Positions 1 through 64,000 of a DNA stretch of 64,000 nucleotides are shown here, in pieces (positions within the stretch are counted from its first letter, which is position 1; the number at the start of each line of letters is the position of its first letter). Source of the stretch: Winogradskyella sp. (GTDB lineage: Bacteria; Bacteroidota; Bacteroidia; Flavobacteriales; Flavobacteriaceae); the NCBI RefSeq assembly GCF_003712105.1, contig NZ_RHLG01000004.1, positions 124,001-188,000 of the forward strand. Direction: 5' to 3'. A program made the position numbers and the translations under genes. The notes beneath the pieces are model-generated. The model ran no database searches, was not told the DNA's origin, and saw nothing but the letters and a program-made list of their open reading frames with translations.

Positions 1-1
1 G

Positions 2-481
2 CGAGCCAATAAGGATAAAAAGAAATTTTCAACGCTATTTAAGGTTAATCTTTATGAATATAAAGATGGCAAACCTGGGAAAAATTTAAATACCAATACT
101 ATTGTTTTTCGAGCTACCGAAACAGATGGTGATTATTACAATCTAGACATTAGAGAAGAAGATATTGTAATGCCGAAAGAAGGTGTGTTTGTTTCTCTAC
201 AAGTTTTAGGGTATACAGATAAGAATGGTAAACTATTGCCTAACAAAAAATACAAGGAAATAAATGGAAAAAATGGGATTGTAAAAATACCAACCAATTT
301 TAGGCCACTTTTACCATTTACAGGTGAAATTAAAGAACATCGAACCTATGTGAAACGTGTATTTATAAATGGAAATAACTGGGTGTTATTTAAGAACGGC
401 AATGGGTTTTCGTCAACATTACTTGGAAAAGGACTAAACAATTACGGTATAGGTTTGGATTTGGATATATTTAAAGACTAA
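2..481 (+). CDS. C-terminal part of a probable secreted/envelope protein (5' end outside window)
   Basis: The reading frame is open from the first bases of the window, so the gene begins upstream; an internal ATG at 170 is not its start. The visible 159 residues are rich in Lys, Asn and Gly with alternating hydrophobic residues, as in beta-rich domains, and end in NYGIGLDLDIFKD. I do not recognise a catalytic motif. The composition resembles C-terminal parts of flavobacterial carboxypeptidase-regulatory-like or similar extracellular proteins, but this is only an impression. Its TAA stop directly abuts the stop of the convergent dipeptidase gene (position 482), so the two transcripts must overlap at their 3' ends. 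Confidence 0.6.
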   Translation, partial: RANKDKKKFSTLFKVNLYEYKDGKPGKNLNTNTIVFRATETDGDYYNLDIREEDIVMPKEGVFVSLQVLGYTDKNGKLLPNKKYKEINGKNGIVKIPTNFRPLLPFTGEIKEHRTYVKRVFINGNNWVLFKNGNGFSSTLLGKGLNNYGIGLDLDIFKD

Positions 482-1168
482 TCACTCCGCAATTTCAAAA
501 TTAAAAAAAGTATCAGGAAATGGTTCACCTCTGAGTGTAAAATGCCACCATTCTTTTGGGTAATTTCTAAATCCAAATTTTAACATGACATCCTGAAGTT
601 TTTTCCTGTTTAGCTTTTGTTGTTCAGTTATATTTTGATAATCAACCCAAGAAGCTTCCCCAAAAAAATCGAAGGCACTTCCCATATCTAGAGGAATTCC
701 CGTCTCGCCACTGATAATAGTTAAGTCCACAGTACTACCTCGGCTATGACCAGACTTGCTAGCTATATAACCTTCTTTAAATAGATTTCGTTTTTTAACA
801 TCCGGATAAAACTCAGACTTTTTTAATGTATCATTAATCTGTCTTGCCCAACGTACAAAATGATTTACAGCACGCTGTGGTCTATAACCGTCGTAAACCT
901 TAAGACACAAGTTTTCGTTCTGCAAATAATCATGTACAAGCTTCAATTGTGTTGCAGCAGCTTTTGTAAGGTATAAGGTGTTAGACTTATATCCTTCAAT
1001 AGTATCTCCAACAAAATTATGAGTAGAATAATATTTCAATTCCACATTTAAATCAGGAATAACTTCAGAAACTTTTATAAAGTCTTTTGGAATGGAATTA
1101 TCTTGACGTACTGCTAAAAGAGAATAGCAGACTAACAAAAGAAATAAGCTATTTTTGTAAAACTTCAT
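482..1168 (-). CDS. M15-family D-alanyl-D-alanine dipeptidase (VanX/DdpX-like)
   Basis: 228 residues. Hydrolyses D-Ala-D-Ala dipeptide, so it acts in cell-wall turnover or D-Ala recovery. The motif SGHSRGSTVDLT supplies the Zn ligands H141 and D148, and EWWHF supplies the catalytic E206 and Zn ligand H209, the M15D arrangement. GYRP at 94-97 carries the conserved Arg. A hydrophobic N-terminal segment (residues 7-20) looks like a signal peptide, so the enzyme is probably periplasmic; there is no clear lipobox cysteine. The start ATG is 27 bp from the start of the divergent AlkB-like gene, so both promoters share a very small space. VanX-type activity does not by itself mean glycopeptide resistance; no vanA/vanH neighbours are present. 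Confidence 0.9.
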   Translation of the reverse strand: MKFYKNSLFLLLVCYSLLAVRQDNSIPKDFIKVSEVIPDLNVELKYYSTHNFVGDTIEGYKSNTLYLTKAAATQLKLVHDYLQNENLCLKVYDGYRPQRAVNHFVRWARQINDTLKKSEFYPDVKKRNLFKEGYIASKSGHSRGSTVDLTIISGETGIPLDMGSAFDFFGEASWVDYQNITEQQKLNRKKLQDVMLKFGFRNYPKEWWHFTLRGEPFPDTFFNFEIAE

Positions 1169-1195
1169 TTGAAGCTAATTTAGTTAAAAATAGTT

Positions 1196-1801
1196 ATGGA
1201 TTTGTTCTCAGAAACACATCAACCATTAAATCTTCCTGATGCTGAGTTAATTTACATCCCAAATTTCTTTTCTCAGACAGAAGCAGATAATTATTTTAAT
1301 TCAATATTAAAACAGACAGATTGGCAACAAGATGATATTACTGTATTTGGAAAAACCTACAAACAACCAAGGTTAACTGCACTATACGGAAGCTCCTTAA
1401 GACCATATTCTTATTCTAATATTACAATGTATCCCAAACCGTTTCCAGGCTATATTCTGGATATAAAAAAGAGAGTAGAAAGTATTGCTCATCATGAATT
1501 CAATACAGTTTTGCTGAACCTTTACAGAAATGGAAATGATAGCAATGGCTGGCATTCAGATAATGAAAAAGAACTTGGAAAACATCCAATAATTGCATCG
1601 GTTACGTTTGGTGAAGAACGACCATTTCACTTTAAACATAGACAATTAAAAGAACAACGTCATAAAATAATTTTAAAACACGGTAGTCTTTTAATAATGA
1701 AAGGCACCATGCAATCGCATTGGTTACATCAGATAGCGAAAACAAGAAAGGTTATTGAGGAACGAATTAATCTTACTTTTAGAACTATAATAGGTATATA
1801 A
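1196..1801 (+). CDS. AlkB-like 2-oxoglutarate/Fe(II)-dependent dioxygenase
   Basis: 201 residues, the normal size for the short AlkB family. Proteins of this family remove alkyl lesions from nucleic-acid bases by oxidative demethylation. The core NLYRNG...GWHSD gives Fe ligands H120 and D122, the third ligand is H178 in SHWLH, and ERINLTFR gives the 2-oxoglutarate-binding R190 and the substrate-pocket R196. PRLTALYG (58-65) matches the nucleotide-recognition-lid region of the ALKBH2/3-like group. It is cytoplasmic, with no signal peptide. It stands alone, divergent from the dipeptidase and followed by a hairpin at 1807-1838. The exact substrate (DNA or RNA, which adduct) cannot be read from the sequence. 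Confidence 0.9.
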   Translation: MDLFSETHQPLNLPDAELIYIPNFFSQTEADNYFNSILKQTDWQQDDITVFGKTYKQPRLTALYGSSLRPYSYSNITMYPKPFPGYILDIKKRVESIAHHEFNTVLLNLYRNGNDSNGWHSDNEKELGKHPIIASVTFGEERPFHFKHRQLKEQRHKIILKHGSLLIMKGTMQSHWLHQIAKTRKVIEERINLTFRTIIGI

Positions 1802-1806
1802 AAAAT

Positions 1807-1838
1807 GAGAAGTCGAGATCCCTCAATCTCGACTTCTC
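1807..1838 (+). terminator. 13-bp hairpin after the AlkB-like gene
   Basis: A perfect 13-bp inverted repeat (1807-1819 with 1826-1838) encloses a 6-nt loop, only 5 nt behind the stop codon. It is not followed by a strong T-run, so it may act as an RNA 3'-end stabiliser rather than a canonical intrinsic terminator. Confidence 0.55.
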
Positions 1839-2161
1839 TAATTTGCTTTGATTTTATGCCGGTAGATTCGGGATTCCTAAGCCAACAACATAATGCAAAT
1901 ATTTAATTAATTAATCCATTGAACTAAAAACTAATTTAGTACTCGACAAATATAAACGGGGATTTTAAATTTACCGTTTAAAAACTCTATTTATCGATGA
2001 AATGCATAAAATTTTAACATTTATCCTTGAAAAACACGTTTTAATCGATGAAATGCACAAAAATTATCACTTCAAAAATTGAAAGAAATGTGAAAATAAA
2101 GTTCTAAATGAGAACAAAATTTTAAGCCTATATTAGCGTTACATAAGAAACATATTTAAAA
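1839..2161. promoter_or_regulatory. Gene-free region with spaced direct repeats upstream of the alpha/beta hydrolase
   Basis: No convincing ORF. A 14-bp word, ATCGATGAAATGCA, occurs at 1993-2006 and 2044-2057. A degenerate copy (ATCCTTGAAAAA) lies at 2023-2034. The start-to-start spacings are 30 and 21 bp. Same-strand copies about two or three helical turns apart suggest binding sites for a regulator upstream of the gene at 2162, but the regulator is unknown. Confidence 0.4.
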
Positions 2162-3094
2162 ATGAAGACAATTTCATATTTCATTTTACTACTATTCTCT
2201 TGTACTTTATTATCACAAGAACAAAAGTACTCAGACACAGAGGTAAGTATTACGCCGTTAATTGATGGTAGCCTACTCCTACCTGAAAATGTTTCTAAGC
2301 CTCCATTAGTTATAATTATTGCTGGTTCTGGTCCTACAAATCGTAACGGAAACCAAAATTTCTTAAAAAGTAATAACCTTAAAAAACTAGCGCATAGACT
2401 AGCGGATAATAAAATTGCTTCTTTTAGATACGATAAACGCATTGTAAAGCAAATAAAACTTGGTAAGGTAAATGTAAAGGATATGCGTTTTGATGATTTT
2501 GTCGATGATGCAAAAGCCGTAGTATCATATTTTCATGATAGCGATCAATTTTCTCGAATATATTTAATAGGTCACAGCCAAGGAAGCTTAGTTGCCATGT
2601 TAGCAACAGATGACAAAATTGATGGGCTTATTTCTTTGGCAGGCGCCGGACAAAACATTGGTGATGTCATAGTTGAACAGATTAATAACACCGCCCGACA
2701 ATTTGCTGAAGAAACCAAGGTAGTTGTAGAAAAATTAAAAAAAGGAGAAACTACCACAGACTTTCCTCCTGCACTAGCTTCTATGTTTAATATGGATACA
2801 CAACCATTTATGATATCTTGGATGGCATATGAGCCAACAGCAATTATTTCAGAATTAAAACTACCTATACTATTGGTTAATGGTACAAAAGACTTGCAAG
2901 TATCTGTAGAAGAAGCGAAGCTTTTAAGCGAAGCGAACTCCAATGCTGAATTAAAAATTATCGAAAACATGAATCACGTATTATTTACAATTGAAGGTGA
3001 TAAACTAGAAAATTCTAAATCTTATAATGAAGCATTCAGAAAACTAAACCCAATAATGATTGAGGCTATTGTTTCATTTATTAACGAAAAATAA
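2162..3094 (+). CDS. Secreted alpha/beta hydrolase
   Basis: 310 residues. An N-terminal signal peptide (residues 1-18) ends near LLSQ, so the enzyme is exported. The fold signature is clear: an oxyanion-region AGSGPTNRNG (54-63), nucleophile elbow GHSQG with Ser139, the acid D244 in NGTKD, and H272 in NMNHVL. The family is the serine-aminopeptidase-S33-like or esterase group; the natural substrate cannot be inferred. Monocistronic, with a 360-bp upstream region carrying direct repeats and a strong terminator at 3116-3150. Confidence 0.85.
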   Translation: MKTISYFILLLFSCTLLSQEQKYSDTEVSITPLIDGSLLLPENVSKPPLVIIIAGSGPTNRNGNQNFLKSNNLKKLAHRLADNKIASFRYDKRIVKQIKLGKVNVKDMRFDDFVDDAKAVVSYFHDSDQFSRIYLIGHSQGSLVAMLATDDKIDGLISLAGAGQNIGDVIVEQINNTARQFAEETKVVVEKLKKGETTTDFPPALASMFNMDTQPFMISWMAYEPTAIISELKLPILLVNGTKDLQVSVEEAKLLSEANSNAELKIIENMNHVLFTIEGDKLENSKSYNEAFRKLNPIMIEAIVSFINEK

Positions 3095-3115
3095 ACTCCA
3101 AAATTTAAACATATT

Positions 3116-3150
3116 AAAAAAGCCGTTTCAGAATCGAAACGGCTTTTTTA
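3116..3150 (+). terminator. Rho-independent terminator of the alpha/beta hydrolase gene
   Basis: The stem AGCCGTTTC (3121-3129) pairs with GAAACGGCT (3136-3144) around a 6-nt loop; the stem is flanked by an A-run and followed by a T-run. This is a textbook intrinsic terminator. Confidence 0.9.
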
Positions 3151-3392
3151 CTAACTAACCAACCAATCGTAATGAAAGCGTTTGTAGTATGTCGGTAACC
3201 AGCCGACTATCGCATAAATCATTACACTTACTTAATAACAAACCCCGTGCCAAACTTTTTTTCTGAAAAAATATTTTTTTAGTGTAACAATAAAATCTTT
3301 TTGCATACTAACAATTTAAATTATATCTTTATGATATCATTTTAATATCATATTGATTTTTAAAAAGATTAACCACTTAAATTATTTAGATC
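3151..3392. other. Intergenic region upstream of the SPFH operon
   Basis: No ORF is supported in these 242 bp. A small hairpin (GTCGG 3191-3195 with CCGAC 3203-3207) is present, and the AT-rich stretch from about 3250 to 3390 should hold the promoter of the six-gene operon. I see no clear TAnnTTTG box. Confidence 0.4.
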
Positions 3393-4253
3393 ATGAAAGA
3401 AGAAAGAATCATTGTTCCTGCTAACGGCTATCTTATGTTATTTATATTTCTAGCGCTCTTCTTCGGAAGCATAGCATTAATACCTATATATGAAACGGTA
3501 TGGCCAGCTATCGGAATCGTAACTGCATTAATTTTGGCATTTGGTTTTGTTATGGTTCAACCAAATGGATCACGGGTATTATTACTTTTCGGAAAATATG
3601 TTGGCACCGTTAAGAAAAACGGATACTACTGGGTCAATCCATTTTATACAAAAAAGAAAATATCACTTCGCGCTAGCAATTTTGACAGTGAGCGCTTAAA
3701 AGTAAATGATAAGCTTGGTAACCCTGTAATGATCAGCACCATTTTAGTATGGCGTGTTCAAAATACTTACAAAGCTGCTTTTGATGTAGACAATTACGAA
3801 AACTTTGTTCGTGTACAAACTGATGCTGCTGTACGTAAGCTAGCGAGTATGTATCCATACGATAACTTTGCAGATGAAGGTAAAGTTGAAGACATTACAT
3901 TACGTTCTAGTGTAAATGAAGTTAGTAATGCTCTAGAAAAAGAAATTGACGAAAGACTTTCTATTGCAGGTATTGAGGTATTAGAAGCTCGTATTGGTTA
4001 CTTAGCATATGCTCAAGAGATTGCGAATGCTATGCTTAAACGTCAACAAGCTACAGCAATTGTTGCTGCGCGACATAAGATCGTTGAAGGTGCAGTTAGC
4101 ATGGTAGAAATGGCTATTGAAGAACTGAATAAAAATGAGGTTGTAGATTTGGACGAAGAACGTAAAGCTGCTATGGTCAGCAACCTTATGGTTGTTCTTT
4201 GTGGTGATAAGGATGCATCACCGGTTGTAAATACCGGAACATTAAGTCATTAA
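3393..4253 (+). CDS. SPFH/band-7 domain membrane protein
   Basis: 286 residues. Two adjacent hydrophobic segments (about 13-32 and 36-56) anchor the protein. They are followed by a band-7/SPFH domain (about 57-230) with typical elements such as GYYWVNPF, a segment like [15 protein letters not shown], and ...[23 protein letters not shown] near the C-terminus. SPFH proteins form oligomeric membrane scaffolds and often recruit proteases or transporters. It is the first gene of a six-gene operon whose last gene encodes an Arc-type RHH protein; an SPFH/Arc pairing is, from memory, common in bacteria. The next gene begins 1 nt after its stop. Confidence 0.9.
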
Positions 4254-4254
4254 T

Positions 4255-4434
4255 ATGAATAAAAATCAAATACTTAGCATCGGTATAGGTAGTGCCATTG
4301 GCACTAGTATTGGTACTACCAATGGTGCTATTACAGGAAGTATTGCCATGGGTACGGTTTATGGCTCAATGATTGGAACCGTAATTGGCGTTGTACTTGC
4401 AATTTTAATTTTTAAAGACAATAAAGATGAATAA
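4255..4434 (+). CDS. 59-residue glycine-zipper membrane peptide
   Basis: An ATG one base after the SPFH stop opens a 59-codon frame that ends inside the start of the next gene (8-nt overlap), so translation is probably coupled on both sides. Between residues 8 and 53 it is almost wholly small or hydrophobic, with Gly at roughly every fourth position (GIGSAIGTSIGTTNGAITG and on), the pattern of glycine-zipper helices that pack tightly or form oligomeric channels. The C-terminus is charged (FKDNKDE). I do not recognise the family. Its position in the operon makes it a probable partner of the SPFH scaffold. Confidence 0.75.
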   Translation: MNKNQILSIGIGSAIGTSIGTTNGAITGSIAMGTVYGSMIGTVIGVVLAILIFKDNKDE

Positions 4435-4909
4435 ATCTAGCGAGCGCTTTATACTAGTGGACCGTTATTTGGATATATCTAACAATCAAATAAATATTAT
4501 AGATAAAAAAGGAAGACGGATTAAAAATGAGTTATTTAGTAAAAACAATGGGTGGTTGATTGTTATTGGTGTTGTACTAACTGGCAATATTATAAGAAAA
4601 TATACGACCGACTTTTCTGAAAAATTATCAGACTATATTTCTATAGGGTTACAAAGTTTGGGCTTAATTTTCATTATTAGTCTATCCGTCTATCTAGTGT
4701 TTAGACACAAATGGAGCAACTTAATTGAAATTGTAGAAATTTCAAAGATTGAAATTGATAGTGAAGACGAATTTGAATACGAAGTTTCATTAATTACAAA
4801 ATCAAAAAGAACAAAAACATTAATATTTAGAAAACTAGAAAATCAGTTACAGCCATTTTTAGAGGCCATTAAAAAAAGAAATTCAAGAGTTTTAATAAAC
4901 TATATTTAA
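4427..4909 (+). CDS. Two-TM membrane protein of unknown function (SPFH operon)
   Basis: 160 residues. A soluble N-terminal stretch (1-40) precedes two hydrophobic segments (about 42-57 and 76-93), and a cytoplasmic beta-rich C-terminal part (about 95-160) has alternating hydrophobic residues (IEIVEISKIEID, YEVSLITKS). The arrangement of two TM helices plus a small beta domain resembles bacterial PH-like membrane proteins, but I see no diagnostic motif. It overlaps the preceding gene by 8 nt, and the next gene starts 1 nt after its stop. Confidence 0.75.
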   Translation: MNKSSERFILVDRYLDISNNQINIIDKKGRRIKNELFSKNNGWLIVIGVVLTGNIIRKYTTDFSEKLSDYISIGLQSLGLIFIISLSVYLVFRHKWSNLIEIVEISKIEIDSEDEFEYEVSLITKSKRTKTLIFRKLENQLQPFLEAIKKRNSRVLINYI

Positions 4910-4910
4910 G

Positions 4911-5069
4911 ATGAAAGAATATAAAGTTATACACCCAAAATTAGGATTAAAAAATAGAGTTCAGAAATATGAAGATATATTGAATCAATATGCCAGAGAA
5001 GGCTGGGAAGTAAAACACATAGTACCAAATTCTTCAATGGTAATTTTGGAGCGAGATAAAAATAGATAA
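4911..5069 (+). CDS. DUF4177-like small protein
   Basis: 52 residues, too short for an ordinary ORF filter but clearly coding by context. The ATG at 4911 follows the previous stop by 1 nt, and the TAA overlaps the next ATG (TAATG). The pattern YKV...YEDILNQYAREGWEVKHIVP...MVILER fits the DUF4177 fold (a strand, a helix ending in N-x-x-a-x-x-GWE, then two strands). Function is unknown. It is soluble and probably cytoplasmic. Confidence 0.75.
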   Translation: MKEYKVIHPKLGLKNRVQKYEDILNQYAREGWEVKHIVPNSSMVILERDKNR

Positions 5070-5575
5070 TGAAAGCTTATAAAGAAGAACAACGCTTTAC
5101 TCAACTATGGTTGATTATATTAGTCATTATAAGTGGCTTAGTACCTGCTGTAATTATTTTAGCGAGCTACTTTAAAAATCCTAATGCATTTACCGCCAGT
5201 GAGCTTATATTAATTATGGCTATTGTTCTGCTTGCATCGGGCTTTATCTTCTTCTTTAAGCTGACTACAAAAATTGATGAGCTAGGTATCCACTATAAGT
5301 TTTTCCCTATACATCTAAGATTTAAGATTATAAAATGGTCAGAGATAGACAAAGCTTACATACGTAAATATGATGCCCTAAGCGAGTATGGTGGTTGGGG
5401 ATTAAAAGGTGGTGCTCTATGGAATAAAGCCAAAGGTACGGCTATTAATATTAGTGGTGATATTGGAATACAACTTGAGCTTAAAAATGGGAAAAAGCTC
5501 CTTATTGGTACCCAGCAAAAGGATAAGTCAGAACGTACAATAGAAACGTACAAACAAAAAATGAATCATGGCTAA
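5069..5575 (+). CDS. Two-TM protein with PH-like domain (SPFH operon)
   Basis: 168 residues. Two hydrophobic segments (about 14-33 and 43-63) are followed by a beta-rich domain containing YGGWGLKGG, NISGDIGIQLELKNGKKLLIGTQ, a pattern seen in small bacterial membrane proteins with a PH-like C-terminal domain. The start codon overlaps the preceding stop by 1 nt, and the last 8 nt overlap the Arc-type gene. The general layout resembles the protein at 4427-4909, so the operon may encode two related membrane subunits. Confidence 0.75.
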   Translation: MKAYKEEQRFTQLWLIILVIISGLVPAVIILASYFKNPNAFTASELILIMAIVLLASGFIFFFKLTTKIDELGIHYKFFPIHLRFKIIKWSEIDKAYIRKYDALSEYGGWGLKGGALWNKAKGTAINISGDIGIQLELKNGKKLLIGTQQKDKSERTIETYKQKMNHG

Positions 5576-5735
5576 GAAAAAAGCATTTGCATTAAGACTA
5601 AATGAAGATATGCTTAAAGCTATCGAGAAATGGGCTGCTGACGAATTTCGTAGTACAAATGGTCAGATAGAATGGATGCTAATGCAACACCTGAAACAGC
5701 ATAAGCGTCAGCCCAAAAGAAAAGAAAAAGAGTGA
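5568..5735 (+). CDS. Arc-family ribbon-helix-helix protein
   Basis: 55 residues starting at an ATG inside the end of the previous gene (8-nt overlap). KAFALRLNEDMLKAIEKWAADEFRSTNGQIEWMLMQHL has the strand (KAFALRL), first helix and second helix of an Arc/MetJ-type dimeric DNA-binding fold, with a basic tail. Similar proteins are found beside SPFH genes in other genomes. It may repress its own operon, or act as a non-DNA-binding subunit. Its TGA stop lies within the 5' arm of the terminator. Confidence 0.85.
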   Translation: MAKKKAFALRLNEDMLKAIEKWAADEFRSTNGQIEWMLMQHLKQHKRQPKRKEKE

Positions 5736-5756
5736 CTTTTATAGTCACTTTTTTTA
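5727..5756 (+). terminator. Terminator of the SPFH operon, containing the last stop codon
   Basis: The stem AGTGAC (5731-5736) pairs with GTCACT (5744-5749) and is followed by seven T. The TGA of the Arc-type gene (5733-5735) is inside the stem, so ribosomes finishing the last gene would cover the terminator hairpin. Confidence 0.8.
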
Positions 5757-5797
5757 TGTCTTGATTTTTGTATTTTGCGATACAAATAACTAACTCA

Positions 5798-7108
5798 ATG
5801 GAAAATATACCTCTAATTACTAACGATGCTATTGTATTTGGACTTTTAATGCTTACTCTAGGTTTTGTGTTTTACACAGAGTCTATAAAAACAGGATTCT
5901 GGTCAAAATTTTACAAAATCGTTCCTGGTCTATTTATGGCATATATGCTACCAGCTGTTTTAACTACAACCGGTTTAATTGCACCTGAATGGGAATCTAC
6001 ATCCGAAAGCGGTGAAATCGTAAAAGGAAGCTCTAATTTGTACTACATGTCGAGTCGATACTTATTACCTGCTGCGCTAGTACTTATGACATTAAGCATC
6101 GATTTAAAAGGAGTTTTTAATTTAGGATGGAAAGCTCTAGTCATGTTTTTTGCAGGTACCATAGGTATTGTTATTGGCGGGCCAATCGCTTTGCTTTTAA
6201 TAGCCCAGTTGAATCCGGATTTAATTGGAGTTACTGGTCCAGATGCTGTTTGGAGAGGACTTTCTACGTTAGCTGGTAGTTGGATTGGTGGTGGCGCAAA
6301 TCAAACCGCCATGCTTGAAATTTATGGCTACAACCAAAAGCTTTATGGTGCTATGGTATTTGTAGACATTGTAGTAGCAAATATCTGGATGGCCTTAATT
6401 TTAATTGGCATTGGCAAGCGTAATATTTTCAATAAGTGGCTTAAAGCAGACACATCTGCAATTGAAGACTTAAAACAAAAAGTCTCAACATTTTCTGAAA
6501 GTGTAAAACGAAATCCATCTCTAACTGATATTATGATCATTGCTGCCCTCGCCTTCGGAGCAGTAAGTTTTGCGCATTTATCTTCAGATTATTTGGCACC
6601 ATTTTTTGGTGATTTTATAGGTGGAATAGAAAATCAGATGACTAGGAATGTATTTACATTTTTGGGCTCTAAATTCTTCTGGATGATTAGTATAGCCACA
6701 CTAATTGCTATAGGTTTATCATTTACAAAAGCAAGAAATTATGAAGGTGCAGGAGCAAGCAAATTTGGTAGTGTATTTATCTATATTCTTGTTGCTACCA
6801 TTGGCATGAAAATGGACTTAACACTAATCTTTGATAATTTTTGGCTCGTAGCCATTGGTATAATTTGGATGTCAATCCATGCACTAATTCTAATAGGTGT
6901 TGCAAAACTAATTAAGGCACCTTATTTCTTCCTTGCTGTAGGTAGCCAAGCTAATGTTGGTGGAGCAGCATCTGCGCCAATAGTAGCATCGGCCTTTCAC
7001 CCATCATTAGCAACAGTTGGTGTACTGTTAGCAGTATTTGGTTATGCCGTTGGTACGATAGCTGCAATTGGATGTACAATTTTAATGCAAATTGTTGCTG
7101 GTGGTTAG
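5798..7108 (+). CDS. DUF819 family integral membrane protein (YjcL-like)
   Basis: 436 residues from the ATG at 5798; an upstream in-frame TTG at 5768 would add ten residues but sits in a promoter-like TATTTTG sequence. The protein is a polytopic membrane protein with about 10-11 hydrophobic helices. Features that fit DUF819: MENIPLITNDAIVFGLL at the N-terminus, WIGGGANQTAM in the first half and GSQANVGGAASAP in the second, a repeated Gly-rich motif typical of two inverted halves of a secondary transporter. The substrate is unknown. The DUF4369 lipoprotein gene follows after 49 bp. Confidence 0.85.
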   Translation: MENIPLITNDAIVFGLLMLTLGFVFYTESIKTGFWSKFYKIVPGLFMAYMLPAVLTTTGLIAPEWESTSESGEIVKGSSNLYYMSSRYLLPAALVLMTLSIDLKGVFNLGWKALVMFFAGTIGIVIGGPIALLLIAQLNPDLIGVTGPDAVWRGLSTLAGSWIGGGANQTAMLEIYGYNQKLYGAMVFVDIVVANIWMALILIGIGKRNIFNKWLKADTSAIEDLKQKVSTFSESVKRNPSLTDIMIIAALAFGAVSFAHLSSDYLAPFFGDFIGGIENQMTRNVFTFLGSKFFWMISIATLIAIGLSFTKARNYEGAGASKFGSVFIYILVATIGMKMDLTLIFDNFWLVAIGIIWMSIHALILIGVAKLIKAPYFFLAVGSQANVGGAASAPIVASAFHPSLATVGVLLAVFGYAVGTIAAIGCTILMQIVAGG

Positions 7109-7157
7109 TATTTGTAAATTCTAAATTAGATATTTGCCCAAAATTTACATCACCAAT

Positions 7158-7871
7158 ATGAAAGTCATTAAAAACAGTCTATTCATCTTTATAGCTCTTA
7201 CGTTAATCGTTTCTTGTAGTAAAGAAAAAGAAAACAACTTTATACTTAAAGGGTCTATTAAAGACTTAAAAAAAGGTGTTGTTTATTTACAAAAAGATGG
7301 GGATTCTTCTGTCATAGATTTAGACTCAGTAGTTATAAAAGGACAACCAGAATTTTTATTAAGCACGACCATCGAAGAACCTATTCTTTTATATCTAAAA
7401 CTTGAAAAAAATGATGGGCAAGAGCATTTTATCCCATTCTTTGCAGATGAAGGTGAAACTCAAATAAAAACCACATTAAAATCATTTAATACAAGCGCAG
7501 AAATTAATGGCGCTGAACAACAAAAAGTCTTAGAGGGTTATTTAACATTAATGGATGATTTCAAGAATAAGAATTTAGATTTAATAAAAGCTAATTACGA
7601 AGCCCTAAAACGTAAAGATTCTATTGCTTCAGATTCTATAGTAAAACAATCCGAACGGCTATTGCGATTAAAATACGCATCTACAATAAACTTTGCACTT
7701 AATAATAATGACAGCGAAGTTGCTCCATATTTAGCCTTATACGAAATACCAGATACCAGCATAAAATATCTCGATAGTATTTATAATAATCTTACAGACA
7801 GGATTAAAACATCTCATTACGGGAAAATTCTTGAAAAATCCATTTCTGATTTTAAGACAGAATTAAAATAA
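7158..7871 (+). CDS. DUF4369-domain lipoprotein
   Basis: 237 residues from the ATG at 7158; the upstream TTG at 7134 would place the signal peptide too far inside. A lipobox (LIVSCS) predicts cleavage and lipidation near residue 20. The FILKGSIKDLKKGVVYLQ start and the strand-rich first half are typical of DUF4369, a domain that usually precedes a thioredoxin (TlpA-like) domain in Bacteroidota. Here the C-terminal half is a helical region and there is no CxxC thioredoxin motif, so this is a short form. Probably anchored in the envelope; function unknown. Confidence 0.8.
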   Translation: MKVIKNSLFIFIALTLIVSCSKEKENNFILKGSIKDLKKGVVYLQKDGDSSVIDLDSVVIKGQPEFLLSTTIEEPILLYLKLEKNDGQEHFIPFFADEGETQIKTTLKSFNTSAEINGAEQQKVLEGYLTLMDDFKNKNLDLIKANYEALKRKDSIASDSIVKQSERLLRLKYASTINFALNNNDSEVAPYLALYEIPDTSIKYLDSIYNNLTDRIKTSHYGKILEKSISDFKTELK

Positions 7872-7942
7872 TACCACTAAACAAAAAACTCCAAATAGAC
7901 AGAACCACTTGGAGTTAGTAATTTAGAGCCGATAGAGGGACT

Positions 7943-7961
7943 CACTTCGACGACGCTCAGT
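7943..7961 (-). repeat. REP-like element, copy 1
   Basis: The minus strand reads ACTGAGCGTCGTCGAAGTG, abutting the truncated tRNA-Thr 3' end. Related sequences lie at 8060-8079, 48952-48972 and 50764-50784, all in the same orientation relative to the gene they follow. Confidence 0.7.
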
Positions 7962-8059
7962 ATTAACTTCTCGTCCCAATTAATCTCAATAAAGACATTA
8001 AAAAACTCCAAATGGATACAACCATTCGGAGTTAGTAATTTAGAGCCGATAGAGGGACT

Positions 8060-8079
8060 CACTTCGACGACGCTCAGTG
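8060..8079 (-). repeat. REP-like element, copy 2
   Basis: The minus strand reads CACTGAGCGTCGTCGAAGTG, again directly joined to a truncated tRNA-Thr 3' end (8044-8060). It is an imperfect palindrome (CACT...AGTG outer arms). Confidence 0.7.
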
Positions 8080-8116
8080 TAAACTTCTCGTCCCAATTAA
8101 TCTCAGTAAAGACAAT

Positions 8117-8150
8117 AAAAAAACTCCTAATGGAAATACCACTTGGAGTT
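8117..8150 (-). terminator. Terminator of tRNA-Thr (TGT)
   Basis: AACTCC (8122-8127) pairs with GGAGTT (8145-8150), with further pairing inside, and the minus-strand transcript then runs into a T-run (the A-run before 8122). The same hairpin recurs at 7887-7916 and 8004-8033 in the tandem copies. Confidence 0.7.
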
Positions 8151-8160
8151 ATTAATTTAG

Positions 8161-8234
8161 AGCCGATAGAGGGACTCGAACCCACGACCTGCTGATTACA
8201 AATCAGCTGCTCTAGCCAGCTGAGCTATATCGGC
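8161..8234 (-). tRNA. tRNA-Thr (TGT)
   Basis: 74-nt cloverleaf on the minus strand, with acceptor GCCGATA/TATCGGC, D-arm AGCTCAGCTGG, anticodon stem CTGAT/ATCAG with loop TTTGTAA (anticodon TGT) and T-arm GGTTCGAGTCC. CCA is not encoded. The sequence is identical to the tRNA-Thr at 29317-29390. Partial tandem copies of its 3' end follow downstream. Confidence 0.97.
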
Positions 8235-8246
8235 AAAATTGAAGCG

Positions 8247-8277
8247 CAAATTTAATCTTCTAAATCAAATTTGCAAA
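8247..8277 (-). promoter_or_regulatory. Bacteroidota-type promoter of tRNA-Thr
   Basis: On the minus strand, TTTG (8274-8277), 19 nt, then TAAATTTG (8247-8254) match the Bacteroidota -33/-7 consensus (TTTG, TAnnTTTG). The predicted start is about 10 nt before the tRNA 5' end. Confidence 0.65.
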
Positions 8278-8283
8278 TCAATA

Positions 8284-8553
8284 TTAACCTAACTTATTAA
8301 TTTTTTCGATTAGCTCACGTCCTCTAGACTCGAGTTCGTTGTTAATTGATTTAAAGTGCGCTTTTTTATCTTCAGCGCTACGGTCATTAACCTTAGCAAT
8401 TAAATCATCAAATGTTGCAATGGCTTCATCAATTATTGCATTACTTTCTTTAGTAGGCTTTTCTGCATTGGCTAATTCCCAAACATAAACTGCTTCTATA
8501 ATATCACCCAACACATAATTTATGTCTTTTTTTAAATCTCTTTTGTTTGCCAT
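8284..8553 (-). CDS. Small conserved helical protein of unknown function
   Basis: 89 residues, acidic and helical throughout (MANKRDLKKDINYVLGDIIE at the start, LESRGRELIEKINKLG at the end). No signal peptide, TM segment or metal-binding motif. I recognise it only as the type of short cytoplasmic protein common in flavobacteria. A TACTTTTG box lies 21 nt upstream of the start, so it probably has its own promoter and is separate from the manA operon behind it. Confidence 0.7.
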   Translation of the reverse strand: MANKRDLKKDINYVLGDIIEAVYVWELANAEKPTKESNAIIDEAIATFDDLIAKVNDRSAEDKKAHFKSINNELESRGRELIEKINKLG

Positions 8554-8573
8554 AATGAATTTATTTTAAACCA

Positions 8574-8581
8574 CAAAAGTA
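8574..8581 (-). promoter_or_regulatory. Putative -7 box (TACTTTTG) of the 89-residue protein gene
   Basis: Matches TAnnTTTG and predicts a leader of about 15 nt. No good -33 TTTG is found at the expected distance. Confidence 0.4.
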
Positions 8582-8625
8582 ATAAATCCCTGTAATCTTT
8601 ATTTCATTTTAATGAAGAATTGAAC

Positions 8626-9600
8626 CTAAATGTACACCTCTAAAACTTCAGCATTTTTTGCTACTAAAGTGTACTCTTTTATGGAAGCAGGTATAAGAAT
8701 AGTTTCACCTTTATTAACGGATTCTTTACCATCATTTGTAACTATATCTAATGCGCCATCTACGCATATATATATTATAAATGAGTCGAATGTGTTTTCC
8801 TTTTTTATAGCTGAATCTATTGCTAGATAATTAGTTGTAAAATACTGGCAACTCACCATTGGATTAGACCGGTTCTTGACTTTATCATAATCGACTCTAA
8901 AATCATCTTCCATATTAAAATCAATTGCATCTATGGCCAAATCATTATGCAACTCTCGTTGGTTACCCTTATCATCTACTCTATCCCAATCGTATACGCG
9001 ATACGTAATATCACTAGTTTGTTGAATCTCTGCCAGCATAACACCAGCGCCTATAGCATGTACTCTACCAACTTCTATAAAATAAGTATCTCCTTTTTTT
9101 ACTTTATCAAAATTTAAAATCTCTGTAAGGGTTTTGTCATTAAGATGCTGAAGGTATTTTTTTGGTGTAATTTTTTGATTAAAACCTACAATTAAATTGG
9201 CATTATCCTCAGCCTGTAAGACGTGCCACATTTCTGTCTTTCCAAAAGAATTATGACGCTCAGCCGCCAGTTTATCATTAGGGTGCAACTGAATGCTTAG
9301 ATCTTGTTTGGCATCGATAAACTTTATGAGTAATGGAAACTTATTCCCAAATACAAGCCTATTCTTCTCTCCTAGCAACTCGGCGCCATAATTAGCAATA
9401 ATCTGCTTAAGTGTTTTACCTTTTAATGCGCCATTGCTAATCGTTGACACATCGCCATCTACATCACTTAATTCCCAGCTTTCTCCTATATAATCTGAGT
9501 TTGATTTTTTTCCAAGGACCTGAGATAATTTTGTTCCACCCCAAATTTTTTCTTTCAAAATTGGATTGAACTTTAATGGATATAAAGGCACTTTATTCAA
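8626..9600 (-). CDS. manA: Class I mannose-6-phosphate isomerase
   Basis: 324 residues. Interconverts mannose 6-phosphate and fructose 6-phosphate, feeding GDP-mannose synthesis. The N-terminus YPLKFNPILKEKIWGGTKL is typical of the short Bacteroidota/Firmicutes type I enzymes. Zn ligands are visible in SIQLHPND (Gln, His), GKTEMW (Glu) and VHAIGAG (His), in a cupin fold. No ATG fits the conserved N-terminus: the start is either the TTG at 9600 or the GTG at 9591. The gene begins directly after the queD stop and is the third gene of the idi-queD-manA run. Confidence 0.9.
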   Translation of the reverse strand: MNKVPLYPLKFNPILKEKIWGGTKLSQVLGKKSNSDYIGESWELSDVDGDVSTISNGALKGKTLKQIIANYGAELLGEKNRLVFGNKFPLLIKFIDAKQDLSIQLHPNDKLAAERHNSFGKTEMWHVLQAEDNANLIVGFNQKITPKKYLQHLNDKTLTEILNFDKVKKGDTYFIEVGRVHAIGAGVMLAEIQQTSDITYRVYDWDRVDDKGNQRELHNDLAIDAIDFNMEDDFRVDYDKVKNRSNPMVSCQYFTTNYLAIDSAIKKENTFDSFIIYICVDGALDIVTNDGKESVNKGETILIPASIKEYTLVAKNAEVLEVYI

Positions 9601-10008
9601 CTAACCTGAGTATTTAACAAAGTTACGAGGTGTTTCGTATAGTGTAACTTCTAAGTCGAGCTTTGGATCTAACTTTGCTTTTATCTTATTATAGATGACG
9701 ACCACTATGTTTTCTGCAGTTGGATTTAACTCTTTAAATTCAGGAACCTCAAGATTAAGGTTTTTATGATCAAAAGCATCTTCGACCTCGGACTTTATAA
9801 TATCTTTTAAGATTTTCACGTCTATAACATAACCTGTTTCAGGGTCTATTTCTCCTGTAACGCTTGCAATGAGTTCATAGTTGTGCCCGTGAAAATGCGG
9901 ATTATTACATTTCCCAAAAACTGCATCGTTTTTCTCAAAGCTCCAATCTTGACGATATAATCTATGCGCCGCGTTAAAATGTGCTTTTCTGGATACAGTT
10001 ACTCTCAT
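9601..10008 (-). CDS. queD: 6-carboxy-5,6,7,8-tetrahydropterin synthase / 6-pyruvoyl-tetrahydropterin synthase family
   Basis: 135 residues. Converts dihydroneopterin triphosphate to 6-carboxytetrahydropterin, the first committed step towards queuosine and other 7-deazaguanines. Zn ligands are H15 (FNAAHRL) and H40/H42 (PHFHGHNY); the catalytic Cys34 is in FGKCNN. Cytoplasmic. The start codon overlaps the idi stop (ATGA), so the two are probably translationally coupled, and manA follows with no gap. The pairing with idi and manA has no obvious metabolic logic and may be only a shared housekeeping transcript. Confidence 0.93.
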   Translation of the reverse strand: MRVTVSRKAHFNAAHRLYRQDWSFEKNDAVFGKCNNPHFHGHNYELIASVTGEIDPETGYVIDVKILKDIIKSEVEDAFDHKNLNLEVPEFKELNPTAENIVVVIYNKIKAKLDPKLDLEVTLYETPRNFVKYSG

Positions 10009-10529
10009 TGGGTAATATTAATATGTTCGTAAAACTTTTCAAAGATAATCTTAAACCAAGCTGTATACAAATCAGGGTTGTGTTCGATATCTTCTCTTAC
10101 ATCCTCAAGAGCCATCCATTTCCAATCAGCTACTTCTTCAGTGTTAATAATTGGTTCGTCGTTATAGTTTCCAATCATTATATGATCTAACTCATGTTCG
10201 GTTAACCCATTATCAAAAGGCGCTTTGTAAATAAAAGAAGTTGTTTCTTTTAACGATGTAACAAAACCCATCTCCTCTTGCAATCGTCTTCTTCCCGCTT
10301 CTAAATTGCTTTCACCATCACGCTGATGACTGCAGCATGTATTTGTCCATAAACCAGGAGAGTGATATTTATGAAGTGCACGTTGTTGAAGCATGAGTTC
10401 ATTTTTATCATTGAATATAAATACTGAAAATGCACGATGCAAAACTGCTTTTTCGTGAGCTTCTAGTTTTGGCATTAGACCTATTTTCTCGTCTTTTTCG
10501 TTAACGAGTATTACCTGTTCTTCAATCAT
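10005..10529 (-). CDS. idi: Isopentenyl-diphosphate delta-isomerase, type 1
   Basis: 174 residues. Isomerises IPP and DMAPP for isoprenoid synthesis (menaquinone, carotenoids, undecaprenyl phosphate). It has the Nudix-like fold of type 1 enzymes with LHRAFSVFIFN, the catalytic-cysteine motif LWTNTCCSH, the GRRRLQEEMG Nudix helix and EVADWKW. First gene of the idi-queD-manA operon. A TAATTTTG box sits immediately before the ATG, predicting a nearly leaderless mRNA. Confidence 0.95.
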   Translation of the reverse strand: MIEEQVILVNEKDEKIGLMPKLEAHEKAVLHRAFSVFIFNDKNELMLQQRALHKYHSPGLWTNTCCSHQRDGESNLEAGRRRLQEEMGFVTSLKETTSFIYKAPFDNGLTEHELDHIMIGNYNDEPIINTEEVADWKWMALEDVREDIEHNPDLYTAWFKIIFEKFYEHINITQ

Positions 10530-10533
10530 AACG

Positions 10534-10541
10534 CAAAATTA
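10534..10541 (-). promoter_or_regulatory. Putative -7 box (TAATTTTG) of idi
   Basis: Matches TAnnTTTG only 4 nt before the ATG; if used, the message would be leaderless or nearly so. No -33 TTTG at the right distance. Confidence 0.35.
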
Positions 10542-10773
10542 AGGCGTATATTTATATATAATTATAATGATTTCATAAAAATAGCCGTTTAAAAACTAAA
10601 CAATTACAAATCATTATATGAAATTGCCTCTTATTCATAATTAAATGTATACCTACACTTATGCAATATTAATATGGCAATAGATTTCATTTTTAATGTA
10701 AGTATTTTCTTATTTTTAAAGCTATTATATTAGGTAATGTTTTTCTATATTGCAATTTACAAACGTATCGACT
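10542..10773. other. AT-rich divergent intergenic region (idi / GTPase operon)
   Basis: No ORF supported. A 10-bp inverted repeat (ATAATGATTT at 10564-10573 and AAATCATTAT at 10608-10617) could be an operator. The promoter of the signalling operon should lie in the last 60 bp; I see no perfect consensus. Confidence 0.4.
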
Positions 10774-11127
10774 ATGAAAACTAAGACAAATGGTAAGTTA
10801 AATAATACTAAAAAAGAGGCAGAAGTTTCAAAATTTGAAGCTATAAAGGATATTCTTTTTGGTGAAAATATTCAAAATTACGACCAAGAGTTCGAGTCTG
10901 TAAAAAAAGACATCTTAAATAAGAGACAAGAGCTTTTAGATTTAATAGCTGACACCAAGACTGAATTAGATACCGCTATTGATAATTTATCCACGGATTT
11001 AAACATTAGAATTACTGAGTTAGATGATAAACTTCAGAATAGTATGGAACTTTTAGAAGACAACAAAGTTAGTAAAAAAGTTCTTGGTGACCTCTTTATT
11101 AAGCTGGGCAATAAACTAAATGATTAA
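10774..11127 (+). CDS. Coiled-coil protein, first gene of the Ras-like GTPase operon
   Basis: 117 residues from the ATG at 10774; an upstream TTG at 10750 would add eight unlikely residues. The N-terminal part has IKDILFGENIQNYDQEF, followed by a long heptad-like region (about 45-105: VKKDILNKRQELLDLIADTK and on) predicted to form a coiled coil. Cytoplasmic and acidic. I recognise no catalytic domain. The following gene starts 5 nt later and also begins with a coiled coil, so the two may form a complex. Confidence 0.75.
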   Translation: MKTKTNGKLNNTKKEAEVSKFEAIKDILFGENIQNYDQEFESVKKDILNKRQELLDLIADTKTELDTAIDNLSTDLNIRITELDDKLQNSMELLEDNKVSKKVLGDLFIKLGNKLND

Positions 11128-11132
11128 ACACC

Positions 11133-11936
11133 TTGCAATCTGAAGACTATAAAATAGAAGAGCTCCAACGCCTTCTTCTTCAGGAAGATAGAGACACTAC
11201 TAATGCCCTTAAACAAGAGCTTGAAGACTTAAAATTACTTATTGAAACAGAGAAAGAACTTGACGGTAAAGTAGGTCCTATCATTACCAAATATCTCAAC
11301 TTATACACAGAAGACATCCCAGAAAAACTTGGTCCAACAATTACCAAGACATTAAAAAACGAAATAGAAAAATCTAAAGACACCATAGTAGATGCACTAT
11401 ACCCTATTATTGGTAAACTTATTAAACGTTATATCCAAAAGGAGTTTCAGAAGCTATCAGACAAAATAAATTATCAGGTAAATCACAGATTTTCATTAAA
11501 ATCCATAGCAAGAAAGTTAAAGTCAATATTTACCGGTGTTAAAGAAGAGGATATCATAATCTCTGAATTATCGGATACTCAGATACAAGAGGTTTTTGTT
11601 GTAGAAAAAAATTCTGGAATACTTAAAGGAAGTTTTTCAAAAACAAATACCATTGACAAAGAGGTATTATCTGGTATGCTTACGGCAATCAAGAGTTTTG
11701 TCGAAGATGCGCTCAAAACTGGAGATGAGCAACTAGAAACCATTGAATATGGGCTTTATAATATATATATTCAAAATTTTAAGACCTACTACATAGCTGT
11801 TGTTTTGCATGGCGTTTTCGATTCTACTTTTAAAGAAAAACTCGAGGAAGATTTACTTACCTTCTCCCAAAAACATTACAAGGCATCTAAATCAAGAGTA
11901 GAAATCTCCGAATCACTTAAAGATATGTTCTCATAA
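11133..11936 (+). CDS. Coiled-coil protein with probable roadblock/longin-like C-terminal domain
   Basis: 267 residues. The start is a TTG, because an in-frame TGA lies 12 nt upstream and no ATG or GTG is near. Residues 1-60 look like a coiled coil. Residues 62-140 contain LGPTITKTLKNEI and IVDALYPIIGKLIKRYI, a segment I recall from OmpA-type envelope proteins of other phyla. Residues about 145-250 (IQEVFVVEKNSGILKGSF, MLTAIKSFVEDAL, IEYGLYNIYIQNFKTYYIAVVLHG) have the strand-strand-helix-strand-strand-strand pattern of a roadblock/longin fold. Roadblock proteins such as MglB act on small GTPases, and the next gene (1-nt overlap, TAATG) is exactly that. The domain call is inference. Confidence 0.7.
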   Translation: MQSEDYKIEELQRLLLQEDRDTTNALKQELEDLKLLIETEKELDGKVGPIITKYLNLYTEDIPEKLGPTITKTLKNEIEKSKDTIVDALYPIIGKLIKRYIQKEFQKLSDKINYQVNHRFSLKSIARKLKSIFTGVKEEDIIISELSDTQIQEVFVVEKNSGILKGSFSKTNTIDKEVLSGMLTAIKSFVEDALKTGDEQLETIEYGLYNIYIQNFKTYYIAVVLHGVFDSTFKEKLEEDLLTFSQKHYKASKSRVEISESLKDMFS

Positions 11937-12427
11937 TGTCAATTTCTAAAAAAATAGTGCTTTTAGGACATTATGGTGTTGGTAAAACATCAATTATTAG
12001 GCAGTTTGTAACAAATGAGTTTTCGTCGGACTACAAAGTTACAATAGGAGTTCATATACTTAAAAAAGAGGTGTTAATAAAAGATGAGTTGATATCACTT
12101 ATTCTCTGGGATATTGAAGGTACTGACCATATTAATCAAATAAGCCAAGCTTATTTACTTGGCTCACATGCTTTTGTTTTTACCTACGATATATCGCGAC
12201 CAGCTACCTATAAAAATTTACTTGATCAAATCGATGGGCTTAGAAATGCATTCCCAAATACTTTGTTTAAAATTATTGGGAATAAGCTGGATTTGATTTC
12301 TGAAGTTAATATCGACTCGGATGCTTATAAAAGCATTATTGAAAAAACAGATTATTTAACCAGTGCTAAAACTGGTGAGAACATTGAACCTTTGTTCAAT
12401 GACTTGGCCTTAGAATTTTCCAAATGA
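11936..12427 (+). CDS. Ras-like small GTPase
   Basis: 163 residues, a complete minimal Ras-fold G domain. The G boxes are visible: G1 GHYGVGKT (11-18), switch-I Thr36, G3 WDIEG (58-62), G4 NKLD (116-119) and G5 TSAK (142-145). At the position of the catalytic Gln in Rab/Ras (the residue after the G3 Gly) there is Thr63, which suggests slow intrinsic hydrolysis or a GAP that supplies the missing group. No lipidation cysteine is present at the C-terminus. It overlaps the roadblock-like gene by 1 nt and the histidine kinase gene by 4 nt (ATGA), so all are co-translated. It resembles bacterial Ras-superfamily proteins (MglA/Rup groups); the exact subgroup is not assigned. Confidence 0.9.
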   Translation: MSISKKIVLLGHYGVGKTSIIRQFVTNEFSSDYKVTIGVHILKKEVLIKDELISLILWDIEGTDHINQISQAYLLGSHAFVFTYDISRPATYKNLLDQIDGLRNAFPNTLFKIIGNKLDLISEVNIDSDAYKSIIEKTDYLTSAKTGENIEPLFNDLALEFSK

Positions 12428-13920
12428 GTATTCTAAAATCCATAAGAGAATCGTATATAGAAAAAAATACTCAGTTTATTTTAATTGATAATGAAGGTAT
12501 TATTAAAGAGAGTGATAATGTTTTGTTTCACTGTGAAATTGAAAACCTTATAACAGATATACACCCATTTTTTTTGAGCATAAACCACCTGAATCTAGAT
12601 GACTCATATGATCTTACCTGTGTGCATTTAGATATTAACAACAAAGAATTAATATGCGATATCTCGGTTAAAAAGCATAACAGTTATATTTTAATTATAA
12701 TCTCAGATTTTTCTACGCATTACAATTCTTTTCAGAGTTTAGCTCAATCGCGAAATGAAACGGCTATTGCTTCCGAATTAATGGAAATTGAAAATTATAT
12801 CCTCAATAAAAAACAAGCCTTTAAAGATAAATTTATCGCCAACTTTAATCACGAACTTGTATCACCAATATTGAGTTTACTTACATTTTCTGATGCACTT
12901 AAAAAAACCCAGTTAACACCTGAACAAAAAGATTATTCTGAAATTATCCTTTCTTCTAGCGATACTCTTAAAAACATGGTTAATGACATTTTTGACATCA
13001 CCAAAATTGAAACAGGAAACCTTGATATCGTCAACAAAAGGTTTAGTTTAAAACGACTAGTTAAGGTTATAAAAGCTGACTATAGCAGACGATTTAGACG
13101 TAAAAATTTAGATTTTGAAATCATCTATGCTCATGATATGCCAGATTATATTGTTAGTGATAAACTAAGAGTGAATCAGATTATTTCAAACCTTCTCAAT
13201 AATGCTCTAAAATATACTGAAACCGGTTCAGTCACTGTAGCTATAGACACTGTATATCGTAGAGCTAGGAAGTTAACATTCAACATTAAGGTTAGTGATA
13301 CTGGTATCGGAATTGCAAAAGAGTATCACGACTATATCTTTGAGCGCTTTAATAGATTAGAAACTACAAAAGCAACACAAGGCAACGGATTAGGGCTTTC
13401 TATAACTAAAGATATTATTGGACTAATGGGTGGCGAAATCAATGTAAAAAGTATTCCTAATCAAGGATCTACATTTACAGTAACATTTCGCGTGACTACA
13501 CCACTCAGAGCACCAAATAAAGAATCTAAACCTGAAAACCCATCAAACGATTCTACTAAAAAAGAGGTATTACTCGTAGAAGATAACCAATCAGATCAAC
13601 TAAGTTTATTTAAGATTTTAGCCTCGACTAAATCTTATTTTATTGATATAGCTCAAAATGGGAATGAAGCTGTAAAAATGCATAAACAAAAAGATTATGA
13701 TTTAATCCTGATGGATTATAAACTCAATTCCATCGATGGTTTAGAAGCAAGTAAACTTATTAATAAGGGTAAAAGAAATAAAACACCTATTATTATGGTA
13801 ACCGGTATTAAAATAAACGAATCTTTGCTTCAGCAATACCATAGGTATGTCAACGACATCATAAATAAACCTTTTCTTCCGGAAACTCTCATAGAACGCA
13901 TAAAAATGCATATAAAATAA
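12424..13920 (+). CDS. Soluble hybrid histidine kinase / response regulator
   Basis: 498 residues without TM segments. N-terminal region 15-100 looks PAS-like (FILIDNEGIIKES, followed by beta-rich sequence). A helix leads to the H-box NFNHELVSP with H143, the N-box NQIISNLLNNALKY (251-264), the G1 box SDTGIGIA (291-298), FERF, and the G2 box GNGLGLS (320-326). A C-terminal receiver domain (about 381-498) has the acidic pair E386/D387, phospho-acceptor D431 in LMDYKL, T460 and K482. There is no DNA-binding output domain, so it may phosphorylate an unlinked partner or act through protein contacts. Fourth gene of the GTPase operon, with a 4-nt overlap upstream. Confidence 0.92.
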   Translation: MSILKSIRESYIEKNTQFILIDNEGIIKESDNVLFHCEIENLITDIHPFFLSINHLNLDDSYDLTCVHLDINNKELICDISVKKHNSYILIIISDFSTHYNSFQSLAQSRNETAIASELMEIENYILNKKQAFKDKFIANFNHELVSPILSLLTFSDALKKTQLTPEQKDYSEIILSSSDTLKNMVNDIFDITKIETGNLDIVNKRFSLKRLVKVIKADYSRRFRRKNLDFEIIYAHDMPDYIVSDKLRVNQIISNLLNNALKYTETGSVTVAIDTVYRRARKLTFNIKVSDTGIGIAKEYHDYIFERFNRLETTKATQGNGLGLSITKDIIGLMGGEINVKSIPNQGSTFTVTFRVTTPLRAPNKESKPENPSNDSTKKEVLLVEDNQSDQLSLFKILASTKSYFIDIAQNGNEAVKMHKQKDYDLILMDYKLNSIDGLEASKLINKGKRNKTPIIMVTGIKINESLLQQYHRYVNDIINKPFLPETLIERIKMHIK

Positions 13921-13921
13921 T

Positions 13922-13929
13922 TATTTTTG
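13922..13929 (+). promoter_or_regulatory. Putative -7 box (TATTTTTG) of prfC
   Basis: TAnnTTTG match 17 nt before the prfC ATG, in the 26-nt gap behind the histidine kinase stop. No -33 TTTG at the usual distance, so support is weak. Confidence 0.35.
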
Positions 13930-13946
13930 CGCTCTTTATAAATGTT

Positions 13947-15533
13947 ATGAGTTTTATATCCGAAATCAATAGAAGACGAACATTTGGTATTATTTCGCAT
14001 CCTGATGCTGGAAAAACTACCTTAACTGAAAAGCTATTACTCTTTGGTGGTGCTATACAAGAAGCTGGTGCAGTAAAGAGTAATAAAATTAAAAAAGGTG
14101 CTACCAGTGATTTTATGGAGATTGAACGGCAAAGAGGTATTTCGGTAGCTACTTCTGTACTTGCTTTTGAATACAATGGCATTAAAATAAACATTCTTGA
14201 TACGCCTGGTCACAAAGATTTTGCTGAAGATACGTTTAGAACACTTACTGCTGTGGATAGCGTTATTGTTGTTATTGATGTTGCTAAAGGTGTTGAAGAA
14301 CAGACTGAAAAGCTAGTTGAAGTCTGTCGAATGCGAAATATTCCCATGATAGTTTTTATCAATAAACTTGACCGAGAAGGAAAAGACGCCTTTGACTTAT
14401 TGGATGAAGTAGAACAAAAACTAGGGCTTAAAGTATGCCCTTTAAGTTTTCCTGTAGGAATGGGATACGACTTTAAAGGTATTTATAATATATGGGAGAA
14501 AAATGTAAATCTTTTTACAGGAGATAGTAAAAAAGATATTGAAGATACTGTTGAAATTACTGATTTATCTTCTCCAGAATTAGAACAATTGGTTGGAGAA
14601 AATCATGCTAATGATCTTAGGGACAATATTGAATTAGTTAATGGTATCTATCCTGAATTTGATAAAGATGCTTATTTAAACGGTGAGCAACAACCCGTGT
14701 TTTTTGGATCGGCCTTAAACAACTTTGGGGTAAGAGAATTGCTAGACTGTTTTGTAGATATTGCTCCTAAACCTCGTGCTAAGCATAGCGAAGAACGCCT
14801 TGTAAAACCCGATGAAGAAAAATTTAGTGGTTTTGTGTTTAAAATCCATGCTAATATGGATCCAAACCATAGAAACCGATTGGCATTTGTAAAAATAGTC
14901 TCTGGAGAGTTTAAGCGCAATACACCATATCTTCATGTACGCCATAACAAAAAGGTGAAATTCTCAAGCCCTAATGCTTTTTTTGCTGAAAAAAAGGAAA
15001 TAGTAGATATCTCATATCCTGGTGATATTGTAGGTTTACAGGATACAGGCAACTTTAAAATTGGTGACACACTTACTGAAGGTGAAATATTAAATTATAA
15101 AGGTATTCCAAGCTTTTCGCCTGAACATTTTAGATACATTAATAATGCAGACCCATTAAAATCGAAGCAATTATACAAAGGCATTGACCAATTGATGGAC
15201 GAAGGTGTAGCTCAACTTTTTACTTTAGAGCTCAATGGTAGAAAAGTCATTGGTACTGTTGGTGCATTACAATATGAAGTTATTCAGTACAGATTAGAGC
15301 ATGAATATGGTGCTAAGTGTACTTATGAAAATCTTAATGTACATAAAGCATGCTGGGTAGATGCTGAAGATGAAAAGAACGAAGAGTTTAAAGAGTTTAA
15401 ACGCGTTAAACAACGTTATTTGGCCAAGGATAAGAGTGATCAATTGGTGTTTCTAGCAGACTCTATGTTTACATTACAAATGACTGAACAAAAATATCCA
15501 AGTATAAAATTTCATTACACTTCAGAGTTCTAA
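13947..15533 (+). CDS. prfC: Peptide chain release factor 3
   Basis: 528 residues, normal length for RF3. This translational GTPase recycles RF1/RF2 after peptide release. The G1 motif SHPDAGKTT, the switch region with RQRGISVATSV, DTPGHKDF and NKLD are all intact, followed by domain II and the RF3-specific C-terminal domain (GTVGALQYEVIQYRLEHEYG). Monocistronic behind the signalling operon, and ends in a bidirectional terminator shared with the convergent DUF3467 gene. Confidence 0.97.
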   Translation: MSFISEINRRRTFGIISHPDAGKTTLTEKLLLFGGAIQEAGAVKSNKIKKGATSDFMEIERQRGISVATSVLAFEYNGIKINILDTPGHKDFAEDTFRTLTAVDSVIVVIDVAKGVEEQTEKLVEVCRMRNIPMIVFINKLDREGKDAFDLLDEVEQKLGLKVCPLSFPVGMGYDFKGIYNIWEKNVNLFTGDSKKDIEDTVEITDLSSPELEQLVGENHANDLRDNIELVNGIYPEFDKDAYLNGEQQPVFFGSALNNFGVRELLDCFVDIAPKPRAKHSEERLVKPDEEKFSGFVFKIHANMDPNHRNRLAFVKIVSGEFKRNTPYLHVRHNKKVKFSSPNAFFAEKKEIVDISYPGDIVGLQDTGNFKIGDTLTEGEILNYKGIPSFSPEHFRYINNADPLKSKQLYKGIDQLMDEGVAQLFTLELNGRKVIGTVGALQYEVIQYRLEHEYGAKCTYENLNVHKACWVDAEDEKNEEFKEFKRVKQRYLAKDKSDQLVFLADSMFTLQMTEQKYPSIKFHYTSEF

Positions 15534-15554
15534 AATTCTTTACTAGAAATTAAA

Positions 15555-15597
15555 CAAAAAAGCATAGTAACTTATTGAGTAATACTATGCTTTTTTC
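15555..15597. terminator. Bidirectional terminator between prfC and the DUF3467 gene
   Basis: AGCATAGTA (15561-15569) pairs with TACTATGCT (15583-15591); an A-run on one side and a T-run on the other allow termination from both strands. Confidence 0.88.
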
Positions 15598-15616
15598 TAT
15601 TAATTAGAATTTGCTT

Positions 15617-15934
15617 CTAAGCTTGTCCTGTTGGTCCAAAATTAATTGGTACTTGTGGTTGCTCGTAGTCTTTTATGGTTCCATTAGCCTGCTCGAAGCG
15701 TTTTACATTTTCATTTAATGCCTTTACCAAACGCTTTGCATGTTGTGGTGTAAGAATTATTCGAGATTTTACTTTACTCTTTGGCGTACCAGGCATAATA
15801 TTTACAAAGTCCACTACAAATTCTGAAACTGAGTGATTAATAATTGCCAAATTAGAGTATGTTCCTTGAGCAACAGATTCGTCTAACTCAATATTTATTT
15901 GTCCCTTTTTAGGTTGATTTTTATCGTCTGCCAT
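15617..15934 (-). CDS. DUF3467 family protein
   Basis: 105 residues from the ATG at 15934. An upstream in-frame ATG at 15961 would add nine residues but lies in the loop of a hairpin (15951-15971) and the family usually begins near MADDKNQ. The sequence INIELDESVAQGTYSNLAII, SEFVVDFVNIMPG and SRIILTPQHAKRLVKALNENV is diagnostic of DUF3467, a small beta-alpha protein widespread in Bacteroidota with no known function. In related genomes it lies just downstream of rpoC, as here. Confidence 0.93.
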   Translation of the reverse strand: MADDKNQPKKGQINIELDESVAQGTYSNLAIINHSVSEFVVDFVNIMPGTPKSKVKSRIILTPQHAKRLVKALNENVKRFEQANGTIKDYEQPQVPINFGPTGQA

Positions 15935-15950
15935 TGAAAATTTATTTTTC

Positions 15951-15971
15951 ACTTCCAACATAATTGGAAGT
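15951..15971 (-). promoter_or_regulatory. Leader hairpin before the DUF3467 gene
   Basis: An 8-bp perfect stem (15951-15958 with 15964-15971) with a 5-nt loop lies 16 nt before the preferred ATG and encloses the alternative ATG. On the plus strand it is followed by a T-rich run, so it could also block antisense transcription. Confidence 0.4.
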
Positions 15972-16084
15972 CTTTTTATTTAATATGATTTGTAAATATA
16001 CCCACTAGGTTATGAAAAACCTTGTTCTCGACACATTTTGTTTTATACAAAAACAAAATACTCGAACTGACGCTTATTAATAAA

Positions 16085-16125
16085 GAAAAAGCCTTCAAGC
16101 TAATTAATTGCATGAAGGCTTTTAT
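16085..16125 (-). terminator. Terminator of the rpoBC transcript
   Basis: GCCTTCA (16091-16097) pairs with TGAAGGC (16113-16119), followed on the minus strand by a T-run. It lies 40-70 nt downstream of the rpoC stop. Confidence 0.8.
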
Positions 16126-16132
16126 TTTATAG

Positions 16133-16152
16133 ATTCCTACCTTCGCAGGAAT
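16133..16152. repeat. Palindromic ATTCCT...AGGAAT repeat, copy 1
   Basis: Reads ATTCCTACCTTCGCAGGAAT; 18 of 20 positions match the copy at 28927-28946. Located between the rpoC stop and its terminator. Confidence 0.6.
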
Positions 16153-16162
16153 TGATAACTAA

Positions 16163-19100
16163 TTAGTTATAGTTCATCTCTTCTTTCTGTTTCATCATCT
16201 CATCGAACTCAGACTTAGACCCTACAATAATATTATCGTAGTCTCTAACTCCAGTACCTGCAGGTATTCTATGACCTACAATTACATTTTCTTTAAGACC
16301 TTCAAGAGTATCAACCTTACCGTTTACTGCGGCTTCGTTAAGTACTTTTGTAGTCTCTTGGAACGATGCAGCTGAGATAAATGACTTAGTTTGTAAAGAT
16401 GCTCTAGTAATACCTTGTAATATAGGTGTCGCTGTAGCAGGTTGTGCATCACGAGCTGTTACTAAAGTTTTATCTTCTCTTCTAAGTATTGAGTTCTCAT
16501 CTCTTAACTGACGTGTTGAAACAATTTGACCAGATTTTAAGTTTTCAGAACCTCCTGCATCCTCGATAACTTTCATTCCAAAAATCTTATCATTCTCTTC
16601 TATAAAGTCAGACTTATGCACCAATTGGTTCTCTAAGAAAATAGTATCACCAGAATCAATAATTCTAACTTTACGCATCATTTGTCTTACAACAACTTCG
16701 AAGTGCTTATCGTTAATCTTCACACCTTGTAGACGGTATACTTCTTGTACTTCGTTTACTAAATATTGCTGAACCGCAGAAGGTCCTTTAATATTTAAGA
16801 TGTCATTAGGAGTAATTGAACCATCAGATAATGGCATACCAGCTTTTACATAATCATTTTCTTGAACAAGAATCTGATTAGATAATTTCACTAAGTATTT
16901 CTTAATTTCTCCAGTCTTAGATTCAATAATAATCTCACGGTTACCACGCTTAATTTTACCGAAAGACACAACACCGTCAATCTCAGAAACTACTGCTGGA
17001 TTAGATGGGTTACGCGCTTCGAATAACTCAGTTACACGAGGAAGACCACCTGTAATATCACCAGCCTTAGCAGATTTACGAGGTATTTTAACTAAGACTT
17101 TACCAATTTCAATCTTATCGCCATCGTCAATCATTATATGCGCTCCAACTGGTAAGTTGTAAGAACGGATAACTTCTCCTTTTTTATCTTCAATAAGTAA
17201 TGTAGGAATTAATTTCTTGTTTCTAGATTCTGAAATTACTTTTTCTTGGAATCCTGTTTGTTCATCAATCTCTACTTGGTATGTAATACCTTGCTCAATA
17301 TTTTCGTACTTCACTTTACCAGCAAATTCCGAAATAATAACACCATTATATGGATCCCACTGACATACTACATCACCTTTCTTAAGCTTACTTCCTGGTT
17401 TTACATAAATATAAGAACCATAAGGAATATTGTTTGTACTTAATACAATTCCTGTTTTAGCATCAACTAATTTTAATTCAGAAGTACGAGAGATTACTAC
17501 ATCTACATCATTTCCTTCATTGTCTTTAGTTGCTACTGTTTTAAGGTCTTCAATTTCTGCTACACCATCAAACTTAGTAACTAATTTATTCTCTTCAGAA
17601 ATGTTACCTGCAATACCACCTACGTGGAATGTACGTAGTGTAAGCTGTGTACCAGGCTCGCCAATAGACTGCGCTGCTACTACACCAACGGCTTCACCAC
17701 GCTGAACCATTTTGCCTGTAGCTAAGTTACGTCCGTAACATTTAACACAGATACCTTTTTTAGCCTCACAAGTTAATGGAGAACGTACTTCAATTGTCTC
17801 AACTGGTGAATCACCAATTTTCTTAGCGATTACATCGTCAATATGTCCACCAGCTTCAACTAATAATTCTTCAGTAAGCGGGTTATAAACATCATTAACA
17901 GATGTTCTACCAACGATTCTAGATTCTAATTTTTCAACAACTTCTTCGTTCTTCTTTAATGCAGAAACTTCGATTCCTCTTAAAGTACCACAATCTTCTT
18001 GGTATACAATAACATCCTGAGAAACATCTACCAATCTACGTGTTAAATAACCAGCATCGGCAGTTTTAAGTGCTGTATCGGCAAGACCTTTACGCGCACC
18101 GTGAGTAGAAATAAAGTATTCTAAAATTGAAAGTCCTTCTTTAAAGTTTGAAAGGATCGGATTCTCAATAATCTCACCACCACCTGCGTTAGATTTTTTA
18201 GGCTTAGCCATTAATCCACGCATACCGGTTAACTGACGAATTTGCTCTTTAGAACCACGGGCTCCAGAATCTAACATCATATACACTGAGTTAAATCCTT
18301 GTTGGTCTTCACTAATACGCTTCATAGACAACTCTGTCAATTCAGCATTTGTAGACGTCCAGATATCAATAACTTGGTTATAACGCTCGTTATTAGTAAT
18401 AAGACCCATATTATAGTTACCTACAATACCATCCACTTGTTTATTAGCAGAAGCAATAAGTCCGTGTTTCTCTTCAGGGATAATAATATCTCCTAAACTA
18501 AATGATAGACCACCTTGGAATGCAAACTTATAACCTAATGTTTTAATCTCATCCAAGAACTCGGCCGTTTCAGGAACACTTGTTACTTTTAGAATACCAC
18601 CAATAATATCTCTAAGCGCTTTTTTGGTAAGTACTGTATTAATGTATCCTGCTTTCTCAGGTACTTTTTCGTTGAAAAGTACACGACCTACAGTTGTTTC
18701 TATAATTTGAGTTGTTAACTCACCTTCTTCATTAAAGTCTTTTGTACGTACCTTAATACCTGCATTTAAATCTACTTTCTTCTCATTGTAAGCAATAGTA
18801 ACTTCTTCAGGAGAATAGAATGTTAATCCTTCACCTTTAATTACTAACTCTTTAGTAGATTTTCTGTGCTTGGTCATATAGTATAAACCAAGTACCATAT
18901 CTTGAGATGGTACAGTCACAGGTGAACCATTTGCTGGGTTAAGGATATTATGAGACGCTAACATTAATAGTTGCGCTTCTAAAATAGCCTCTGGTCCTAA
19001 CGGTAAATGTACCGCCATTTGGTCACCATCAAAATCGGCATTAAATGCTGTACATACTAATGGGTGTAATTGTATTGCTTTACCTTCAATAAGTTTTGGT

Positions 19101-20464
19101 TGGAAAGCTTGAATTCCCAATCTATGTAATGTAGGAGCACGGTTTAGTAATACTGGATGTCCTTTAAGAACATTCTCCAAGATATCCCAAACAACAGGCT
19201 CTTTTCTATCTATAATTTTCTTTGCAGATTTTACAGTTTTTACAATTCCTCTTTCGATTAATTTTCTAATGATAAAAGGCTTATAAAGCTCTGCTGCCAT
19301 ATTTTTTGGCAATCCACACTCGAATAACTTTAATTCTGGACCAACAACAATTACAGAACGTGCAGAATAGTCAACACGCTTACCAAGTAAGTTTTGACGG
19401 AAACGTCCTTGCTTACCTTTTAACGAATCTGATAATGATTTTAATGGTCTGTTAGAATCTGTTTTTACTGCAGATGATTTACGTGTGTTATCGAATAACG
19501 AATCTACAGATTCTTGTAACATACGTTTCTCATTACGTAAAATTACTTCAGGTGCTTTTATCTCAACTAATCTCTTAAGACGATTGTTACGGATAATTAC
19601 ACGACGGTATAAATCATTTAAATCTGAAGTAGCAAAACGTCCACCATCAAGAGGTACTAATGGTCTTAATTCTGGCGGTATAACAGGAATAGCCTTCATG
19701 ATCATCCATTCTGGCTTATTCTCTCTATTCATATTAGATTCTCTAAAAGCTTCTACTACTTGTAAACGCTTTAAAGCTTCTGTTTTACGTTGCTTAGATG
19801 TTTCGTTGTTTGCCTTATGTCTTAAATCGTAAGATAAAGCATCCAAATCTATACGTGCTAAAATATCTATAAGACATTCTGCACCCATTTTAGCGATAAA
19901 CTTATTAGGATCTGTATCTTCTAAATATTGATTTTCTTGAGGGATAGTTTCTAAAATATTTAGATACTCTTCTTCAGTTAAGAAATCCATTTTTTGTAAT
20001 GGTTCTCCTTCAGCGTTCATAGCAATACCAGGCTGAATTACTACGTAACGTTCGTAGTAAATAATCATATCTAATTTCTTAGAAGGTAAACCTAGTAAGT
20101 ATCCAATTTTATTTGGTAATGAACGGAAATACCAGATATGAGCTACAGGTACAACTAAATTAATGTGACCTACTCTATCTCTACGTACTTTTTTCTCTGT
20201 CACCTCAACACCACATCGGTCACAAACAATACCTTTATAACGTATTCTTTTATATTTTCCACAAGCACATTCAAAATCCTTAACAGGACCAAAAATACGC
20301 TCGCAAAACAAACCATCACGTTCTGGTTTGTGAGTTCGATAATTAATAGTTTCTGGTTTTAATACTTCACCTCTAGATGCAGCCAATACAGACTCAGGTG
20401 ATGCTAAACCGATAGAAATTTTATTAAACTTCTGTACTTTATTCTTATCTTGTTTTCTTGCCAT
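16163..20464 (-). CDS. rpoC: DNA-directed RNA polymerase subunit beta'
   Basis: 1433 residues from the ATG at 20464; the longer frame starting at 20485 adds seven residues not seen in the family, whose N-terminus is MARKxDK. The N-terminal zinc site [20 protein letters not shown], the catalytic [12 protein letters not shown] (about residue 475) with three Mg-binding Asp, the bridge helix/trigger loop region (MRGLMAKP, then [16 protein letters not shown]) and a second Cys cluster ([13 protein letters not shown]) are intact. It is the last gene of the secE-nusG-rplKAJL-rpoBC run and is separated from rpoB by a hairpin. Confidence 0.98.
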
Positions 20465-20482
20465 TTTATTTATGGTATTCAA

Positions 20483-20512
20483 CATTGTTGCTTTATAGCT
20501 AAAGCAACAATG
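20483..20512 (-). promoter_or_regulatory. Intercistronic hairpin between rpoB and rpoC
   Basis: A perfect 12-bp inverted repeat (20483-20494 with 20501-20512) with a 6-nt loop lies in the 58-bp rpoB-rpoC gap. No T-run follows, so a processing or stabilising element is more likely than a terminator. Confidence 0.6.
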
Positions 20513-20522
20513 CCTATAAGTT

Positions 20523-23500
20523 TTACTCTTCTAATCTAATATCTAATCCTAATCCTTTCAATTCGTGCATTAATACGTTGAAAGATTCAGGTAGTCCTGG
20601 CTCTGGCATTGGCTCACCCTTAACGATTGCCTCGTAAGTTTTTGCTCTACCAATAACGTCATCTGATTTTACAGTTAAGATTTCACGTAATGTACTTGAT
20701 GCTCCATAGGCTTCAAGTGCCCAAACTTCCATCTCACCAAAACGCTGACCACCAAATTGGGCTTTACCACCTAAAGGTTGTTGTGTAATTAATGAGTATG
20801 GTCCGATAGAACGTGCGTGCATCTTATCATCAATCATATGACCTAGTTTTATCATATAGATAACACCAACTGTAGCAGCTTGATCAAAACGCTCACCTGT
20901 ACCACCATCATATAAATGTGTATGACCAAAACGTGGTACGCCTGCTTCATCAGTAAATCCATTGATTTGATCTAATGTAGCACCATCAAAAATAGGCGTA
21001 GCATATGTTCTACCTAATTTTTGACCTGCCCAACCAAGAACAGTTTCATAGATCTGACCGATATTCATACGTGAAGGTACACCTAATGGATTCAATACGA
21101 TATCCACTGGAGTTCCATCTTCTAAGAAAGGCATATCTTCTTGACGAACAATACGAGCAACAATACCTTTGTTACCGTGACGTCCTGCCATCTTATCTCC
21201 TACTTTAAGCTTACGCTTTTTAGCAATGTAAACTTTGGCTAATTTGATGATTCCTGCAGGTAATTCGTCACCTACTGAGATTGTAAACTTCTCACGACGT
21301 AAAGAACCTTGAAGATCATTCTCCTTAATCTTGTAGTTATGGATTAAGTCTACCACTAATTCATTAGTAGCATCGTCAGTTGTCCATTTTCCTGAAGTTA
21401 GGTGCGTATAATCATCAACAGCATTCAACATCTTTAAGGTATATTTCTTTCCTTTAGGGATAATTTCCTCACCTAAGTCATTGTAGATACCTTGAGCTGT
21501 TTTACCATTAACGATAGCAAATAACTTCTCTACTAATATATTTTGAAGATCATCAAAGCGGTTATCATAGGCATTTTCTAATGCTTCGATATCCTCTTTG
21601 TCTTGAGCTCTCTTGCGTTTATCTTTAATTGCTCTTGCAAATAACTTCTTGTCAATAACAACACCGTTAAGTGATGGTGAAGCTTTAAGAGATGCATCTT
21701 TAACATCGCCTGCTTTATCACCAAAAATTGCACGAAGTAACTTCTCTTCTGGAGTTGGATCAGATTCACCTTTTGGAGTAATCTTACCAATTAAGATATC
21801 TCCTGGCTTAATCTCAGCTCCAACGCGAATCATACCGTTTTCATCTAAATCTTTGGTCGCTTCTTCAGAAACATTAGGAATATCATTAGTTAATTCTTCA
21901 TTACCTAATTTGGTATCTCTAACTTCTAAAGAGTACTCATCTATATGAATAGATGTGAATATATCATCACGGACTACTTTTTCAGAAATTACAATTGCAT
22001 CCTCAAAGTTGTAACCTTTCCATGGCATAAATGCTACTTTCATGTTACGTCCTAGCGCTAACTCACCATTTTGAGTTGCATATCCTTCACAAAGTACTTG
22101 ACCTCTAGTAACCTTATCGCCTTTCTGAACAATTGGCTTTAAGTTAATTGATGTCCCTTGATTTGTTTTTCTAAATTTAACAAGAGGATATTCTTTAGTA
22201 TCGCTATCAAAGCTTACCATTGCTTCCTCTTTTGTACGCTCGTATTTAATAACAATCTTATCTGCATCAACGTACTCAACTACACCTTCACCTTCAGCAT
22301 TAATTAATACTCTCGAATCTGAAGCTACTTGACGCTCTAATCCAGTACCAACGATTGGTGCTTCAGGGCGTAATAATGGTACTGCTTGACGCATCATGTT
22401 AGATCCCATTAACGCTCGGTTTGCATCATCATGCTCTAAGAATGGAATTAACGAAGCTGAAATAGAAGCGATTTGATTTGGCGCAACATCTGTATAATTT
22501 ACTTTTGTTGGCTCAACAACAGGGAAATCACCTTCTTGACGTGCAATAATCTTATCGTGAGTAACTTTACCTTTATCATCAACTTCGATCGTTGCTTGTG
22601 CAATCATCATATCTTCTTCTTCCTCGGCACTTAGGTAAGTTGGTTCATTTTTAATATCTACAACACCGTCTTCTACTTTTCTGTATGGCGTTTCAATGAA
22701 TCCCATTGAATTTACTTTGGCATATACTGAAAGTGAAGAAATAAGACCAATATTTGGACCTTCTGGTGTTTCAATCGGACAAAGTCTTCCGTAGTGTGTA
22801 TAGTGAACATCACGAACCTCAAAACCTGCTCTTTCTCTAGAAAGTCCTCCTGGTCCTAGAGCAGATAAACGACGCTTGTGCGTAATTTCAGCTAATGGAT
22901 TTGTTTGATCCATAAACTGTGATAACTGGTTTGTACCAAAGAATGAATTAATAACTGAAGATAAGGTCTTAGCATTAATCAAATCTATAGGTGTAAATAC
23001 TTCGTTATCACGAACATTCATTCGCTCACGGATAGTACGTGCCATACGAGCTAAACCAACACCAAATTGTGATGATAACTGCTCACCTACAGTACGTACA
23101 CGACGGTTAGATAAGTGATCGATATCATCAATCTCTGCTTTAGAGTTGATAAGCTCAATTAAATATTTTATGATAGTGATGATATCTTCTTTAGTAAGCA
23201 CTTGCTTGTCCATACCGATATCAAGACCTAATTTTTTATTCATTCTATAACGACCTACTTCACCTAAAGAGTATCGTTGGTCAGAGAAGAATAACTTGTC
23301 AATAATTCCACGTGCAGTTTCCTCATCTGGCGGTTCTGCATTACGTAATTGACGGTAAATATGTTCAACAGCTTCTTTTTCAGAGTTTGTTGGATCTTTT
23401 TGTAATGTATTATGTATAATTGCGTAATCGCCTTGTTGAGCGCTTTCTTTATGTAAAAGAATAGTTTTTACTCCAGCTTCAAGGATTTCTTCAATATTTT

Positions 23501-24335
23501 CTTTATCTACAATTGTATCACGATCTAAAACAATTTCGTTACGCTCAATAGATACTACTTCACCAGTATCTTCATCAACGAAATCTTCGTGCCATGTATT
23601 TAAAACACGAGCAGCAAGTTTACGACCGATAACTTTTTTAAGACCTGACTTTGATACTTTAACCTCTTCAGCAAGGTCAAAGATTTCAAGAATATCTTTA
23701 TCACGCTCAAAACCTATAGCTCTGAACAGTGTAGTAACAGGTAATTTTTTCTTTCTATCGATGTAAGCGTACATTACGCTATTGATATCAGTAGCAAATT
23801 CTATCCAAGATCCTTTGAAAGGAATAACTCTTGCCGAGTATAGTTTGGTACCGTTAGCATGAAAAGATTGGCTAAAGAATACACCTGGTGATCTGTGTAA
23901 TTGCGATACAACAACACGTTCTGCACCATTAATACAAAATGTTCCACTAGGTGTCATGTAAGGGATTGTCCCTAAATACACATCTTGAACAATAGTTTCG
24001 AAATCTTCATGTTCAGGATCCGTACAATATAATTTTAGACGTGCTTTTAGTGGCACACTATATGTTAGACCTCTTTCTATACATTCTTCGATTGAATATC
24101 TTGGAGGATCAATAAAGTAATCCAAGAATTCTAATACGAATTGGTTTCTTGTGTCGGTAATTGGAAAGTTTTCCATGAAGGTATTATAAAGTCCTTCATT
24201 ACCTCTTTGATCTGATTTTGTCTCCAACTGGAAAAAATCCTGAAAGGATTTAATCTGAATATCTAAGAAGTCTGGATATTCAGTTTTGTTTACAATAGAA
24301 GAAAAATTTAATCTTTCAGCTTGTTTTGCTAACAT
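20523..24335 (-). CDS. rpoB: DNA-directed RNA polymerase subunit beta
   Basis: 1270 residues, the usual length in Bacteroidota. [14 protein letters not shown] at the N-terminus; the rifampicin region [32 protein letters not shown] has the wild-type-like residues (Q, D, H, R, S positions present). [10 protein letters not shown] and the C-terminal [18 protein letters not shown] motif are intact. Separated from rplL by 132 bp holding a long hairpin (24401-24443). Confidence 0.98.
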
Positions 24336-24400
24336 CGATGAACGAGATTTTGATTAAAAAAATATGTAATGTGTGTACATACCATTTATATACACAAAAT

Positions 24401-24443
24401 GGTCTAGGCATTATCCCGCATCTTTTTGCGGGATAAACCTAAA
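24401..24443 (-). promoter_or_regulatory. Long hairpin between rplL and rpoB (attenuator or processing site)
   Basis: The core TATCCCGCA (24412-24420) pairs with TGCGGGATA (24427-24435), and the stem extends outward (GGTCTAGG with CCTAAACC, one mismatch). There is no T-run. In E. coli the equivalent gap holds an attenuator and an RNase III site; the same role here is inference. Confidence 0.6.
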
Positions 24444-24467
24444 CCGAATAATGTTGGTAAGTTAAGC

Positions 24468-24845
24468 TTACTTAAGCTCAACCTCAGCTCCTGCTTCTTC
24501 TAATGATGCTTTTAATCCTTCAGCTTCATCTTTAGAAACACCTTCTTTGATAGCGCTTGGTGCGTCATCAACAAGACCTTTAGCGTCTTTTAATCCTAAA
24601 CCAGTTAATTCCTTAACTAATTTTACTACTGCTAATTTAGAACCACCAGCGGCTTTAAGGATTACGTCAAATTCAGTCTTCTCTTCTGCAGCTTCTCCAC
24701 CAGCAGCTCCACCACCAGCAGCAACAGCTACTGCAGCAGCAGCAGGCTCAATACCGTATTCTTCTTTTAAAATATCAGCTAATTCATTAACTTCTTTTAC
24801 AGTTAAATTAACTAATTGTTCTGCGAAATCTTTTAAATCTGCCAT
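24468..24845 (-). CDS. rplL: 50S ribosomal protein L7/L12
   Basis: 125 residues, full length. N-terminal dimerisation domain (about 1-33), Ala/Gly-rich hinge ([20 protein letters not shown], about 36-55) and C-terminal factor-binding domain with [15 protein letters not shown]. Forms the L10-L12 stalk that recruits translational GTPases. Sits 60 bp after rplJ and before the hairpin that separates the ribosomal genes from rpoBC. Confidence 0.98.
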
Positions 24846-24905
24846 TTTTCTATCGTTTTAATGTGTGTGTTTTTATTTTAATTTTTAAGTGCGTACTCGC
24901 TAATT

Positions 24906-25427
24906 TTATCCTTCTTTCTCAGATAAAGTTTTAATAATTCCTGCTAATGTTCCACCACCAGATTTAAGTGCTGAAATAACATTTTTAGCAGGTGATTGTA
25001 ATAATCCAATGATTTCTCCTAGTAATTCTTCTCTAGATTTGATTTCTACTAAGGCATCTAATTGGTCATCACCTATATAAATAGACTCTTCAATAAAAGC
25101 ACCTTTTAATAAAGGTCTTTCTGATTTTTTACGGAAAGCCTTAATCACTTTTGCTGGTCCGTTACCAGTTTCAGAGTACATTACAGAGGTATTACCTTTT
25201 AAGGTAGATGGTAAGTCTCCAAAATCTTTGTCTGAAGCTTCCATTGCCTTTTCTAATAATGTGTTCTTTACAACCGATAAACTAACGTTTGCTTTAAAGC
25301 ATGCTCTACGTAAGTTTGAAGTATCAACTGCATTTAATCCAGAAATATCTGTTAAATAGATATTAGAATTATCAGCTAATTGTGCAGTTAACTCTTCAAT
25401 TACTAGGGATTTTTCTTCTCTTGTCAT
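24906..25427 (-). CDS. rplJ: 50S ribosomal protein L10
   Basis: 173 residues. MTREEKSLVIEELTAQLAD and the VVKNTLLEKAM helix are typical; the C-terminal helix would bind L7/L12 dimers. The gap to rplA is 19 bp, too short for the long L10-binding leader known from enterobacteria. Confidence 0.98.
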   Translation of the reverse strand: MTREEKSLVIEELTAQLADNSNIYLTDISGLNAVDTSNLRRACFKANVSLSVVKNTLLEKAMEASDKDFGDLPSTLKGNTSVMYSETGNGPAKVIKAFRKKSERPLLKGAFIEESIYIGDDQLDALVEIKSREELLGEIIGLLQSPAKNVISALKSGGGTLAGIIKTLSEKEG

Positions 25428-25446
25428 AATATTCTAAGTTTAACTA

Positions 25447-26136
25447 CTATCCTATTTTTGTATCAATTGCTATACTTGGGCTCATAGTACTTGACATGTA
25501 AATACTCTTTACATAAGTACCTTTGGCAGCAGTTGGTTTTAATTTCATTAAAGTTGAAAGTAATTCGTTTGCGTTACCTACTAATTTTTCAGCACTAAAA
25601 GATGCTTTTCCAATAGGTGCGTGAACGATACCTGTTTTATCTACTTTAAAATCTATCTTACCAGCTTTTACTTCGCTAACCGCTTTGGCCACATCCATAG
25701 TTACTGTTCCTGTTTTAGGGTTTGGCATAAGACCTCTTGGTCCTAATACTCTACCTAATGGTCCTAACTTACCCATAATGCTTGGCATAGTAACGATAAC
25801 GTCAACATCTGTCCAACCATCTTTAATTTTTTGTAAGTATTCATCTAATCCTACATAATCAGCACCAGCTTCTTTAGCTTCAGCTTCTTTATCAGGAGTT
25901 ACTAATGCAAGAACCTTCATGTCTTTACCTGTACCATGTGGTAGAGAAACTACACCACGAACCATTTGGTTTGCTTTACGTGGATCTACGCCTAATCTTA
26001 CGGCTAAATCTACTGATGCATCAAACTTTGTGTATGTGATTTCCTTAAGTAAAGCTGAAGCTTCTTCTATAGAGTAAAGCTTATTTCTATCAACTTTAGC
26101 TCTAGCTTCTTTTTGCTTTTTTGTTAATCTTGCCAT
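25447..26136 (-). CDS. rplA: 50S ribosomal protein L1
   Basis: 229 residues from the ATG at 26136 ([15 protein letters not shown]). A longer frame to 26166 overlaps rplK and lacks family support. [12 protein letters not shown] and [15 protein letters not shown] are the conserved rRNA/mRNA-binding motifs. Forms the L1 stalk. Starts 10 nt before the rplK stop is cleared, consistent with an L11-L1 operon. Confidence 0.97.
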
Positions 26137-26146
26137 TTCAAAAAAT

Positions 26147-26587
26147 TTAGTTTGGTGCGTCTCCACCTTTAACTGTGATACCCATCGATCTTGCTGTACC
26201 AGCTACCATTTTCATAGCTGATTCAACAGTAAATGCATTTAAATCTTGCATTTTGTCTTCTGCAATAGTCTTAACTTGATCCCAAGTTACTTTTGCTACT
26301 TTACGTCGGTTTGGTTCTCCAGATCCTTTCTTTACTTTGGCCGCTTCTAATAATTGCACTGCAGCTGGTGGTGTCTTGATTACAAACTCAAAAGATTTGT
26401 CTTTGTAAACAGAAATTACCACAGGTAATACTTTACCTGGCTTATCTTGGGTTCTAGCATTAAATTGCTTACAGAACTCCATGATATTAACTCCAGCAGC
26501 ACCTAAAGCGGGTCCAACCGGTGGCGATGGATTCGCAGCACCTCCCCGAACTTGTAATTTAACTACTTTGTCTAGTTCTTTTGCCAT
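26147..26587 (-). CDS. rplK: 50S ribosomal protein L11
   Basis: 146 residues. [21 protein letters not shown] and the C-terminal rRNA-binding domain with ARSMGI are intact. Part of the GTPase-associated centre. Located between nusG and rplA as in most bacteria. Confidence 0.98.
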
Positions 26588-26658
26588 TTTAAATTAAAAT
26601 TGTGCGTAGTATTTAAATTGGAAGCTTAGATACTTACGCTTATATAATGTAACAATTA

Positions 26659-27216
26659 TTATACTTTTTCAACTTGCATATAGCTTAACTCTAATGGTGT
26701 TTTTCTTCCGAAAATTTTAACCATTACTTCAAGCTTACGCTTTTCTTCATTTATTTTTTCAATAGTTCCATCAAATCCATTGAATGGCCCATCAATAACC
26801 TTAACTGTCTCTCCTATTGTGAATGGTATTGCAACATTTGCATCAGCTTCTAATGCTAACTCATCTACTTTACCTAGCATTCGATTCACTTCAGATTGTC
26901 TTAATGGTACTGGATCACCACCTTTAGTTTCTCCTAAAAATCCAATCACGTTAGTAATAGATTTTATAATATGAGGCACTTCACCACTAAGGTTGGCCTG
27001 TATCATTATATATCCTGGAAAATAAACACGTTCTTTGTTTATCTTCTTTCCATTTCGGATTTGAATAACTTTTTCGGTAGGTACAAGAACTTGATCAACA
27101 TAATCACCTAAACCTAGTCTTGAGATTTCATTCTCAATATACGTTTTGATTTTGTTTTCTTGACCACTAACAGCCCTAACAACATACCATTTTTTATTTC
27201 CGTTTTTCTCAGACAT
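26659..27216 (-). CDS. nusG: Transcription termination/antitermination protein NusG
   Basis: 185 residues. NGN domain with WYVVRAVSGQENKIKTYIE and VYFPGYIMIQ, and a C-terminal KOW domain (GETVKVIDGPFNGFDGTIE). Couples RNA polymerase to Rho or the ribosome. Follows secE by 15 bp. Confidence 0.98.
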   Translation of the reverse strand: MSEKNGNKKWYVVRAVSGQENKIKTYIENEISRLGLGDYVDQVLVPTEKVIQIRNGKKINKERVYFPGYIMIQANLSGEVPHIIKSITNVIGFLGETKGGDPVPLRQSEVNRMLGKVDELALEADANVAIPFTIGETVKVIDGPFNGFDGTIEKINEEKRKLEVMVKIFGRKTPLELSYMQVEKV

Positions 27217-27231
27217 TGCTAACGCTATTTC

Positions 27232-27426
27232 TTAATTAATTAAACCAAAATATGCTTTAATGACTCTACTAAAAACGGTATCTACACCCCAAATAGCTAA
27301 AGAAAATATAATTGAAAAAACAGCCACAACTATTGTCAACCTTTGGGCTTCTGACCAAGGTGTCCATGTTACGTTATTTTTTAATTCTTCAAACGATTCT
27401 TTTACGTATGTTATTAATCCTGCCAT
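27232..27426 (-). CDS. secE: Preprotein translocase subunit SecE
   Basis: 64 residues from the ATG at 27426; a 70-residue frame starting further upstream would begin between the gene and tRNA-Trp without support. YVKESFEELKNNVTWTPWSEA is the conserved amphipathic helix, followed by the single TM segment (about 37-57). Lies between tRNA-Trp and nusG. Confidence 0.96.
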   Translation of the reverse strand: MAGLITYVKESFEELKNNVTWTPWSEAQRLTIVVAVFSIIFSLAIWGVDTVFSRVIKAYFGLIN

Positions 27427-27441
27427 TTGTTTTTCTATTTG

Positions 27442-27514
27442 CACGGGTTGCGAGACTCGAACTCACGACACCTGGTTTTGGAGACCAGTGCTCTACCAAC
27501 TGAGCTAAACCCGT
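27442..27514 (-). tRNA. tRNA-Trp (CCA)
   Basis: 73-nt cloverleaf: acceptor ACGGGTT/AACCCGT, anticodon stem CTGGT/ACCAG, loop CTCCAAA (anticodon CCA), T-arm with GTTCGAGTC. CCA tail not encoded. Position between tuf and secE is typical for the phylum. Confidence 0.97.
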
Positions 27515-27525
27515 AAACATAAATC

Positions 27526-27553
27526 AAGGTATCCCGAAAAAACGGGACACCTT
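27526..27553 (-). terminator. Hairpin downstream of tuf
   Basis: AAGGTATCCCG (27526-27536) pairs with CGGGACACCTT (27543-27553) with one mismatch and an A6 loop. The T-run after it is weak, so transcription may read through into tRNA-Trp-secE, with the hairpin as a processing point. Confidence 0.6.
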
Positions 27554-27575
27554 AATGTATATTTAGATTTGTTTA

Positions 27576-28763
27576 TTAGTCTAAAATTTCAGTAACCTGA
27601 CCAGCACCAACTGTACGACCACCTTCACGGATAGCGAAACGTAAACCTACGTTCATTGCAATTGGTTGAATTAACTCAACAGTAATTGTTAAGTTATCTC
27701 CTGGCATTACCATCTCAACACCATCAGGTAAAGCAATATTACCAGTTACGTCAGTTGTACGTACATAGAACTGTGGACGATAGTTGTTGTGGAATGGAGT
27801 GTGACGACCACCTTCTTCTTTCTTAAGGATATACACCTCAGCTTTGAATTTTTGGTGTGGTGTTACAGAACCTGGCGCAGTAATTACCATACCTCTAGAG
27901 ATTTGAGTTTTCTCAATACCTCTTAATAAGATACCAGCGTTATCACCAGCTTCACCTCTATCTAATATTTGACGGAACATCTCAATACCAGTGATTGTAG
28001 ACGTTAATTTCTCAGCACCCATACCGATGATTTCTACTGGGTCACCAGTGTTAGCAATACCAGTTTCAATACGACCAGTTGCTACAGTACCACGACCAGT
28101 AATAGAGAATACATCTTCGATAGGCATTAAGAAAGGCTTATCGATTTCACGAGTTGGTTCTTCAATCCAAGAATCAACAGCTTCCATTAATTCCATTACT
28201 GTATCAACCCACTTTTGCTCACCGTTAAGTGCACCTAAGGCAGAACCAGCAATTACAGGACCATTATCTCCATCGTACTCATAGAAAGATAATAAATCTC
28301 TGATTTCCATTTCAACTAATTCTAAAAGCTCCTCATCATCAACCATATCCACTTTATTCATGAATACTACAATACGAGGAATACCTACTTGACGACCTAA
28401 AAGGATGTGCTCACGTGTTTGTGGCATTGGACCATCTGTTGCAGCAACAACTAAGATAGCACCATCCATTTGAGCAGCACCAGTAACCATGTTCTTCACG
28501 TAATCCGCGTGACCTGGACAGTCAACGTGCGCATAGTGACGGTTTGCAGTTGCATACTCTACGTGTGAAGTATTAATTGTAATACCTCTTTCTTTTTCTT
28601 CAGGAGCGTTATCGATTTGATCGAAATCTTTTGCTTCAGATAAACCTGCATCTGCTAAAACTTTTGTTATAGCAGCAGTTAAAGTTGTTTTACCGTGATC
28701 TACGTGTCCGATAGTACCTATGTTAAGGTGTGGTTTCGAACGATCAAAAGTTCCCTTTGCCAT
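27576..28763 (-). CDS. tuf: Elongation factor Tu
   Basis: 395 residues. [17 protein letters not shown] and [10 protein letters not shown] are intact, with domains II and III of normal length (C-terminus [12 protein letters not shown]). Preceded by four tRNA genes and followed by tRNA-Trp. Only one tuf copy is in this window. Confidence 0.99.
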
Positions 28764-28820
28764 GTTTAAATTATTTAATCTTATTTAATATTAGTGTTCA
28801 AATTTTTATTTTCAAAAAAG

Positions 28821-28892
28821 AGCCAATGACGAGATTTGAACTCGTGACCTCTTCCTTACCAAGGAAACGCTCTACCCCTGAGCTACACCGGC
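28821..28892 (-). tRNA. tRNA-Thr (GGT)
   Basis: 72-nt cloverleaf: acceptor GCCGGTG/CATTGGC (two G-U pairs), anticodon stem TTTCC/GGAAG, loop TTGGTAA (anticodon GGT), T-arm AGTTCAAATCT. Directly upstream of tuf. Confidence 0.95.
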
Positions 28893-28926
28893 GTAAAGAG
28901 TTTACTTTCTCATTTAAAAAAATGAG

Positions 28927-28946
28927 ATTCCTGCCTTCACAGGAAT
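28927..28946. repeat. Palindromic ATTCCT...AGGAAT repeat, copy 2
   Basis: Reads ATTCCTGCCTTCACAGGAAT, between tRNA-Gly and tRNA-Thr (GGT). 18 of 20 positions match the copy at 16133-16152. Confidence 0.6.
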
Positions 28947-28949
28947 TTG

Positions 28950-29022
28950 AGCGGGAGACCGGGTTCGAACCGGCGACATTCAGCTTGGAAGGCTGACGCT
29001 CTACCAACTGAGCTACTCCCGC
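28950..29022 (-). tRNA. tRNA-Gly (TCC)
   Basis: 73-nt cloverleaf: acceptor GCGGGAG/CTCCCGC, anticodon stem TCAGC/GCTGA, loop CTTCCAA (anticodon TCC), T-arm GGTTCGAACCC. Confidence 0.97.
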
Positions 29023-29082
29023 TTTTAATTAGTTTTGGATTCACTCGCTATTGGCTCGTGCTTCCTGTTCGGGTGACCCGAA

Positions 29083-29147
29083 CATAGAATTTATTTTACA
29101 GCTTTTACAAAAGCAAGCTTTCGACAACTATTATTTCAAATTCTATG
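29083..29147. repeat. Inverted-repeat segment abutting the tRNA-Tyr 3' end
   Basis: CATAGAATTT (29083-29092) and AAATTCTATG (29138-29147) form 10-bp perfect arms around a 45-bp interior; a second perfect 17-nt palindrome (GTTCGGGTGACCCGAAC) lies at 29067-29083. No ORF. Confidence 0.5.
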
Positions 29148-29230
29148 TGGGGAGAGCAGGATTCGAACCTGCGAAGTCGAAAGACAACGGAGTTACAGTC
29201 CGTCCCATTTGGCCGCTCTGGAATCTCCCC
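29148..29230 (-). tRNA. tRNA-Tyr (GTA)
   Basis: 83-nt class II tRNA with a long variable arm: acceptor GGGGAGA/TCTCCCC, anticodon stem ACGGA/TCCGT, loop CTGTAAC (anticodon GTA), T-arm GGTTCGAATCC. Confidence 0.96.
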
Positions 29231-29316
29231 AAATTTTCTAAATAAGCTGCAAAATTACAGCTTTTTTGTTGATATTTTCAATCTATTAAAGAACAAAATT
29301 CCTTTTTAAAAGAAAG

Positions 29317-29390
29317 AGCCGATAGAGGGACTCGAACCCACGACCTGCTGATTACAAATCAGCTGCTCTAGCCAGCTGAGCTATATCGGC
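29317..29390 (-). tRNA. tRNA-Thr (TGT), second identical copy
   Basis: 74 nt, identical in sequence to the tRNA-Thr at 8161-8234. First gene of the tRNA-Thr/Tyr/Gly/Thr-tuf cluster. Unlike the other copy it has no tandem 3'-end fragments behind it. Confidence 0.97.
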
Positions 29391-29424
29391 CTTTTTAGCC
29401 CTTTTTTATGTTAAAATTTTAGCA

Positions 29425-29455
29425 TAAAAAAGTCCGCTATTTCTAACGGACTGCA
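29425..29455 (-). terminator. Terminator of hpf
   Basis: AGTCCG (29431-29436) pairs with CGGACT (29447-29452), followed on the minus strand by a T-run. A second, AT-only inverted repeat (about 29405-29426) follows it. Confidence 0.7.
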
Positions 29456-29483
29456 AATGTAAGGTTTTATTTTTTCTTTCAAA
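29454..29483 (-). promoter_or_regulatory. Promoter-like sequence upstream of the tRNA-tuf cluster
   Basis: TTTG (29480-29483), 18 nt, TACATTTG (29454-29461) match the -33/-7 consensus. The predicted start falls at the first arm of the hpf terminator, an odd overlap that may mean attenuation or that one of the two calls is wrong. Confidence 0.45.
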
Positions 29484-29503
29484 ACATTTTTGAAAAATTT
29501 TTG

Positions 29504-29806
29504 CTAGGCATGTGACCTTAGTTTTTCTTTTCTTTTTTTAAGACGTCTTTCTAAGGAAGCTGCAACTAAATCTGCACCCTCTTCAAATGATTTTGTTTGC
29601 TTCTTAACTACAAATGTATCTCCTGGAACTATAATCTTAGCTTCAAAGATTTTGTTTTCTTTATCACTTGTGTTTTCGACTTTTAAATAAACGTCTGTTT
29701 GGATTATTTTGTCGTAAAAAAGATTTAGTTTTTCAAAACGCTTTTGAATAAAGTCTTTCAATTTTATATCTGCTATAAAATTAATGGATTGAGTGTTTAC
29801 CTTCAT
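29504..29806 (-). CDS. hpf: Ribosome hibernation-promoting factor, HPF/YfiA family (short form)
   Basis: 100 residues. Single HPF/RaiA domain: MKVNTQSINF, ...LKDFIQKRFEKLNLFYDKI, and the basic C-terminus LERRLKKRKEKLRSHA that contacts rRNA. No long-form C-terminal dimerisation domain. Binds the 30S A/P site in stationary phase. Follows the recombinase gene by 20 bp. Confidence 0.93.
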   Translation of the reverse strand: MKVNTQSINFIADIKLKDFIQKRFEKLNLFYDKIIQTDVYLKVENTSDKENKIFEAKIIVPGDTFVVKKQTKSFEEGADLVAASLERRLKKRKEKLRSHA

Positions 29807-29826
29807 AAGCTAATTTCAATTTTAGG

Positions 29827-30717
29827 TTAGTCAATATTTCTCGGATGTGTTTTCGCATACACTTTTTTTAATTCTGCTATGCTACTATGTGTGTAAACTT
29901 GAGTAGCTGCCAGACTGGAATGACCGAGTAATTCTTTTACAGAATTGATATCTGCACCTTCATTTAGTAAATGCGTCGCAAACGAGTGTCGTAAAACATG
30001 TGGACTACATTTTAGTTTTGTAGATGCTTTACTAAAATACTTATTTATTATCCTATAAACAAGTGTATCGTATATTTTTGACCCTTTTTTGGTTAAAAAA
30101 ACATATTCTTTATCTTCAATATTCTCAAGTTTGCTCCTGTAATTATTATAAGTATTGTAAGAATCAATTACTGTTGGAAGTAATGGTATAAAACGTTCTT
30201 TATTACGCTTACCTATAACTTTGAGTATTTTATTGTTACTATCTAAGTCTGATAATTTAATATGTATAAGCTCTGTTCGTCGTATTCCTGTAGCATAAAA
30301 TAGCTCTACTATAAGTTTATCTCTTGCACTTTCAAAATCAACAATAGTATTCAATTCTTTTAAAACAGAATCCAACTCTTTTTGAGAAAAAGGGACTTGA
30401 ACTTTTTTTTCGGTCTTTAATGCCTTGTGAGTTTTTAATGGATTTATATCAAGATTACCAACTTTAATAAGAAACTTGTAATAGGAATTTAAAGATGATA
30501 CTTTTCTATTAATACTTCTGTTTGTTAGTCCAGAATTTACCAGACTAACAACCCATTGCCTAATTATATTATAACCCACGCCTTCTACCTTTTCGTCTTT
30601 ATAGTTTTCATCTAAGAATTGCTGACAACTTTCGATGTCGTTTTGATAGGCAGTTACAGTGTGCTTAGAATAGTTTTTTTCTAATAGGAGATATTCTAAG
30701 AATTTATCTAGATACAT
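29827..30717 (-). CDS. xerC: Tyrosine recombinase, XerC-like
   Basis: 296 residues from the ATG at 30717; the longer frame to 30732 starts with TTG. N-terminal SAM-like core-binding domain (about 1-90) and catalytic domain with R146 (TGIRRTEL), K170, H240/R243 (SPHVLRHSFATHL), H266 (LLGHSS) and nucleophile Y275 (ATQVYTH). All catalytic residues are present. Its position between rpsU and hpf is conserved in flavobacteria, so it is the chromosomal XerC/XerD-type dimer-resolution enzyme, not a mobile-element integrase. Confidence 0.9.
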   Translation of the reverse strand: MYLDKFLEYLLLEKNYSKHTVTAYQNDIESCQQFLDENYKDEKVEGVGYNIIRQWVVSLVNSGLTNRSINRKVSSLNSYYKFLIKVGNLDINPLKTHKALKTEKKVQVPFSQKELDSVLKELNTIVDFESARDKLIVELFYATGIRRTELIHIKLSDLDSNNKILKVIGKRNKERFIPLLPTVIDSYNTYNNYRSKLENIEDKEYVFLTKKGSKIYDTLVYRIINKYFSKASTKLKCSPHVLRHSFATHLLNEGADINSVKELLGHSSLAATQVYTHSSIAELKKVYAKTHPRNID

Positions 30718-30775
30718 TAGTACAAATTTCAATCTTAAAAATAATCTTAATTATTAAGAGATAAAAGCAAGAATA

Positions 30776-30815
30776 AAAAAATCCCACAAGCAATAATAGT
30801 TTGTGGGATTTAAAA
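30776..30815 (-). terminator. Terminator of rpsU
   Basis: AATCCCACAA (30780-30789) pairs with TTGTGGGATT (30801-30810); the minus-strand transcript continues into seven T. Strong intrinsic terminator separating rpsU from xerC. Confidence 0.88.
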
Positions 30816-30831
30816 TTTATATAATGTTTAG

Positions 30832-31026
30832 TTAGAATTGTTCTGCGTCTTTGAGACCTTGAACATACTCTGCTTTTTGAATTTGCGCTCTACGCACTAC
30901 AGAAGGTTTTGTGTACTGCTTTCTTGACTGTAATTGAAATCTAGTCTTTGTACGATTAAACTTTTGTTTGTATCGTTTTAAAGCTCTTTCTATATTTTCT
31001 CCTTCGTTTATCTTAATTTTTAACAT
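30832..31026 (-). CDS. rpsU: 30S ribosomal protein S21
   Basis: 64 residues, basic and helical (INEGENIERALKRYKQKFNR, SRKQYTKPSVVRRAQIQKAEY). In Bacteroidota ribosomes bS21, with bS6 and bS18, is known to hold the 16S anti-Shine-Dalgarno tail. The gene itself has a strong Shine-Dalgarno sequence (31035-31042), unlike its neighbours, fitting feedback control by its own product. It has its own promoter-like box and terminator. Confidence 0.97.
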   Translation of the reverse strand: MLKIKINEGENIERALKRYKQKFNRTKTRFQLQSRKQYTKPSVVRRAQIQKAEYVQGLKDAEQF

Positions 31027-31034
31027 AGGTCTTA

Positions 31035-31042
31035 ACCTCCTT
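31035..31042 (-). promoter_or_regulatory. Strong Shine-Dalgarno sequence of rpsU
   Basis: The minus strand reads AAGGAGGT, 8 nt before the ATG. No other start codon examined in this window has such a site, so it is exceptional here. Confidence 0.85.
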
Positions 31043-31063
31043 TCTGTTTAAATTTTTGCGGTG

Positions 31064-31071
31064 CAAATATA
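31064..31071 (-). promoter_or_regulatory. Putative -7 box (TATATTTG) of rpsU
   Basis: Exact TAnnTTTG match; predicted leader about 33 nt including the Shine-Dalgarno site. -33 box not evident. Confidence 0.45.
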
Positions 31072-31113
31072 TAAACAAATTCTACTTGAAAAAGTAAATT
31101 TTAGATTTTTAAG

Positions 31114-32544
31114 TTAATCTTTAAATAATGAAGCGCGCTGTGATAAGTCTTCAATAAGTTGCTCATCTTCTTCGCTCTCTAAAAGAACATTATAATTTTT
31201 CCAGAAATCTTTATTATAAGGTTTGCTGACAAAAATATCCATGTCCCAAGGCTTTGTGTTTAACTCTTGATATATAATTTCTTTATCTAAGATTATTTCA
31301 GAAAATAATATTTCTTGAACCGTAGAATAATAGCGTTCTTCCCTATTGTATCTGTCAATTTCTTTTTGCGATACTCTTCCTGTAGTTTTTAAACCTACAT
31401 TGACCAGTTTAGGCGTTTCGTAATATATATAGTTCGGATACATTTTATCATTATACTCAATGTAGTTAATGATTAGTTTATGATTTATCTGCGTACCTAA
31501 TAATCGTTTACTTCTACTTTTTTGAGCGTCTGATGCTGCAACGAGCTCATACTCTATTTTTTTAATGGCATAGTTATCGTAATAAATGTATAACCAGCCC
31601 TGTGCTTTATATCCTTCATTATAAATGCCTTTAGTTCCTAAGCCAACATAATCCTTGCTTTCGTCGATTTTTATTTTATAAATCTTTCGAGAATCATCTA
31701 CTAGAATCGTATCCAATTGAAACTGATGCGTATCTAATATACCGTCACCAAAAAGTGCTTTTGCATTTTGTGAGTTTCGCAGGAGATTAAGTTTTCCTTG
31801 AAATATATTTTGAAGACCGTTAACTCTGGTATCATTCCACTTAATAGATTTGACTAGCTGAGATCTGCTTACATCTTGCCTTCTAATATCATTAGCCCTT
31901 AACCTGTTTCTTTTTACATTTCTGTTTTTGTAAGACACATACGCAAATATGCTATCTACATCTCTGAGATCATAACTCTTACGCATTTCATCTACATTAA
32001 CTTTAAGATGTTCATTGCTTTTAGAATTGTAACCTGAATCATATACCGTAATAGCACTTTCAATGAGCCATTTAAATTCTATTTTATTTCGTTCTTTATG
32101 GCGCAAAAATCCTTTTTGCAGATACGCAGAATCAGGCATATTTTCTGATAATCTTTCTAAAGCCTTAAGTACTATTTCATTTCCAGTTGTTGGTCTTGGG
32201 TCTGCTACAATAACTATTTCATCAAGAGCTGCAACATCTTCCTCAAGAAAAATATCTTCGGAGCCATCATAGTCTCCAACCTTTACTTTAAAACTTTTAA
32301 ATCCTATCGATGAAACCACAAGGGTATCGTTTTCGTGTTGATTAGGAACGAGTAACACAAAGCGTCCATCTGAATTACTTATCGTACCAATGGTAGTATT
32401 CTTGATATAAATACTAGCATTTTCTATCGGTAAAAGCTCCATAAAGTCAACAACTTTACCTCTTATTTCAATTTGTGAAAAGCTAACAAATGAAGTGAAA
32501 AAGACGATTAGGATTAGAACCTTTTTAAGCCTAGTGTAATGCAT
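31114..32544 (-). CDS. Secreted protein with CarboxypepD_reg-like N-terminal domain
   Basis: 476 residues from the ATG at 32544, chosen because it places the signal peptide (KKVLILIVFFTSFVSFSQ) at the N-terminus. Residues about 24-105 are a carboxypeptidase-regulatory-like beta-sandwich (IRGKVVDFMELLPIENASIYIKN in part, NSDGRFVLLVP). The rest is a region typical of Bacteroidota envelope proteins of unknown function. Probably exported to the periplasm or outer membrane. No TonB plug or barrel follows. Confidence 0.8.
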   Translation of the reverse strand: MHYTRLKKVLILIVFFTSFVSFSQIEIRGKVVDFMELLPIENASIYIKNTTIGTISNSDGRFVLLVPNQHENDTLVVSSIGFKSFKVKVGDYDGSEDIFLEEDVAALDEIVIVADPRPTTGNEIVLKALERLSENMPDSAYLQKGFLRHKERNKIEFKWLIESAITVYDSGYNSKSNEHLKVNVDEMRKSYDLRDVDSIFAYVSYKNRNVKRNRLRANDIRRQDVSRSQLVKSIKWNDTRVNGLQNIFQGKLNLLRNSQNAKALFGDGILDTHQFQLDTILVDDSRKIYKIKIDESKDYVGLGTKGIYNEGYKAQGWLYIYYDNYAIKKIEYELVAASDAQKSRSKRLLGTQINHKLIINYIEYNDKMYPNYIYYETPKLVNVGLKTTGRVSQKEIDRYNREERYYSTVQEILFSEIILDKEIIYQELNTKPWDMDIFVSKPYNKDFWKNYNVLLESEEDEQLIEDLSQRASLFKD

Positions 32545-32671
32545 TATAAGTTGATTATTATGTTTTGATTGTAGTAATGGCAAATACCATTCCGTTTAAT
32601 ATAAACTTCAAAACTAATCAATTATTTTAATCAGTAGCTGAGAATCTACTCCTTAGGTGAAAGAGTATTAG

Positions 32672-33838
32672 TTATGTAGCAGGCTTATAATCTTTGTTAT
32701 CAATCACCATTTTAGCGATAATCTCACGTAAGATTTCAGAGGTTCCACCACCAATTGGTCCTAATCGACTGTCTCTTGCTAATCTAGCTAATGGGTATTC
32801 TTCCATGTAACCGTAACCTCCTAAAAATTGTAAACAGTGATAAATCACATCATCTGCCATTTTAGTAGATTGCAGTTTAGACATGGTTGCTTCTTTAACC
32901 ACATAATCACCCAAATCAAGGCATTTAGTGACATAATAATTGTATTGTTTGCAGATTTCCATTTGAGTTTGACAATCGGCAAACGTATGCCTAAGAGCTT
33001 GAAATCTATCTATTGTTTTACCAAATGCTGTACGCTCTGACATGTATTGTTTTGCATATTCTAATGCATACTCTGCTCTTGCATGCGCATTAACTGCCAT
33101 AATTAATCGCTCTAATGCTAAATGTTGCATTAAGTACGCAAAGCCTTGGTTTTCTTCACCCATAAGATTTTCAGCAGGAATAACAACATTATCAAAAGCT
33201 ATTTCACCTGTATCCGATGCTCTCCATCCTAATTTATCGAGCTTAGTTGCAGAAACGCCTTCAGCTTCTCTATCAATAACAAACATGCTTATACCCTTAT
33301 TACCAAGTTCAGGGTTTGTTTTAGCAGAAACAACTAAATAGTCGCTATAAACACCATTTGTTATAAATGTCTTAGAACCATTAATAACATAAGTATCACC
33401 CTTTTTTACCGCAGTTGTTCGCATACCTGCCACATCACTACCACCAAATGGTTCTGTAATACACAAACATCCGATGCTATCTCCAGATATACTTGGCGCC
33501 AAATATTTTTGCTTTATACGTTCATCGCCTTCTTTATTAAGATGAGTCATGGCTAAATATGCATGCGCCCACATAGCCGCTGCAAATCCACCAGAGTTAA
33601 TGCGTTGCAATTCTTCTAGAAAAATTACAGTATAAAATAAATCTAAATCTAACCCGCCATATGCTTCAGGGTAGGCAAGACCAAAATAGCCCATATCTCC
33701 AAATTTCTTCCATATAAAACGTTCAATATGGCCTGTTTCTTCCCATTTATCAATATGAGGAACAACCTCTTTTTGAAGAAATTCTCTTAAGCTTTCTCTA
33801 AATAAATTGTGCTCTTCGGTGAAGTATAATTTGGACAT
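32672..33838 (-). CDS. Acyl-CoA dehydrogenase
   Basis: 388 residues. FAD-dependent alpha,beta-dehydrogenation of an acyl-CoA. Motifs LCITEPFGGSDVAGM (FAD/substrate) and, near the C-terminus, LGGYGYMEEYPLARLARDSR and GGTSEILREI are intact; the N-terminal, beta and C-terminal helical domains have normal length. The chain length of the substrate cannot be read directly. Its -7-like box (33863-33870) lies inside the end of the upstream HhH gene, so it may have its own promoter. Confidence 0.93.
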   Translation of the reverse strand: MSKLYFTEEHNLFRESLREFLQKEVVPHIDKWEETGHIERFIWKKFGDMGYFGLAYPEAYGGLDLDLFYTVIFLEELQRINSGGFAAAMWAHAYLAMTHLNKEGDERIKQKYLAPSISGDSIGCLCITEPFGGSDVAGMRTTAVKKGDTYVINGSKTFITNGVYSDYLVVSAKTNPELGNKGISMFVIDREAEGVSATKLDKLGWRASDTGEIAFDNVVIPAENLMGEENQGFAYLMQHLALERLIMAVNAHARAEYALEYAKQYMSERTAFGKTIDRFQALRHTFADCQTQMEICKQYNYYVTKCLDLGDYVVKEATMSKLQSTKMADDVIYHCLQFLGGYGYMEEYPLARLARDSRLGPIGGGTSEILREIIAKMVIDNKDYKPAT

Positions 33839-33853
33839 TTACTATCAATTTTT

Positions 33854-34726
33854 CTACAGATGCAAATATAATTTAATAATCTGTAATTTTTTAAGAGGAA
33901 ACTGTTCAACTTTTGTTAAATCCTCAATCGCAGAGAATCCATCTCTAAGTGTACGCTCTTCAATTATATTATTAGCAATCTCATAATCGATATGCGGTAT
34001 AGTCACGAGTTGAGCTCTTGTAGCAAAATTAAGATTGAATGTTTCAACCGAACGCGGGGTTTTAACTGTAAATTGTTGATTAACACGCTCTATAACTTCT
34101 GGTGTCAATCCCCAAATTTCCGACAACTCAATTTCATTAATAAAACCGCCATACGTATTACGGTATTTTATAATGTTAGCTGATAGCTTTTCTCCAATAC
34201 CATAAACCTTTTGAAGTTGGCTCGATGTGGCAATATTTAAATCTATTTTTTGTTCGAATGATTTAACAACGTTCACATTATTATATAACTGATTAACCTT
34301 CTTTGGTTTTGGATTAGTTACCCAATCTGGAAACTTAAAATACGGAGAAATCTCAGCAAGAAATGAGTCTGAAACCTTTGTAACTTCTTGAAACTGAATT
34401 GCAGAATTCACCCATTTGTTATTCGCTCTAAACGCATGAAGTCTGTCTATTTCTTCATTCGACATACCTAAGGCATAACCTTTATAATCAGAAATGAAAT
34501 TTGGGTTAAACGGATAAATTTTAGGTGTTTTATTTTGAAGTGCTAATTGCCTTAGAGAATCTATTTCATTCTTATAGCTTTCGATTGCAATATCATTTGA
34601 AGAATCGTGTTTTGAATTGAACGGAAAATCAAGAAAGAAATAAACGGATTGAACTACTATGATTAGAATAACCAATGAAAAAATCCCACTCTGCTTTTTC
34701 TTAGAAAACTTAAAGTGGGATTTCAT
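33854..34726 (-). CDS. Membrane-anchored helix-hairpin-helix protein (ComEA-like)
   Basis: 290 residues. One N-terminal TM segment (about 16-33) then a coiled stretch and two helix-hairpin-helix repeats: INEAT-like LNIATSSQLQKVYGIGEKLSANII (about 182-206) and LNFATRAQLVTIPHI (about 230-245). HhH pairs of this kind bind DNA non-specifically; in ComEA they serve DNA uptake. The protein is longer than classical ComEA, with an extra N-terminal region, a form common in flavobacteria. The role in transformation is inference. Confidence 0.82.
   Translation of the reverse strand: MKSHFKFSKKKQSGIFSLVILIIVVQSVYFFLDFPFNSKHDSSNDIAIESYKNEIDSLRQLALQNKTPKIYPFNPNFISDYKGYALGMSNEEIDRLHAFRANNKWVNSAIQFQEVTKVSDSFLAEISPYFKFPDWVTNPKPKKVNQLYNNVNVVKSFEQKIDLNIATSSQLQKVYGIGEKLSANIIKYRNTYGGFINEIELSEIWGLTPEVIERVNQQFTVKTPRSVETFNLNFATRAQLVTIPHIDYEIANNIIEERTLRDGFSAIEDLTKVEQFPLKKLQIIKLYLHL
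33863..33870 (-). promoter_or_regulatory. Putative -7 box (TATATTTG) of the acyl-CoA dehydrogenase gene
   Basis: Exact TAnnTTTG match within the 3' end of the HhH gene, about 25 nt before the dehydrogenase start. No clear -33 box. Confidence 0.4.
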
Positions 34727-34750
34727 GCTATTATAATATATCTAAAATTT

Positions 34751-36385
34751 CTATTCTGAAGTGTTTCCTTTTATAGCTGCAATATATTTTGCCATTTCTT
34801 CTCTTACTTTAGGGAATAAGAAGAATAAACCTATCATATTAGGGAAAACTAAAGCAAGTATCATAGCATCAGAGAACTTAATAACTGCATCTAATGTTGC
34901 AGCAGCTCCAATAATTACAAATACTAAGAATAATATTTTATATGCTAAATCTGCTTTTTTTCCTTTTCCAAAAAGGTATTTCCACGATTGCAAACCATAA
35001 TACGACCAAGATATCATTGTACTAAATGCAAATAATACTATTGCAATTGTAAGCACATAAGAGAAGCCAGGAATTACAGAATCAAATGCTCTAGAAGTTA
35101 AATCAACGCCGCCTAGTTGCTCACCAGTAGCAGTAATTAATACATTACTTCCTTCAACAGCACCGTATTGAAATACACTCTGTAAATTTGCACCATCTAT
35201 ATTAAAGAAAATAATTACTAAAGCAGTCATAGTACAAATTACTACAGTATCGATGAATGGTTCTAATAAAGCCACAACACCCTCAGATGCTGGATATTTT
35301 GTTTTAACTGCTGAGTGAGCAATTGCTGCAGAACCAGCACCGGCTTCATTAGAAAACGCAGCTCTTTGAAAACCAACAATTAAAACACCAACAAGACCTC
35401 CAAGTCCCGCCATTGGTGTAAATGCACCCTTAAAAATTAAGCCAAAAGCGTCATCTATATATGAGAAATTAGCAAAAATTATAATCAATGCAGCCAACAC
35501 ATAGATACCTGCCATAAATGGAACAATCTTTTCAGTAATTTTAGCGATTCTTTTGATACCACCTATGATAACAATTCCGACTAGCACAGCAAGAATGCAT
35601 CCGATGATAATTCCAGTTGAGCCGCCTTCCAAGTTCATTAACGAACTTAATTGTACTGCTGCTTGGTTAGATTGAAAAGCATTACCACCACCAAAGGATG
35701 CCCCAACACAAAGTATAGCAAAAATGACAGCTAAAACTTTACCTATAACAGAGAATCCTCTTTCTTTTAGACCTTTTGACAAGTAATACATTGGTCCTCC
35801 ATAAACGGTTCCATCTTCTCCAACATCTCTATATTTTACGCCTAAAGTACACTCTACAAATTTTGTTGACATACCTATTAAACCGCACACTATCATCCAA
35901 AACGTAGCACCAGGACCACCTAATGCAATTGCAACTGCTACACCTGCTATATTTCCTAATCCTACAGTACCAGAAACAGCAGTGGCTAATGCCTGAAAGT
36001 GACTTACTTCACCTTCTTGACTCTCATCTCGTATAGTATCTGGCAAATCTCCATCCACTATATTCACTGCTACTTTTTCTTCGGCACTATGACCTTCAAT
36101 ATCATCGTATTTTCCGCGAACAGTATTAATCGCCAATGGAAATTTGGTAAAACTTGGTACCTTAAAATATATTGTGAAAAAAGTGGCCCCCAATACCAAT
36201 AGTATTACTACTATTGGAATATCGTAACCTCCGAGTGAAACCGAGGTTAAAATAAACCCTTCCCAACCTTCAGCAATTGGCATAAAGGCATCGTTAACTT
36301 TTTCATCTAGTCCTTTTTCGGCCTCTTGAGTGAAGTTTAATAACGGTAATAATAGTGCAAAAATTGAGAGAAGATATTTCTTCAT
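34751..36385 (-). CDS. Alanine/glycine:cation symporter (AGCS) family protein
   Basis: 544 residues. About 11 TM helices with an N-terminal signal-like helix. Family motifs: SHFQALATAVSGTVGLGNIAG in part (GTVGLGNIAGVAVA), GPGATFWMIVCGLIGMSTKF, and RAAFSNEAGAGSAAIAHSA. Na+- or H+-coupled uptake of alanine, glycine or similar amino acids at the inner membrane. Stand-alone gene. Confidence 0.93.
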   Translation of the reverse strand: MKKYLLSIFALLLPLLNFTQEAEKGLDEKVNDAFMPIAEGWEGFILTSVSLGGYDIPIVVILLVLGATFFTIYFKVPSFTKFPLAINTVRGKYDDIEGHSAEEKVAVNIVDGDLPDTIRDESQEGEVSHFQALATAVSGTVGLGNIAGVAVAIALGGPGATFWMIVCGLIGMSTKFVECTLGVKYRDVGEDGTVYGGPMYYLSKGLKERGFSVIGKVLAVIFAILCVGASFGGGNAFQSNQAAVQLSSLMNLEGGSTGIIIGCILAVLVGIVIIGGIKRIAKITEKIVPFMAGIYVLAALIIIFANFSYIDDAFGLIFKGAFTPMAGLGGLVGVLIVGFQRAAFSNEAGAGSAAIAHSAVKTKYPASEGVVALLEPFIDTVVICTMTALVIIFFNIDGANLQSVFQYGAVEGSNVLITATGEQLGGVDLTSRAFDSVIPGFSYVLTIAIVLFAFSTMISWSYYGLQSWKYLFGKGKKADLAYKILFLVFVIIGAAATLDAVIKFSDAMILALVFPNMIGLFFLFPKVREEMAKYIAAIKGNTSE

Positions 36386-36481
36386 AAGTATTGTATTAGT
36401 TAGTTTATTTATAAAGTAGCCGACAAGATGCTAAAAAAAAATGAGTTTTTAAAGTACTAGGCGTTAAAATGGCAATCTGTT

Positions 36482-37501
36482 TTATGCAATATTATATTCT
36501 GAATTAAGCTTTTGAATTTGTTCTGGTCTACCTAGTACAATTATTTTAGAACCAGGTATTAATCTAGTATTCGCCTCAGGATTAACAATATACTCTCCAT
36601 TTTCATTTTTAAAACCAATAACTGTGCATCCAGTTTTGCTTCGTAACTCGAGCTCTCTAATGGTTTTTACATTATCTATATTATAGAGTTGCTCAACCTT
36701 TATTTCTTCAATATTAATATTGCGTTCTCCTACAATACCAAGATTATCTATAAACTCCACCAAATCTGGAATTACAACCAAAGATGCCATATGATCACCT
36801 CCTATTTTATCTGGCAATATTACATTATTTGCTCCAGCCAATTTTAGCTTATTATAGGAAGCTTCTTGTGAAGCTCTACTAATAATGTTCATTGTCTTAT
36901 TTATTTGCCTGGCAGATAGCACAACAAATAAATTATCTGCATCACTAGGTAAGGCAGAAATCAATGTATCTGCCTTTTCTATACCAGCTTCTATTAATGT
37001 TTCGTCCTCATCAGCATTACCGTATACAAATGGTGTGTTATCATCACCAAACTTTTCAATGACTTCTTTATTTTTTTCTATAATAACAAAAGGCTTTTTG
37101 TAAGCTAAAAGCTTTTTTGCGGCTTGTTTTCCGTTGCGTCCATAACCACAAATAATTATATGGTTAGACATGCTGTCTATCTTCTTTTGCATCTTTCGTT
37201 GTTTAATATCTTCAAAATTGTTGCGACTTAATATATATTCTGTAATAATAGAAATTGCATAACCTACAATAACTATACTAGACAGTATGAGGAAGATTGT
37301 AAAAATCTTTGACTCCATATCTAATGGGTTTACTTCCGAAAACCCAACTGTTGTGATGGTTATAACTGTCATATATACAGCATCTACCCAGGTATAATCT
37401 GAGATATATTTGTAACCAAATACACCAATTACCATAATGATAATTAGCATAATTAGTGCTGTATATATTTTAGATCTAAAAAGTTTAAATAATGGATTCA
37501 T
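36482..37501 (-). CDS. Potassium channel with RCK (TrkA-N/TrkA-C) domains
   Basis: 339 residues. TM1 (about 12-32), pore with filter TVGFS (51-55) rather than the common TVGYG, TM2 (about 65-88), then a cytoplasmic RCK domain with Rossmann motif IICGYGRNGKQAAKK and a C-terminal TrkA-C part (about 250-339). A K+ channel of the MthK/KchA kind gated by a ligand bound to the RCK ring. It begins 3 nt after the PspC-like gene and is the third gene of a short operon. Confidence 0.88.
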   Translation of the reverse strand: MNPLFKLFRSKIYTALIMLIIIMVIGVFGYKYISDYTWVDAVYMTVITITTVGFSEVNPLDMESKIFTIFLILSSIVIVGYAISIITEYILSRNNFEDIKQRKMQKKIDSMSNHIIICGYGRNGKQAAKKLLAYKKPFVIIEKNKEVIEKFGDDNTPFVYGNADEDETLIEAGIEKADTLISALPSDADNLFVVLSARQINKTMNIISRASQEASYNKLKLAGANNVILPDKIGGDHMASLVVIPDLVEFIDNLGIVGERNINIEEIKVEQLYNIDNVKTIRELELRSKTGCTVIGFKNENGEYIVNPEANTRLIPGSKIIVLGRPEQIQKLNSEYNIA

Positions 37502-37504
37502 AGA

Positions 37505-37732
37505 TTATAAATCAAAAACAGAACTCCTTTTTGTATAAATAATATCTTTTATTCTAATCCAGAAGGCCAAAAATAAATAAAGTGCAAAACCGAATCCAAG
37601 TGTTACAAAAGTGAGATACATAAAACTTGTTCTTACTACTTTAGCCCTTATCCCAATGCGGTCTGCTATACGTTGACACACGTAGTAACCACGTTTTTGA
37701 AGATACAAAAGAAGCATGTAAAAATATTTCAT
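37505..37732 (-). CDS. PspC-domain-like small membrane protein
   Basis: 75 residues. Basic N-terminal segment VCQRIADRIGIRAKVVRTSFMYLTF followed by one TM region (about 37-58), the layout of PspC-domain proteins. It has no separate signalling domain. Lies between the broken DUF2851 gene (8-nt gap) and the K+ channel (3-nt gap), so it is co-transcribed with the channel. Confidence 0.75.
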   Translation of the reverse strand: MKYFYMLLLYLQKRGYYVCQRIADRIGIRAKVVRTSFMYLTFVTLGFGFALYLFLAFWIRIKDIIYTKRSSVFDL

Positions 37733-37740
37733 ACTGCAAG

Positions 37741-39014
37741 TTATCTATTTTTTGAGATTAATTCACTGCCAATTGCACATTGAAGGCATTTATTTTTATC
37801 ACAATTTTCGGTCTTTAATTGAATTAGTGATTGTGACGTTAATGCATTTTCTTCAAAATTTCTAAAATTCATAAACTTATTAGTAATGCTATTTTTCTCA
37901 ATATTTAATGTCTTAATAATGTTTAGGCTATGGTCAGGCTCAGACTTTCCCAGTGATTTTGAATAACAAAACTTAAGCGGAATTATAGTATTAATAATCA
38001 ATAAATCCACAAAAGATTCTGAAATCTTTTTTGTACGCTTTTTAGATGTTTTCTCAAATGTATAATGCGTTTCCCAGAATCTTGAAGTCGAAATATTAAA
38101 TAGTGTGTAGATTTCGTTTTTGGTTTTACAAGCCATTAATTTTGAAAACAGATTCTGCGCGCAATGATATAGTTGTGCCAGTTGCGATAATCGTATGGTT
38201 GGAAAATTTGGTGGTCTCAACCTAAAAAAATGAACTGGTAAAACACCTTGGTTTTTTAGTTGAAATTTTTGTTTCAAAAATTGATAACGCAACTTTAAAT
38301 CTTGAAAGTAAACATCCTGAATCTCTTTATCCAAAAACCCTATTTGGCCAAATAATAAGGCTTCAATATTTATATCATCATTTGCTATTTTTCTCAGGAC
38401 AGAAAAATCAAATGAATTTGCTAAACTATAAAACGATTCCCATTTACTTTTAATCCAAAGTTTTTACAAAGCAATTTAAACAAAACGGATTCCCAATCAT
38501 TCTTTGAGGTTTCTAAAAGTTTTGAGATTTCATGAGATTTTCTTTCAAGGCGCTCAATGTATAGTCGTTCAAGCCAATTGCCGATGACAAATTCATCGAC
38601 ATCTTTAAAACTGTTTTCGCAATTAATCCAGGTTTTAGAATTTATTAATTCTCTATATCTGTGATACAATTGTTTATCAACCCTATCTTTAAGTTGAAGC
38701 GTTGTAATTTCAGAATTGTCTTTTCTAAGAATCGGGATATCGTGCTGCCAAACCACATGTAAAATGACGTTATCATATGCCCTATCGGTTTCATGATTAT
38801 GCACATACCAATCCGAAGATTTTACATGAATTTCTACATTTCCAGCCCATAATTGGCCCGCAATGTTAATTTGTGCATTAAAAAAATCTGGACCAGAGTT
38901 ATGATTATATTGCCCAAAATTTGCAATAGAAATTGCTTCTCCATTGATTGAGAGCAGCTTAGATGTATCGAATTTTTTATATTTCCATACGTGGTGAAGA
39001 AAGTCTTCTTGCAT
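37741..39014 (-). pseudogene. DUF2851 family gene broken by a -1 frameshift
   Basis: Two frames together encode a complete DUF2851 protein: an N-terminal part (39014 to about 38440; MQEDFLHHVWKYKKFD ... NFGLKVNG) and a C-terminal part (about 38440 to 37741; ESFYSLANSFDF ... FFRLRPPNFPTIRLSQLA ... CDKNKCLQCAIG). At the GGG run (38439-38441 on the plus strand as CCC), adding one G restores the frame NGESF; as read, the first frame ends after ten codons of different sequence. Everything else is intact, so this is either a very recent mutation, a phase-variable site or a sequencing error. DUF2851 function is unknown. Confidence 0.88.
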
Positions 39015-39025
39015 GGTTCTAAAAT

Positions 39026-39057
39026 AAAAAATCCTAAGAAATTTCTTAGGATTTTTA
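39026..39057 (-). terminator. Terminator between the cysteine synthase gene and the DUF2851 locus
   Basis: A perfect AATCCTAAGAAATTTCTTAGGATT palindrome-type hairpin (about 39030-39053) with flanking A and T runs. Located 19 bp behind the cysteine synthase stop; it lies just before the DUF2851 start codon. Confidence 0.8.
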
Positions 39058-39075
39058 TGTCTTCTATATTCAGGT

Positions 39076-40056
39076 TTAGTCTATATAACCCATTTCTCGC
39101 ATCCAATCGTCATTGAACATTTTCCCTACATAACGACTTCCATGGTCATGGAATAAAACTACCACTATGTCATCTGGACCAAAATGTTCTTTTAATTGCA
39201 ACACACCCTTAATAGCTGCACCTGCCGAATTGCCCAAAAACATACCTTCTTCTTTGGCTAATTTCTGTGTGTATACTGCTGCGTCTTTATCAGTTACTTT
39301 GGTGAATCCGTCAATAATATCAAAATCTACATTGGCAGGTAATATGTCCTCACCTATGCCTTCTGTTACATAAGGATAGATTTCCTTTTCGTCAAAAATT
39401 CCGGTCTCATGGTATTTTTTAAATACTGAACCATAGGTATCAATTCCCCAAACTTTAATATTTGGGTTTTGTTCTTTTAGGTATTTTCCAACTCCAGAAA
39501 CTGTACCTCCTGTACCAACACCTACTACGAAGTGCGTTACTTTTCCATCGGTTTGTTTCCAAATTTCTGGACCTGTGGTTTTATAATGTCCTTTAGCATT
39601 ACTCGGATTATCATATTGATTAACATACCACGAGTTTGGGGTTTCTTCTCCCATACGTTTTGAAACAGAGTAATAACTTCGTGGGTCATCTGGTTCTACA
39701 TCTGTTGGGCAAACGACAACCTCAGCACCAACAGCTCTGAGAATATCCATTTTTTCTTTGGACTGCTTATCGCTCATCACAAAAATACACTTGTAACCTT
39801 TTACTATGGCCGCCAGTGCTAATCCCATACCAGTATTACCAGAAGTACCTTCGATAATTGTTCCGCCAGGTTTTAAGCGTCCATCGGCCTCTGCATCTTC
39901 AATCATTTGTAAGGCCATCCGATCTTTAACAGAATTTCCTGGGTTAAAGGTTTCGTATTTTGCAAGTACAAGACAAGGTAAATCTTCTACCAATTTATTC
40001 ATCTTTACTAAAGGTGTATTACCTATAGTTTCAAGTATATTTTCTGCGTAATCCAT
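39076..40056 (-). CDS. cysM: PLP-dependent cysteine synthase / cystathionine beta-synthase family
   Basis: 326 residues. Fold type II PLP enzyme: lysine K44 in NPGNSVKDR, phosphate-binding GTSGNTG (about 70-76), GVGTGGTVSGVG. The YSVSKRM and NPSNAKGHY segments resemble the catalytic domain of cystathionine beta-synthases, but there is no C-terminal CBS pair, so cysteine synthase (O-acetylserine or O-phosphoserine sulfhydrylase) and CBS activity both remain possible. Own promoter-like box (40074-40081) and terminator. Confidence 0.88.
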   Translation of the reverse strand: MDYAENILETIGNTPLVKMNKLVEDLPCLVLAKYETFNPGNSVKDRMALQMIEDAEADGRLKPGGTIIEGTSGNTGMGLALAAIVKGYKCIFVMSDKQSKEKMDILRAVGAEVVVCPTDVEPDDPRSYYSVSKRMGEETPNSWYVNQYDNPSNAKGHYKTTGPEIWKQTDGKVTHFVVGVGTGGTVSGVGKYLKEQNPNIKVWGIDTYGSVFKKYHETGIFDEKEIYPYVTEGIGEDILPANVDFDIIDGFTKVTDKDAAVYTQKLAKEEGMFLGNSAGAAIKGVLQLKEHFGPDDIVVVLFHDHGSRYVGKMFNDDWMREMGYID

Positions 40057-40073
40057 ATATCAAATTTGCTGCG

Positions 40074-40081
40074 CAAATTTA
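40074..40081 (-). promoter_or_regulatory. Putative -7 box (TAAATTTG) of the cysteine synthase gene
   Basis: Exact TAnnTTTG match 17 nt before the ATG. -33 box not clear. Confidence 0.45.
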
Positions 40082-40124
40082 AGTTAAAAGTTATAAGTGT
40101 AAAGTTAAAAAATGATATTATATT

Positions 40125-41357
40125 TTAATCAAATCTTATAGCCCTTACTGGTGCTATTCTTGATATAATTACCGAAGGAATAAGCAACATTAACAGACAT
40201 AAAACAAAAGTTCCTATATTAAGCAATATAATGTAGTCTAAACCTATATAAACAGGTGCTTCTGTTACATAATATGTGTCTGGATTTAATGGGAATAATT
40301 TGAAGTATTTTTGAACAAAAAGCAGTCCTAATCCTACTATATTTCCCCATAGTAATCCTAAACCAACAAGATAAGATGCGTTGTATAAAAACACTTTGCG
40401 GACAGACCAATTGGCTTGCCCTAAGGCTTTTAATACTCCTATCATTTGAGTACGTTCTAAGATAAGAACCAATAAAGCAGTAATCATATTTATACCTGCA
40501 ACCAATATCATTATAGCAATGATACCGTAAGTATTATTGTCAAATATTTCAATCCACTGAAATACTGAGGCATATTTTTCTTTTACAGTTACAGACTTCA
40601 TTAACGAAGGAATTTCTCTATATACAGCTTCTCCAATTTTATCAATTTCTGAAAAATCGTCTATAAACACTTCAAAGGCTCCAACTTGATCTTTCCCCCA
40701 TTTATTTATGCGTTGGATATGTCTAATATCTGCAATACAGAATTTTTCATCTAATTCCTGAAATCCTGAATTGTATATGCCGACTATTTCAAAACTAATA
40801 ATACGCGGTGGTCGTTCTAAATCTTGTCCAAATAATGATTGAAATTTATCCCCAATGTTAAAGCCTAATCGATTAGCTAAATAGTTTGAAATTAATATTT
40901 CATTATTTAATTTACCAGAGAATTGAGGTAATCTACCTTCAACAAGAAACTCATCAAAATAATCCCATTTATAATCTTTACCAACGCCTTTAATAACAAC
41001 TCCTTCAAAATCGGTAGCAGTTCTTATAACTGTAAATTTATGAGCTGTACCTTGTACATGAATAGGACCTTCGACACTATTAAAATCAGGATAAAATTCT
41101 TGCGCTAAACTTATTGGAACTTGAGATTCATCAGAGGCATTAGTGTCGTAATTATCAATAATAATGTGCCCATTAAAGGCTACTACTTTATCTCTAATTT
41201 TTTGTTGCAAACCCAAACCGGTAGCAATGGCAATTAGCATAACCACCATACCAATAGCTATAGCTGCGATACCAATTTTAATTATTGGTGCCGATACACT
41301 ACTTTTATACGTTTTACTACCAATAATACGTTTGGCTATAAACAACTCAAAATTCAC
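40125..41357 (-). CDS. LolC/LolE-type ABC transporter permease (FtsX-MacB family)
   Basis: 410 residues starting with GTG. TM1 (about 24-47), a large periplasmic domain (about 48-275), and three C-terminal TM helices (about 278-300, 325-350, 378-400). The N-terminus FELFIAKRIIGSK and LERTQMIGVLKALG are typical of permeases that extract lipoproteins from the inner membrane. Only 8 bp separate its start from that of the divergent NamZ-like gene, so the promoter must lie in the other gene or further away. Confidence 0.85.
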   Translation of the reverse strand: MNFELFIAKRIIGSKTYKSSVSAPIIKIGIAAIAIGMVVMLIAIATGLGLQQKIRDKVVAFNGHIIIDNYDTNASDESQVPISLAQEFYPDFNSVEGPIHVQGTAHKFTVIRTATDFEGVVIKGVGKDYKWDYFDEFLVEGRLPQFSGKLNNEILISNYLANRLGFNIGDKFQSLFGQDLERPPRIISFEIVGIYNSGFQELDEKFCIADIRHIQRINKWGKDQVGAFEVFIDDFSEIDKIGEAVYREIPSLMKSVTVKEKYASVFQWIEIFDNNTYGIIAIMILVAGINMITALLVLILERTQMIGVLKALGQANWSVRKVFLYNASYLVGLGLLWGNIVGLGLLFVQKYFKLFPLNPDTYYVTEAPVYIGLDYIILLNIGTFVLCLLMLLIPSVIISRIAPVRAIRFD

Positions 41358-41365
41358 AATCTGAA

Positions 41366-42613
41366 ATGGGCTTTAAGATTTTCAAAAATACAGTTTTATT
41401 CTTTGTTTTAATAGCAGTTGGTTGCGGCAATAGTAATAATCAAAGTAATAAAAATTTGGAGGCCAAAAATATTATTAAAGACTCCCAACAAATAGATAGT
41501 ACAATAATAGTTGGTGCAAATCAAACCGAAAGTTATCTAGAGCTTCTTGAAGGTAAACGTGTTGGTATTGTTGCAAACCAGACTAGTGTAATTTTTAAAA
41601 ATAGTGAACACGGTAGTTATAAACATTTAGTAGATTCTTTACTTGATTTGAAAATTGATATCAAAAAAGTATTCTCTCCAGAGCATGGTTTTAGAGGCAA
41701 AGCAGACGCTGGGGAATTAGTAAAAGACGGAAAAGATGCCAAAACTGGCTTACCAATCTATTCGCTGCACGGCAAACACAAAAAACCGGCCGAAGCTCAA
41801 CTTAAAGACATTGATATCATGGTTTTTGATATTCAAGATGTAGGTGTACGTTTTTACACCTACATATCTACTCTACATTATGTGATGGAAGCCTGTGCTG
41901 AACAAAATATTCCTCTGTTAATTTTAGACCGACCAAATCCAAATGGTAATTATGTAGATGGACCAACATTAGAGAAAGACCATAGCAGTTTTTTAGGCAT
42001 GCATCCTATACCGTTAGTTCACGGCATGACCATTGGTGAGTATGCACAAATGATCAATGGGGAAGGTTGGCTAAATAATGGAATTACATGCGAGATTACT
42101 GTAAAAACATTAAAAAATTACAATCATAGCAGCACTTACAGTTTACCTATAAGGCCTTCACCAAATTTACCAAATGACCATTCTATAAAACTATATCCTA
42201 GTTTAGGTTTATTTGAAGGCACTACTATTAATGCAGGCAGAGGTACCGAGTTTCAGTTTCAGCGTTACGGAGCACCTTTTTTAGATAGTTCGCATTATCA
42301 ATTTAGCTATACACCAGTGGCAAATTTTGGTGCTAAATATCCTAAACATAAAAATGAAGTCTGTTATGGTGTTGACTTATCTCAAATTAAATCTGAAAGG
42401 GCTTTTACTCTAAAATACATCATAGATGCGTATAATAATGCAACAGATAAATCAAAAGTATTTAATACCTCAAATTTTACAACTCATGCTGGCACCAAAA
42501 AATTACAGCAAAAAATTGAGGCCGGTTTATCTGAAAAAGAAATAAAGGAAACTTGGCAAGAGGATTTAGAAAAATATAATACAATGCGGAAAAAGTATCT
42601 TATCTATAACTAA
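41366..42613 (+). CDS. DUF1343 family lipoprotein, NamZ-type exo-beta-N-acetylmuramidase
   Basis: 415 residues. Signal peptide with lipobox LIAVGC near residue 20. The DUF1343 core follows: GKRVGIVANQTSV, SPEHGFRGKADAGE, VFDIQDVGVRFYTYISTLHY, LDRPNPNG and GRGTEFQFQRYGAP. The family is known as NamZ (GH171), which removes terminal MurNAc from peptidoglycan fragments, so this enzyme probably serves cell-wall recycling in the periplasm. Divergent from the LolC-type gene with an 8-bp gap. Confidence 0.9.
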   Translation: MGFKIFKNTVLFFVLIAVGCGNSNNQSNKNLEAKNIIKDSQQIDSTIIVGANQTESYLELLEGKRVGIVANQTSVIFKNSEHGSYKHLVDSLLDLKIDIKKVFSPEHGFRGKADAGELVKDGKDAKTGLPIYSLHGKHKKPAEAQLKDIDIMVFDIQDVGVRFYTYISTLHYVMEACAEQNIPLLILDRPNPNGNYVDGPTLEKDHSSFLGMHPIPLVHGMTIGEYAQMINGEGWLNNGITCEITVKTLKNYNHSSTYSLPIRPSPNLPNDHSIKLYPSLGLFEGTTINAGRGTEFQFQRYGAPFLDSSHYQFSYTPVANFGAKYPKHKNEVCYGVDLSQIKSERAFTLKYIIDAYNNATDKSKVFNTSNFTTHAGTKKLQQKIEAGLSEKEIKETWQEDLEKYNTMRKKYLIYN

Positions 42614-42619
42614 TAGTGT

Positions 42620-42979
42620 CTATTTGCCAGACTTAGGGTATTCCTTTAATATATCTACCACAAATACAATACGCAATGGCGATTGTATAGCCACTAAAAC
42701 GTTACGACCTTTTTTAAGTTTATTAAGAGGTAATTTGTAAGAATTGCTATCCACTCTTACATTAACATCTTCTTTTGAATTATTGGCAGTATATAAATAG
42801 TTAATCTTTTTGTCACTTTTAAGAATTAACGTATCTCTTGTTCTGTTAAAGTCATGATATAACTCTGAAGCTTGAACATTTTTGTTCTTATATATTCTAG
42901 CTCTTCCCTTTTGAGCATAAGACATGTTGGCAAATCCCAAGTAAAGGAATGCTGCGAAAAAAAAGGGGAATATTTTCAT
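42620..42979 (-). CDS. Small exported protein of unknown function
   Basis: 119 residues. Signal peptide (1-22, ending MSYAQ). The mature part is basic and beta-rich (TRDTLILKSDKKINYLY, VNVRVDSNSYKLPLNKL). No recognised domain. Convergent with the NamZ-like gene with 6 bp between stops. Confidence 0.7.
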   Translation of the reverse strand: MKIFPFFFAAFLYLGFANMSYAQKGRARIYKNKNVQASELYHDFNRTRDTLILKSDKKINYLYTANNSKEDVNVRVDSNSYKLPLNKLKKGRNVLVAIQSPLRIVFVVDILKEYPKSGK

Positions 42980-43090
42980 AAACTATTAAGTTAAACGGGT
43001 TGTTTAGCTCAACAGGAATTAATTAATCAGGACAACGAATATACGAGAATTATTGAAATATGGATTTTTAAGAATCAGAATTAAGGAATT

Positions 43091-43984
43091 TTAGTTTTTA
43101 GAAAGCAAATTTATTAGCACATCCGGAAAGTCTGTAATTATTCCATCAACTTGATAATCAATCATCTGCAACATAGCTTCTTGAGAGTTTAATGTCCAAG
43201 GAACTATTTTATAATCTTCATTTCTTAATGTATTTACTGTGTCTTTGTCTAACAACTCATAATACGGACTAATAATTTCTGGCTTGAAAGAAACTAATGC
43301 AAGCTTATCCTTAATACTTTCATTTTCATCAACTAATAAAGCTACTTCCATATTAGGTGATTGGCGTTTTATTTCTTCTAGAATATTCACGTCAAAAGAT
43401 TGGAGATTTACTCGACTTGAGAATTCTGACAACTCAATGTCTTCTAAAACCAAACGCACATAATCTTCAGGATGTGGTGTGTAAACTCCGTAATAACTTG
43501 GTTCTGATTTGATTTCAATATTGAATTTTACGTCAGATCTTTTTCGCTTAACCAAACCAAAAACCTCACTAAGCAATGGTTTATTCACTTTTATTTTTTC
43601 TTGCTTCGGAAATCTTGGATGATATTTTGTACCACAATCAAAACCCTTTATCTGATCATAATCCATCTGATAAAGATTATAATTCTTGGCTTCACTTTCC
43701 GATATTGATTGACCTTCTGGAGTTAAACAGATTTCACTATTCATATAAGGCTCGTGTGTAACCACAACCTTATTATATTTAGAAATTGCAATATCTAATT
43801 CTAATGTATTAACGCCTAAATCAATCGCTTTCTCAAATGCAGGAAGTGAATTCTCAGGTAATAATCCTCTACAACCTCTATGGCCTTGTATATCTATTTT
43901 ATGCTTTGCTTCACATCCCATAAATAATAGCAATAGAAGGCAAATACTAATCTTTAGTATCGGCAGAAAGTGTTGGTTTTTCAT
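43091..43984 (-). CDS. Glycerophosphodiester phosphodiesterase (lipoprotein)
   Basis: 297 residues. Lipobox LFMGC near residue 24. GDPD TIM-barrel signature IQGHRGCRGLLPENSLPAF, the metal-ligand pair ELDI and THEP, and the C-terminal VDGIITDFPD are all present. Hydrolyses glycerophosphodiesters to glycerol 3-phosphate and an alcohol in the periplasm. The start codon lies 38 nt inside the end of the sterol desaturase gene. Confidence 0.9.
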   Translation of the reverse strand: MKNQHFLPILKISICLLLLLFMGCEAKHKIDIQGHRGCRGLLPENSLPAFEKAIDLGVNTLELDIAISKYNKVVVTHEPYMNSEICLTPEGQSISESEAKNYNLYQMDYDQIKGFDCGTKYHPRFPKQEKIKVNKPLLSEVFGLVKRKRSDVKFNIEIKSEPSYYGVYTPHPEDYVRLVLEDIELSEFSSRVNLQSFDVNILEEIKRQSPNMEVALLVDENESIKDKLALVSFKPEIISPYYELLDKDTVNTLRNEDYKIVPWTLNSQEAMLQMIDYQVDGIITDFPDVLINLLSKN

Positions 43985-44789
43985 AAGGTTGAAAAGGCTG
44001 TTTCAGTAATTCTTTAATGTTTGTATTCTTCTTTTCATCAGGAAAAACATCTACGCCATATACCAATTTCTCACGATCCATATACATATACGTACCTAAT
44101 AACCGATCCCAAACCGAAAAAATATTTCCGTAGTTAGAATCAGTATAAGGTAATCTATAATGGTGATGAATCTTATGCATGTCTGGTGAGATCAAAAAAT
44201 AGCTTATAGCCTTATCAACAGATTTTGGGAGCTTAATATTGGCATGCGTAAACTGAGTAAATATTAGCGACATCGCCTGATATAGCATTACTATTGCAAT
44301 AGGCGTTCCTACGGCAAAAACTCCAAATAACGTAAATGTAAATCTTATTACACTTTCTATAGGGTGATGCCTATTAGCAGTAGTTGTATCTACCTTATGA
44401 TCTGTATGGTGTACTAAATGTACCATCCAGAGCGGTTTTACGCGATGCTCTACTAAATGCGCCAAATAGGCTCCAAAAAAATCCAGTAGAAACACACCTA
44501 AAAATATATATATCCCTAACGGCATTTCGGGCAACCAGTTAATTATACCAAACTCATTAGCTTTTACCCAATCTGCAGAAAATAGCAATAAAAAGGCTAA
44601 TCCAAAGTTTATAACTATTGTTGTGAGTGTAAAGAATAGGTTAGGAATAGCATGACGCCATTTTTTATAATCAAATTTAAATAAAGGGACTGCGCCTTCT
44701 AATAGCCAAAAAAAAGTGATGCCAGAGACTAGCATTATACTCCTATGGGAAGAAGGAATATCTGCAAAATAATTATATAGGGTTTCCAA
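43947..44789 (-). CDS. Sterol desaturase / fatty acid hydroxylase family membrane protein
   Basis: 280 residues with 4-5 TM helices. The di-iron histidine clusters are visible: HLVEH, HLVHHTDHKVD, NRHHP and HKIHHHYRLP. Enzymes of this family hydroxylate or desaturate lipids; bacterial members act on fatty acids, carotenoids or ether lipids, so the substrate here is unknown. Overlaps the GDPD gene by 38 nt and follows the 300-residue exported protein by 3 nt. Confidence 0.88.
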   Translation of the reverse strand: METLYNYFADIPSSHRSIMLVSGITFFWLLEGAVPLFKFDYKKWRHAIPNLFFTLTTIVINFGLAFLLLFSADWVKANEFGIINWLPEMPLGIYIFLGVFLLDFFGAYLAHLVEHRVKPLWMVHLVHHTDHKVDTTTANRHHPIESVIRFTFTLFGVFAVGTPIAIVMLYQAMSLIFTQFTHANIKLPKSVDKAISYFLISPDMHKIHHHYRLPYTDSNYGNIFSVWDRLLGTYMYMDREKLVYGVDVFPDEKKNTNIKELLKQPFQPYEKPTLSADTKD

Positions 44790-44792
44790 AGG

Positions 44793-45695
44793 TTATTGGT
44801 TGAGATTTACAATAAGTTGAGCTTGCTTCAAATTTAGTGAAGAAATCTCACTTTCTAAAGCTTCAAAATTTTCTTTTTCGTTTAATAAGCGATAAGTCGT
44901 ATAATATAAAAACGATACGAGTGGTTTATTAACCATGTCTATTTCTTCGTCTTCAAACTTCTTTAATTGTCGTAATACTCTTCTAGGCTTATTCCTTATT
45001 AAATCTTCTTTGAGCTTTGTTAAGTTAAGGCGTTGCAACTGACTTTTTTTGCCTTCATCTTCAATTGCATTTAAAAAGGTTAGGGCTTCATCAAAATAAA
45101 TATCTGCAAGCTTTAGTATCTCGGAACGTACATTTTTATTAACCAGAATACTATAATCTATATATTTTGATGCCAAATAAAATGATGAATAGAAGTCTTT
45201 TTTTGTATGGTAACTAAACGCTTCGTCTTTTACATAAGTTAAATCCAAATTGTACTTAAAAAGGAATTTTGAAAAATTCAGCAATTCTACAAAAGCACCA
45301 GATGTTCCAATAATATTTCCGTTTGCATCCATCACCTTTAGCGCATCACTATTAAACTTATCTATATAACTTTGAGAGCGCGTATCTTTAATGTCATTGT
45401 AAATATCCTCGTATAACTGCTCATTAAGTTTTAATGGAACAAAATACTCCCAAATTACACGATTCAATTCTAGTGACTCAAAGAGGTTATCTATAACTAC
45501 ATTTCTACCATTAGCATTACGTATTAAAACTGGTAATGGATACTCTGTTGCTTCTTCCCAAACCATCAAGATTGGTTTATTTTGACTACGTGCTAAGCGC
45601 TTTGCAAATGATAAAGATTCCATCCAATCGTCCGCTTGTGCGTTACTGGCAAAACTCAAGAGAAAAACTAAAATACCCAATACAAGTCTCTTCAT
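44793..45695 (-). CDS. Exported thioredoxin-fold-like protein without CxxC
   Basis: 300 residues. Signal peptide (1-20, ending SNAQ). Residues about 24-150 have the spacing of a thioredoxin-like domain (SLSFAKRLARSQNKPILMVWEE, then FVPLKLN, VMDANGNIIGTSG), but the active-site CxxC is replaced by EEATEY. The C-terminal half is helical. Probably a periplasmic protein of unknown role; the thioredoxin-fold assignment is moderate. Same strand and tightly spaced with YkgJ-like and sterol desaturase genes, so likely one operon. Confidence 0.65.
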   Translation of the reverse strand: MKRLVLGILVFLLSFASNAQADDWMESLSFAKRLARSQNKPILMVWEEATEYPLPVLIRNANGRNVVIDNLFESLELNRVIWEYFVPLKLNEQLYEDIYNDIKDTRSQSYIDKFNSDALKVMDANGNIIGTSGAFVELLNFSKFLFKYNLDLTYVKDEAFSYHTKKDFYSSFYLASKYIDYSILVNKNVRSEILKLADIYFDEALTFLNAIEDEGKKSQLQRLNLTKLKEDLIRNKPRRVLRQLKKFEDEEIDMVNKPLVSFLYYTTYRLLNEKENFEALESEISSLNLKQAQLIVNLNQ

Positions 45696-45698
45696 ATA

Positions 45699-46193
45699 CT
45701 ACAATTTTATCTGTTGTTTCATAGCTTCTACGATGTTATACGCCGCCGGGCATATCGCTACATTTTTTAATGTAAGATTTGAGATTTGTTGAAACTTCTT
45801 TCTATCGGTATGTGGAAACTCTCTACATGCCTTAGGTCTTACATCGTATATGCTACAATAATTATCTACTCCTAAAAACGTACAAGGCACACGTTGTAGT
45901 ACATAATCATTTTCTTCGTCTAGCCTCAAAAATTGTTCCACAAACTTTTGTGGTTTCATTTTAAAATGTTTTGCAATACGCTCAATGTCTTTATCTGTAA
46001 ATAATGGTCCTGTAGTTTTACAACAATTAGCACACTCTAAGCAATCCGTTTTACCAAACTCTTCTTCGTGCAAGTCTTGCATAATATAATCTAACTGTTT
46101 TGGAGGCTTTTTTCTTAGTTTGGCAAAAAAGGTTTTATTTTCCTTATACTTATCTTTGGCCAACTTTGGAAGTCTATCGATTTGGTCTTGCAT
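45699..46193 (-). CDS. YkgJ family zinc/iron-chelating cysteine-cluster protein
   Basis: 164 residues. The cysteine motif CLECANCCKTTGP (CxxCxxCC) plus C105-type CTFLGVDNYCSIYDVRPKACREFPH is diagnostic. Thought to bind a metal or an Fe-S cluster; function unknown. First gene of a minus-strand run ending at the GDPD gene. Confidence 0.9.
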   Translation of the reverse strand: MQDQIDRLPKLAKDKYKENKTFFAKLRKKPPKQLDYIMQDLHEEEFGKTDCLECANCCKTTGPLFTDKDIERIAKHFKMKPQKFVEQFLRLDEENDYVLQRVPCTFLGVDNYCSIYDVRPKACREFPHTDRKKFQQISNLTLKNVAICPAAYNIVEAMKQQIKL

Positions 46194-46269
46194 ATTGTAA
46201 AGATAATTAGAATGTTAAGCCGAATCAAATTGAATTTAAAACTATCTACATTAATGTGTATTTTTGAAT

Positions 46270-46470
46270 ATGAATCAAAACTTTAATACAATCAACCTTG
46301 AATGTGTAGAAGCTAACAAAGTGTCTATATGGTTTAAAATTATTGCCTTTATTCTTACCTTATTTTTAGTTTTTATTCCAATGTATGAGTTAATTGCTTA
46401 TGCTCTTCCATCTAACATTTATCAATGTACATATGGTATAGTTGGGACTTGCGGATGTATTATTCCCTAA
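46270..46470 (+). CDS. Small single-TM protein with cysteine-rich tail
   Basis: 66 residues from the ATG at 46270; a TTG at 46264 would overlap a TATTTTTG promoter-like box. One hydrophobic helix (about 18-42) is followed by a short tail YQCTYGIVGTCGCIIP with three cysteines. I do not recognise the family. It lies 25 bp upstream of a methyltransferase gene on the same strand, so the two may be co-transcribed. It may be a small membrane protein or a short peptide precursor; a spurious ORF is also possible. Confidence 0.5.
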   Translation: MNQNFNTINLECVEANKVSIWFKIIAFILTLFLVFIPMYELIAYALPSNIYQCTYGIVGTCGCIIP

Positions 46471-46495
46471 CGATTATATTTTACGGTAAATTAAT

Positions 46496-47194
46496 ATGGA
46501 TAAAGACCTTTTTGGAAAAGCACTTTTAGATTATTATTCTAACAATTACAGTGAAGACCTGATCACATCTACCAGTATTTCTGATGAAGATGTGTTACCG
46601 CTTCCATATTTGTTTAGACACTTTTCTGAAATGCCTAAGCTAGAACAAAAGGCTTTACATCTTTCAAAAGGAAAGGTTTTAGATGTTGGTTGTGGCTCGG
46701 GTTCTCATAGTTTGTGGTTACAAAAACAAGGCTTTGATATAAAAGCCATTGATATCTCTGAAGGTGCAGCTGAAGTTGCTAAATCTAGAGGTGTTTTAAA
46801 AGTAGAACATAAATCACTTTTAGAAGAAACAGAGACTTTTGACACCATTCTTTTACTTATGAATGGCACTGGCATCTTTCAAACCTTAGAAGATACACCT
46901 AAATACTTGAAGCATTTAAAAACATTGCTTAATCCCGATGGGCAAATCTTAATCGATTCATCAGATATTAAATACATGTATCAAGACGATGATGGTGGTT
47001 ATTGGCAAGATGTTAATACCAATTATTATGGGGAATTAGATTATTACCTTAGATACAAAGACGAAGAAGAAACACCCATAAAATGGCTCTATATCGATTT
47101 TGAAACCTTAAATATAGCTTGTGCTTCTGTAGGTCTTAATTGCGAAAAAATTAGAGATGGTGAGCATTATGATTATTTGGCTAGGTTAACCTAA
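46496..47194 (+). CDS. Class I SAM-dependent methyltransferase
   Basis: 232 residues. Rossmann motif I VLDVGCGSGSHSLWL (about 63-77) and post-I acidic IKAIDIS, plus motif II/III FDTILLLMNGTG. Substrate unknown. Cytoplasmic. Convergent with the amidohydrolase gene (6-bp gap). Confidence 0.88.
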   Translation: MDKDLFGKALLDYYSNNYSEDLITSTSISDEDVLPLPYLFRHFSEMPKLEQKALHLSKGKVLDVGCGSGSHSLWLQKQGFDIKAIDISEGAAEVAKSRGVLKVEHKSLLEETETFDTILLLMNGTGIFQTLEDTPKYLKHLKTLLNPDGQILIDSSDIKYMYQDDDGGYWQDVNTNYYGELDYYLRYKDEEETPIKWLYIDFETLNIACASVGLNCEKIRDGEHYDYLARLT

Positions 47195-47200
47195 TATTAG

Positions 47201-48817
47201 CTATTGCTTTTTGCCTGCAACATATGTACCCACAACCTTCGCCTCAGGTATATCTTTCGTATCAACAGTCATGATATCTTTATCGATAATGATAAAATCT
47301 GCAAACTTCCCAACTTCAACACTTCCTTTTTCTTGGTCTTCAAAATTTGAATATGCTGCCCAAATGGTCATACCACGCAACGCTTCTTCTCTACTCAATG
47401 CATTTTCCATCTGAAAACCTCCTTCAGGATATTGCTCCAAATCTTGTCGAGCAACAGCCGCATAAAACGTCAACATTGGGTTAACTCGTTCTACCGGGAA
47501 ATCGGTTCCTAAAGCGACTTTTCCGTATTGCTCTAATAAATCTTTAAACGCATAAGCACCTTTCATACGTTCAGCACCTACTCTATCTTCAGCCCAATAC
47601 ATATCACTAGTAGCATGTGTTGGCTGTACGGAAGGAATGATATCCTTAAATAATGCAAAATCTTCAGGAGAAATCACTTGAGCATGTTCTATTTTCCAAC
47701 GGCGATTTGGTTTACCCTGTAATACCTTTCTATAAGTGTTTAATACAGCATGATTGGCAGAATCTCCTATAGCATGTGTGTTCATCTGATATTCAGAGTT
47801 AGAAATTCGCTGAGCTGTTTCCTGAAGTGTCGCAATATCATTAACCAATAATCCAAAATGTCCTGGCTTATCACTATAAGGGTCGCGCAACATAGCTCCT
47901 CGAGAACCTAATGCCCCATCGGCATAAAATTTAAATGAGCGTACGTTTAAGAAATCTGTTTTTATAATGCCTTTATTAATAAAATAGTCTAAATTTTTGG
48001 GTGTTGCTGATGCCATGGCATAGACACGCATTTTTAAATCTCCTGTTTGGTGTAAGCTATCTATAAGGTTTATAGCTTCTATACTCAAACCTGCATCATT
48101 TACGGTTGTTAATCCTAGATCAAAGCAAACTTTTTGAGCATCGAGCAATGCTGTAATAGCTTCTTCTTTAGTAGATACAGGCCAATGGTCCATAACTAAA
48201 GATTCTGCATTATCAATTAGTACGCCTGTAAGCTTTCCATCTTCGAGTAGTAATTCGCCACCGTCTATTTTACTGCTTTCAGTCACCTTTCCTAAATCTA
48301 ATGCTGCCTGATTTGCCAAAATTGCATGACCATCAACACGAGTTAATGAAATTGGTGTATTTGGGAATAATTCATCGAGTTTAGCCTTGTTAGGAAAGGA
48401 TTTATCTTCCCAATCGTTTTGGTCCCAACCGCGACCCATAATAAAATCGAGGTTTTTTTCACCTTGAAAAGCTACAATACGCTCAATGACCTCATCATAA
48501 CTTTTGGTACCCATTAAATCCACTTGTTGTAGTCCAATCCCAAGGTTTAGAAAATGGCAATGGGCATCAATTAAACCAGGCGTAATAGTTTGTCCTTTAG
48601 CGTCAACTACATTATCTGATTTAAAACTTTCGATTATCGTTTCTGAAGTACCAACTGCAACAAACTTCCCATCTTTTATAGCAAATGCTTCTGCTTTACT
48701 AAAGCCATCATCTACGGTGTAAATATTAGCGTTAGTAACTATTAAATCGGCATGTTCTGTATTATCCTGACACGAAACAATTAGGCATAGAATTATTATA
48801 AAAAGTAAATTTTTCAT
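47201..48817 (-). CDS. Amidohydrolase family lipoprotein (YtcJ-like, amidohydrolase 3)
   Basis: 538 residues. Lipobox LIVSC near residue 16. The metal-dependent amidohydrolase fold shows DAHCHFLNLG (about 88-97), MGRGWDQNDW, HAIGDSANH, IEHAQ and GTDFPVE. Related proteins are annotated as N-substituted formamide deformylases or exoenzyme-regulatory AepA-like; the substrate is not known. Its start lies just behind the hairpin at 48855-48882. Confidence 0.88.
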   Translation of the reverse strand: MKNLLFIIILCLIVSCQDNTEHADLIVTNANIYTVDDGFSKAEAFAIKDGKFVAVGTSETIIESFKSDNVVDAKGQTITPGLIDAHCHFLNLGIGLQQVDLMGTKSYDEVIERIVAFQGEKNLDFIMGRGWDQNDWEDKSFPNKAKLDELFPNTPISLTRVDGHAILANQAALDLGKVTESSKIDGGELLLEDGKLTGVLIDNAESLVMDHWPVSTKEEAITALLDAQKVCFDLGLTTVNDAGLSIEAINLIDSLHQTGDLKMRVYAMASATPKNLDYFINKGIIKTDFLNVRSFKFYADGALGSRGAMLRDPYSDKPGHFGLLVNDIATLQETAQRISNSEYQMNTHAIGDSANHAVLNTYRKVLQGKPNRRWKIEHAQVISPEDFALFKDIIPSVQPTHATSDMYWAEDRVGAERMKGAYAFKDLLEQYGKVALGTDFPVERVNPMLTFYAAVARQDLEQYPEGGFQMENALSREEALRGMTIWAAYSNFEDQEKGSVEVGKFADFIIIDKDIMTVDTKDIPEAKVVGTYVAGKKQ

Positions 48818-48854
48818 TTGGTTTTGTTAGCTAAATTTTGAAGTATAAAAATAC

Positions 48855-48882
48855 GAAAAGCGTTCTATACAGAACGCTTTTG
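48855..48882 (-). terminator. Terminator downstream of the beta-barrel gene and its tail copy
   Basis: AAAAGCGTTCT pairs with AGAACGCTTTT around a 4-nt loop. It lies 30 bp beyond the second copy of the beta-barrel gene's 3' end, suggesting that the second copy occupies the original gene-terminator position. Confidence 0.75.
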
Positions 48883-48912
48883 AAAATTTCTAACGCTATT
48901 TAAAGATTCTGT

Positions 48913-48951
48913 TTAGAAATCGAACTGATACGTAGCACCTGCTAAAAACTG
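48913..48951 (-). pseudogene. Relic second copy of the beta-barrel gene 3' end
   Basis: The minus strand encodes QFLAGATYQFDF and a TAA, the same 12 residues that end the intact gene (49049-49011). Nine of 13 codons differ, all at third positions. Similarity stops exactly where the REP-like element begins (48952). Confidence 0.85.
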
Positions 48952-48972
48952 CACTTCGACTTTCGCTCAGTG
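48952..48972 (-). repeat. REP-like element, copy 3
   Basis: The minus strand reads CACTGAGCGAAAGTCGAAGTG, abutting the tail copy at 48951. Same type as the elements behind tRNA-Thr. Confidence 0.7.
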
Positions 48973-49010
48973 ACCAAGATTAACATTTTTATCCCACTAT
49001 ACTCAATATT

Positions 49011-50735
49011 TTAAAAATCAAATTGGTAGGTGGCTCCCGCTAAAAATTGAATGCCTTGAACTGGGAAGTTCTGCCAACGTTGATAATCTTGATTTGCGAT
49101 ATTATTTACTTTTCCAAATACAGATAAATAATCTGTTACATTATAACCAAGGTGTGCGTTAGCATCAAAAAAGCTATCCAAAGTTATCATAGTTCTTTGC
49201 GGTGGTAATAATGTTCCAAGCAATACAGATTCGTCCATGCGTTCACCTGTGAAAAATAGGCTTCCGCCCATATACCATTTTTCAGAAATTTGATAATCTA
49301 AAAATACCGAACCTGTCACATTTGGTAAGTTCCAAGCCTCTGCTTCATTATCTGTATTGTAATTAAAGTATTCGCCTTTAATAGCTAATTTAAAATTACG
49401 ATTGACGTCAATATTTAATTCACCTGCTACAGAAAATGTTTTGACATTGTCATAAACCACATTAAACGAGTTTCCAAACTGATAATCTTCAGTAGCAAAA
49501 CTTTGAGCATCATTAGCCTTAAACAATGGCTTACTTTCTTCGGCGAAATAATTACCCTTAATGTTGTAACTCACGGAATTAGAAAGTTTTCCTTTTAACC
49601 CTATAAATCCATGATATTGTTGATCTGTCGGTGTTACCAATAACGTTGGCGATACAAAAGGATTCTCATTGACAAAATCGTAATAAGAGTTTTGTATTAA
49701 ATCACCTTTAACTCCAGCATAACCAATTAAGATATCATTAACTAATCTATATGTTGCTTCTATATTTGGATAGAGAAATAACTTATTATCACTCATTTCG
49801 GTATCATTAAGATAGGTTAATTGTATACCTAAATCTACCGTTAAATCATCTTGCTTTATTTGGTAGGATGGTGCTAGACTTACATTTACATTGCCATAAT
49901 CTATACCAGAAGTTGTGATATAGTTTCGCTCAAAATTGCCACCGATATAATCTACTCTTAACTTGGTTGCAATAATTTCATCTTGAATTGGCACATCGAA
50001 TTCTGTCTTCGCCACAAAACGGTTTTCGCCTGAATCTCTATCATCTCCAAAACGTCTAAAGCGTACACTACCGTTTTTAATAATAGCATCATCAAAGTTT
50101 AACTTACCACCTACATAAAAACTATTATATCTAATCTTTGGGTCAATGGTAGCAGCTTCAGTAGGTCCAAAAAATTGCTGAGGTAAGCCATACCAATTGT
50201 AAGTCATGAGGTCTGCTCCTAAATCTAACTTCCAAGAAAAATCATTTAGCTTTTTGGAGTAATTGACATTAAGTCCCGTTTTGGAGAAATTATTATCTAA
50301 CAAGACGCCATCTATTTCACCTTGTGATGAATGATGACTAAAATAACCTCCAACATTTTCACCACTACTTAACTCATGATTTAAATACACTTCGCCTAAT
50401 ATGGTGGTGTAAGAACCAACACCTAATGATGCATAATTATCGTATAACTTTATAGGTTTAGCTTTATCTACCTTAGCAGCTCTTCCTTTTGCTGGCGTAA
50501 ACGTAGACGCCACAGGGATTGAAAAGATATTATACTTTACCTCTTTTTTCTTAATGGTATTAGCATCTTCTAAAGACGGCTTGTCTTTAATTTTGAATGC
50601 ATCAGAAATAGTAGGCGTATATGGCTTAATGACGTTTATTTTCTGGTCATCAATAGTATCTTTTGTTCGCTCTTGCGAAAACCCAAAAAAGGATACAACT
50701 AGTAGAAGTGACGTTATTTTATAATTGATGTTCAT
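49011..50735 (-). CDS. Outer-membrane beta-barrel protein (plug-less TonB-receptor-like)
   Basis: 574 residues. Signal peptide (1-20, ending FGFSQ). Residues about 21-90 are a linker; from about 95 the sequence alternates polar and hydrophobic residues in barrel strands, ending in a C-terminal aromatic strand (LAGATYQFDF) recognised by the BAM machinery. No TonB-box/plug domain is visible. It starts 73 bp after the stop of the large TPR gene, which probably makes them partners. The role is likely outer-membrane transport or assembly; the specific substrate is unknown. Confidence 0.78.
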   Translation of the reverse strand: MNINYKITSLLLVVSFFGFSQERTKDTIDDQKINVIKPYTPTISDAFKIKDKPSLEDANTIKKKEVKYNIFSIPVASTFTPAKGRAAKVDKAKPIKLYDNYASLGVGSYTTILGEVYLNHELSSGENVGGYFSHHSSQGEIDGVLLDNNFSKTGLNVNYSKKLNDFSWKLDLGADLMTYNWYGLPQQFFGPTEAATIDPKIRYNSFYVGGKLNFDDAIIKNGSVRFRRFGDDRDSGENRFVAKTEFDVPIQDEIIATKLRVDYIGGNFERNYITTSGIDYGNVNVSLAPSYQIKQDDLTVDLGIQLTYLNDTEMSDNKLFLYPNIEATYRLVNDILIGYAGVKGDLIQNSYYDFVNENPFVSPTLLVTPTDQQYHGFIGLKGKLSNSVSYNIKGNYFAEESKPLFKANDAQSFATEDYQFGNSFNVVYDNVKTFSVAGELNIDVNRNFKLAIKGEYFNYNTDNEAEAWNLPNVTGSVFLDYQISEKWYMGGSLFFTGERMDESVLLGTLLPPQRTMITLDSFFDANAHLGYNVTDYLSVFGKVNNIANQDYQRWQNFPVQGIQFLAGATYQFDF

Positions 50736-50763
50736 TGATTTTTGATTTTGATGGCTTCGGCTT

Positions 50764-50784
50764 CACTGCGACTAACGCTCAGTG
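50764..50784 (-). repeat. REP-like element, copy 4 (within a larger palindromic segment)
   Basis: The minus strand reads CACTGAGCGTTAGTCGCAGTG, 25 bp behind the TPR gene stop. Flanking GGCTGAG... and ...GAAGCC extend the imperfect palindrome to about 50753-50806. Here no second copy of the TPR gene's tail is seen. Confidence 0.65.
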
Positions 50785-50808
50785 ACCACTCTCAGCCTGA
50801 CAGATTTA

Positions 50809-53800
50809 TTAATTGTCATCAGATTCGATTGATGAATTTGTTTTAGCTTCCTCAGATTTTATAATATCGAGTTCTCGTTTAGCTTCGGCCACAACATCAT
50901 CAAACTCTGGGAAACTAGAAATAACACTTTCTAAAATATAAGTTGCTTGGAATGCATCGTCTAATGCATAATAGTTCTTCGCCATGACAATTAATCCTTT
51001 TGCAGAATACAACTTATAGCTGCTATAATCTTTAGCTAGCTTTTGCACCTCAGCATTAGAAGCTTGATACTTTCCTTTTTTATTCTTGAAATACGCACTA
51101 AAGTATAATGCCTCTGCAGCTACACCACCAGATGCCGTTTTTTGCACCAATGAATACGCTGTTTCTGCTTTAGACTCATTACCTGTTTCCCAAGCCGAAC
51201 GTGCAATAACAAGCTGAGCATCGTTTTTAATTTTAGAATCTAAATTAGATTTAGACACTACTTTTTCAGCATAGCTTTCCGCATTAGTATAGTCCTTGGT
51301 TTGATAATATGCATTCATCAAATTAGATTGCGCATAGATTCTATTTTGAGGGTAATCAGCTTCTGACTCTAAACGCGCTAAAACTGTAATGGCATTATTC
51401 CAATCAGAATCATTCAGGTAAATTTCACTTAATTTTACCATAGCCTGCTCAGTATACTCACCTTTAGCAGCATCTACAACGGCTCTATAATGTGGCTTTG
51501 CATTATCAAAAAGTTCTTTTTTATAGTATTGCTGGGCTAAATAGAAATGTGATTTAACAGCGTGAATACCATTTGGAAACGCATTAAGATATTTATTGAA
51601 TTGCGTTATGGCTTCATCAGTATTGCCATCTAAATATTGTTTTTCTGCAGCCAGATATGTTGTGTTATCTAGTTCTGCATCAGTAACCTCAACATAATCT
51701 AAAGTTTTGACCCAACGTGCATATTCATCTACTCTGCCTAAATCAATATAGATTAAACGTGCAGTTGAGACTGCCTGCACTGCTTCTTGCGAGCCAGCAT
51801 AATCTTTTGCAACAGTTCTAAACTTTCTTAGCGCTAATTCATTATCACTGGCATTGTAATGAATAAGTCCTTGACGTAATAACGATTTAGAAATAAAAGC
51901 ACTGCGTTTGTATTCAGAATTTAAACGGTCGTACATACGCATTGCCTTGTCTGTATCATTAGCTTTTACATAGGAGTTTGCCAGCTCATACATTGCATCG
52001 TCTCGTAATCCTGACCTAGGATAACCTTCGATAAAACCTGTAAGTTCAGCAATCTTTGTTGAAGCCTTACCCATATAACCATTACTCATTGCCTTCTGAA
52101 AAGCAGCATAATCGGTTTCGATTTCATTTATTGAGATGGCTTTATCATAAGCATTGATTGCACTTGCATAATCGCTTGACACAAAATAACCATCACCCAG
52201 TCTTAAATAAGTGTCATTTACCCTTAATTTGTCATCTTTATTTGACTTGATAAATGCATTAAAGTAGCTTGAAGCTTGGTTATAATCTTTCAGTTTAAAA
52301 TAAGTATATCCCAAATTGTAATCCAGGTTTTTAATCTCTTCAGTATCAGTAACACCTTCTTGCTGCTTAAACTGTTTAAAGCCGATTAATGCTTCGTTAT
52401 AATTTGTAAGATTATAGTCTGTTTCAGCTTTCCAGAATGTAGCTCTAGCAGTGTATATATTATCTCGTTGTTCGCCTAAAGATTTGTTAAACAACTCTAT
52501 AGCCTCACTGTATTTATCTTCATTATATAATTCAATTCCTCGATAGAAAGCCACTTTTTGATACGCAACTTTATTTTCAAAACTCTTTTTATCTTCTAGA
52601 AGATTCAGCGCTTCTTTATAGTTTTTAGACGTGATATAAGAATCTATAAGTAAAGCCTCAATGTCTTCTTTATATGGTGTTTTTGGATATGCATCTAAAT
52701 AGCCTGCCAATACTTGCGGTACTGATTGATATGGGTTACCTATCTCGTAACTTATTTTTGCATAATTTAACCAAGCATCTTCTTTGATTTTTTCATCAAA
52801 ATTCATCTGAGACGCATTTCTAAATGCATTAAGTGCTTCAGGTTTTTTATCTAAGTTAATATAACTCTCACCTAAATGGTAATAGGCATTTTGTGCTACA
52901 GAATCGTTACCATCAATTATTTTATTAAACTCTGATATTGCATTCTCAAAGTCATTCTGTTTGTAATAGGCATACCCTAATTGGTAAAAATCGGTGTTAT
53001 TCCAACGTCCATTTTTACCTTTATATACTTTTAAATACGGAATGGCTTCAGTATACTTTTTAAGATTGAAATAACTTTCGCCTATTATTTTTGAAAGTTC
53101 TGAAGTTTCTTGAGCATTACTTTTTGGTAATTGAGCTTCAGCTAACTCAATAGCTTTTTCGAACTTACCTAGTTTGAAGTTTAAATCTGCCTGATAGTAA
53201 TTAAGTTTCTCTTTATATTTTTCGTTATCCGAAACTTGTTCAAAGTAATCATTAGCCGCATCGTAGTCGTCACCTTCGTATGCCATAAAACCCAAATAAT
53301 ATTTGGCCTGAGAACCGTATTCGTCAGTATCTTTAACCCTATTTAAGTACTTAGTTGCTCCTTTTTTGTTTCTGGTAGCGTATAAGCTATACCCATAATT
53401 GAAATTGTATTTTTCTTGCTCTTTACGAGCAATACTCATTTCATCTACCTTTTCATACCACTTACGAGCGTAGGCATAATCTGAGTTTTCAAAATAGTAA
53501 TCGGCCACATCTACAAACGCTGTATTCCGTTTTGTACTCGTTGGATATTCTTTTACAAAATCCTCAACAAGGTCATCAGCATTTTTTTGATTAAGGCGCA
53601 CAGCACAATTGGCAATGTAATAACTACAATCAGACTTTAATACCTCATCTTTTGTGGCGTACTTTATATCATCAAAAAGAGATTGAGCTGCTTTGAACTG
53701 TTTATTGTTGTATAAGGTTAACGCTTTTTGATAGGACTTAAATTGGCTTGTGTATATCGCTGTCTCTTGAGAAAAAACAAATGCGGATACAAGTATAAAA

Positions 53801-53832
53801 AAGACAGCAAACCGTTTTTTTAGTAGAACCAT
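50809..53832 (-). CDS. Large exported tetratricopeptide-repeat protein
   Basis: 1007 residues. Signal peptide (1-20, ending VFSQ). Nearly the whole protein is TPR repeats (for example LYNNKQFKAAQSLFDDI, KLGKFEKAIELAEAQ, YKQNDFENAISEFNKII, LKDYNQASSYFNAFI, DSDWNNAITVLARLE), more than 20 units. Likely a periplasmic scaffold working with the outer-membrane barrel encoded next in the operon. Family members of this size are common in flavobacteria and usually annotated only as TPR proteins. Confidence 0.9.
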   Translation of the reverse strand: MVLLKKRFAVFFILVSAFVFSQETAIYTSQFKSYQKALTLYNNKQFKAAQSLFDDIKYATKDEVLKSDCSYYIANCAVRLNQKNADDLVEDFVKEYPTSTKRNTAFVDVADYYFENSDYAYARKWYEKVDEMSIARKEQEKYNFNYGYSLYATRNKKGATKYLNRVKDTDEYGSQAKYYLGFMAYEGDDYDAANDYFEQVSDNEKYKEKLNYYQADLNFKLGKFEKAIELAEAQLPKSNAQETSELSKIIGESYFNLKKYTEAIPYLKVYKGKNGRWNNTDFYQLGYAYYKQNDFENAISEFNKIIDGNDSVAQNAYYHLGESYINLDKKPEALNAFRNASQMNFDEKIKEDAWLNYAKISYEIGNPYQSVPQVLAGYLDAYPKTPYKEDIEALLIDSYITSKNYKEALNLLEDKKSFENKVAYQKVAFYRGIELYNEDKYSEAIELFNKSLGEQRDNIYTARATFWKAETDYNLTNYNEALIGFKQFKQQEGVTDTEEIKNLDYNLGYTYFKLKDYNQASSYFNAFIKSNKDDKLRVNDTYLRLGDGYFVSSDYASAINAYDKAISINEIETDYAAFQKAMSNGYMGKASTKIAELTGFIEGYPRSGLRDDAMYELANSYVKANDTDKAMRMYDRLNSEYKRSAFISKSLLRQGLIHYNASDNELALRKFRTVAKDYAGSQEAVQAVSTARLIYIDLGRVDEYARWVKTLDYVEVTDAELDNTTYLAAEKQYLDGNTDEAITQFNKYLNAFPNGIHAVKSHFYLAQQYYKKELFDNAKPHYRAVVDAAKGEYTEQAMVKLSEIYLNDSDWNNAITVLARLESEADYPQNRIYAQSNLMNAYYQTKDYTNAESYAEKVVSKSNLDSKIKNDAQLVIARSAWETGNESKAETAYSLVQKTASGGVAAEALYFSAYFKNKKGKYQASNAEVQKLAKDYSSYKLYSAKGLIVMAKNYYALDDAFQATYILESVISSFPEFDDVVAEAKRELDIIKSEEAKTNSSIESDDN

Positions 53833-54077
53833 ATGTTCATTTTTTGATTTTTAATATGATGATCAATATCAATTCAAAAGTAAATCAATACCTATGTATT
53901 AACGCAGAAAAATTATCTTAATTATAAACTGACTTATTAAAGATATTTAGTCTATTTTTTGAATTAACTGATATATAGTTCAATTATTAGCCAAGAATTA
54001 TGCCATAATACTATTCACTAAAAATTGATTTTTTTACAATACATTTATAGCCACAAACGTTAGAACAACTAAAATTT
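53833..54077. other. Divergent intergenic region (TPR gene / ftsE)
   Basis: 245 bp, very AT-rich, no ORF. It must hold the promoters for the TPR-barrel operon and the ftsE operon; I see no box good enough to name. Confidence 0.4.
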
Positions 54078-54758
54078 ATGTCACAAACTGTTTTACAACT
54101 CAAAGACGCAAATATTTACCAATCTGATAATCTGGTATTAAGCAATGTAAATATTGAACTGCAAAAAGGCGACTTTGTATATCTTATTGGTAAAACAGGC
54201 AGCGGTAAAAGTAGTTTTATGAAAACACTCTATGGTGACCTAGAACTAACTGAAGGTGAAGGACATATAGTAGAGTTTAATCTACGAGAATTGAAAGAAA
54301 AGGAGATTCCTTTTCTAAGGAGAAAACTTGGTGTTGTTTTTCAGGACTTCAAGTTACTTCCAGATAGAACTGTAAATGGAAATTTAGAATTTGTTTTAAA
54401 AGCTACTGGCTGGAAAGATACAACCGAAATTAGTGAGCGAATTGAAACTGTACTTGATAAAGTTGGAATGAAAACCAAAGGTTTTAAGTTTCCGCATGAA
54501 CTATCAGGCGGTGAGCAACAGCGCGTGGCTATTGCTCGCGCACTTCTCAATGAGCCTGAACTAATTTTGGCTGATGAACCTACAGGAAATCTTGATCCGC
54601 AAACAAGTATAGAGGTTATGGAGTTGTTACAAGACATTAATAAAAATGGTAATACTATTTTGATGGCAACACATGATTATGCATTACTTCTTAGATACCC
54701 AAGTAAGACGTTTAAATGTGATGAAAATAAGGTGTTTGAGGTAGTACAAAGAAAATAG
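54078..54758 (+). CDS. ftsE: Cell division ATP-binding protein FtsE
   Basis: 226 residues. ABC ATPase with Walker A GKTGSGKSS (about 37-45), Q-loop VVFQDFKLLPDRTV (typical of FtsE), signature LSGGEQQRVAIARAL and Walker B LILADEPTGNLD. With FtsX it controls septal peptidoglycan hydrolases. No ftsX follows; instead the polysaccharide genes begin 2 nt later, which is common in Bacteroidota where ftsX is elsewhere. Confidence 0.92.
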   Translation: MSQTVLQLKDANIYQSDNLVLSNVNIELQKGDFVYLIGKTGSGKSSFMKTLYGDLELTEGEGHIVEFNLRELKEKEIPFLRRKLGVVFQDFKLLPDRTVNGNLEFVLKATGWKDTTEISERIETVLDKVGMKTKGFKFPHELSGGEQQRVAIARALLNEPELILADEPTGNLDPQTSIEVMELLQDINKNGNTILMATHDYALLLRYPSKTFKCDENKVFEVVQRK

Positions 54759-54760
54759 TC

Positions 54761-56068
54761 ATGACCATTTTTTTTCTAGGTTATTTTGATAAGTTCTCTA
54801 GGTTTTTCTATAAAATTGACCTTGAATTAAGCCGTGAGTTTAAAGACTTAAAGTCTAAATATTACAGCACTCAATTAAGTGGCTTTTTTTATTCTTTTCT
54901 AAGATTAAAACGTTCTATTCCAATTACATTCTCCTCTTGGTTTAATGTACTTTTTAATAGAAAAAAATACTTGAAAATAATTGAGCAGAACCAAACTTAC
55001 AAAGGCATTAATTTTGAAAGCCTAATTCAATTTCATGAAAAACTAGATAATGGTATTCCAAGGAGACATTTGCTGCTTCAAGCTATTTCTTACATTGATA
55101 TTTTGAATAAGCAATTTTCTAAAAACAGACCTGATGTCGTGATAATGATTGGAGATAGCAGGCTATTTTTTGAAGTTAGCAAAGCCATTGCAATTAAATT
55201 TGATGTAAAGGTATATTTCATTGAACAAGGTCCTTTTGATACAACAATTTTTAACTCTCAAGGTGTAAACGCTAACATGAAAGTTGATCAAAATCACCAA
55301 TTTAAAAATCACAACGTTACAACTAAAATTACTCAACTTATTAGCAATAAGAACAATCAAAAATATAATCGCTCATATGTATACCGAGGTTTAGATTTTT
55401 TAGTTGATAAACTACTGCATAAAACAATTCTTTATCCTCCAGATTTAAAGTCTACAGATATTTTTCAATTACCTCTAAATAAAACAGCTGATAAACCAAT
55501 TATTTCTAAGAACAAACAGCACCTATTTTTGTTGATTCTGCAAGTACCGCAAGATGTGAATATGATTTTACATAGTCCAAATTTTTCAAATCATTTTGAT
55601 ATCGTAAAACAATGCTTTGAAAACTTACCAGAACACTCCAAATTGGTTATTAGAGAGCATCCTGTTTATAAGGGCAAATACAAGCAAAAATTATATGATT
55701 ATGCATATGAAAACAATATTGAATTTGATCATTCTGACAATGCTACGAAGATTATAAATTTGTCAGATGTCGTTATTGTAAATAATTCAACTATTGGAGT
55801 TAAGGTCTTATCAATGTATAAACCACTTATTGTGTTAGGGAATTCATATTATTCGGATTCTAACATTTGTTTGGTATATCAATCGGGTGACGATTTAAAA
55901 GATTATTTATTGAAAGCACTAACTTTTCAACCTGAAAAACAAAATATTGATACCTTTTTATTGAATCTTGAATATACACATCTTGTTTCTGGAAAAATTA
56001 TTGATAAACATTTAAGTGCTGCTACAGAAATTGCTAATAGAATAAAAATATCTCATTTTAATGACTGA
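54761..56068 (+). CDS. KpsC/KpsS-like capsular polysaccharide transferase
   Basis: 435 residues. The segments PDVVIMIGDSRLFF, YFIEQGPFDTTIFNSQGVNAN, REHPVYKGKY and VNNSTIGVKVLSMYKPLIVLG follow the order seen in capsule-synthesis proteins of the KpsC/KpsS group (Kdo-type linkers) and related GT-B transferases. The N-terminal 100 residues are unlike the families I know. Likely cytoplasmic or peripheral at the inner membrane, in surface glycan synthesis. First gene of the locus, 2 nt behind ftsE; overlaps GT2 by 8 nt. Confidence 0.7.
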   Translation: MTIFFLGYFDKFSRFFYKIDLELSREFKDLKSKYYSTQLSGFFYSFLRLKRSIPITFSSWFNVLFNRKKYLKIIEQNQTYKGINFESLIQFHEKLDNGIPRRHLLLQAISYIDILNKQFSKNRPDVVIMIGDSRLFFEVSKAIAIKFDVKVYFIEQGPFDTTIFNSQGVNANMKVDQNHQFKNHNVTTKITQLISNKNNQKYNRSYVYRGLDFLVDKLLHKTILYPPDLKSTDIFQLPLNKTADKPIISKNKQHLFLLILQVPQDVNMILHSPNFSNHFDIVKQCFENLPEHSKLVIREHPVYKGKYKQKLYDYAYENNIEFDHSDNATKIINLSDVVIVNNSTIGVKVLSMYKPLIVLGNSYYSDSNICLVYQSGDDLKDYLLKALTFQPEKQNIDTFLLNLEYTHLVSGKIIDKHLSAATEIANRIKISHFND

Positions 56069-57008
56069 AAGTATACCGTTTTTTTCTGTGGTGATTCCTC
56101 TGTACAATAAGGAGGACTATATCGAAAGGACTTTAAGAAGTGTTATTAATCAAAGTTTTAATGACTATGAAATTATAGTTATAAATGATGGTAGTACTGA
56201 TAAAAGTCTTGAAAAATTAAAACCCTATATAAATAAAGGAAGATTAAGAATTATTACCCAATTAAACAAAGGTCTGTCGTATAGTAGAAATGAGGGTTTT
56301 AGATTATCTGAGGGTCAGTATGTTGCATTTTTAGATGCTGACGATTATTGGCATCCAGATTATTTATTAAGTCATAAAGCCAGTATTGAGGCATTCCCAA
56401 AGGAAGTGATCTTTGGTACGAGTTATTCTCAAATTATAGACGGCAAAGCTTTAGATATTATAACCAACATTGATCAGAGGTTAAAAGGCAAAACTTTTGT
56501 TTTAAACGATTTTTTTACAGCAAACATTAGACAGTTTATTCCTTGTCAAAGCACCATTGTACTAAGAAAAAATGCTTTTGAATTACCGCTTTATGACGAA
56601 AGTATCACCTATTTTGAAGATGTAGATTTTTATCTGAATCATTGCACTAATAAGAGTGTAGTAATTACCTACAAACCTCTAGCATATATAGAATTTTCTC
56701 AAGCCAATCAAATGTCAAAAACGGCATTAACAAATAAAATACTACCAGATTTAAGTGCTTATAAAAAACAGTATCGCGGCAATAAAACCATACTTAATTA
56801 CATAGATATGCAACTTTACAAAATTGGGATAAAATATGCAGTAGCAGGAGAAACAGAAAAGAAGAAAGAGATCATTTCAATTATTAACATGGATAGTTTA
56901 ACCTTCAAACAACGCATGCTAATAAGTAAACCAAATTGGATCATTAAGCGACTAATTGACGTAAAGAAAATGCTGCTAAAATTAAATATTAGAATGACGA
57001 GTTTTTAA
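56061..57008 (+). CDS. Glycosyltransferase family 2
   Basis: 315 residues. GT-A fold with the N-terminal FSVVIPLYNKEDYIERTLRS, VINDGSTDKS, SYSRNEG and the metal-binding LDADDYW (DxD). Adds a sugar to a lipid-linked glycan in the cytoplasm. Convergent with the GT4 gene; their 3' ends overlap by 20 nt. Confidence 0.92.
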   Translation: MTESIPFFSVVIPLYNKEDYIERTLRSVINQSFNDYEIIVINDGSTDKSLEKLKPYINKGRLRIITQLNKGLSYSRNEGFRLSEGQYVAFLDADDYWHPDYLLSHKASIEAFPKEVIFGTSYSQIIDGKALDIITNIDQRLKGKTFVLNDFFTANIRQFIPCQSTIVLRKNAFELPLYDESITYFEDVDFYLNHCTNKSVVITYKPLAYIEFSQANQMSKTALTNKILPDLSAYKKQYRGNKTILNYIDMQLYKIGIKYAVAGETEKKKEIISIINMDSLTFKQRMLISKPNWIIKRLIDVKKMLLKLNIRMTSF

Positions 57009-58092
57009 ATAACTCTATCCAAAGATTCACAATAAAATCTTCATTGAATTTTTCAACAGATTTATGAGCATGTTGTTTACAATAATTATATAATTCTAAA
57101 TCTTTATAAAACAAATCAATATTTTCCCTGAGTGCATTAAAATTTTGATCTTCAACAAGTAATCCATTCATTTTATCAATAATTAACTCAGAGGGTCCAG
57201 ATTTGCAATTAAACGAAATAACTGGAGTCCCAATGGCCAATGATTCTAAAACTACATTTGGAAAACCTTCTTCAATACTCGATAAAAGCAAAAACCTGCT
57301 GTGTTTAATATATTTATAAGGGTTATTCTTAAAACCTAAAAGTTTTACGTTGTCCTCAATTCCATTGCGCTTAATTAATCTTTGTAATATTTCCCTATCC
57401 GGACCATCTCCTAGAATAAGTAATGCAATACCCTTTTTAAAAAGCTCAGTGTCTTTATAGGTAAGTATTAACTTATCGAACTGCTTTACGCGATTTGATA
57501 ATCTGCCTATAGCTAAAACATAGTCCTGATAAATCAGCTTATTGTCTTGTTCATTTGATAAGTCTAAGATTGTATTAGTATAAAAGTTCGAAATCTTCAC
57601 AAGATTCTTGAACTTATATAGCCCATTTAACCTCTCAGTAATTTCGTCTGTAAGAGAAACAACTGCTTTTGTTTTATTATATAATTTATAAAATAGTTGA
57701 TGTTTTGGAATGTGATAGTGGATATTGTAATTGTTAATCCGCATTATCATTTTGTGTGTCTTAAAAATAAATAAATGCAAAATTAATTCCATAAGAAATC
57801 GGTTGCGCATTCTAAAGTCAACATATATATCTGCATTGATTTTTTTGTAAGACTTTCTTAAATTAAGTAATTTTTTAAACTGTTTAACATGCTTAATTTT
57901 TGATTCATTCTCTCCTAAATTATATAATCTACCACCATACTCATAAGATATCTCATTGCGTAACGATATTATTGAAACTGTGAACCCTTTTTCACTTAAA
58001 GCACGTGACAACCTTGCCGCAATTTTTTCAGCACCACCATTAGACAAACAATCTACAATAAGACAAATTTTCTTGGGTTCTTTATCCATCAT
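56989..58092 (-). CDS. Glycosyltransferase family 4
   Basis: 367 residues. GT-B fold with an N-terminal DCLSNGGAEKIAARLSRAL (nucleotide-sugar GxGAE region) and the C-terminal EEGFPNVVLESLAIGTPVI (E-x7-E) motif. It is transcribed towards ftsE's strand neighbours and overlaps the GT2 gene tail-to-tail by 20 nt and the sulfatase-like gene by 4 nt. Confidence 0.9.
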   Translation of the reverse strand: MMDKEPKKICLIVDCLSNGGAEKIAARLSRALSEKGFTVSIISLRNEISYEYGGRLYNLGENESKIKHVKQFKKLLNLRKSYKKINADIYVDFRMRNRFLMELILHLFIFKTHKMIMRINNYNIHYHIPKHQLFYKLYNKTKAVVSLTDEITERLNGLYKFKNLVKISNFYTNTILDLSNEQDNKLIYQDYVLAIGRLSNRVKQFDKLILTYKDTELFKKGIALLILGDGPDREILQRLIKRNGIEDNVKLLGFKNNPYKYIKHSRFLLLSSIEEGFPNVVLESLAIGTPVISFNCKSGPSELIIDKMNGLLVEDQNFNALRENIDLFYKDLELYNYCKQHAHKSVEKFNEDFIVNLWIELFKNSSF

Positions 58093-59696
58093 TGATTAGA
58101 TCTGAATTTAAAAGTCTTATCATAATCTATACTATCTTGAACAATTCGAGGTCTTTTAGAAAAGTTAGAGCTAAAAACACTTCTTCTTTTATCTAAAAAT
58201 TCACTTTCAATACCTAACAAATGTGTTAAAGAATGTGGGAAATCATCCAACATATATGCCCTGTCTGTTTTAACCTCAAAATCCTCAGGTTTATCATAAT
58301 CAGGTGATAAATACATTAAAAATGGAATTTGGTACATGCCAGTTGTTGGTTTGTCCTGAAAATGTCCGAAGAAATCAGAAGTATCGAATACTTCCTCACC
58401 ATGATCTGAAAAATAAAGTACAGCGCTTTTTTTAGTTTTATTCTTAACTAACTTAATGACCTCAGAAACGACGTAATCATTATATAAAACTGCATTGTCA
58501 TAACTATTTATGATATCCCTATTTCTATCTTTCTTATTTAATTTAAATTTTTCATATTCTTTTGGATATCTATTTGCGTAGTCATAGTGCGTACCTATAA
58601 TATGAAGAAAAATTACTTTTTTCCCATTTTGGGCGATTTTCTCCTCAAGCTTGGGCAATAAAACATCATCGTATAAGGTATTATGTCTATAATCATTGTA
58701 GCTTAAAAACAAGGTTTCGTCTGAAGAAGAAGCTAATCTTGAAACTATATTGTCATGAAAACCTACAGGCCTTTGATTGGACAACCAATAGGTTTTGTAT
58801 CCTGCATCTTTAATATAATCTATTAATGTAAATGCTGGAAGATTATTCTCATAATTGGCAAGCGTAAAAATATCATAAATCGAAGCTGTTGTATATACAT
58901 GCGAGCTTATGACATCTTTATAAACATAAAGCGAATCTGATAAATTAGTTAACCTTGGAGTTGTTTCTTTATTATAGCCATAGAGACCCATATGGGTACT
59001 TGTTGTAGATTCACCCACAACAATAACAATAGTTTCATTATCTAAAACTAGTTGTGTTGAAATATTCTTTTCTTTTGAATTAAACGCTTCAAAAGAATCG
59101 ACTTGCGCCTTGTATTGAAAATATGATTTAATTGAGATATATGGAAGGTTCCAGACTATTAAAGACGAGAACTTTAATAGTATTAATATCAATAACACAA
59201 TAGCACTACTCGAAAAAATATGTTTACGATTAAATTTGGCTTTAGCGAATATGGTCTTAGGAAAAAAATTAAATAATGGAAGAAAAAAAAGTGACAACCA
59301 AATCAAATTGTTTTGATAATATACTGAGCCAAACTCTTGAATTTCGTTAAAATTTGTATTTAAAATAACATATATATATGAAGCATTAAATCTGGTTTGA
59401 AACAATAAGTATAGGCCTGTTTCTATAAAAAGAATAGCATAAAAAACAATAATTACTAGATTTACTAACTTTTTACCATACCTAAAACAAACAATACTAT
59501 TTATAAGGAAGAAAATTAATATTGAAAACAATAAATTTTCGCTAAGGTTTGGGAAAGTAGTAAAGCTCAATCCTTGTACTAGCACTTCGAGAATAAATCC
59601 AATGATCATAGGATAAAGTAGTATAACCATTAAATTCTTAGCCCTTATTTTGAAGTAATCACTATACATAGGATTTAGAATTTTTTTTGAAATCAT
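58089..59696 (-). CDS. Phosphoethanolamine transferase-like protein (EptA/CptA type, alkaline phosphatase fold)
   Basis: About 535 residues from the ATG at 59696; a longer frame (59714) and a shorter one (59669) are possible. Five N-terminal TM helices and a periplasmic domain with the Thr nucleophile in VVGESTTSTHMGLYGYNKETTPRL (about 228-235), IGTHYDYANRYP and the metal site SDHGEEVFD. Such enzymes transfer phosphoethanolamine to lipid A or LPS core sugars. The start overlaps the flippase gene end, so translation may be coupled. Confidence 0.82.
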   Translation of the reverse strand: MISKKILNPMYSDYFKIRAKNLMVILLYPMIIGFILEVLVQGLSFTTFPNLSENLLFSILIFFLINSIVCFRYGKKLVNLVIIVFYAILFIETGLYLLFQTRFNASYIYVILNTNFNEIQEFGSVYYQNNLIWLSLFFLPLFNFFPKTIFAKAKFNRKHIFSSSAIVLLILILLKFSSLIVWNLPYISIKSYFQYKAQVDSFEAFNSKEKNISTQLVLDNETIVIVVGESTTSTHMGLYGYNKETTPRLTNLSDSLYVYKDVISSHVYTTASIYDIFTLANYENNLPAFTLIDYIKDAGYKTYWLSNQRPVGFHDNIVSRLASSSDETLFLSYNDYRHNTLYDDVLLPKLEEKIAQNGKKVIFLHIIGTHYDYANRYPKEYEKFKLNKKDRNRDIINSYDNAVLYNDYVVSEVIKLVKNKTKKSAVLYFSDHGEEVFDTSDFFGHFQDKPTTGMYQIPFLMYLSPDYDKPEDFEVKTDRAYMLDDFPHSLTHLLGIESEFLDKRRSVFSSNFSKRPRIVQDSIDYDKTFKFRSNQ

Positions 59697-60954
59697 TGGC
59701 CACAAATAACACAACGAGTATAAGATAAATAAAGTAACTCAATGTATAAGCCTTCATTACCCCAACTACACCTTGATTCTCAATAAACATGGCACTAAAC
59801 CCTACATACATAGCATATTGTAAGCCATTACAAATGAGGTATGCCTTGACCAATAATTTAGCATGGAATTGTTTAACCAAAGCAATAGCCAAAATACTTA
59901 TAAAATCGCCGATTAATCTCCAAAAAAACAAGGTTTCAACTTCTAAAAATTCAGAACTTAAAAAAAGTTTTAGAATTAAAACTCTAGTGTAATATATCAT
60001 TACACAAGACACTATCAAAAGTGGAATTACAAGTTTATAAAATCGTCCAAGTTCATTTTTAAATAATCTAAAGGTATTAATCTTGGCTAATCTCGGTAAC
60101 AAATAAAATGAGGTTAAACTTATAAAAAACATCACATAAAAACCTGAAATTCTATTCATTGCATCCCAATAGCCTGCTTCTTTTAAACTGTACTTCTCTA
60201 TAATCATATTACGAATCAACAAATAAGCAATTGCCACTAAAACAGTAGAATATACTGCCATAATTAAATACCTATTCATATTTTTCAAAATATCAATAGA
60301 AAACAATTTTGTATTGAAAATATTGATTAATATTTTTCTGTATTCACCTAGCCAAACCAAATTTAAAAAGAACACCAAAATCGGTCCAAAAATAAGAGAA
60401 ACTAAAGCACCTGGTAAATTATAATTAATAACAAGTAAAACAGTTATTACTAAATTTACTATGCTTAAACTTAAATTAATTACCGTTAACTTTTTATATG
60501 CCTCTAATCCATTAAGTATATAAAGAATAATAAAATTAAAAGATATAAATGGTAATCCAATAGCCAGTATTTTTAGAACATAAGCGTAGTGTGTTGTTTG
60601 AAATAACAACACACTAAAAGTCTCTGAAAACAACAAAATTATAAGCGCAGCAATTATGGAAATAGAAAGACTAACTTGAAAAATTGTAGCATACGTTTTA
60701 GAGAGTAAGTTGTCATTATCCTTATATTCAGAAGTGTAGCGAATAGCTGCATTTTGATAGCTTTCAGCTGTAAATCCTGTAATAACTTGTGTGAAATTTT
60801 TAAGATTTCCTAATAGTGCAAAACCATTTGGGCCCAAATAATGCGCTAAAATTTTAGAGACTACTATACCTTTCAGAATTCTAACTAAGACTATGACTGA
60901 ATTATAATATGATGCCTTAAATAGAAGTTTTGAGTTGGCAAAAAACTGTTTCAT
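59662..60954 (-). CDS. Wzx-type oligosaccharide flippase (paralogue 1)
   Basis: 430 residues from the ATG at 60954; a longer frame uses a TTG at 60975. About 12 TM helices. KEAGYWDAMNRISGFYVMFF and LGPNGFALLGNLKNF are shared in pattern with the protein at 61088-62386. Flips lipid-linked glycan repeat units across the inner membrane. Transcribed in the same direction as the phosphoethanolamine transferase-like gene. Confidence 0.87.
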   Translation of the reverse strand: MKQFFANSKLLFKASYYNSVIVLVRILKGIVVSKILAHYLGPNGFALLGNLKNFTQVITGFTAESYQNAAIRYTSEYKDNDNLLSKTYATIFQVSLSISIIAALIILLFSETFSVLLFQTTHYAYVLKILAIGLPFISFNFIILYILNGLEAYKKLTVINLSLSIVNLVITVLLVINYNLPGALVSLIFGPILVFFLNLVWLGEYRKILINIFNTKLFSIDILKNMNRYLIMAVYSTVLVAIAYLLIRNMIIEKYSLKEAGYWDAMNRISGFYVMFFISLTSFYLLPRLAKINTFRLFKNELGRFYKLVIPLLIVSCVMIYYTRVLILKLFLSSEFLEVETLFFWRLIGDFISILAIALVKQFHAKLLVKAYLICNGLQYAMYVGFSAMFIENQGVVGVMKAYTLSYFIYLILVVLFVANDFKKNSKSYV

Positions 60955-61087
60955 ATTATATACATGGTGCTTCAACCTAAAATACTCTTAAACTTTAATG
61001 TGTTTGTTATTGCAGGCTTAAGACGATAAGGAAACTAAAATTTTAGTAAATATAGAAAATAAAATTCTACGAATTTTGAACGTAAAA

Positions 61088-62386
61088 TTATTCAATATCT
61101 TCACTAATTATACCAAATAACGAGCTGCTAAATATTAAAATAACAATTCCAAAGTGGAGCAAATGTGTAAAGAAATGTCCCATAACTGCACCTTCTAATC
61201 CATAGACATCTATGAGATAGATACTAGAAAAATATAGTGTAACAAACAAGAATATCTCTAAAATTATAAAATGACTAAACATCTTTTTGGCCAAAAACTG
61301 ATACGCAATCACCATTGCCATAACTCGTATTAAATCACCGAGCAATTGCCATAAAAACAAATCTTCAGTTGGTAAAAATTCATCCGAAAAAATCAGAGTT
61401 ACAACATACCTTCTAAGAACAAACATTATGACAAGAACACCTACAAAATATGGCATCAAGCTCTTGTAAAAACCTATTACCTCTTTTCTGAAATCCTTTT
61501 TGGTATCTATATTTTTTAATTTAGGCACTAAGTACAATGCTATTAAAGAATTAACAAACATTAAATAATACTCTGAGATACGATTCATTGCTTCCCAATA
61601 ACCAGCCTCTTTTAAGCCAATTTCATTGGTAATATAATTTCTTATAAAAATCATTACTAAAGGTAATGCTACCGTGGTTGCAATAGCCATAATAGAGTAC
61701 GGGCTTAACTTAGATAACATTCTTGAGGACACACTAGTAATCTTTATAAAAGGCATGAGACTTGTCCTGAATAATATACCAACTAAGGTTATTAAAAAAA
61801 TCAGTCCTGGTGTAATCACGATAGCCACTAAGGCACCATCTAATCTATTCTGCCAAATAAGTAGCAAGGTTATTAATAAGCCTGCTATCTGACCTATAAT
61901 ATTTATTATTAATAGGAATTTATACTTGGCGTAACCATTCATTATACCAAAACAAAACGCATTTAAGCCATAAAAGGGTAGAACAATTGCCAATATCTCA
62001 ATAACATTTGTATAGTCTGATGTACCAAATAAAAATGTATTGATATAACCTGCAAAATAATAGCAACCTAAAGCAGAAATAATAGTACTTAGAAAACCAA
62101 TGTAAAACGATGTGGAAAGTACTTTCTCTAACTCTTTATTATTTTCTCTGAACTCAGCAATATATTTAACTAATCCTTTATAAAATCCTAACGCAGAAAA
62201 AGATTGAATCGCTCGAAGAAAATTTGAAATATTTCCTATAAGAGCTAAACCTTCAGCACCAATAAAAATTGCTATAAATTTTGAAGTAAATAAACCTGCT
62301 ATTATCTTAATTGTAACCGTAAAAGAATTAAGATTAGCTACATTAAACAATACATTTGAATTGATGTACTTATTAAATTTCTTCAA
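61088..62386 (-). CDS. Wzx-type oligosaccharide flippase (paralogue 2)
   Basis: 432 residues, about 12 TM helices. FIGAEGLALIGNISNF and KEAGYWEAMNRISEYYLMF match paralogue 1 position for position. Tandem duplication followed by divergence is the likely origin, perhaps for two different glycans. 112 bp separate the two. Confidence 0.87.
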   Translation of the reverse strand: MKKFNKYINSNVLFNVANLNSFTVTIKIIAGLFTSKFIAIFIGAEGLALIGNISNFLRAIQSFSALGFYKGLVKYIAEFRENNKELEKVLSTSFYIGFLSTIISALGCYYFAGYINTFLFGTSDYTNVIEILAIVLPFYGLNAFCFGIMNGYAKYKFLLIINIIGQIAGLLITLLLIWQNRLDGALVAIVITPGLIFLITLVGILFRTSLMPFIKITSVSSRMLSKLSPYSIMAIATTVALPLVMIFIRNYITNEIGLKEAGYWEAMNRISEYYLMFVNSLIALYLVPKLKNIDTKKDFRKEVIGFYKSLMPYFVGVLVIMFVLRRYVVTLIFSDEFLPTEDLFLWQLLGDLIRVMAMVIAYQFLAKKMFSHFIILEIFLFVTLYFSSIYLIDVYGLEGAVMGHFFTHLLHFGIVILIFSSSLFGIISEDIE

Positions 62387-62474
62387 TGGCTAGTTTGTGT
62401 TTTTTGTAGTGCTTATTAGCAAATCTAGTTGTTTAGGCTATTAACTTCAAACTTAACTTAAAAAAAATAACCTA

Positions 62475-62717
62475 CTAAGTTCTAGAAGGTCTAATTAAAT
62501 AGTAAAAATTTACAGCTAAGATTGCAAAATTAGCAATGATAATTGGCAACCCTACTCTAAGGGTAGGCATTAAAAATCCATAAATGATAAATAATATACA
62601 TCCTGACATATTTACCAAACGTAACTTTCTTACAGTCTTCATGGTAAAAGAAAGCAATACCATAAACGAGGCTAAATAACCTACATATTCTATTCCCGTA
62701 ATACCAAAAAATTCCAT
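62475..62717 (-). CDS. YgjV-like inner-membrane protein
   Basis: 80 residues, three hydrophobic helices (about 10-24, 36-50, 56-74) with IEYVGYLASFMVLLSFTMKTVRKLR and LVNMSGCILFIIYGFLMP. Matches the Imp-YgjV family pattern; function unknown. Lies 6 bp after typA, so probably co-transcribed with it. Confidence 0.75.
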   Translation of the reverse strand: MEFFGITGIEYVGYLASFMVLLSFTMKTVRKLRLVNMSGCILFIIYGFLMPTLRVGLPIIIANFAILAVNFYYLIRPSRT

Positions 62718-62723
62718 GTAGTA

Positions 62724-64000
62724 TTAATGAACCTTATTGCGCTTACGATCTACTTCTTTTAAAAGTATTTTGCGTAATCTTAAATGATTTGGTGTCACCT
62801 CAACATACTCGTCTTTTTGAATGTATTCTAAAGCTTCTTCTAATGAGAATTTAATTGCTGGTACAATTTTGGCCTTATCATCAGCACCCGCTGAGCGCAC
62901 ATTACTTAACTTTTTGGTCTTAGTAACATTAACCGTCATATCATCGCCACGAGAGTTTTCACCAATTACTTGACCTTCATAAATATCTTCTCCTGGATCT
63001 ATAAAAAACTTGCCACGCTCTTGCAATTTATCAATAGAATAAGGAATAGCAGTACCATTTTCCATAGATACTAAAGATCCATTTTGACGCTCAGGAATTC
63101 CACCTTTTAAGGGTTGATATTCTTTAAAGCGATGTGCCATTATGGCTTCACCGGCAGTAGCAGTTAATAATTGGTTTCTTAATCCAATAATACCCCTAGA
63201 TGGAACTATAAATTCGCAAACCATTCGATCCCCTTTAGCTTCCATACTCAGCATCTCACCTTTTCTCATAGTCACCATCTCAATTGCTTTACCAGAAACA
63301 TGCTCCGGTAAATCAATAGTCATTTCTTCAAAAGGTTCGCACTTTACACCATCAATTTCTTTTATAATTACTTGTGGTTGCCCAATCTGAAGCTCGTAAC
63401 CTTCACGACGCATAGTTTCTATCAAAACCGATAAATGAAGAACACCACGTCCAAAAACCATAAACTTATCGGCACTATCGGTTTCTTCTACTCTTAGTGC
63501 TAAGTTTTTTTCAAGCTCTTTTGTTAAACGTTCTTTTATATGTCTTGAGGTAACATATTTTCCGTCCTTTCCAAAAAACGGAGAGTCATTAATGGTGAAC
63601 AACATACTCATTGTAGGCTCATCAATTGCTATAGTTTTAAGACCTTCAGGGTTTTCGAAATCTGCAACGGTATCACCTATTTCAAAACCTTCTAGACCAA
63701 CGATAGCACAGATATCTCCTGCTTGCACTTCTTCAACCTTTTTGCGACCTAATCCTTCAAAAGTATGTAGTTCTTTTATCTTGTTTTTTACAATTGTTCC
63801 ATCTCTTTTAACTAGAGATATTTGCTGATTTTGTTTCAGTGTTCCTCTTGTTAATCTACCTATGGCAATTCGTCCTGTAAATGATGAGAAATCTAAGGAT
63901 GTAATTAGCATTTGCGTAGAACCGGATTCAATTTTAGGTTCTGGAATATGCTCAATAACCATATCCAAAAGTGGCTCAATATTCTGAGTTGGTTTTTGCC
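62724..64000 (-). CDS. typA: GTP-binding protein TypA/BipA, C-terminal part (5' end outside window)
   Basis: The frame is open to the last complete codon of the window (residues AKPTQNIEPLLDMVIEHIP precede the ATG-like internal start). Visible: domain II (ITSLDFSSFTGRIAIGRL), domain III and V, and the TypA C-terminal domain with GTAIPYSIDKLQERGKFFIDPGEDIYEGQVIGENSRGDD-type sequence and a basic end (DRKRNKVH). The G domain lies outside. A ribosome-associated GTPase for stress adaptation and ribosome assembly. Confidence 0.95.
   Translation of the reverse strand, partial: QKPTQNIEPLLDMVIEHIPEPKIESGSTQMLITSLDFSSFTGRIAIGRLTRGTLKQNQQISLVKRDGTIVKNKIKELHTFEGLGRKKVEEVQAGDICAIVGLEGFEIGDTVADFENPEGLKTIAIDEPTMSMLFTINDSPFFGKDGKYVTSRHIKERLTKELEKNLALRVEETDSADKFMVFGRGVLHLSVLIETMRREGYELQIGQPQVIIKEIDGVKCEPFEEMTIDLPEHVSGKAIEMVTMRKGEMLSMEAKGDRMVCEFIVPSRGIIGLRNQLLTATAGEAIMAHRFKEYQPLKGGIPERQNGSLVSMENGTAIPYSIDKLQERGKFFIDPGEDIYEGQVIGENSRGDDMTVNVTKTKKLSNVRSAGADDKAKIVPAIKFSLEEALEYIQKDEYVEVTPNHLRLRKILLKEVDRKRNKVH

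Follow-up and report, generated by a model that had tools for sequence, protein, structure and literature searches.

Some integrative elements regenerate the 3′ end of a gene, as is the case at tRNA genes and for e14 in icd. In E. coli K-12 (NC_000913.3, positions 1286000–1288600; locus L376), tyrV has behind it three exact copies of its 3′-terminal 19 nt, spaced 178 bp apart, and one further copy of the tRNA-Tyr 3′ end lies between tyrT and tyrV; we take these 178-bp repeats to be the rttR/tpr region. REPs of the GTAG and CGTC families are short and often located downstream of genes, with some residing inside genes or other palindromes, and those of the CGTC family have stems of 8–9 bp and lack a dedicated transposase, according to the part of the published description available to us, which makes no mention of copied gene ends for either family (PMC3733652).

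The junction described here is located in a 64,000-nt stretch of DNA (hereafter the window) whose nearest relatives are members of Winogradskyella (Flavobacteriaceae), and rather than a single gene replacement it appears to be an instance of a genome event that recurs. Genomes are designated as follows: G000 is the window's own genome, G007 is W. haliclonae, G021 is W. wandonensis, G012 is W. immobilis, and G023 is the MAG HKST-UBA93. On the minus strand, a 38-nt spacer separates the live end of a predicted outer-membrane β-barrel gene from a REP-like element of 21 nt, after which QFLAGATYQFDF and a stop codon occur for a second time (Table 1), such that the two tails start 98 nt apart. All elements listed in the initial annotation of this DNA were found where it had placed them, exact to the base. 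The predicted structure of the protein (mean pLDDT 70, pTM 0.72, a long run of strands) backs the annotation's description of the gene as a β-barrel, and the copied codons 563–574 are predicted to fall within the last strand (562–571) of the barrel. The protein matches no Pfam or NCBIfam family at E ≤ 0.001, and homologues are present in 249 of 299 sampled genomes of the family (E ≤ 1e-60). An Rfam search of positions 48800–49100 returned no family match up to E = 1. A diverged copy of the REP at this locus, carrying three mismatches, lies in the stretch that separates the TPR gene from the barrel gene (50764–50784, minus strand).

Table 1. Features of the window discussed in the text, with positions counted from its first nucleotide.
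Feature	Position	Strand	Remarks
tRNA-Thr (tgt)	8160–8234	−	3′ end (8176–8160) copied behind REPs
tRNA-Thr unit 1, 117 nt	8060–8176	−	tRNA 3′ end, terminator-like repeat, spacer, REP (8079–8060)
tRNA-Thr unit 2, 117 nt	7943–8059	−	copied tRNA 3′ end, terminator-like repeat, spacer, REP (7962–7943)
Third copy of tRNA-Thr 3′ end, 17 nt	7926–7942	−	followed by no REP of that type
Methyltransferase	46496–47194		further right
Amidohydrolase (PF07969)	47201–48817	−	clade-like in six consecutive blocks
Terminator-like inverted repeat and T-run	48855–48882	−	counterparts in relatives
Tail 2	48913–48951	−	second copy of last 12 codons and stop, without its own start; CAGTTTTTAGCAGGTGCTACGTATCAGTTCGATTTCTAA, encoding QFLAGATYQFDF and stop
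REP-like element	48952–48972	−	CACTGAGCGAAAGTCGAAGTG; abuts tail 2 directly
Spacer, live stop to REP	48973–49010	−	38 nt
Tail 1	49011–49049	−	live last 12 codons and stop, last barrel strand; CAATTTTTAGCGGGAGCCACCTACCAATTTGATTTTTAA, encoding QFLAGATYQFDF and stop
Live barrel gene, 574 aa	49011–50735	−	predicted outer-membrane β-barrel from structure prediction; no Pfam or NCBIfam name

The two tails differ at nine of 39 bases, which are distributed over nine of 13 codons, and every difference is a synonymous change at the third position; our recount agrees with that of the annotation. The probability that nine random substitutions would all be synonymous ranges from 4e-7 without transition bias to 1e-5 at a kappa of 4. 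Furthermore, the 13-residue tail peptide is matched at 13 of 13 positions by the second tail, and the best match in each of 20 shuffled windows reaches 5–6 of 13. Because the tails differ only synonymously, their divergence took place inside working genes under selection at the protein level, and the second tail is not a slippage copy, both of which the annotation had proposed. Two orthologous gene ends seem to be joined exactly at the REP, and the all-synonymous relic is a record of gene ends from two diverged lineages meeting.

Of 118 loci scanned, two (the window and G023) have a second tail, and a weak match at L074 sits on the other strand. Among 54 distinct downstream contexts, nearly all from Winogradskyella, the second tail matches at 36 of 39 bases in the window and at 38 of 39 in G023. 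The same scan recovered a decayed second tail in W. luteola that had first been seen by eye (15 of 18 bases of the tail end), and no further context exceeded 22 of 39 or 14 of 18. In these three carriers (3 of 54 contexts) the REP is joined to the CAG of the same codon, before codon 563, and the REP stretch starts 34–35 nt past the stop codon in the three carriers and 36 nt past it in G024; the REP at the barrel gene of G023 is a cluster of REPs. A tree built from the gene bodies places the carriers in three separate clades with noncarriers between them. Because the two well-preserved relics belong to separate clades, a single ancestral event at the barrel gene appears unlikely. Tail 1 of G023 was initially considered foreign, being only 69–72% like the tails of G001, G026, and G028, but this view was dropped when near-identical tails without a REP were found in W. 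algicola (97%) and BWSM122a (92%). The W. algicola tail QALIGATYQFDF (L349) matches those of BWSM122a and G023 (L343 and L344), and its gene body groups with that of G028. This mismatch between tail and body suggests that gene ends can be exchanged between species without a REP. Among 155 contexts of the REP core, a scan that failed to pick up G023, where a stop codon precedes the tail, found no other protein gene with a copied end joined to a REP; to date, we have found such a join in one protein gene, that of the barrel.

Across the 3.15-Mb genome, the REP pattern CACTGAGCGN{0,4}GTCGAAGTG is matched 12 times, and reading the pattern backwards gives no match. Five REP strings were folded and compared with shuffled DNA, which gave z values of −1.24 to +0.90 and no significant gain in stability. 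Because the REP stretches tested fold no better than shuffled DNA, ‘REP-like’ is a label only. A search for Y1 transposases (Y1_Tnp, PF01797) gave no match in G000 or G023, and of the seven genomes with the tRNA-type REP described below, only G011 and G018 have one over the cut-off. A target site CAGT, seen in 8 of 47 contexts, is not claimed because several of the REPs concerned sit inside a second repeat. At L170, L175, and L176, plain copies of the REP occupy the loop of an inverted repeat that resembles a terminator (for example, GGCAAC..REP..TTGCC), and a second REP type, TGTCACACTGAGCGCAGTCGAAGTG, forms tandem arrays with a spacing of about 56–100 nt at L164 (G016) and L169 (G019).

A parallel arrangement exists behind tRNA genes. 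The 3′ end of tRNA-Thr in the window is copied behind REPs in successive units (Table 1), and within positions 7600–8400 only the tRNA passed the Rfam gathering score, with four weaker matches below it. In the same genome, tRNA-Gln (L243, G000:C6:965673–967798) is followed by two 112-nt units, and the last copy is mutated. The longer, GAGAAG-type REP (GAGAAGTYTATNCTGAGC..CGAAG) occurs in 7 of 38 genomes in the search of relatives and in 45 of 299 genomes of the family. We read 43 loci with tRNA-type REPs (L259–L301), a subset of the places found, which correspond to 50 distinct contexts. A tRNA gene is present no more than 900 nt upstream in 45 of these contexts, and in 36 of the 50 the nearest upstream tRNA is copied exactly over 11 nt or more directly behind the REP, the copy starting in the T-loop, 15–18 nt before the end of the tRNA. 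When tRNAs of another kind were used as a control, there were no such cases in 180 comparisons, and the longest match was 8 nt. Nine tRNA kinds are concerned (Thr, Trp, Gln, Met, Gly, Arg, Leu, Asn, and Lys). The 14 contexts that fall below 11 nt comprise eight with diverged, truncated, or interrupted copies (second unit of L262, L263, L267, L272, L276, L284, L293, and L299), three with a tRNA-like tail for which no tRNA was found (L259 twice and L280), two at contig edges (L279 and L294), and one (L286) with neither a tRNA-like tail nor a tRNA.

On its left side, the tRNA-type REP is flanked by bases that can pair with the beginning of the copied tail, with at least four pairs in 25 of the 36 contexts and one pair in eight. 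This complementarity averages 4.0 pairs, compared with 1.5 after an exchange of partners among tRNA kinds (2.0 at the top of 200 swaps), and is exemplified at tRNA-Leu by GGCGAGAC with GTCTCGCC. Measured tRNA units are 56–125 nt long; a constant length of 112–117 nt was considered and dropped because Trp and Arg units of 56–67 nt exist. Plain tandem duplication of tail plus REP is likewise disfavored, given that the last tail is without a REP of that type in six arrays; at L299 and L300, however, a decayed one follows the last tail. Judged by eye on 10 of 24 loci, those that fitted the pattern used, the last copy at tRNA-Gln of G000 and G023 is followed by a terminator similar to those of the REP-less relatives G007, G021, G010, G006, and G013. 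The live 3′ end of tRNA-Gln in G000 and G023 therefore seems, from this resemblance, to be the substitute. In seven close pairs, chosen for their close copies, shared sequence ends 0–3 nt past the mature tRNA end in five and 2–3 nt past the T-run of the terminator in two. Tandem tRNA-type REPs were also observed in G226 (C1:1693302–1693874; six at 109 nt), G316 (C12; four at 111 nt), G337 (C1; three at 107 nt), and G232 (C30; three at 72 nt). In G038, which belongs to another family, a second tRNA-Thr 3′ end and terminator follow a different hairpin, CCCGAAAGCTTTCGGGA (L194), and this is a possible case involving another repeat. Our literature search, whose reach excluded subscription papers including those on tyrT, returned no report of this class in Flavobacteriaceae.

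The barrel gene and its neighbors were compared with those of relatives. At the protein level, the TPR gene to the left is 85–87% identical to its counterparts in G007, G024, and G021 (80% for G012 and 79% for G027), the three thirds of the barrel are 86–89% identical to those of G007 and G024 (83–86% for G021), and the amidohydrolase is 83–85% identical to those of G007, G024, G021, and G027, with the same clade nearest in all six blocks. A tree of 50 barrel genes, constructed with the tail left out, places the window inside its clade, beside W. jejuensis and G021. The methyltransferase is nearest to G012 (75%) and G007 (74%), followed by G024 and G021 (70%), and is not clearly clade-like. 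In the last 240–255 nt of the barrel body, the nearest relative moves from G024 and G007 to W. jejuensis, SiteC2, and G021, and identity drops to 0.72–0.78; because of this shift and fall, a short tract from within the clade is possible in the 3′ part of the gene. Tail 1 matches G021, G012, and G007 at 32 of 36 nt, and tail 2 matches UBA3174 and G029 at 34 of 36, members of its own clade at 28–32, and tail 1 at 27. Because tail 1 agrees with the clade of the window, nothing marks it as incoming; the relic side may, if anything, be the more foreign one, at the little power that 36 nt provide. A YciI-like gene (the YCII domain was tested in the W. wandonensis protein) resides between the barrel gene and the terminator in G007, G024, G021, and G027. 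It also follows the barrel gene in W. jejuensis and SiteC2, where that terminator is absent from the stretch compared. The YciI-like gene of these six clade relatives is missing from positions 48883–49010 of the window, and the one search made of the window's genome, which had no positive control in that genome, was empty. The bases before the window's terminator, GTTAGAAATTTTC, resemble GTTAGATATTTTC of G007, and the right-hand DNA therefore looks clade-like soon after the relic.

The annotation had explained the locus by replacement of the gene body with a homologue, in which the incoming DNA ended at the REP and the old tail was left before the old terminator. This model is consistent with two diverged tails at one REP, with the shift in nearest relative near the end of the body, and with the finding that relatives lacking a REP at this locus can have a single tail followed by the same type of terminator (G010, G009, G004, and G030), as the annotation had anticipated. 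However, because the body, its left neighbor, and the amidohydrolase have the same nearest relatives, a foreign gene body is not supported by these comparisons. Likewise, the body of G023 groups with its neighbors up to the tail, and its tail 1 is common to BWSM122a and W. algicola, both without a REP. Given that body and flanks largely agree in nearest relatives and in the tree, whole-body replacement was rejected as the leading model, and we consider it quite unlikely. The two tails at a REP agree with the annotation's model, but the one-off event that it envisaged does not accommodate the recurrence of the join in two other species or the parallel at tRNA genes. Import on the other side, whereby the relic tail and terminator of a YciI-less relative displaced YciI and a resident REP formed the left edge, is unlikely but has more to recommend it: six relatives have YciI behind the barrel gene and the search of the window's genome returned none, the best matches of tail 2 lie in other clades, and G024 has the same REP type starting 36 nt past its stop codon, with YciI behind it and no second tail. 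The clade-like amidohydrolase and bases before the terminator would nevertheless require such an import to be very short, and the absence of YciI depends on the single search noted above.

The second tail, or the unit of REP and tail, could have a function, such as 3′ end processing, that is kept by selection. The intact state of tail 2, the complementarity to the left of the tRNA-type REP, and the 17-nt copies that are intact in two Arg loci with differing right flanks would agree with a function, but copies have decayed at tRNA-Gln in G000 and G001 and in W. luteola, the barrel stretch contains no Rfam family, and only the tRNA scored above the gathering threshold at tRNA-Thr; selection for function is accordingly rated as improbable, slightly more so than body replacement. 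A tandem second copy of the gene that lost its body when the DNA from one REP to another was deleted would also leave a live tail, a REP, and a second tail. This route is very unlikely, since it requires a REP inside the second gene, where none was seen, and no tandem copy exists in the 35 same-genus genomes with a match, except for one weak, distant second match in G011. Chance resemblance or an assembly error can hardly be entertained: G023 is a draft assembly that is 78% complete, but the same join is present in three independent assemblies, and the 13 of 13 residues compare with at most six in shuffled windows.

We read the observed junction, its recurrence, its selection signature, and the tRNA class jointly, and consider it somewhat probable that an exchange or insertion at the edge of a REP joined two orthologous 3′ ends, with the barrel case being the protein-gene version of a recurring event at tRNA genes. 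On this exchange or insertion reading, one gene would be represented at the locus by two orthologous 3′ ends, a live one upstream and a dead relic downstream before the terminator, brought together with the edge of the event at the right end of the REP, inside the last codons (before codon 563). Because most of the gene body shows no foreign origin, the tract that moved would be short or would derive from a close relative. In the recurring event, a REP would come to stand right before a copied 3′ end, with a working 3′ end before the REP, and tRNA genes, entered in the T-loop, would be the usual site. Such an exchange or insertion could account for both the fixed junction point in the 3′ end and the working 3′ end that precedes it. 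An enzyme that cuts at the REP may be involved, or the REP may only offer short matches. That the barrel and tRNA junctions form by one process we infer from their shared layout only, because the barrel REP is without the left part GAGAAGTTTAT of the tRNA-type REP.

More tentatively, and with less than even confidence, we suggest that very small noncoding cassettes (about 55–125 bp) may insert at a set position within the 3′ end of genes, provide a replacement end that lets the gene survive, and retain at their far edge a REP-like recognition element, its outer arm being matched to the target gene. Their sites would be the T-loops of at least nine tRNA kinds in Flavobacteriaceae and the last strand of one outer-membrane protein in Winogradskyella, and the tyrT repeats of E. 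coli would be distantly related. If the barrel and tRNA junctions do arise by one process, then a short repeat family rebuilds gene 3′ ends repeatedly, and the tyrT repeats are one case of a much wider class. For annotation, part of the repeats behind Flavobacteriaceae tRNA genes could be read as copied gene ends.

Like REPs of the GTAG and CGTC families, the elements described here are short repeats located downstream of genes. They differ in that the five strings examined fold no better than most shuffles, in contrast to the stable palindromes of 20–40 nt expected of REPs of these families, and in that the Y1_Tnp domain expected for GTAG REPs with a RAYT was matched in neither G000 nor G023. 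The integrative elements that regenerate gene 3′ ends leave a substitute 3′ end on the live gene and a displaced native end at the far side, and these loci may resemble them in this: the direct repeat of the 3′ end is present at the barrel gene, and at tRNA-Gln the native side seems, by eye, to be distal, given the native-like terminator. However, no integrase gene or cargo is located between the copies, which start 98 nt apart at the barrel gene and are separated by units of 56–125 nt at tRNA genes, because units of this size are too short to hold them. The E. coli tyrT/tyrV copies likewise begin at the T-loop point TTCG^A behind an intact tRNA gene, and copies running from the T-loop onward were found at tRNA-Thr and tRNA-Gln of this genome and in 36 of the 50 contexts. 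In contrast, the E. coli unit is longer, holds an annotated small RNA and a small ORF, contains no REP of this sequence, and is confined to tRNA genes, with no counterpart of the protein gene seen here. By analogy, the barrel junction would work like the tyrT-type repeats without being a member of that group, because the gene concerned codes for a protein rather than a tRNA; the tyrT repeats are its nearest known relative in kind.
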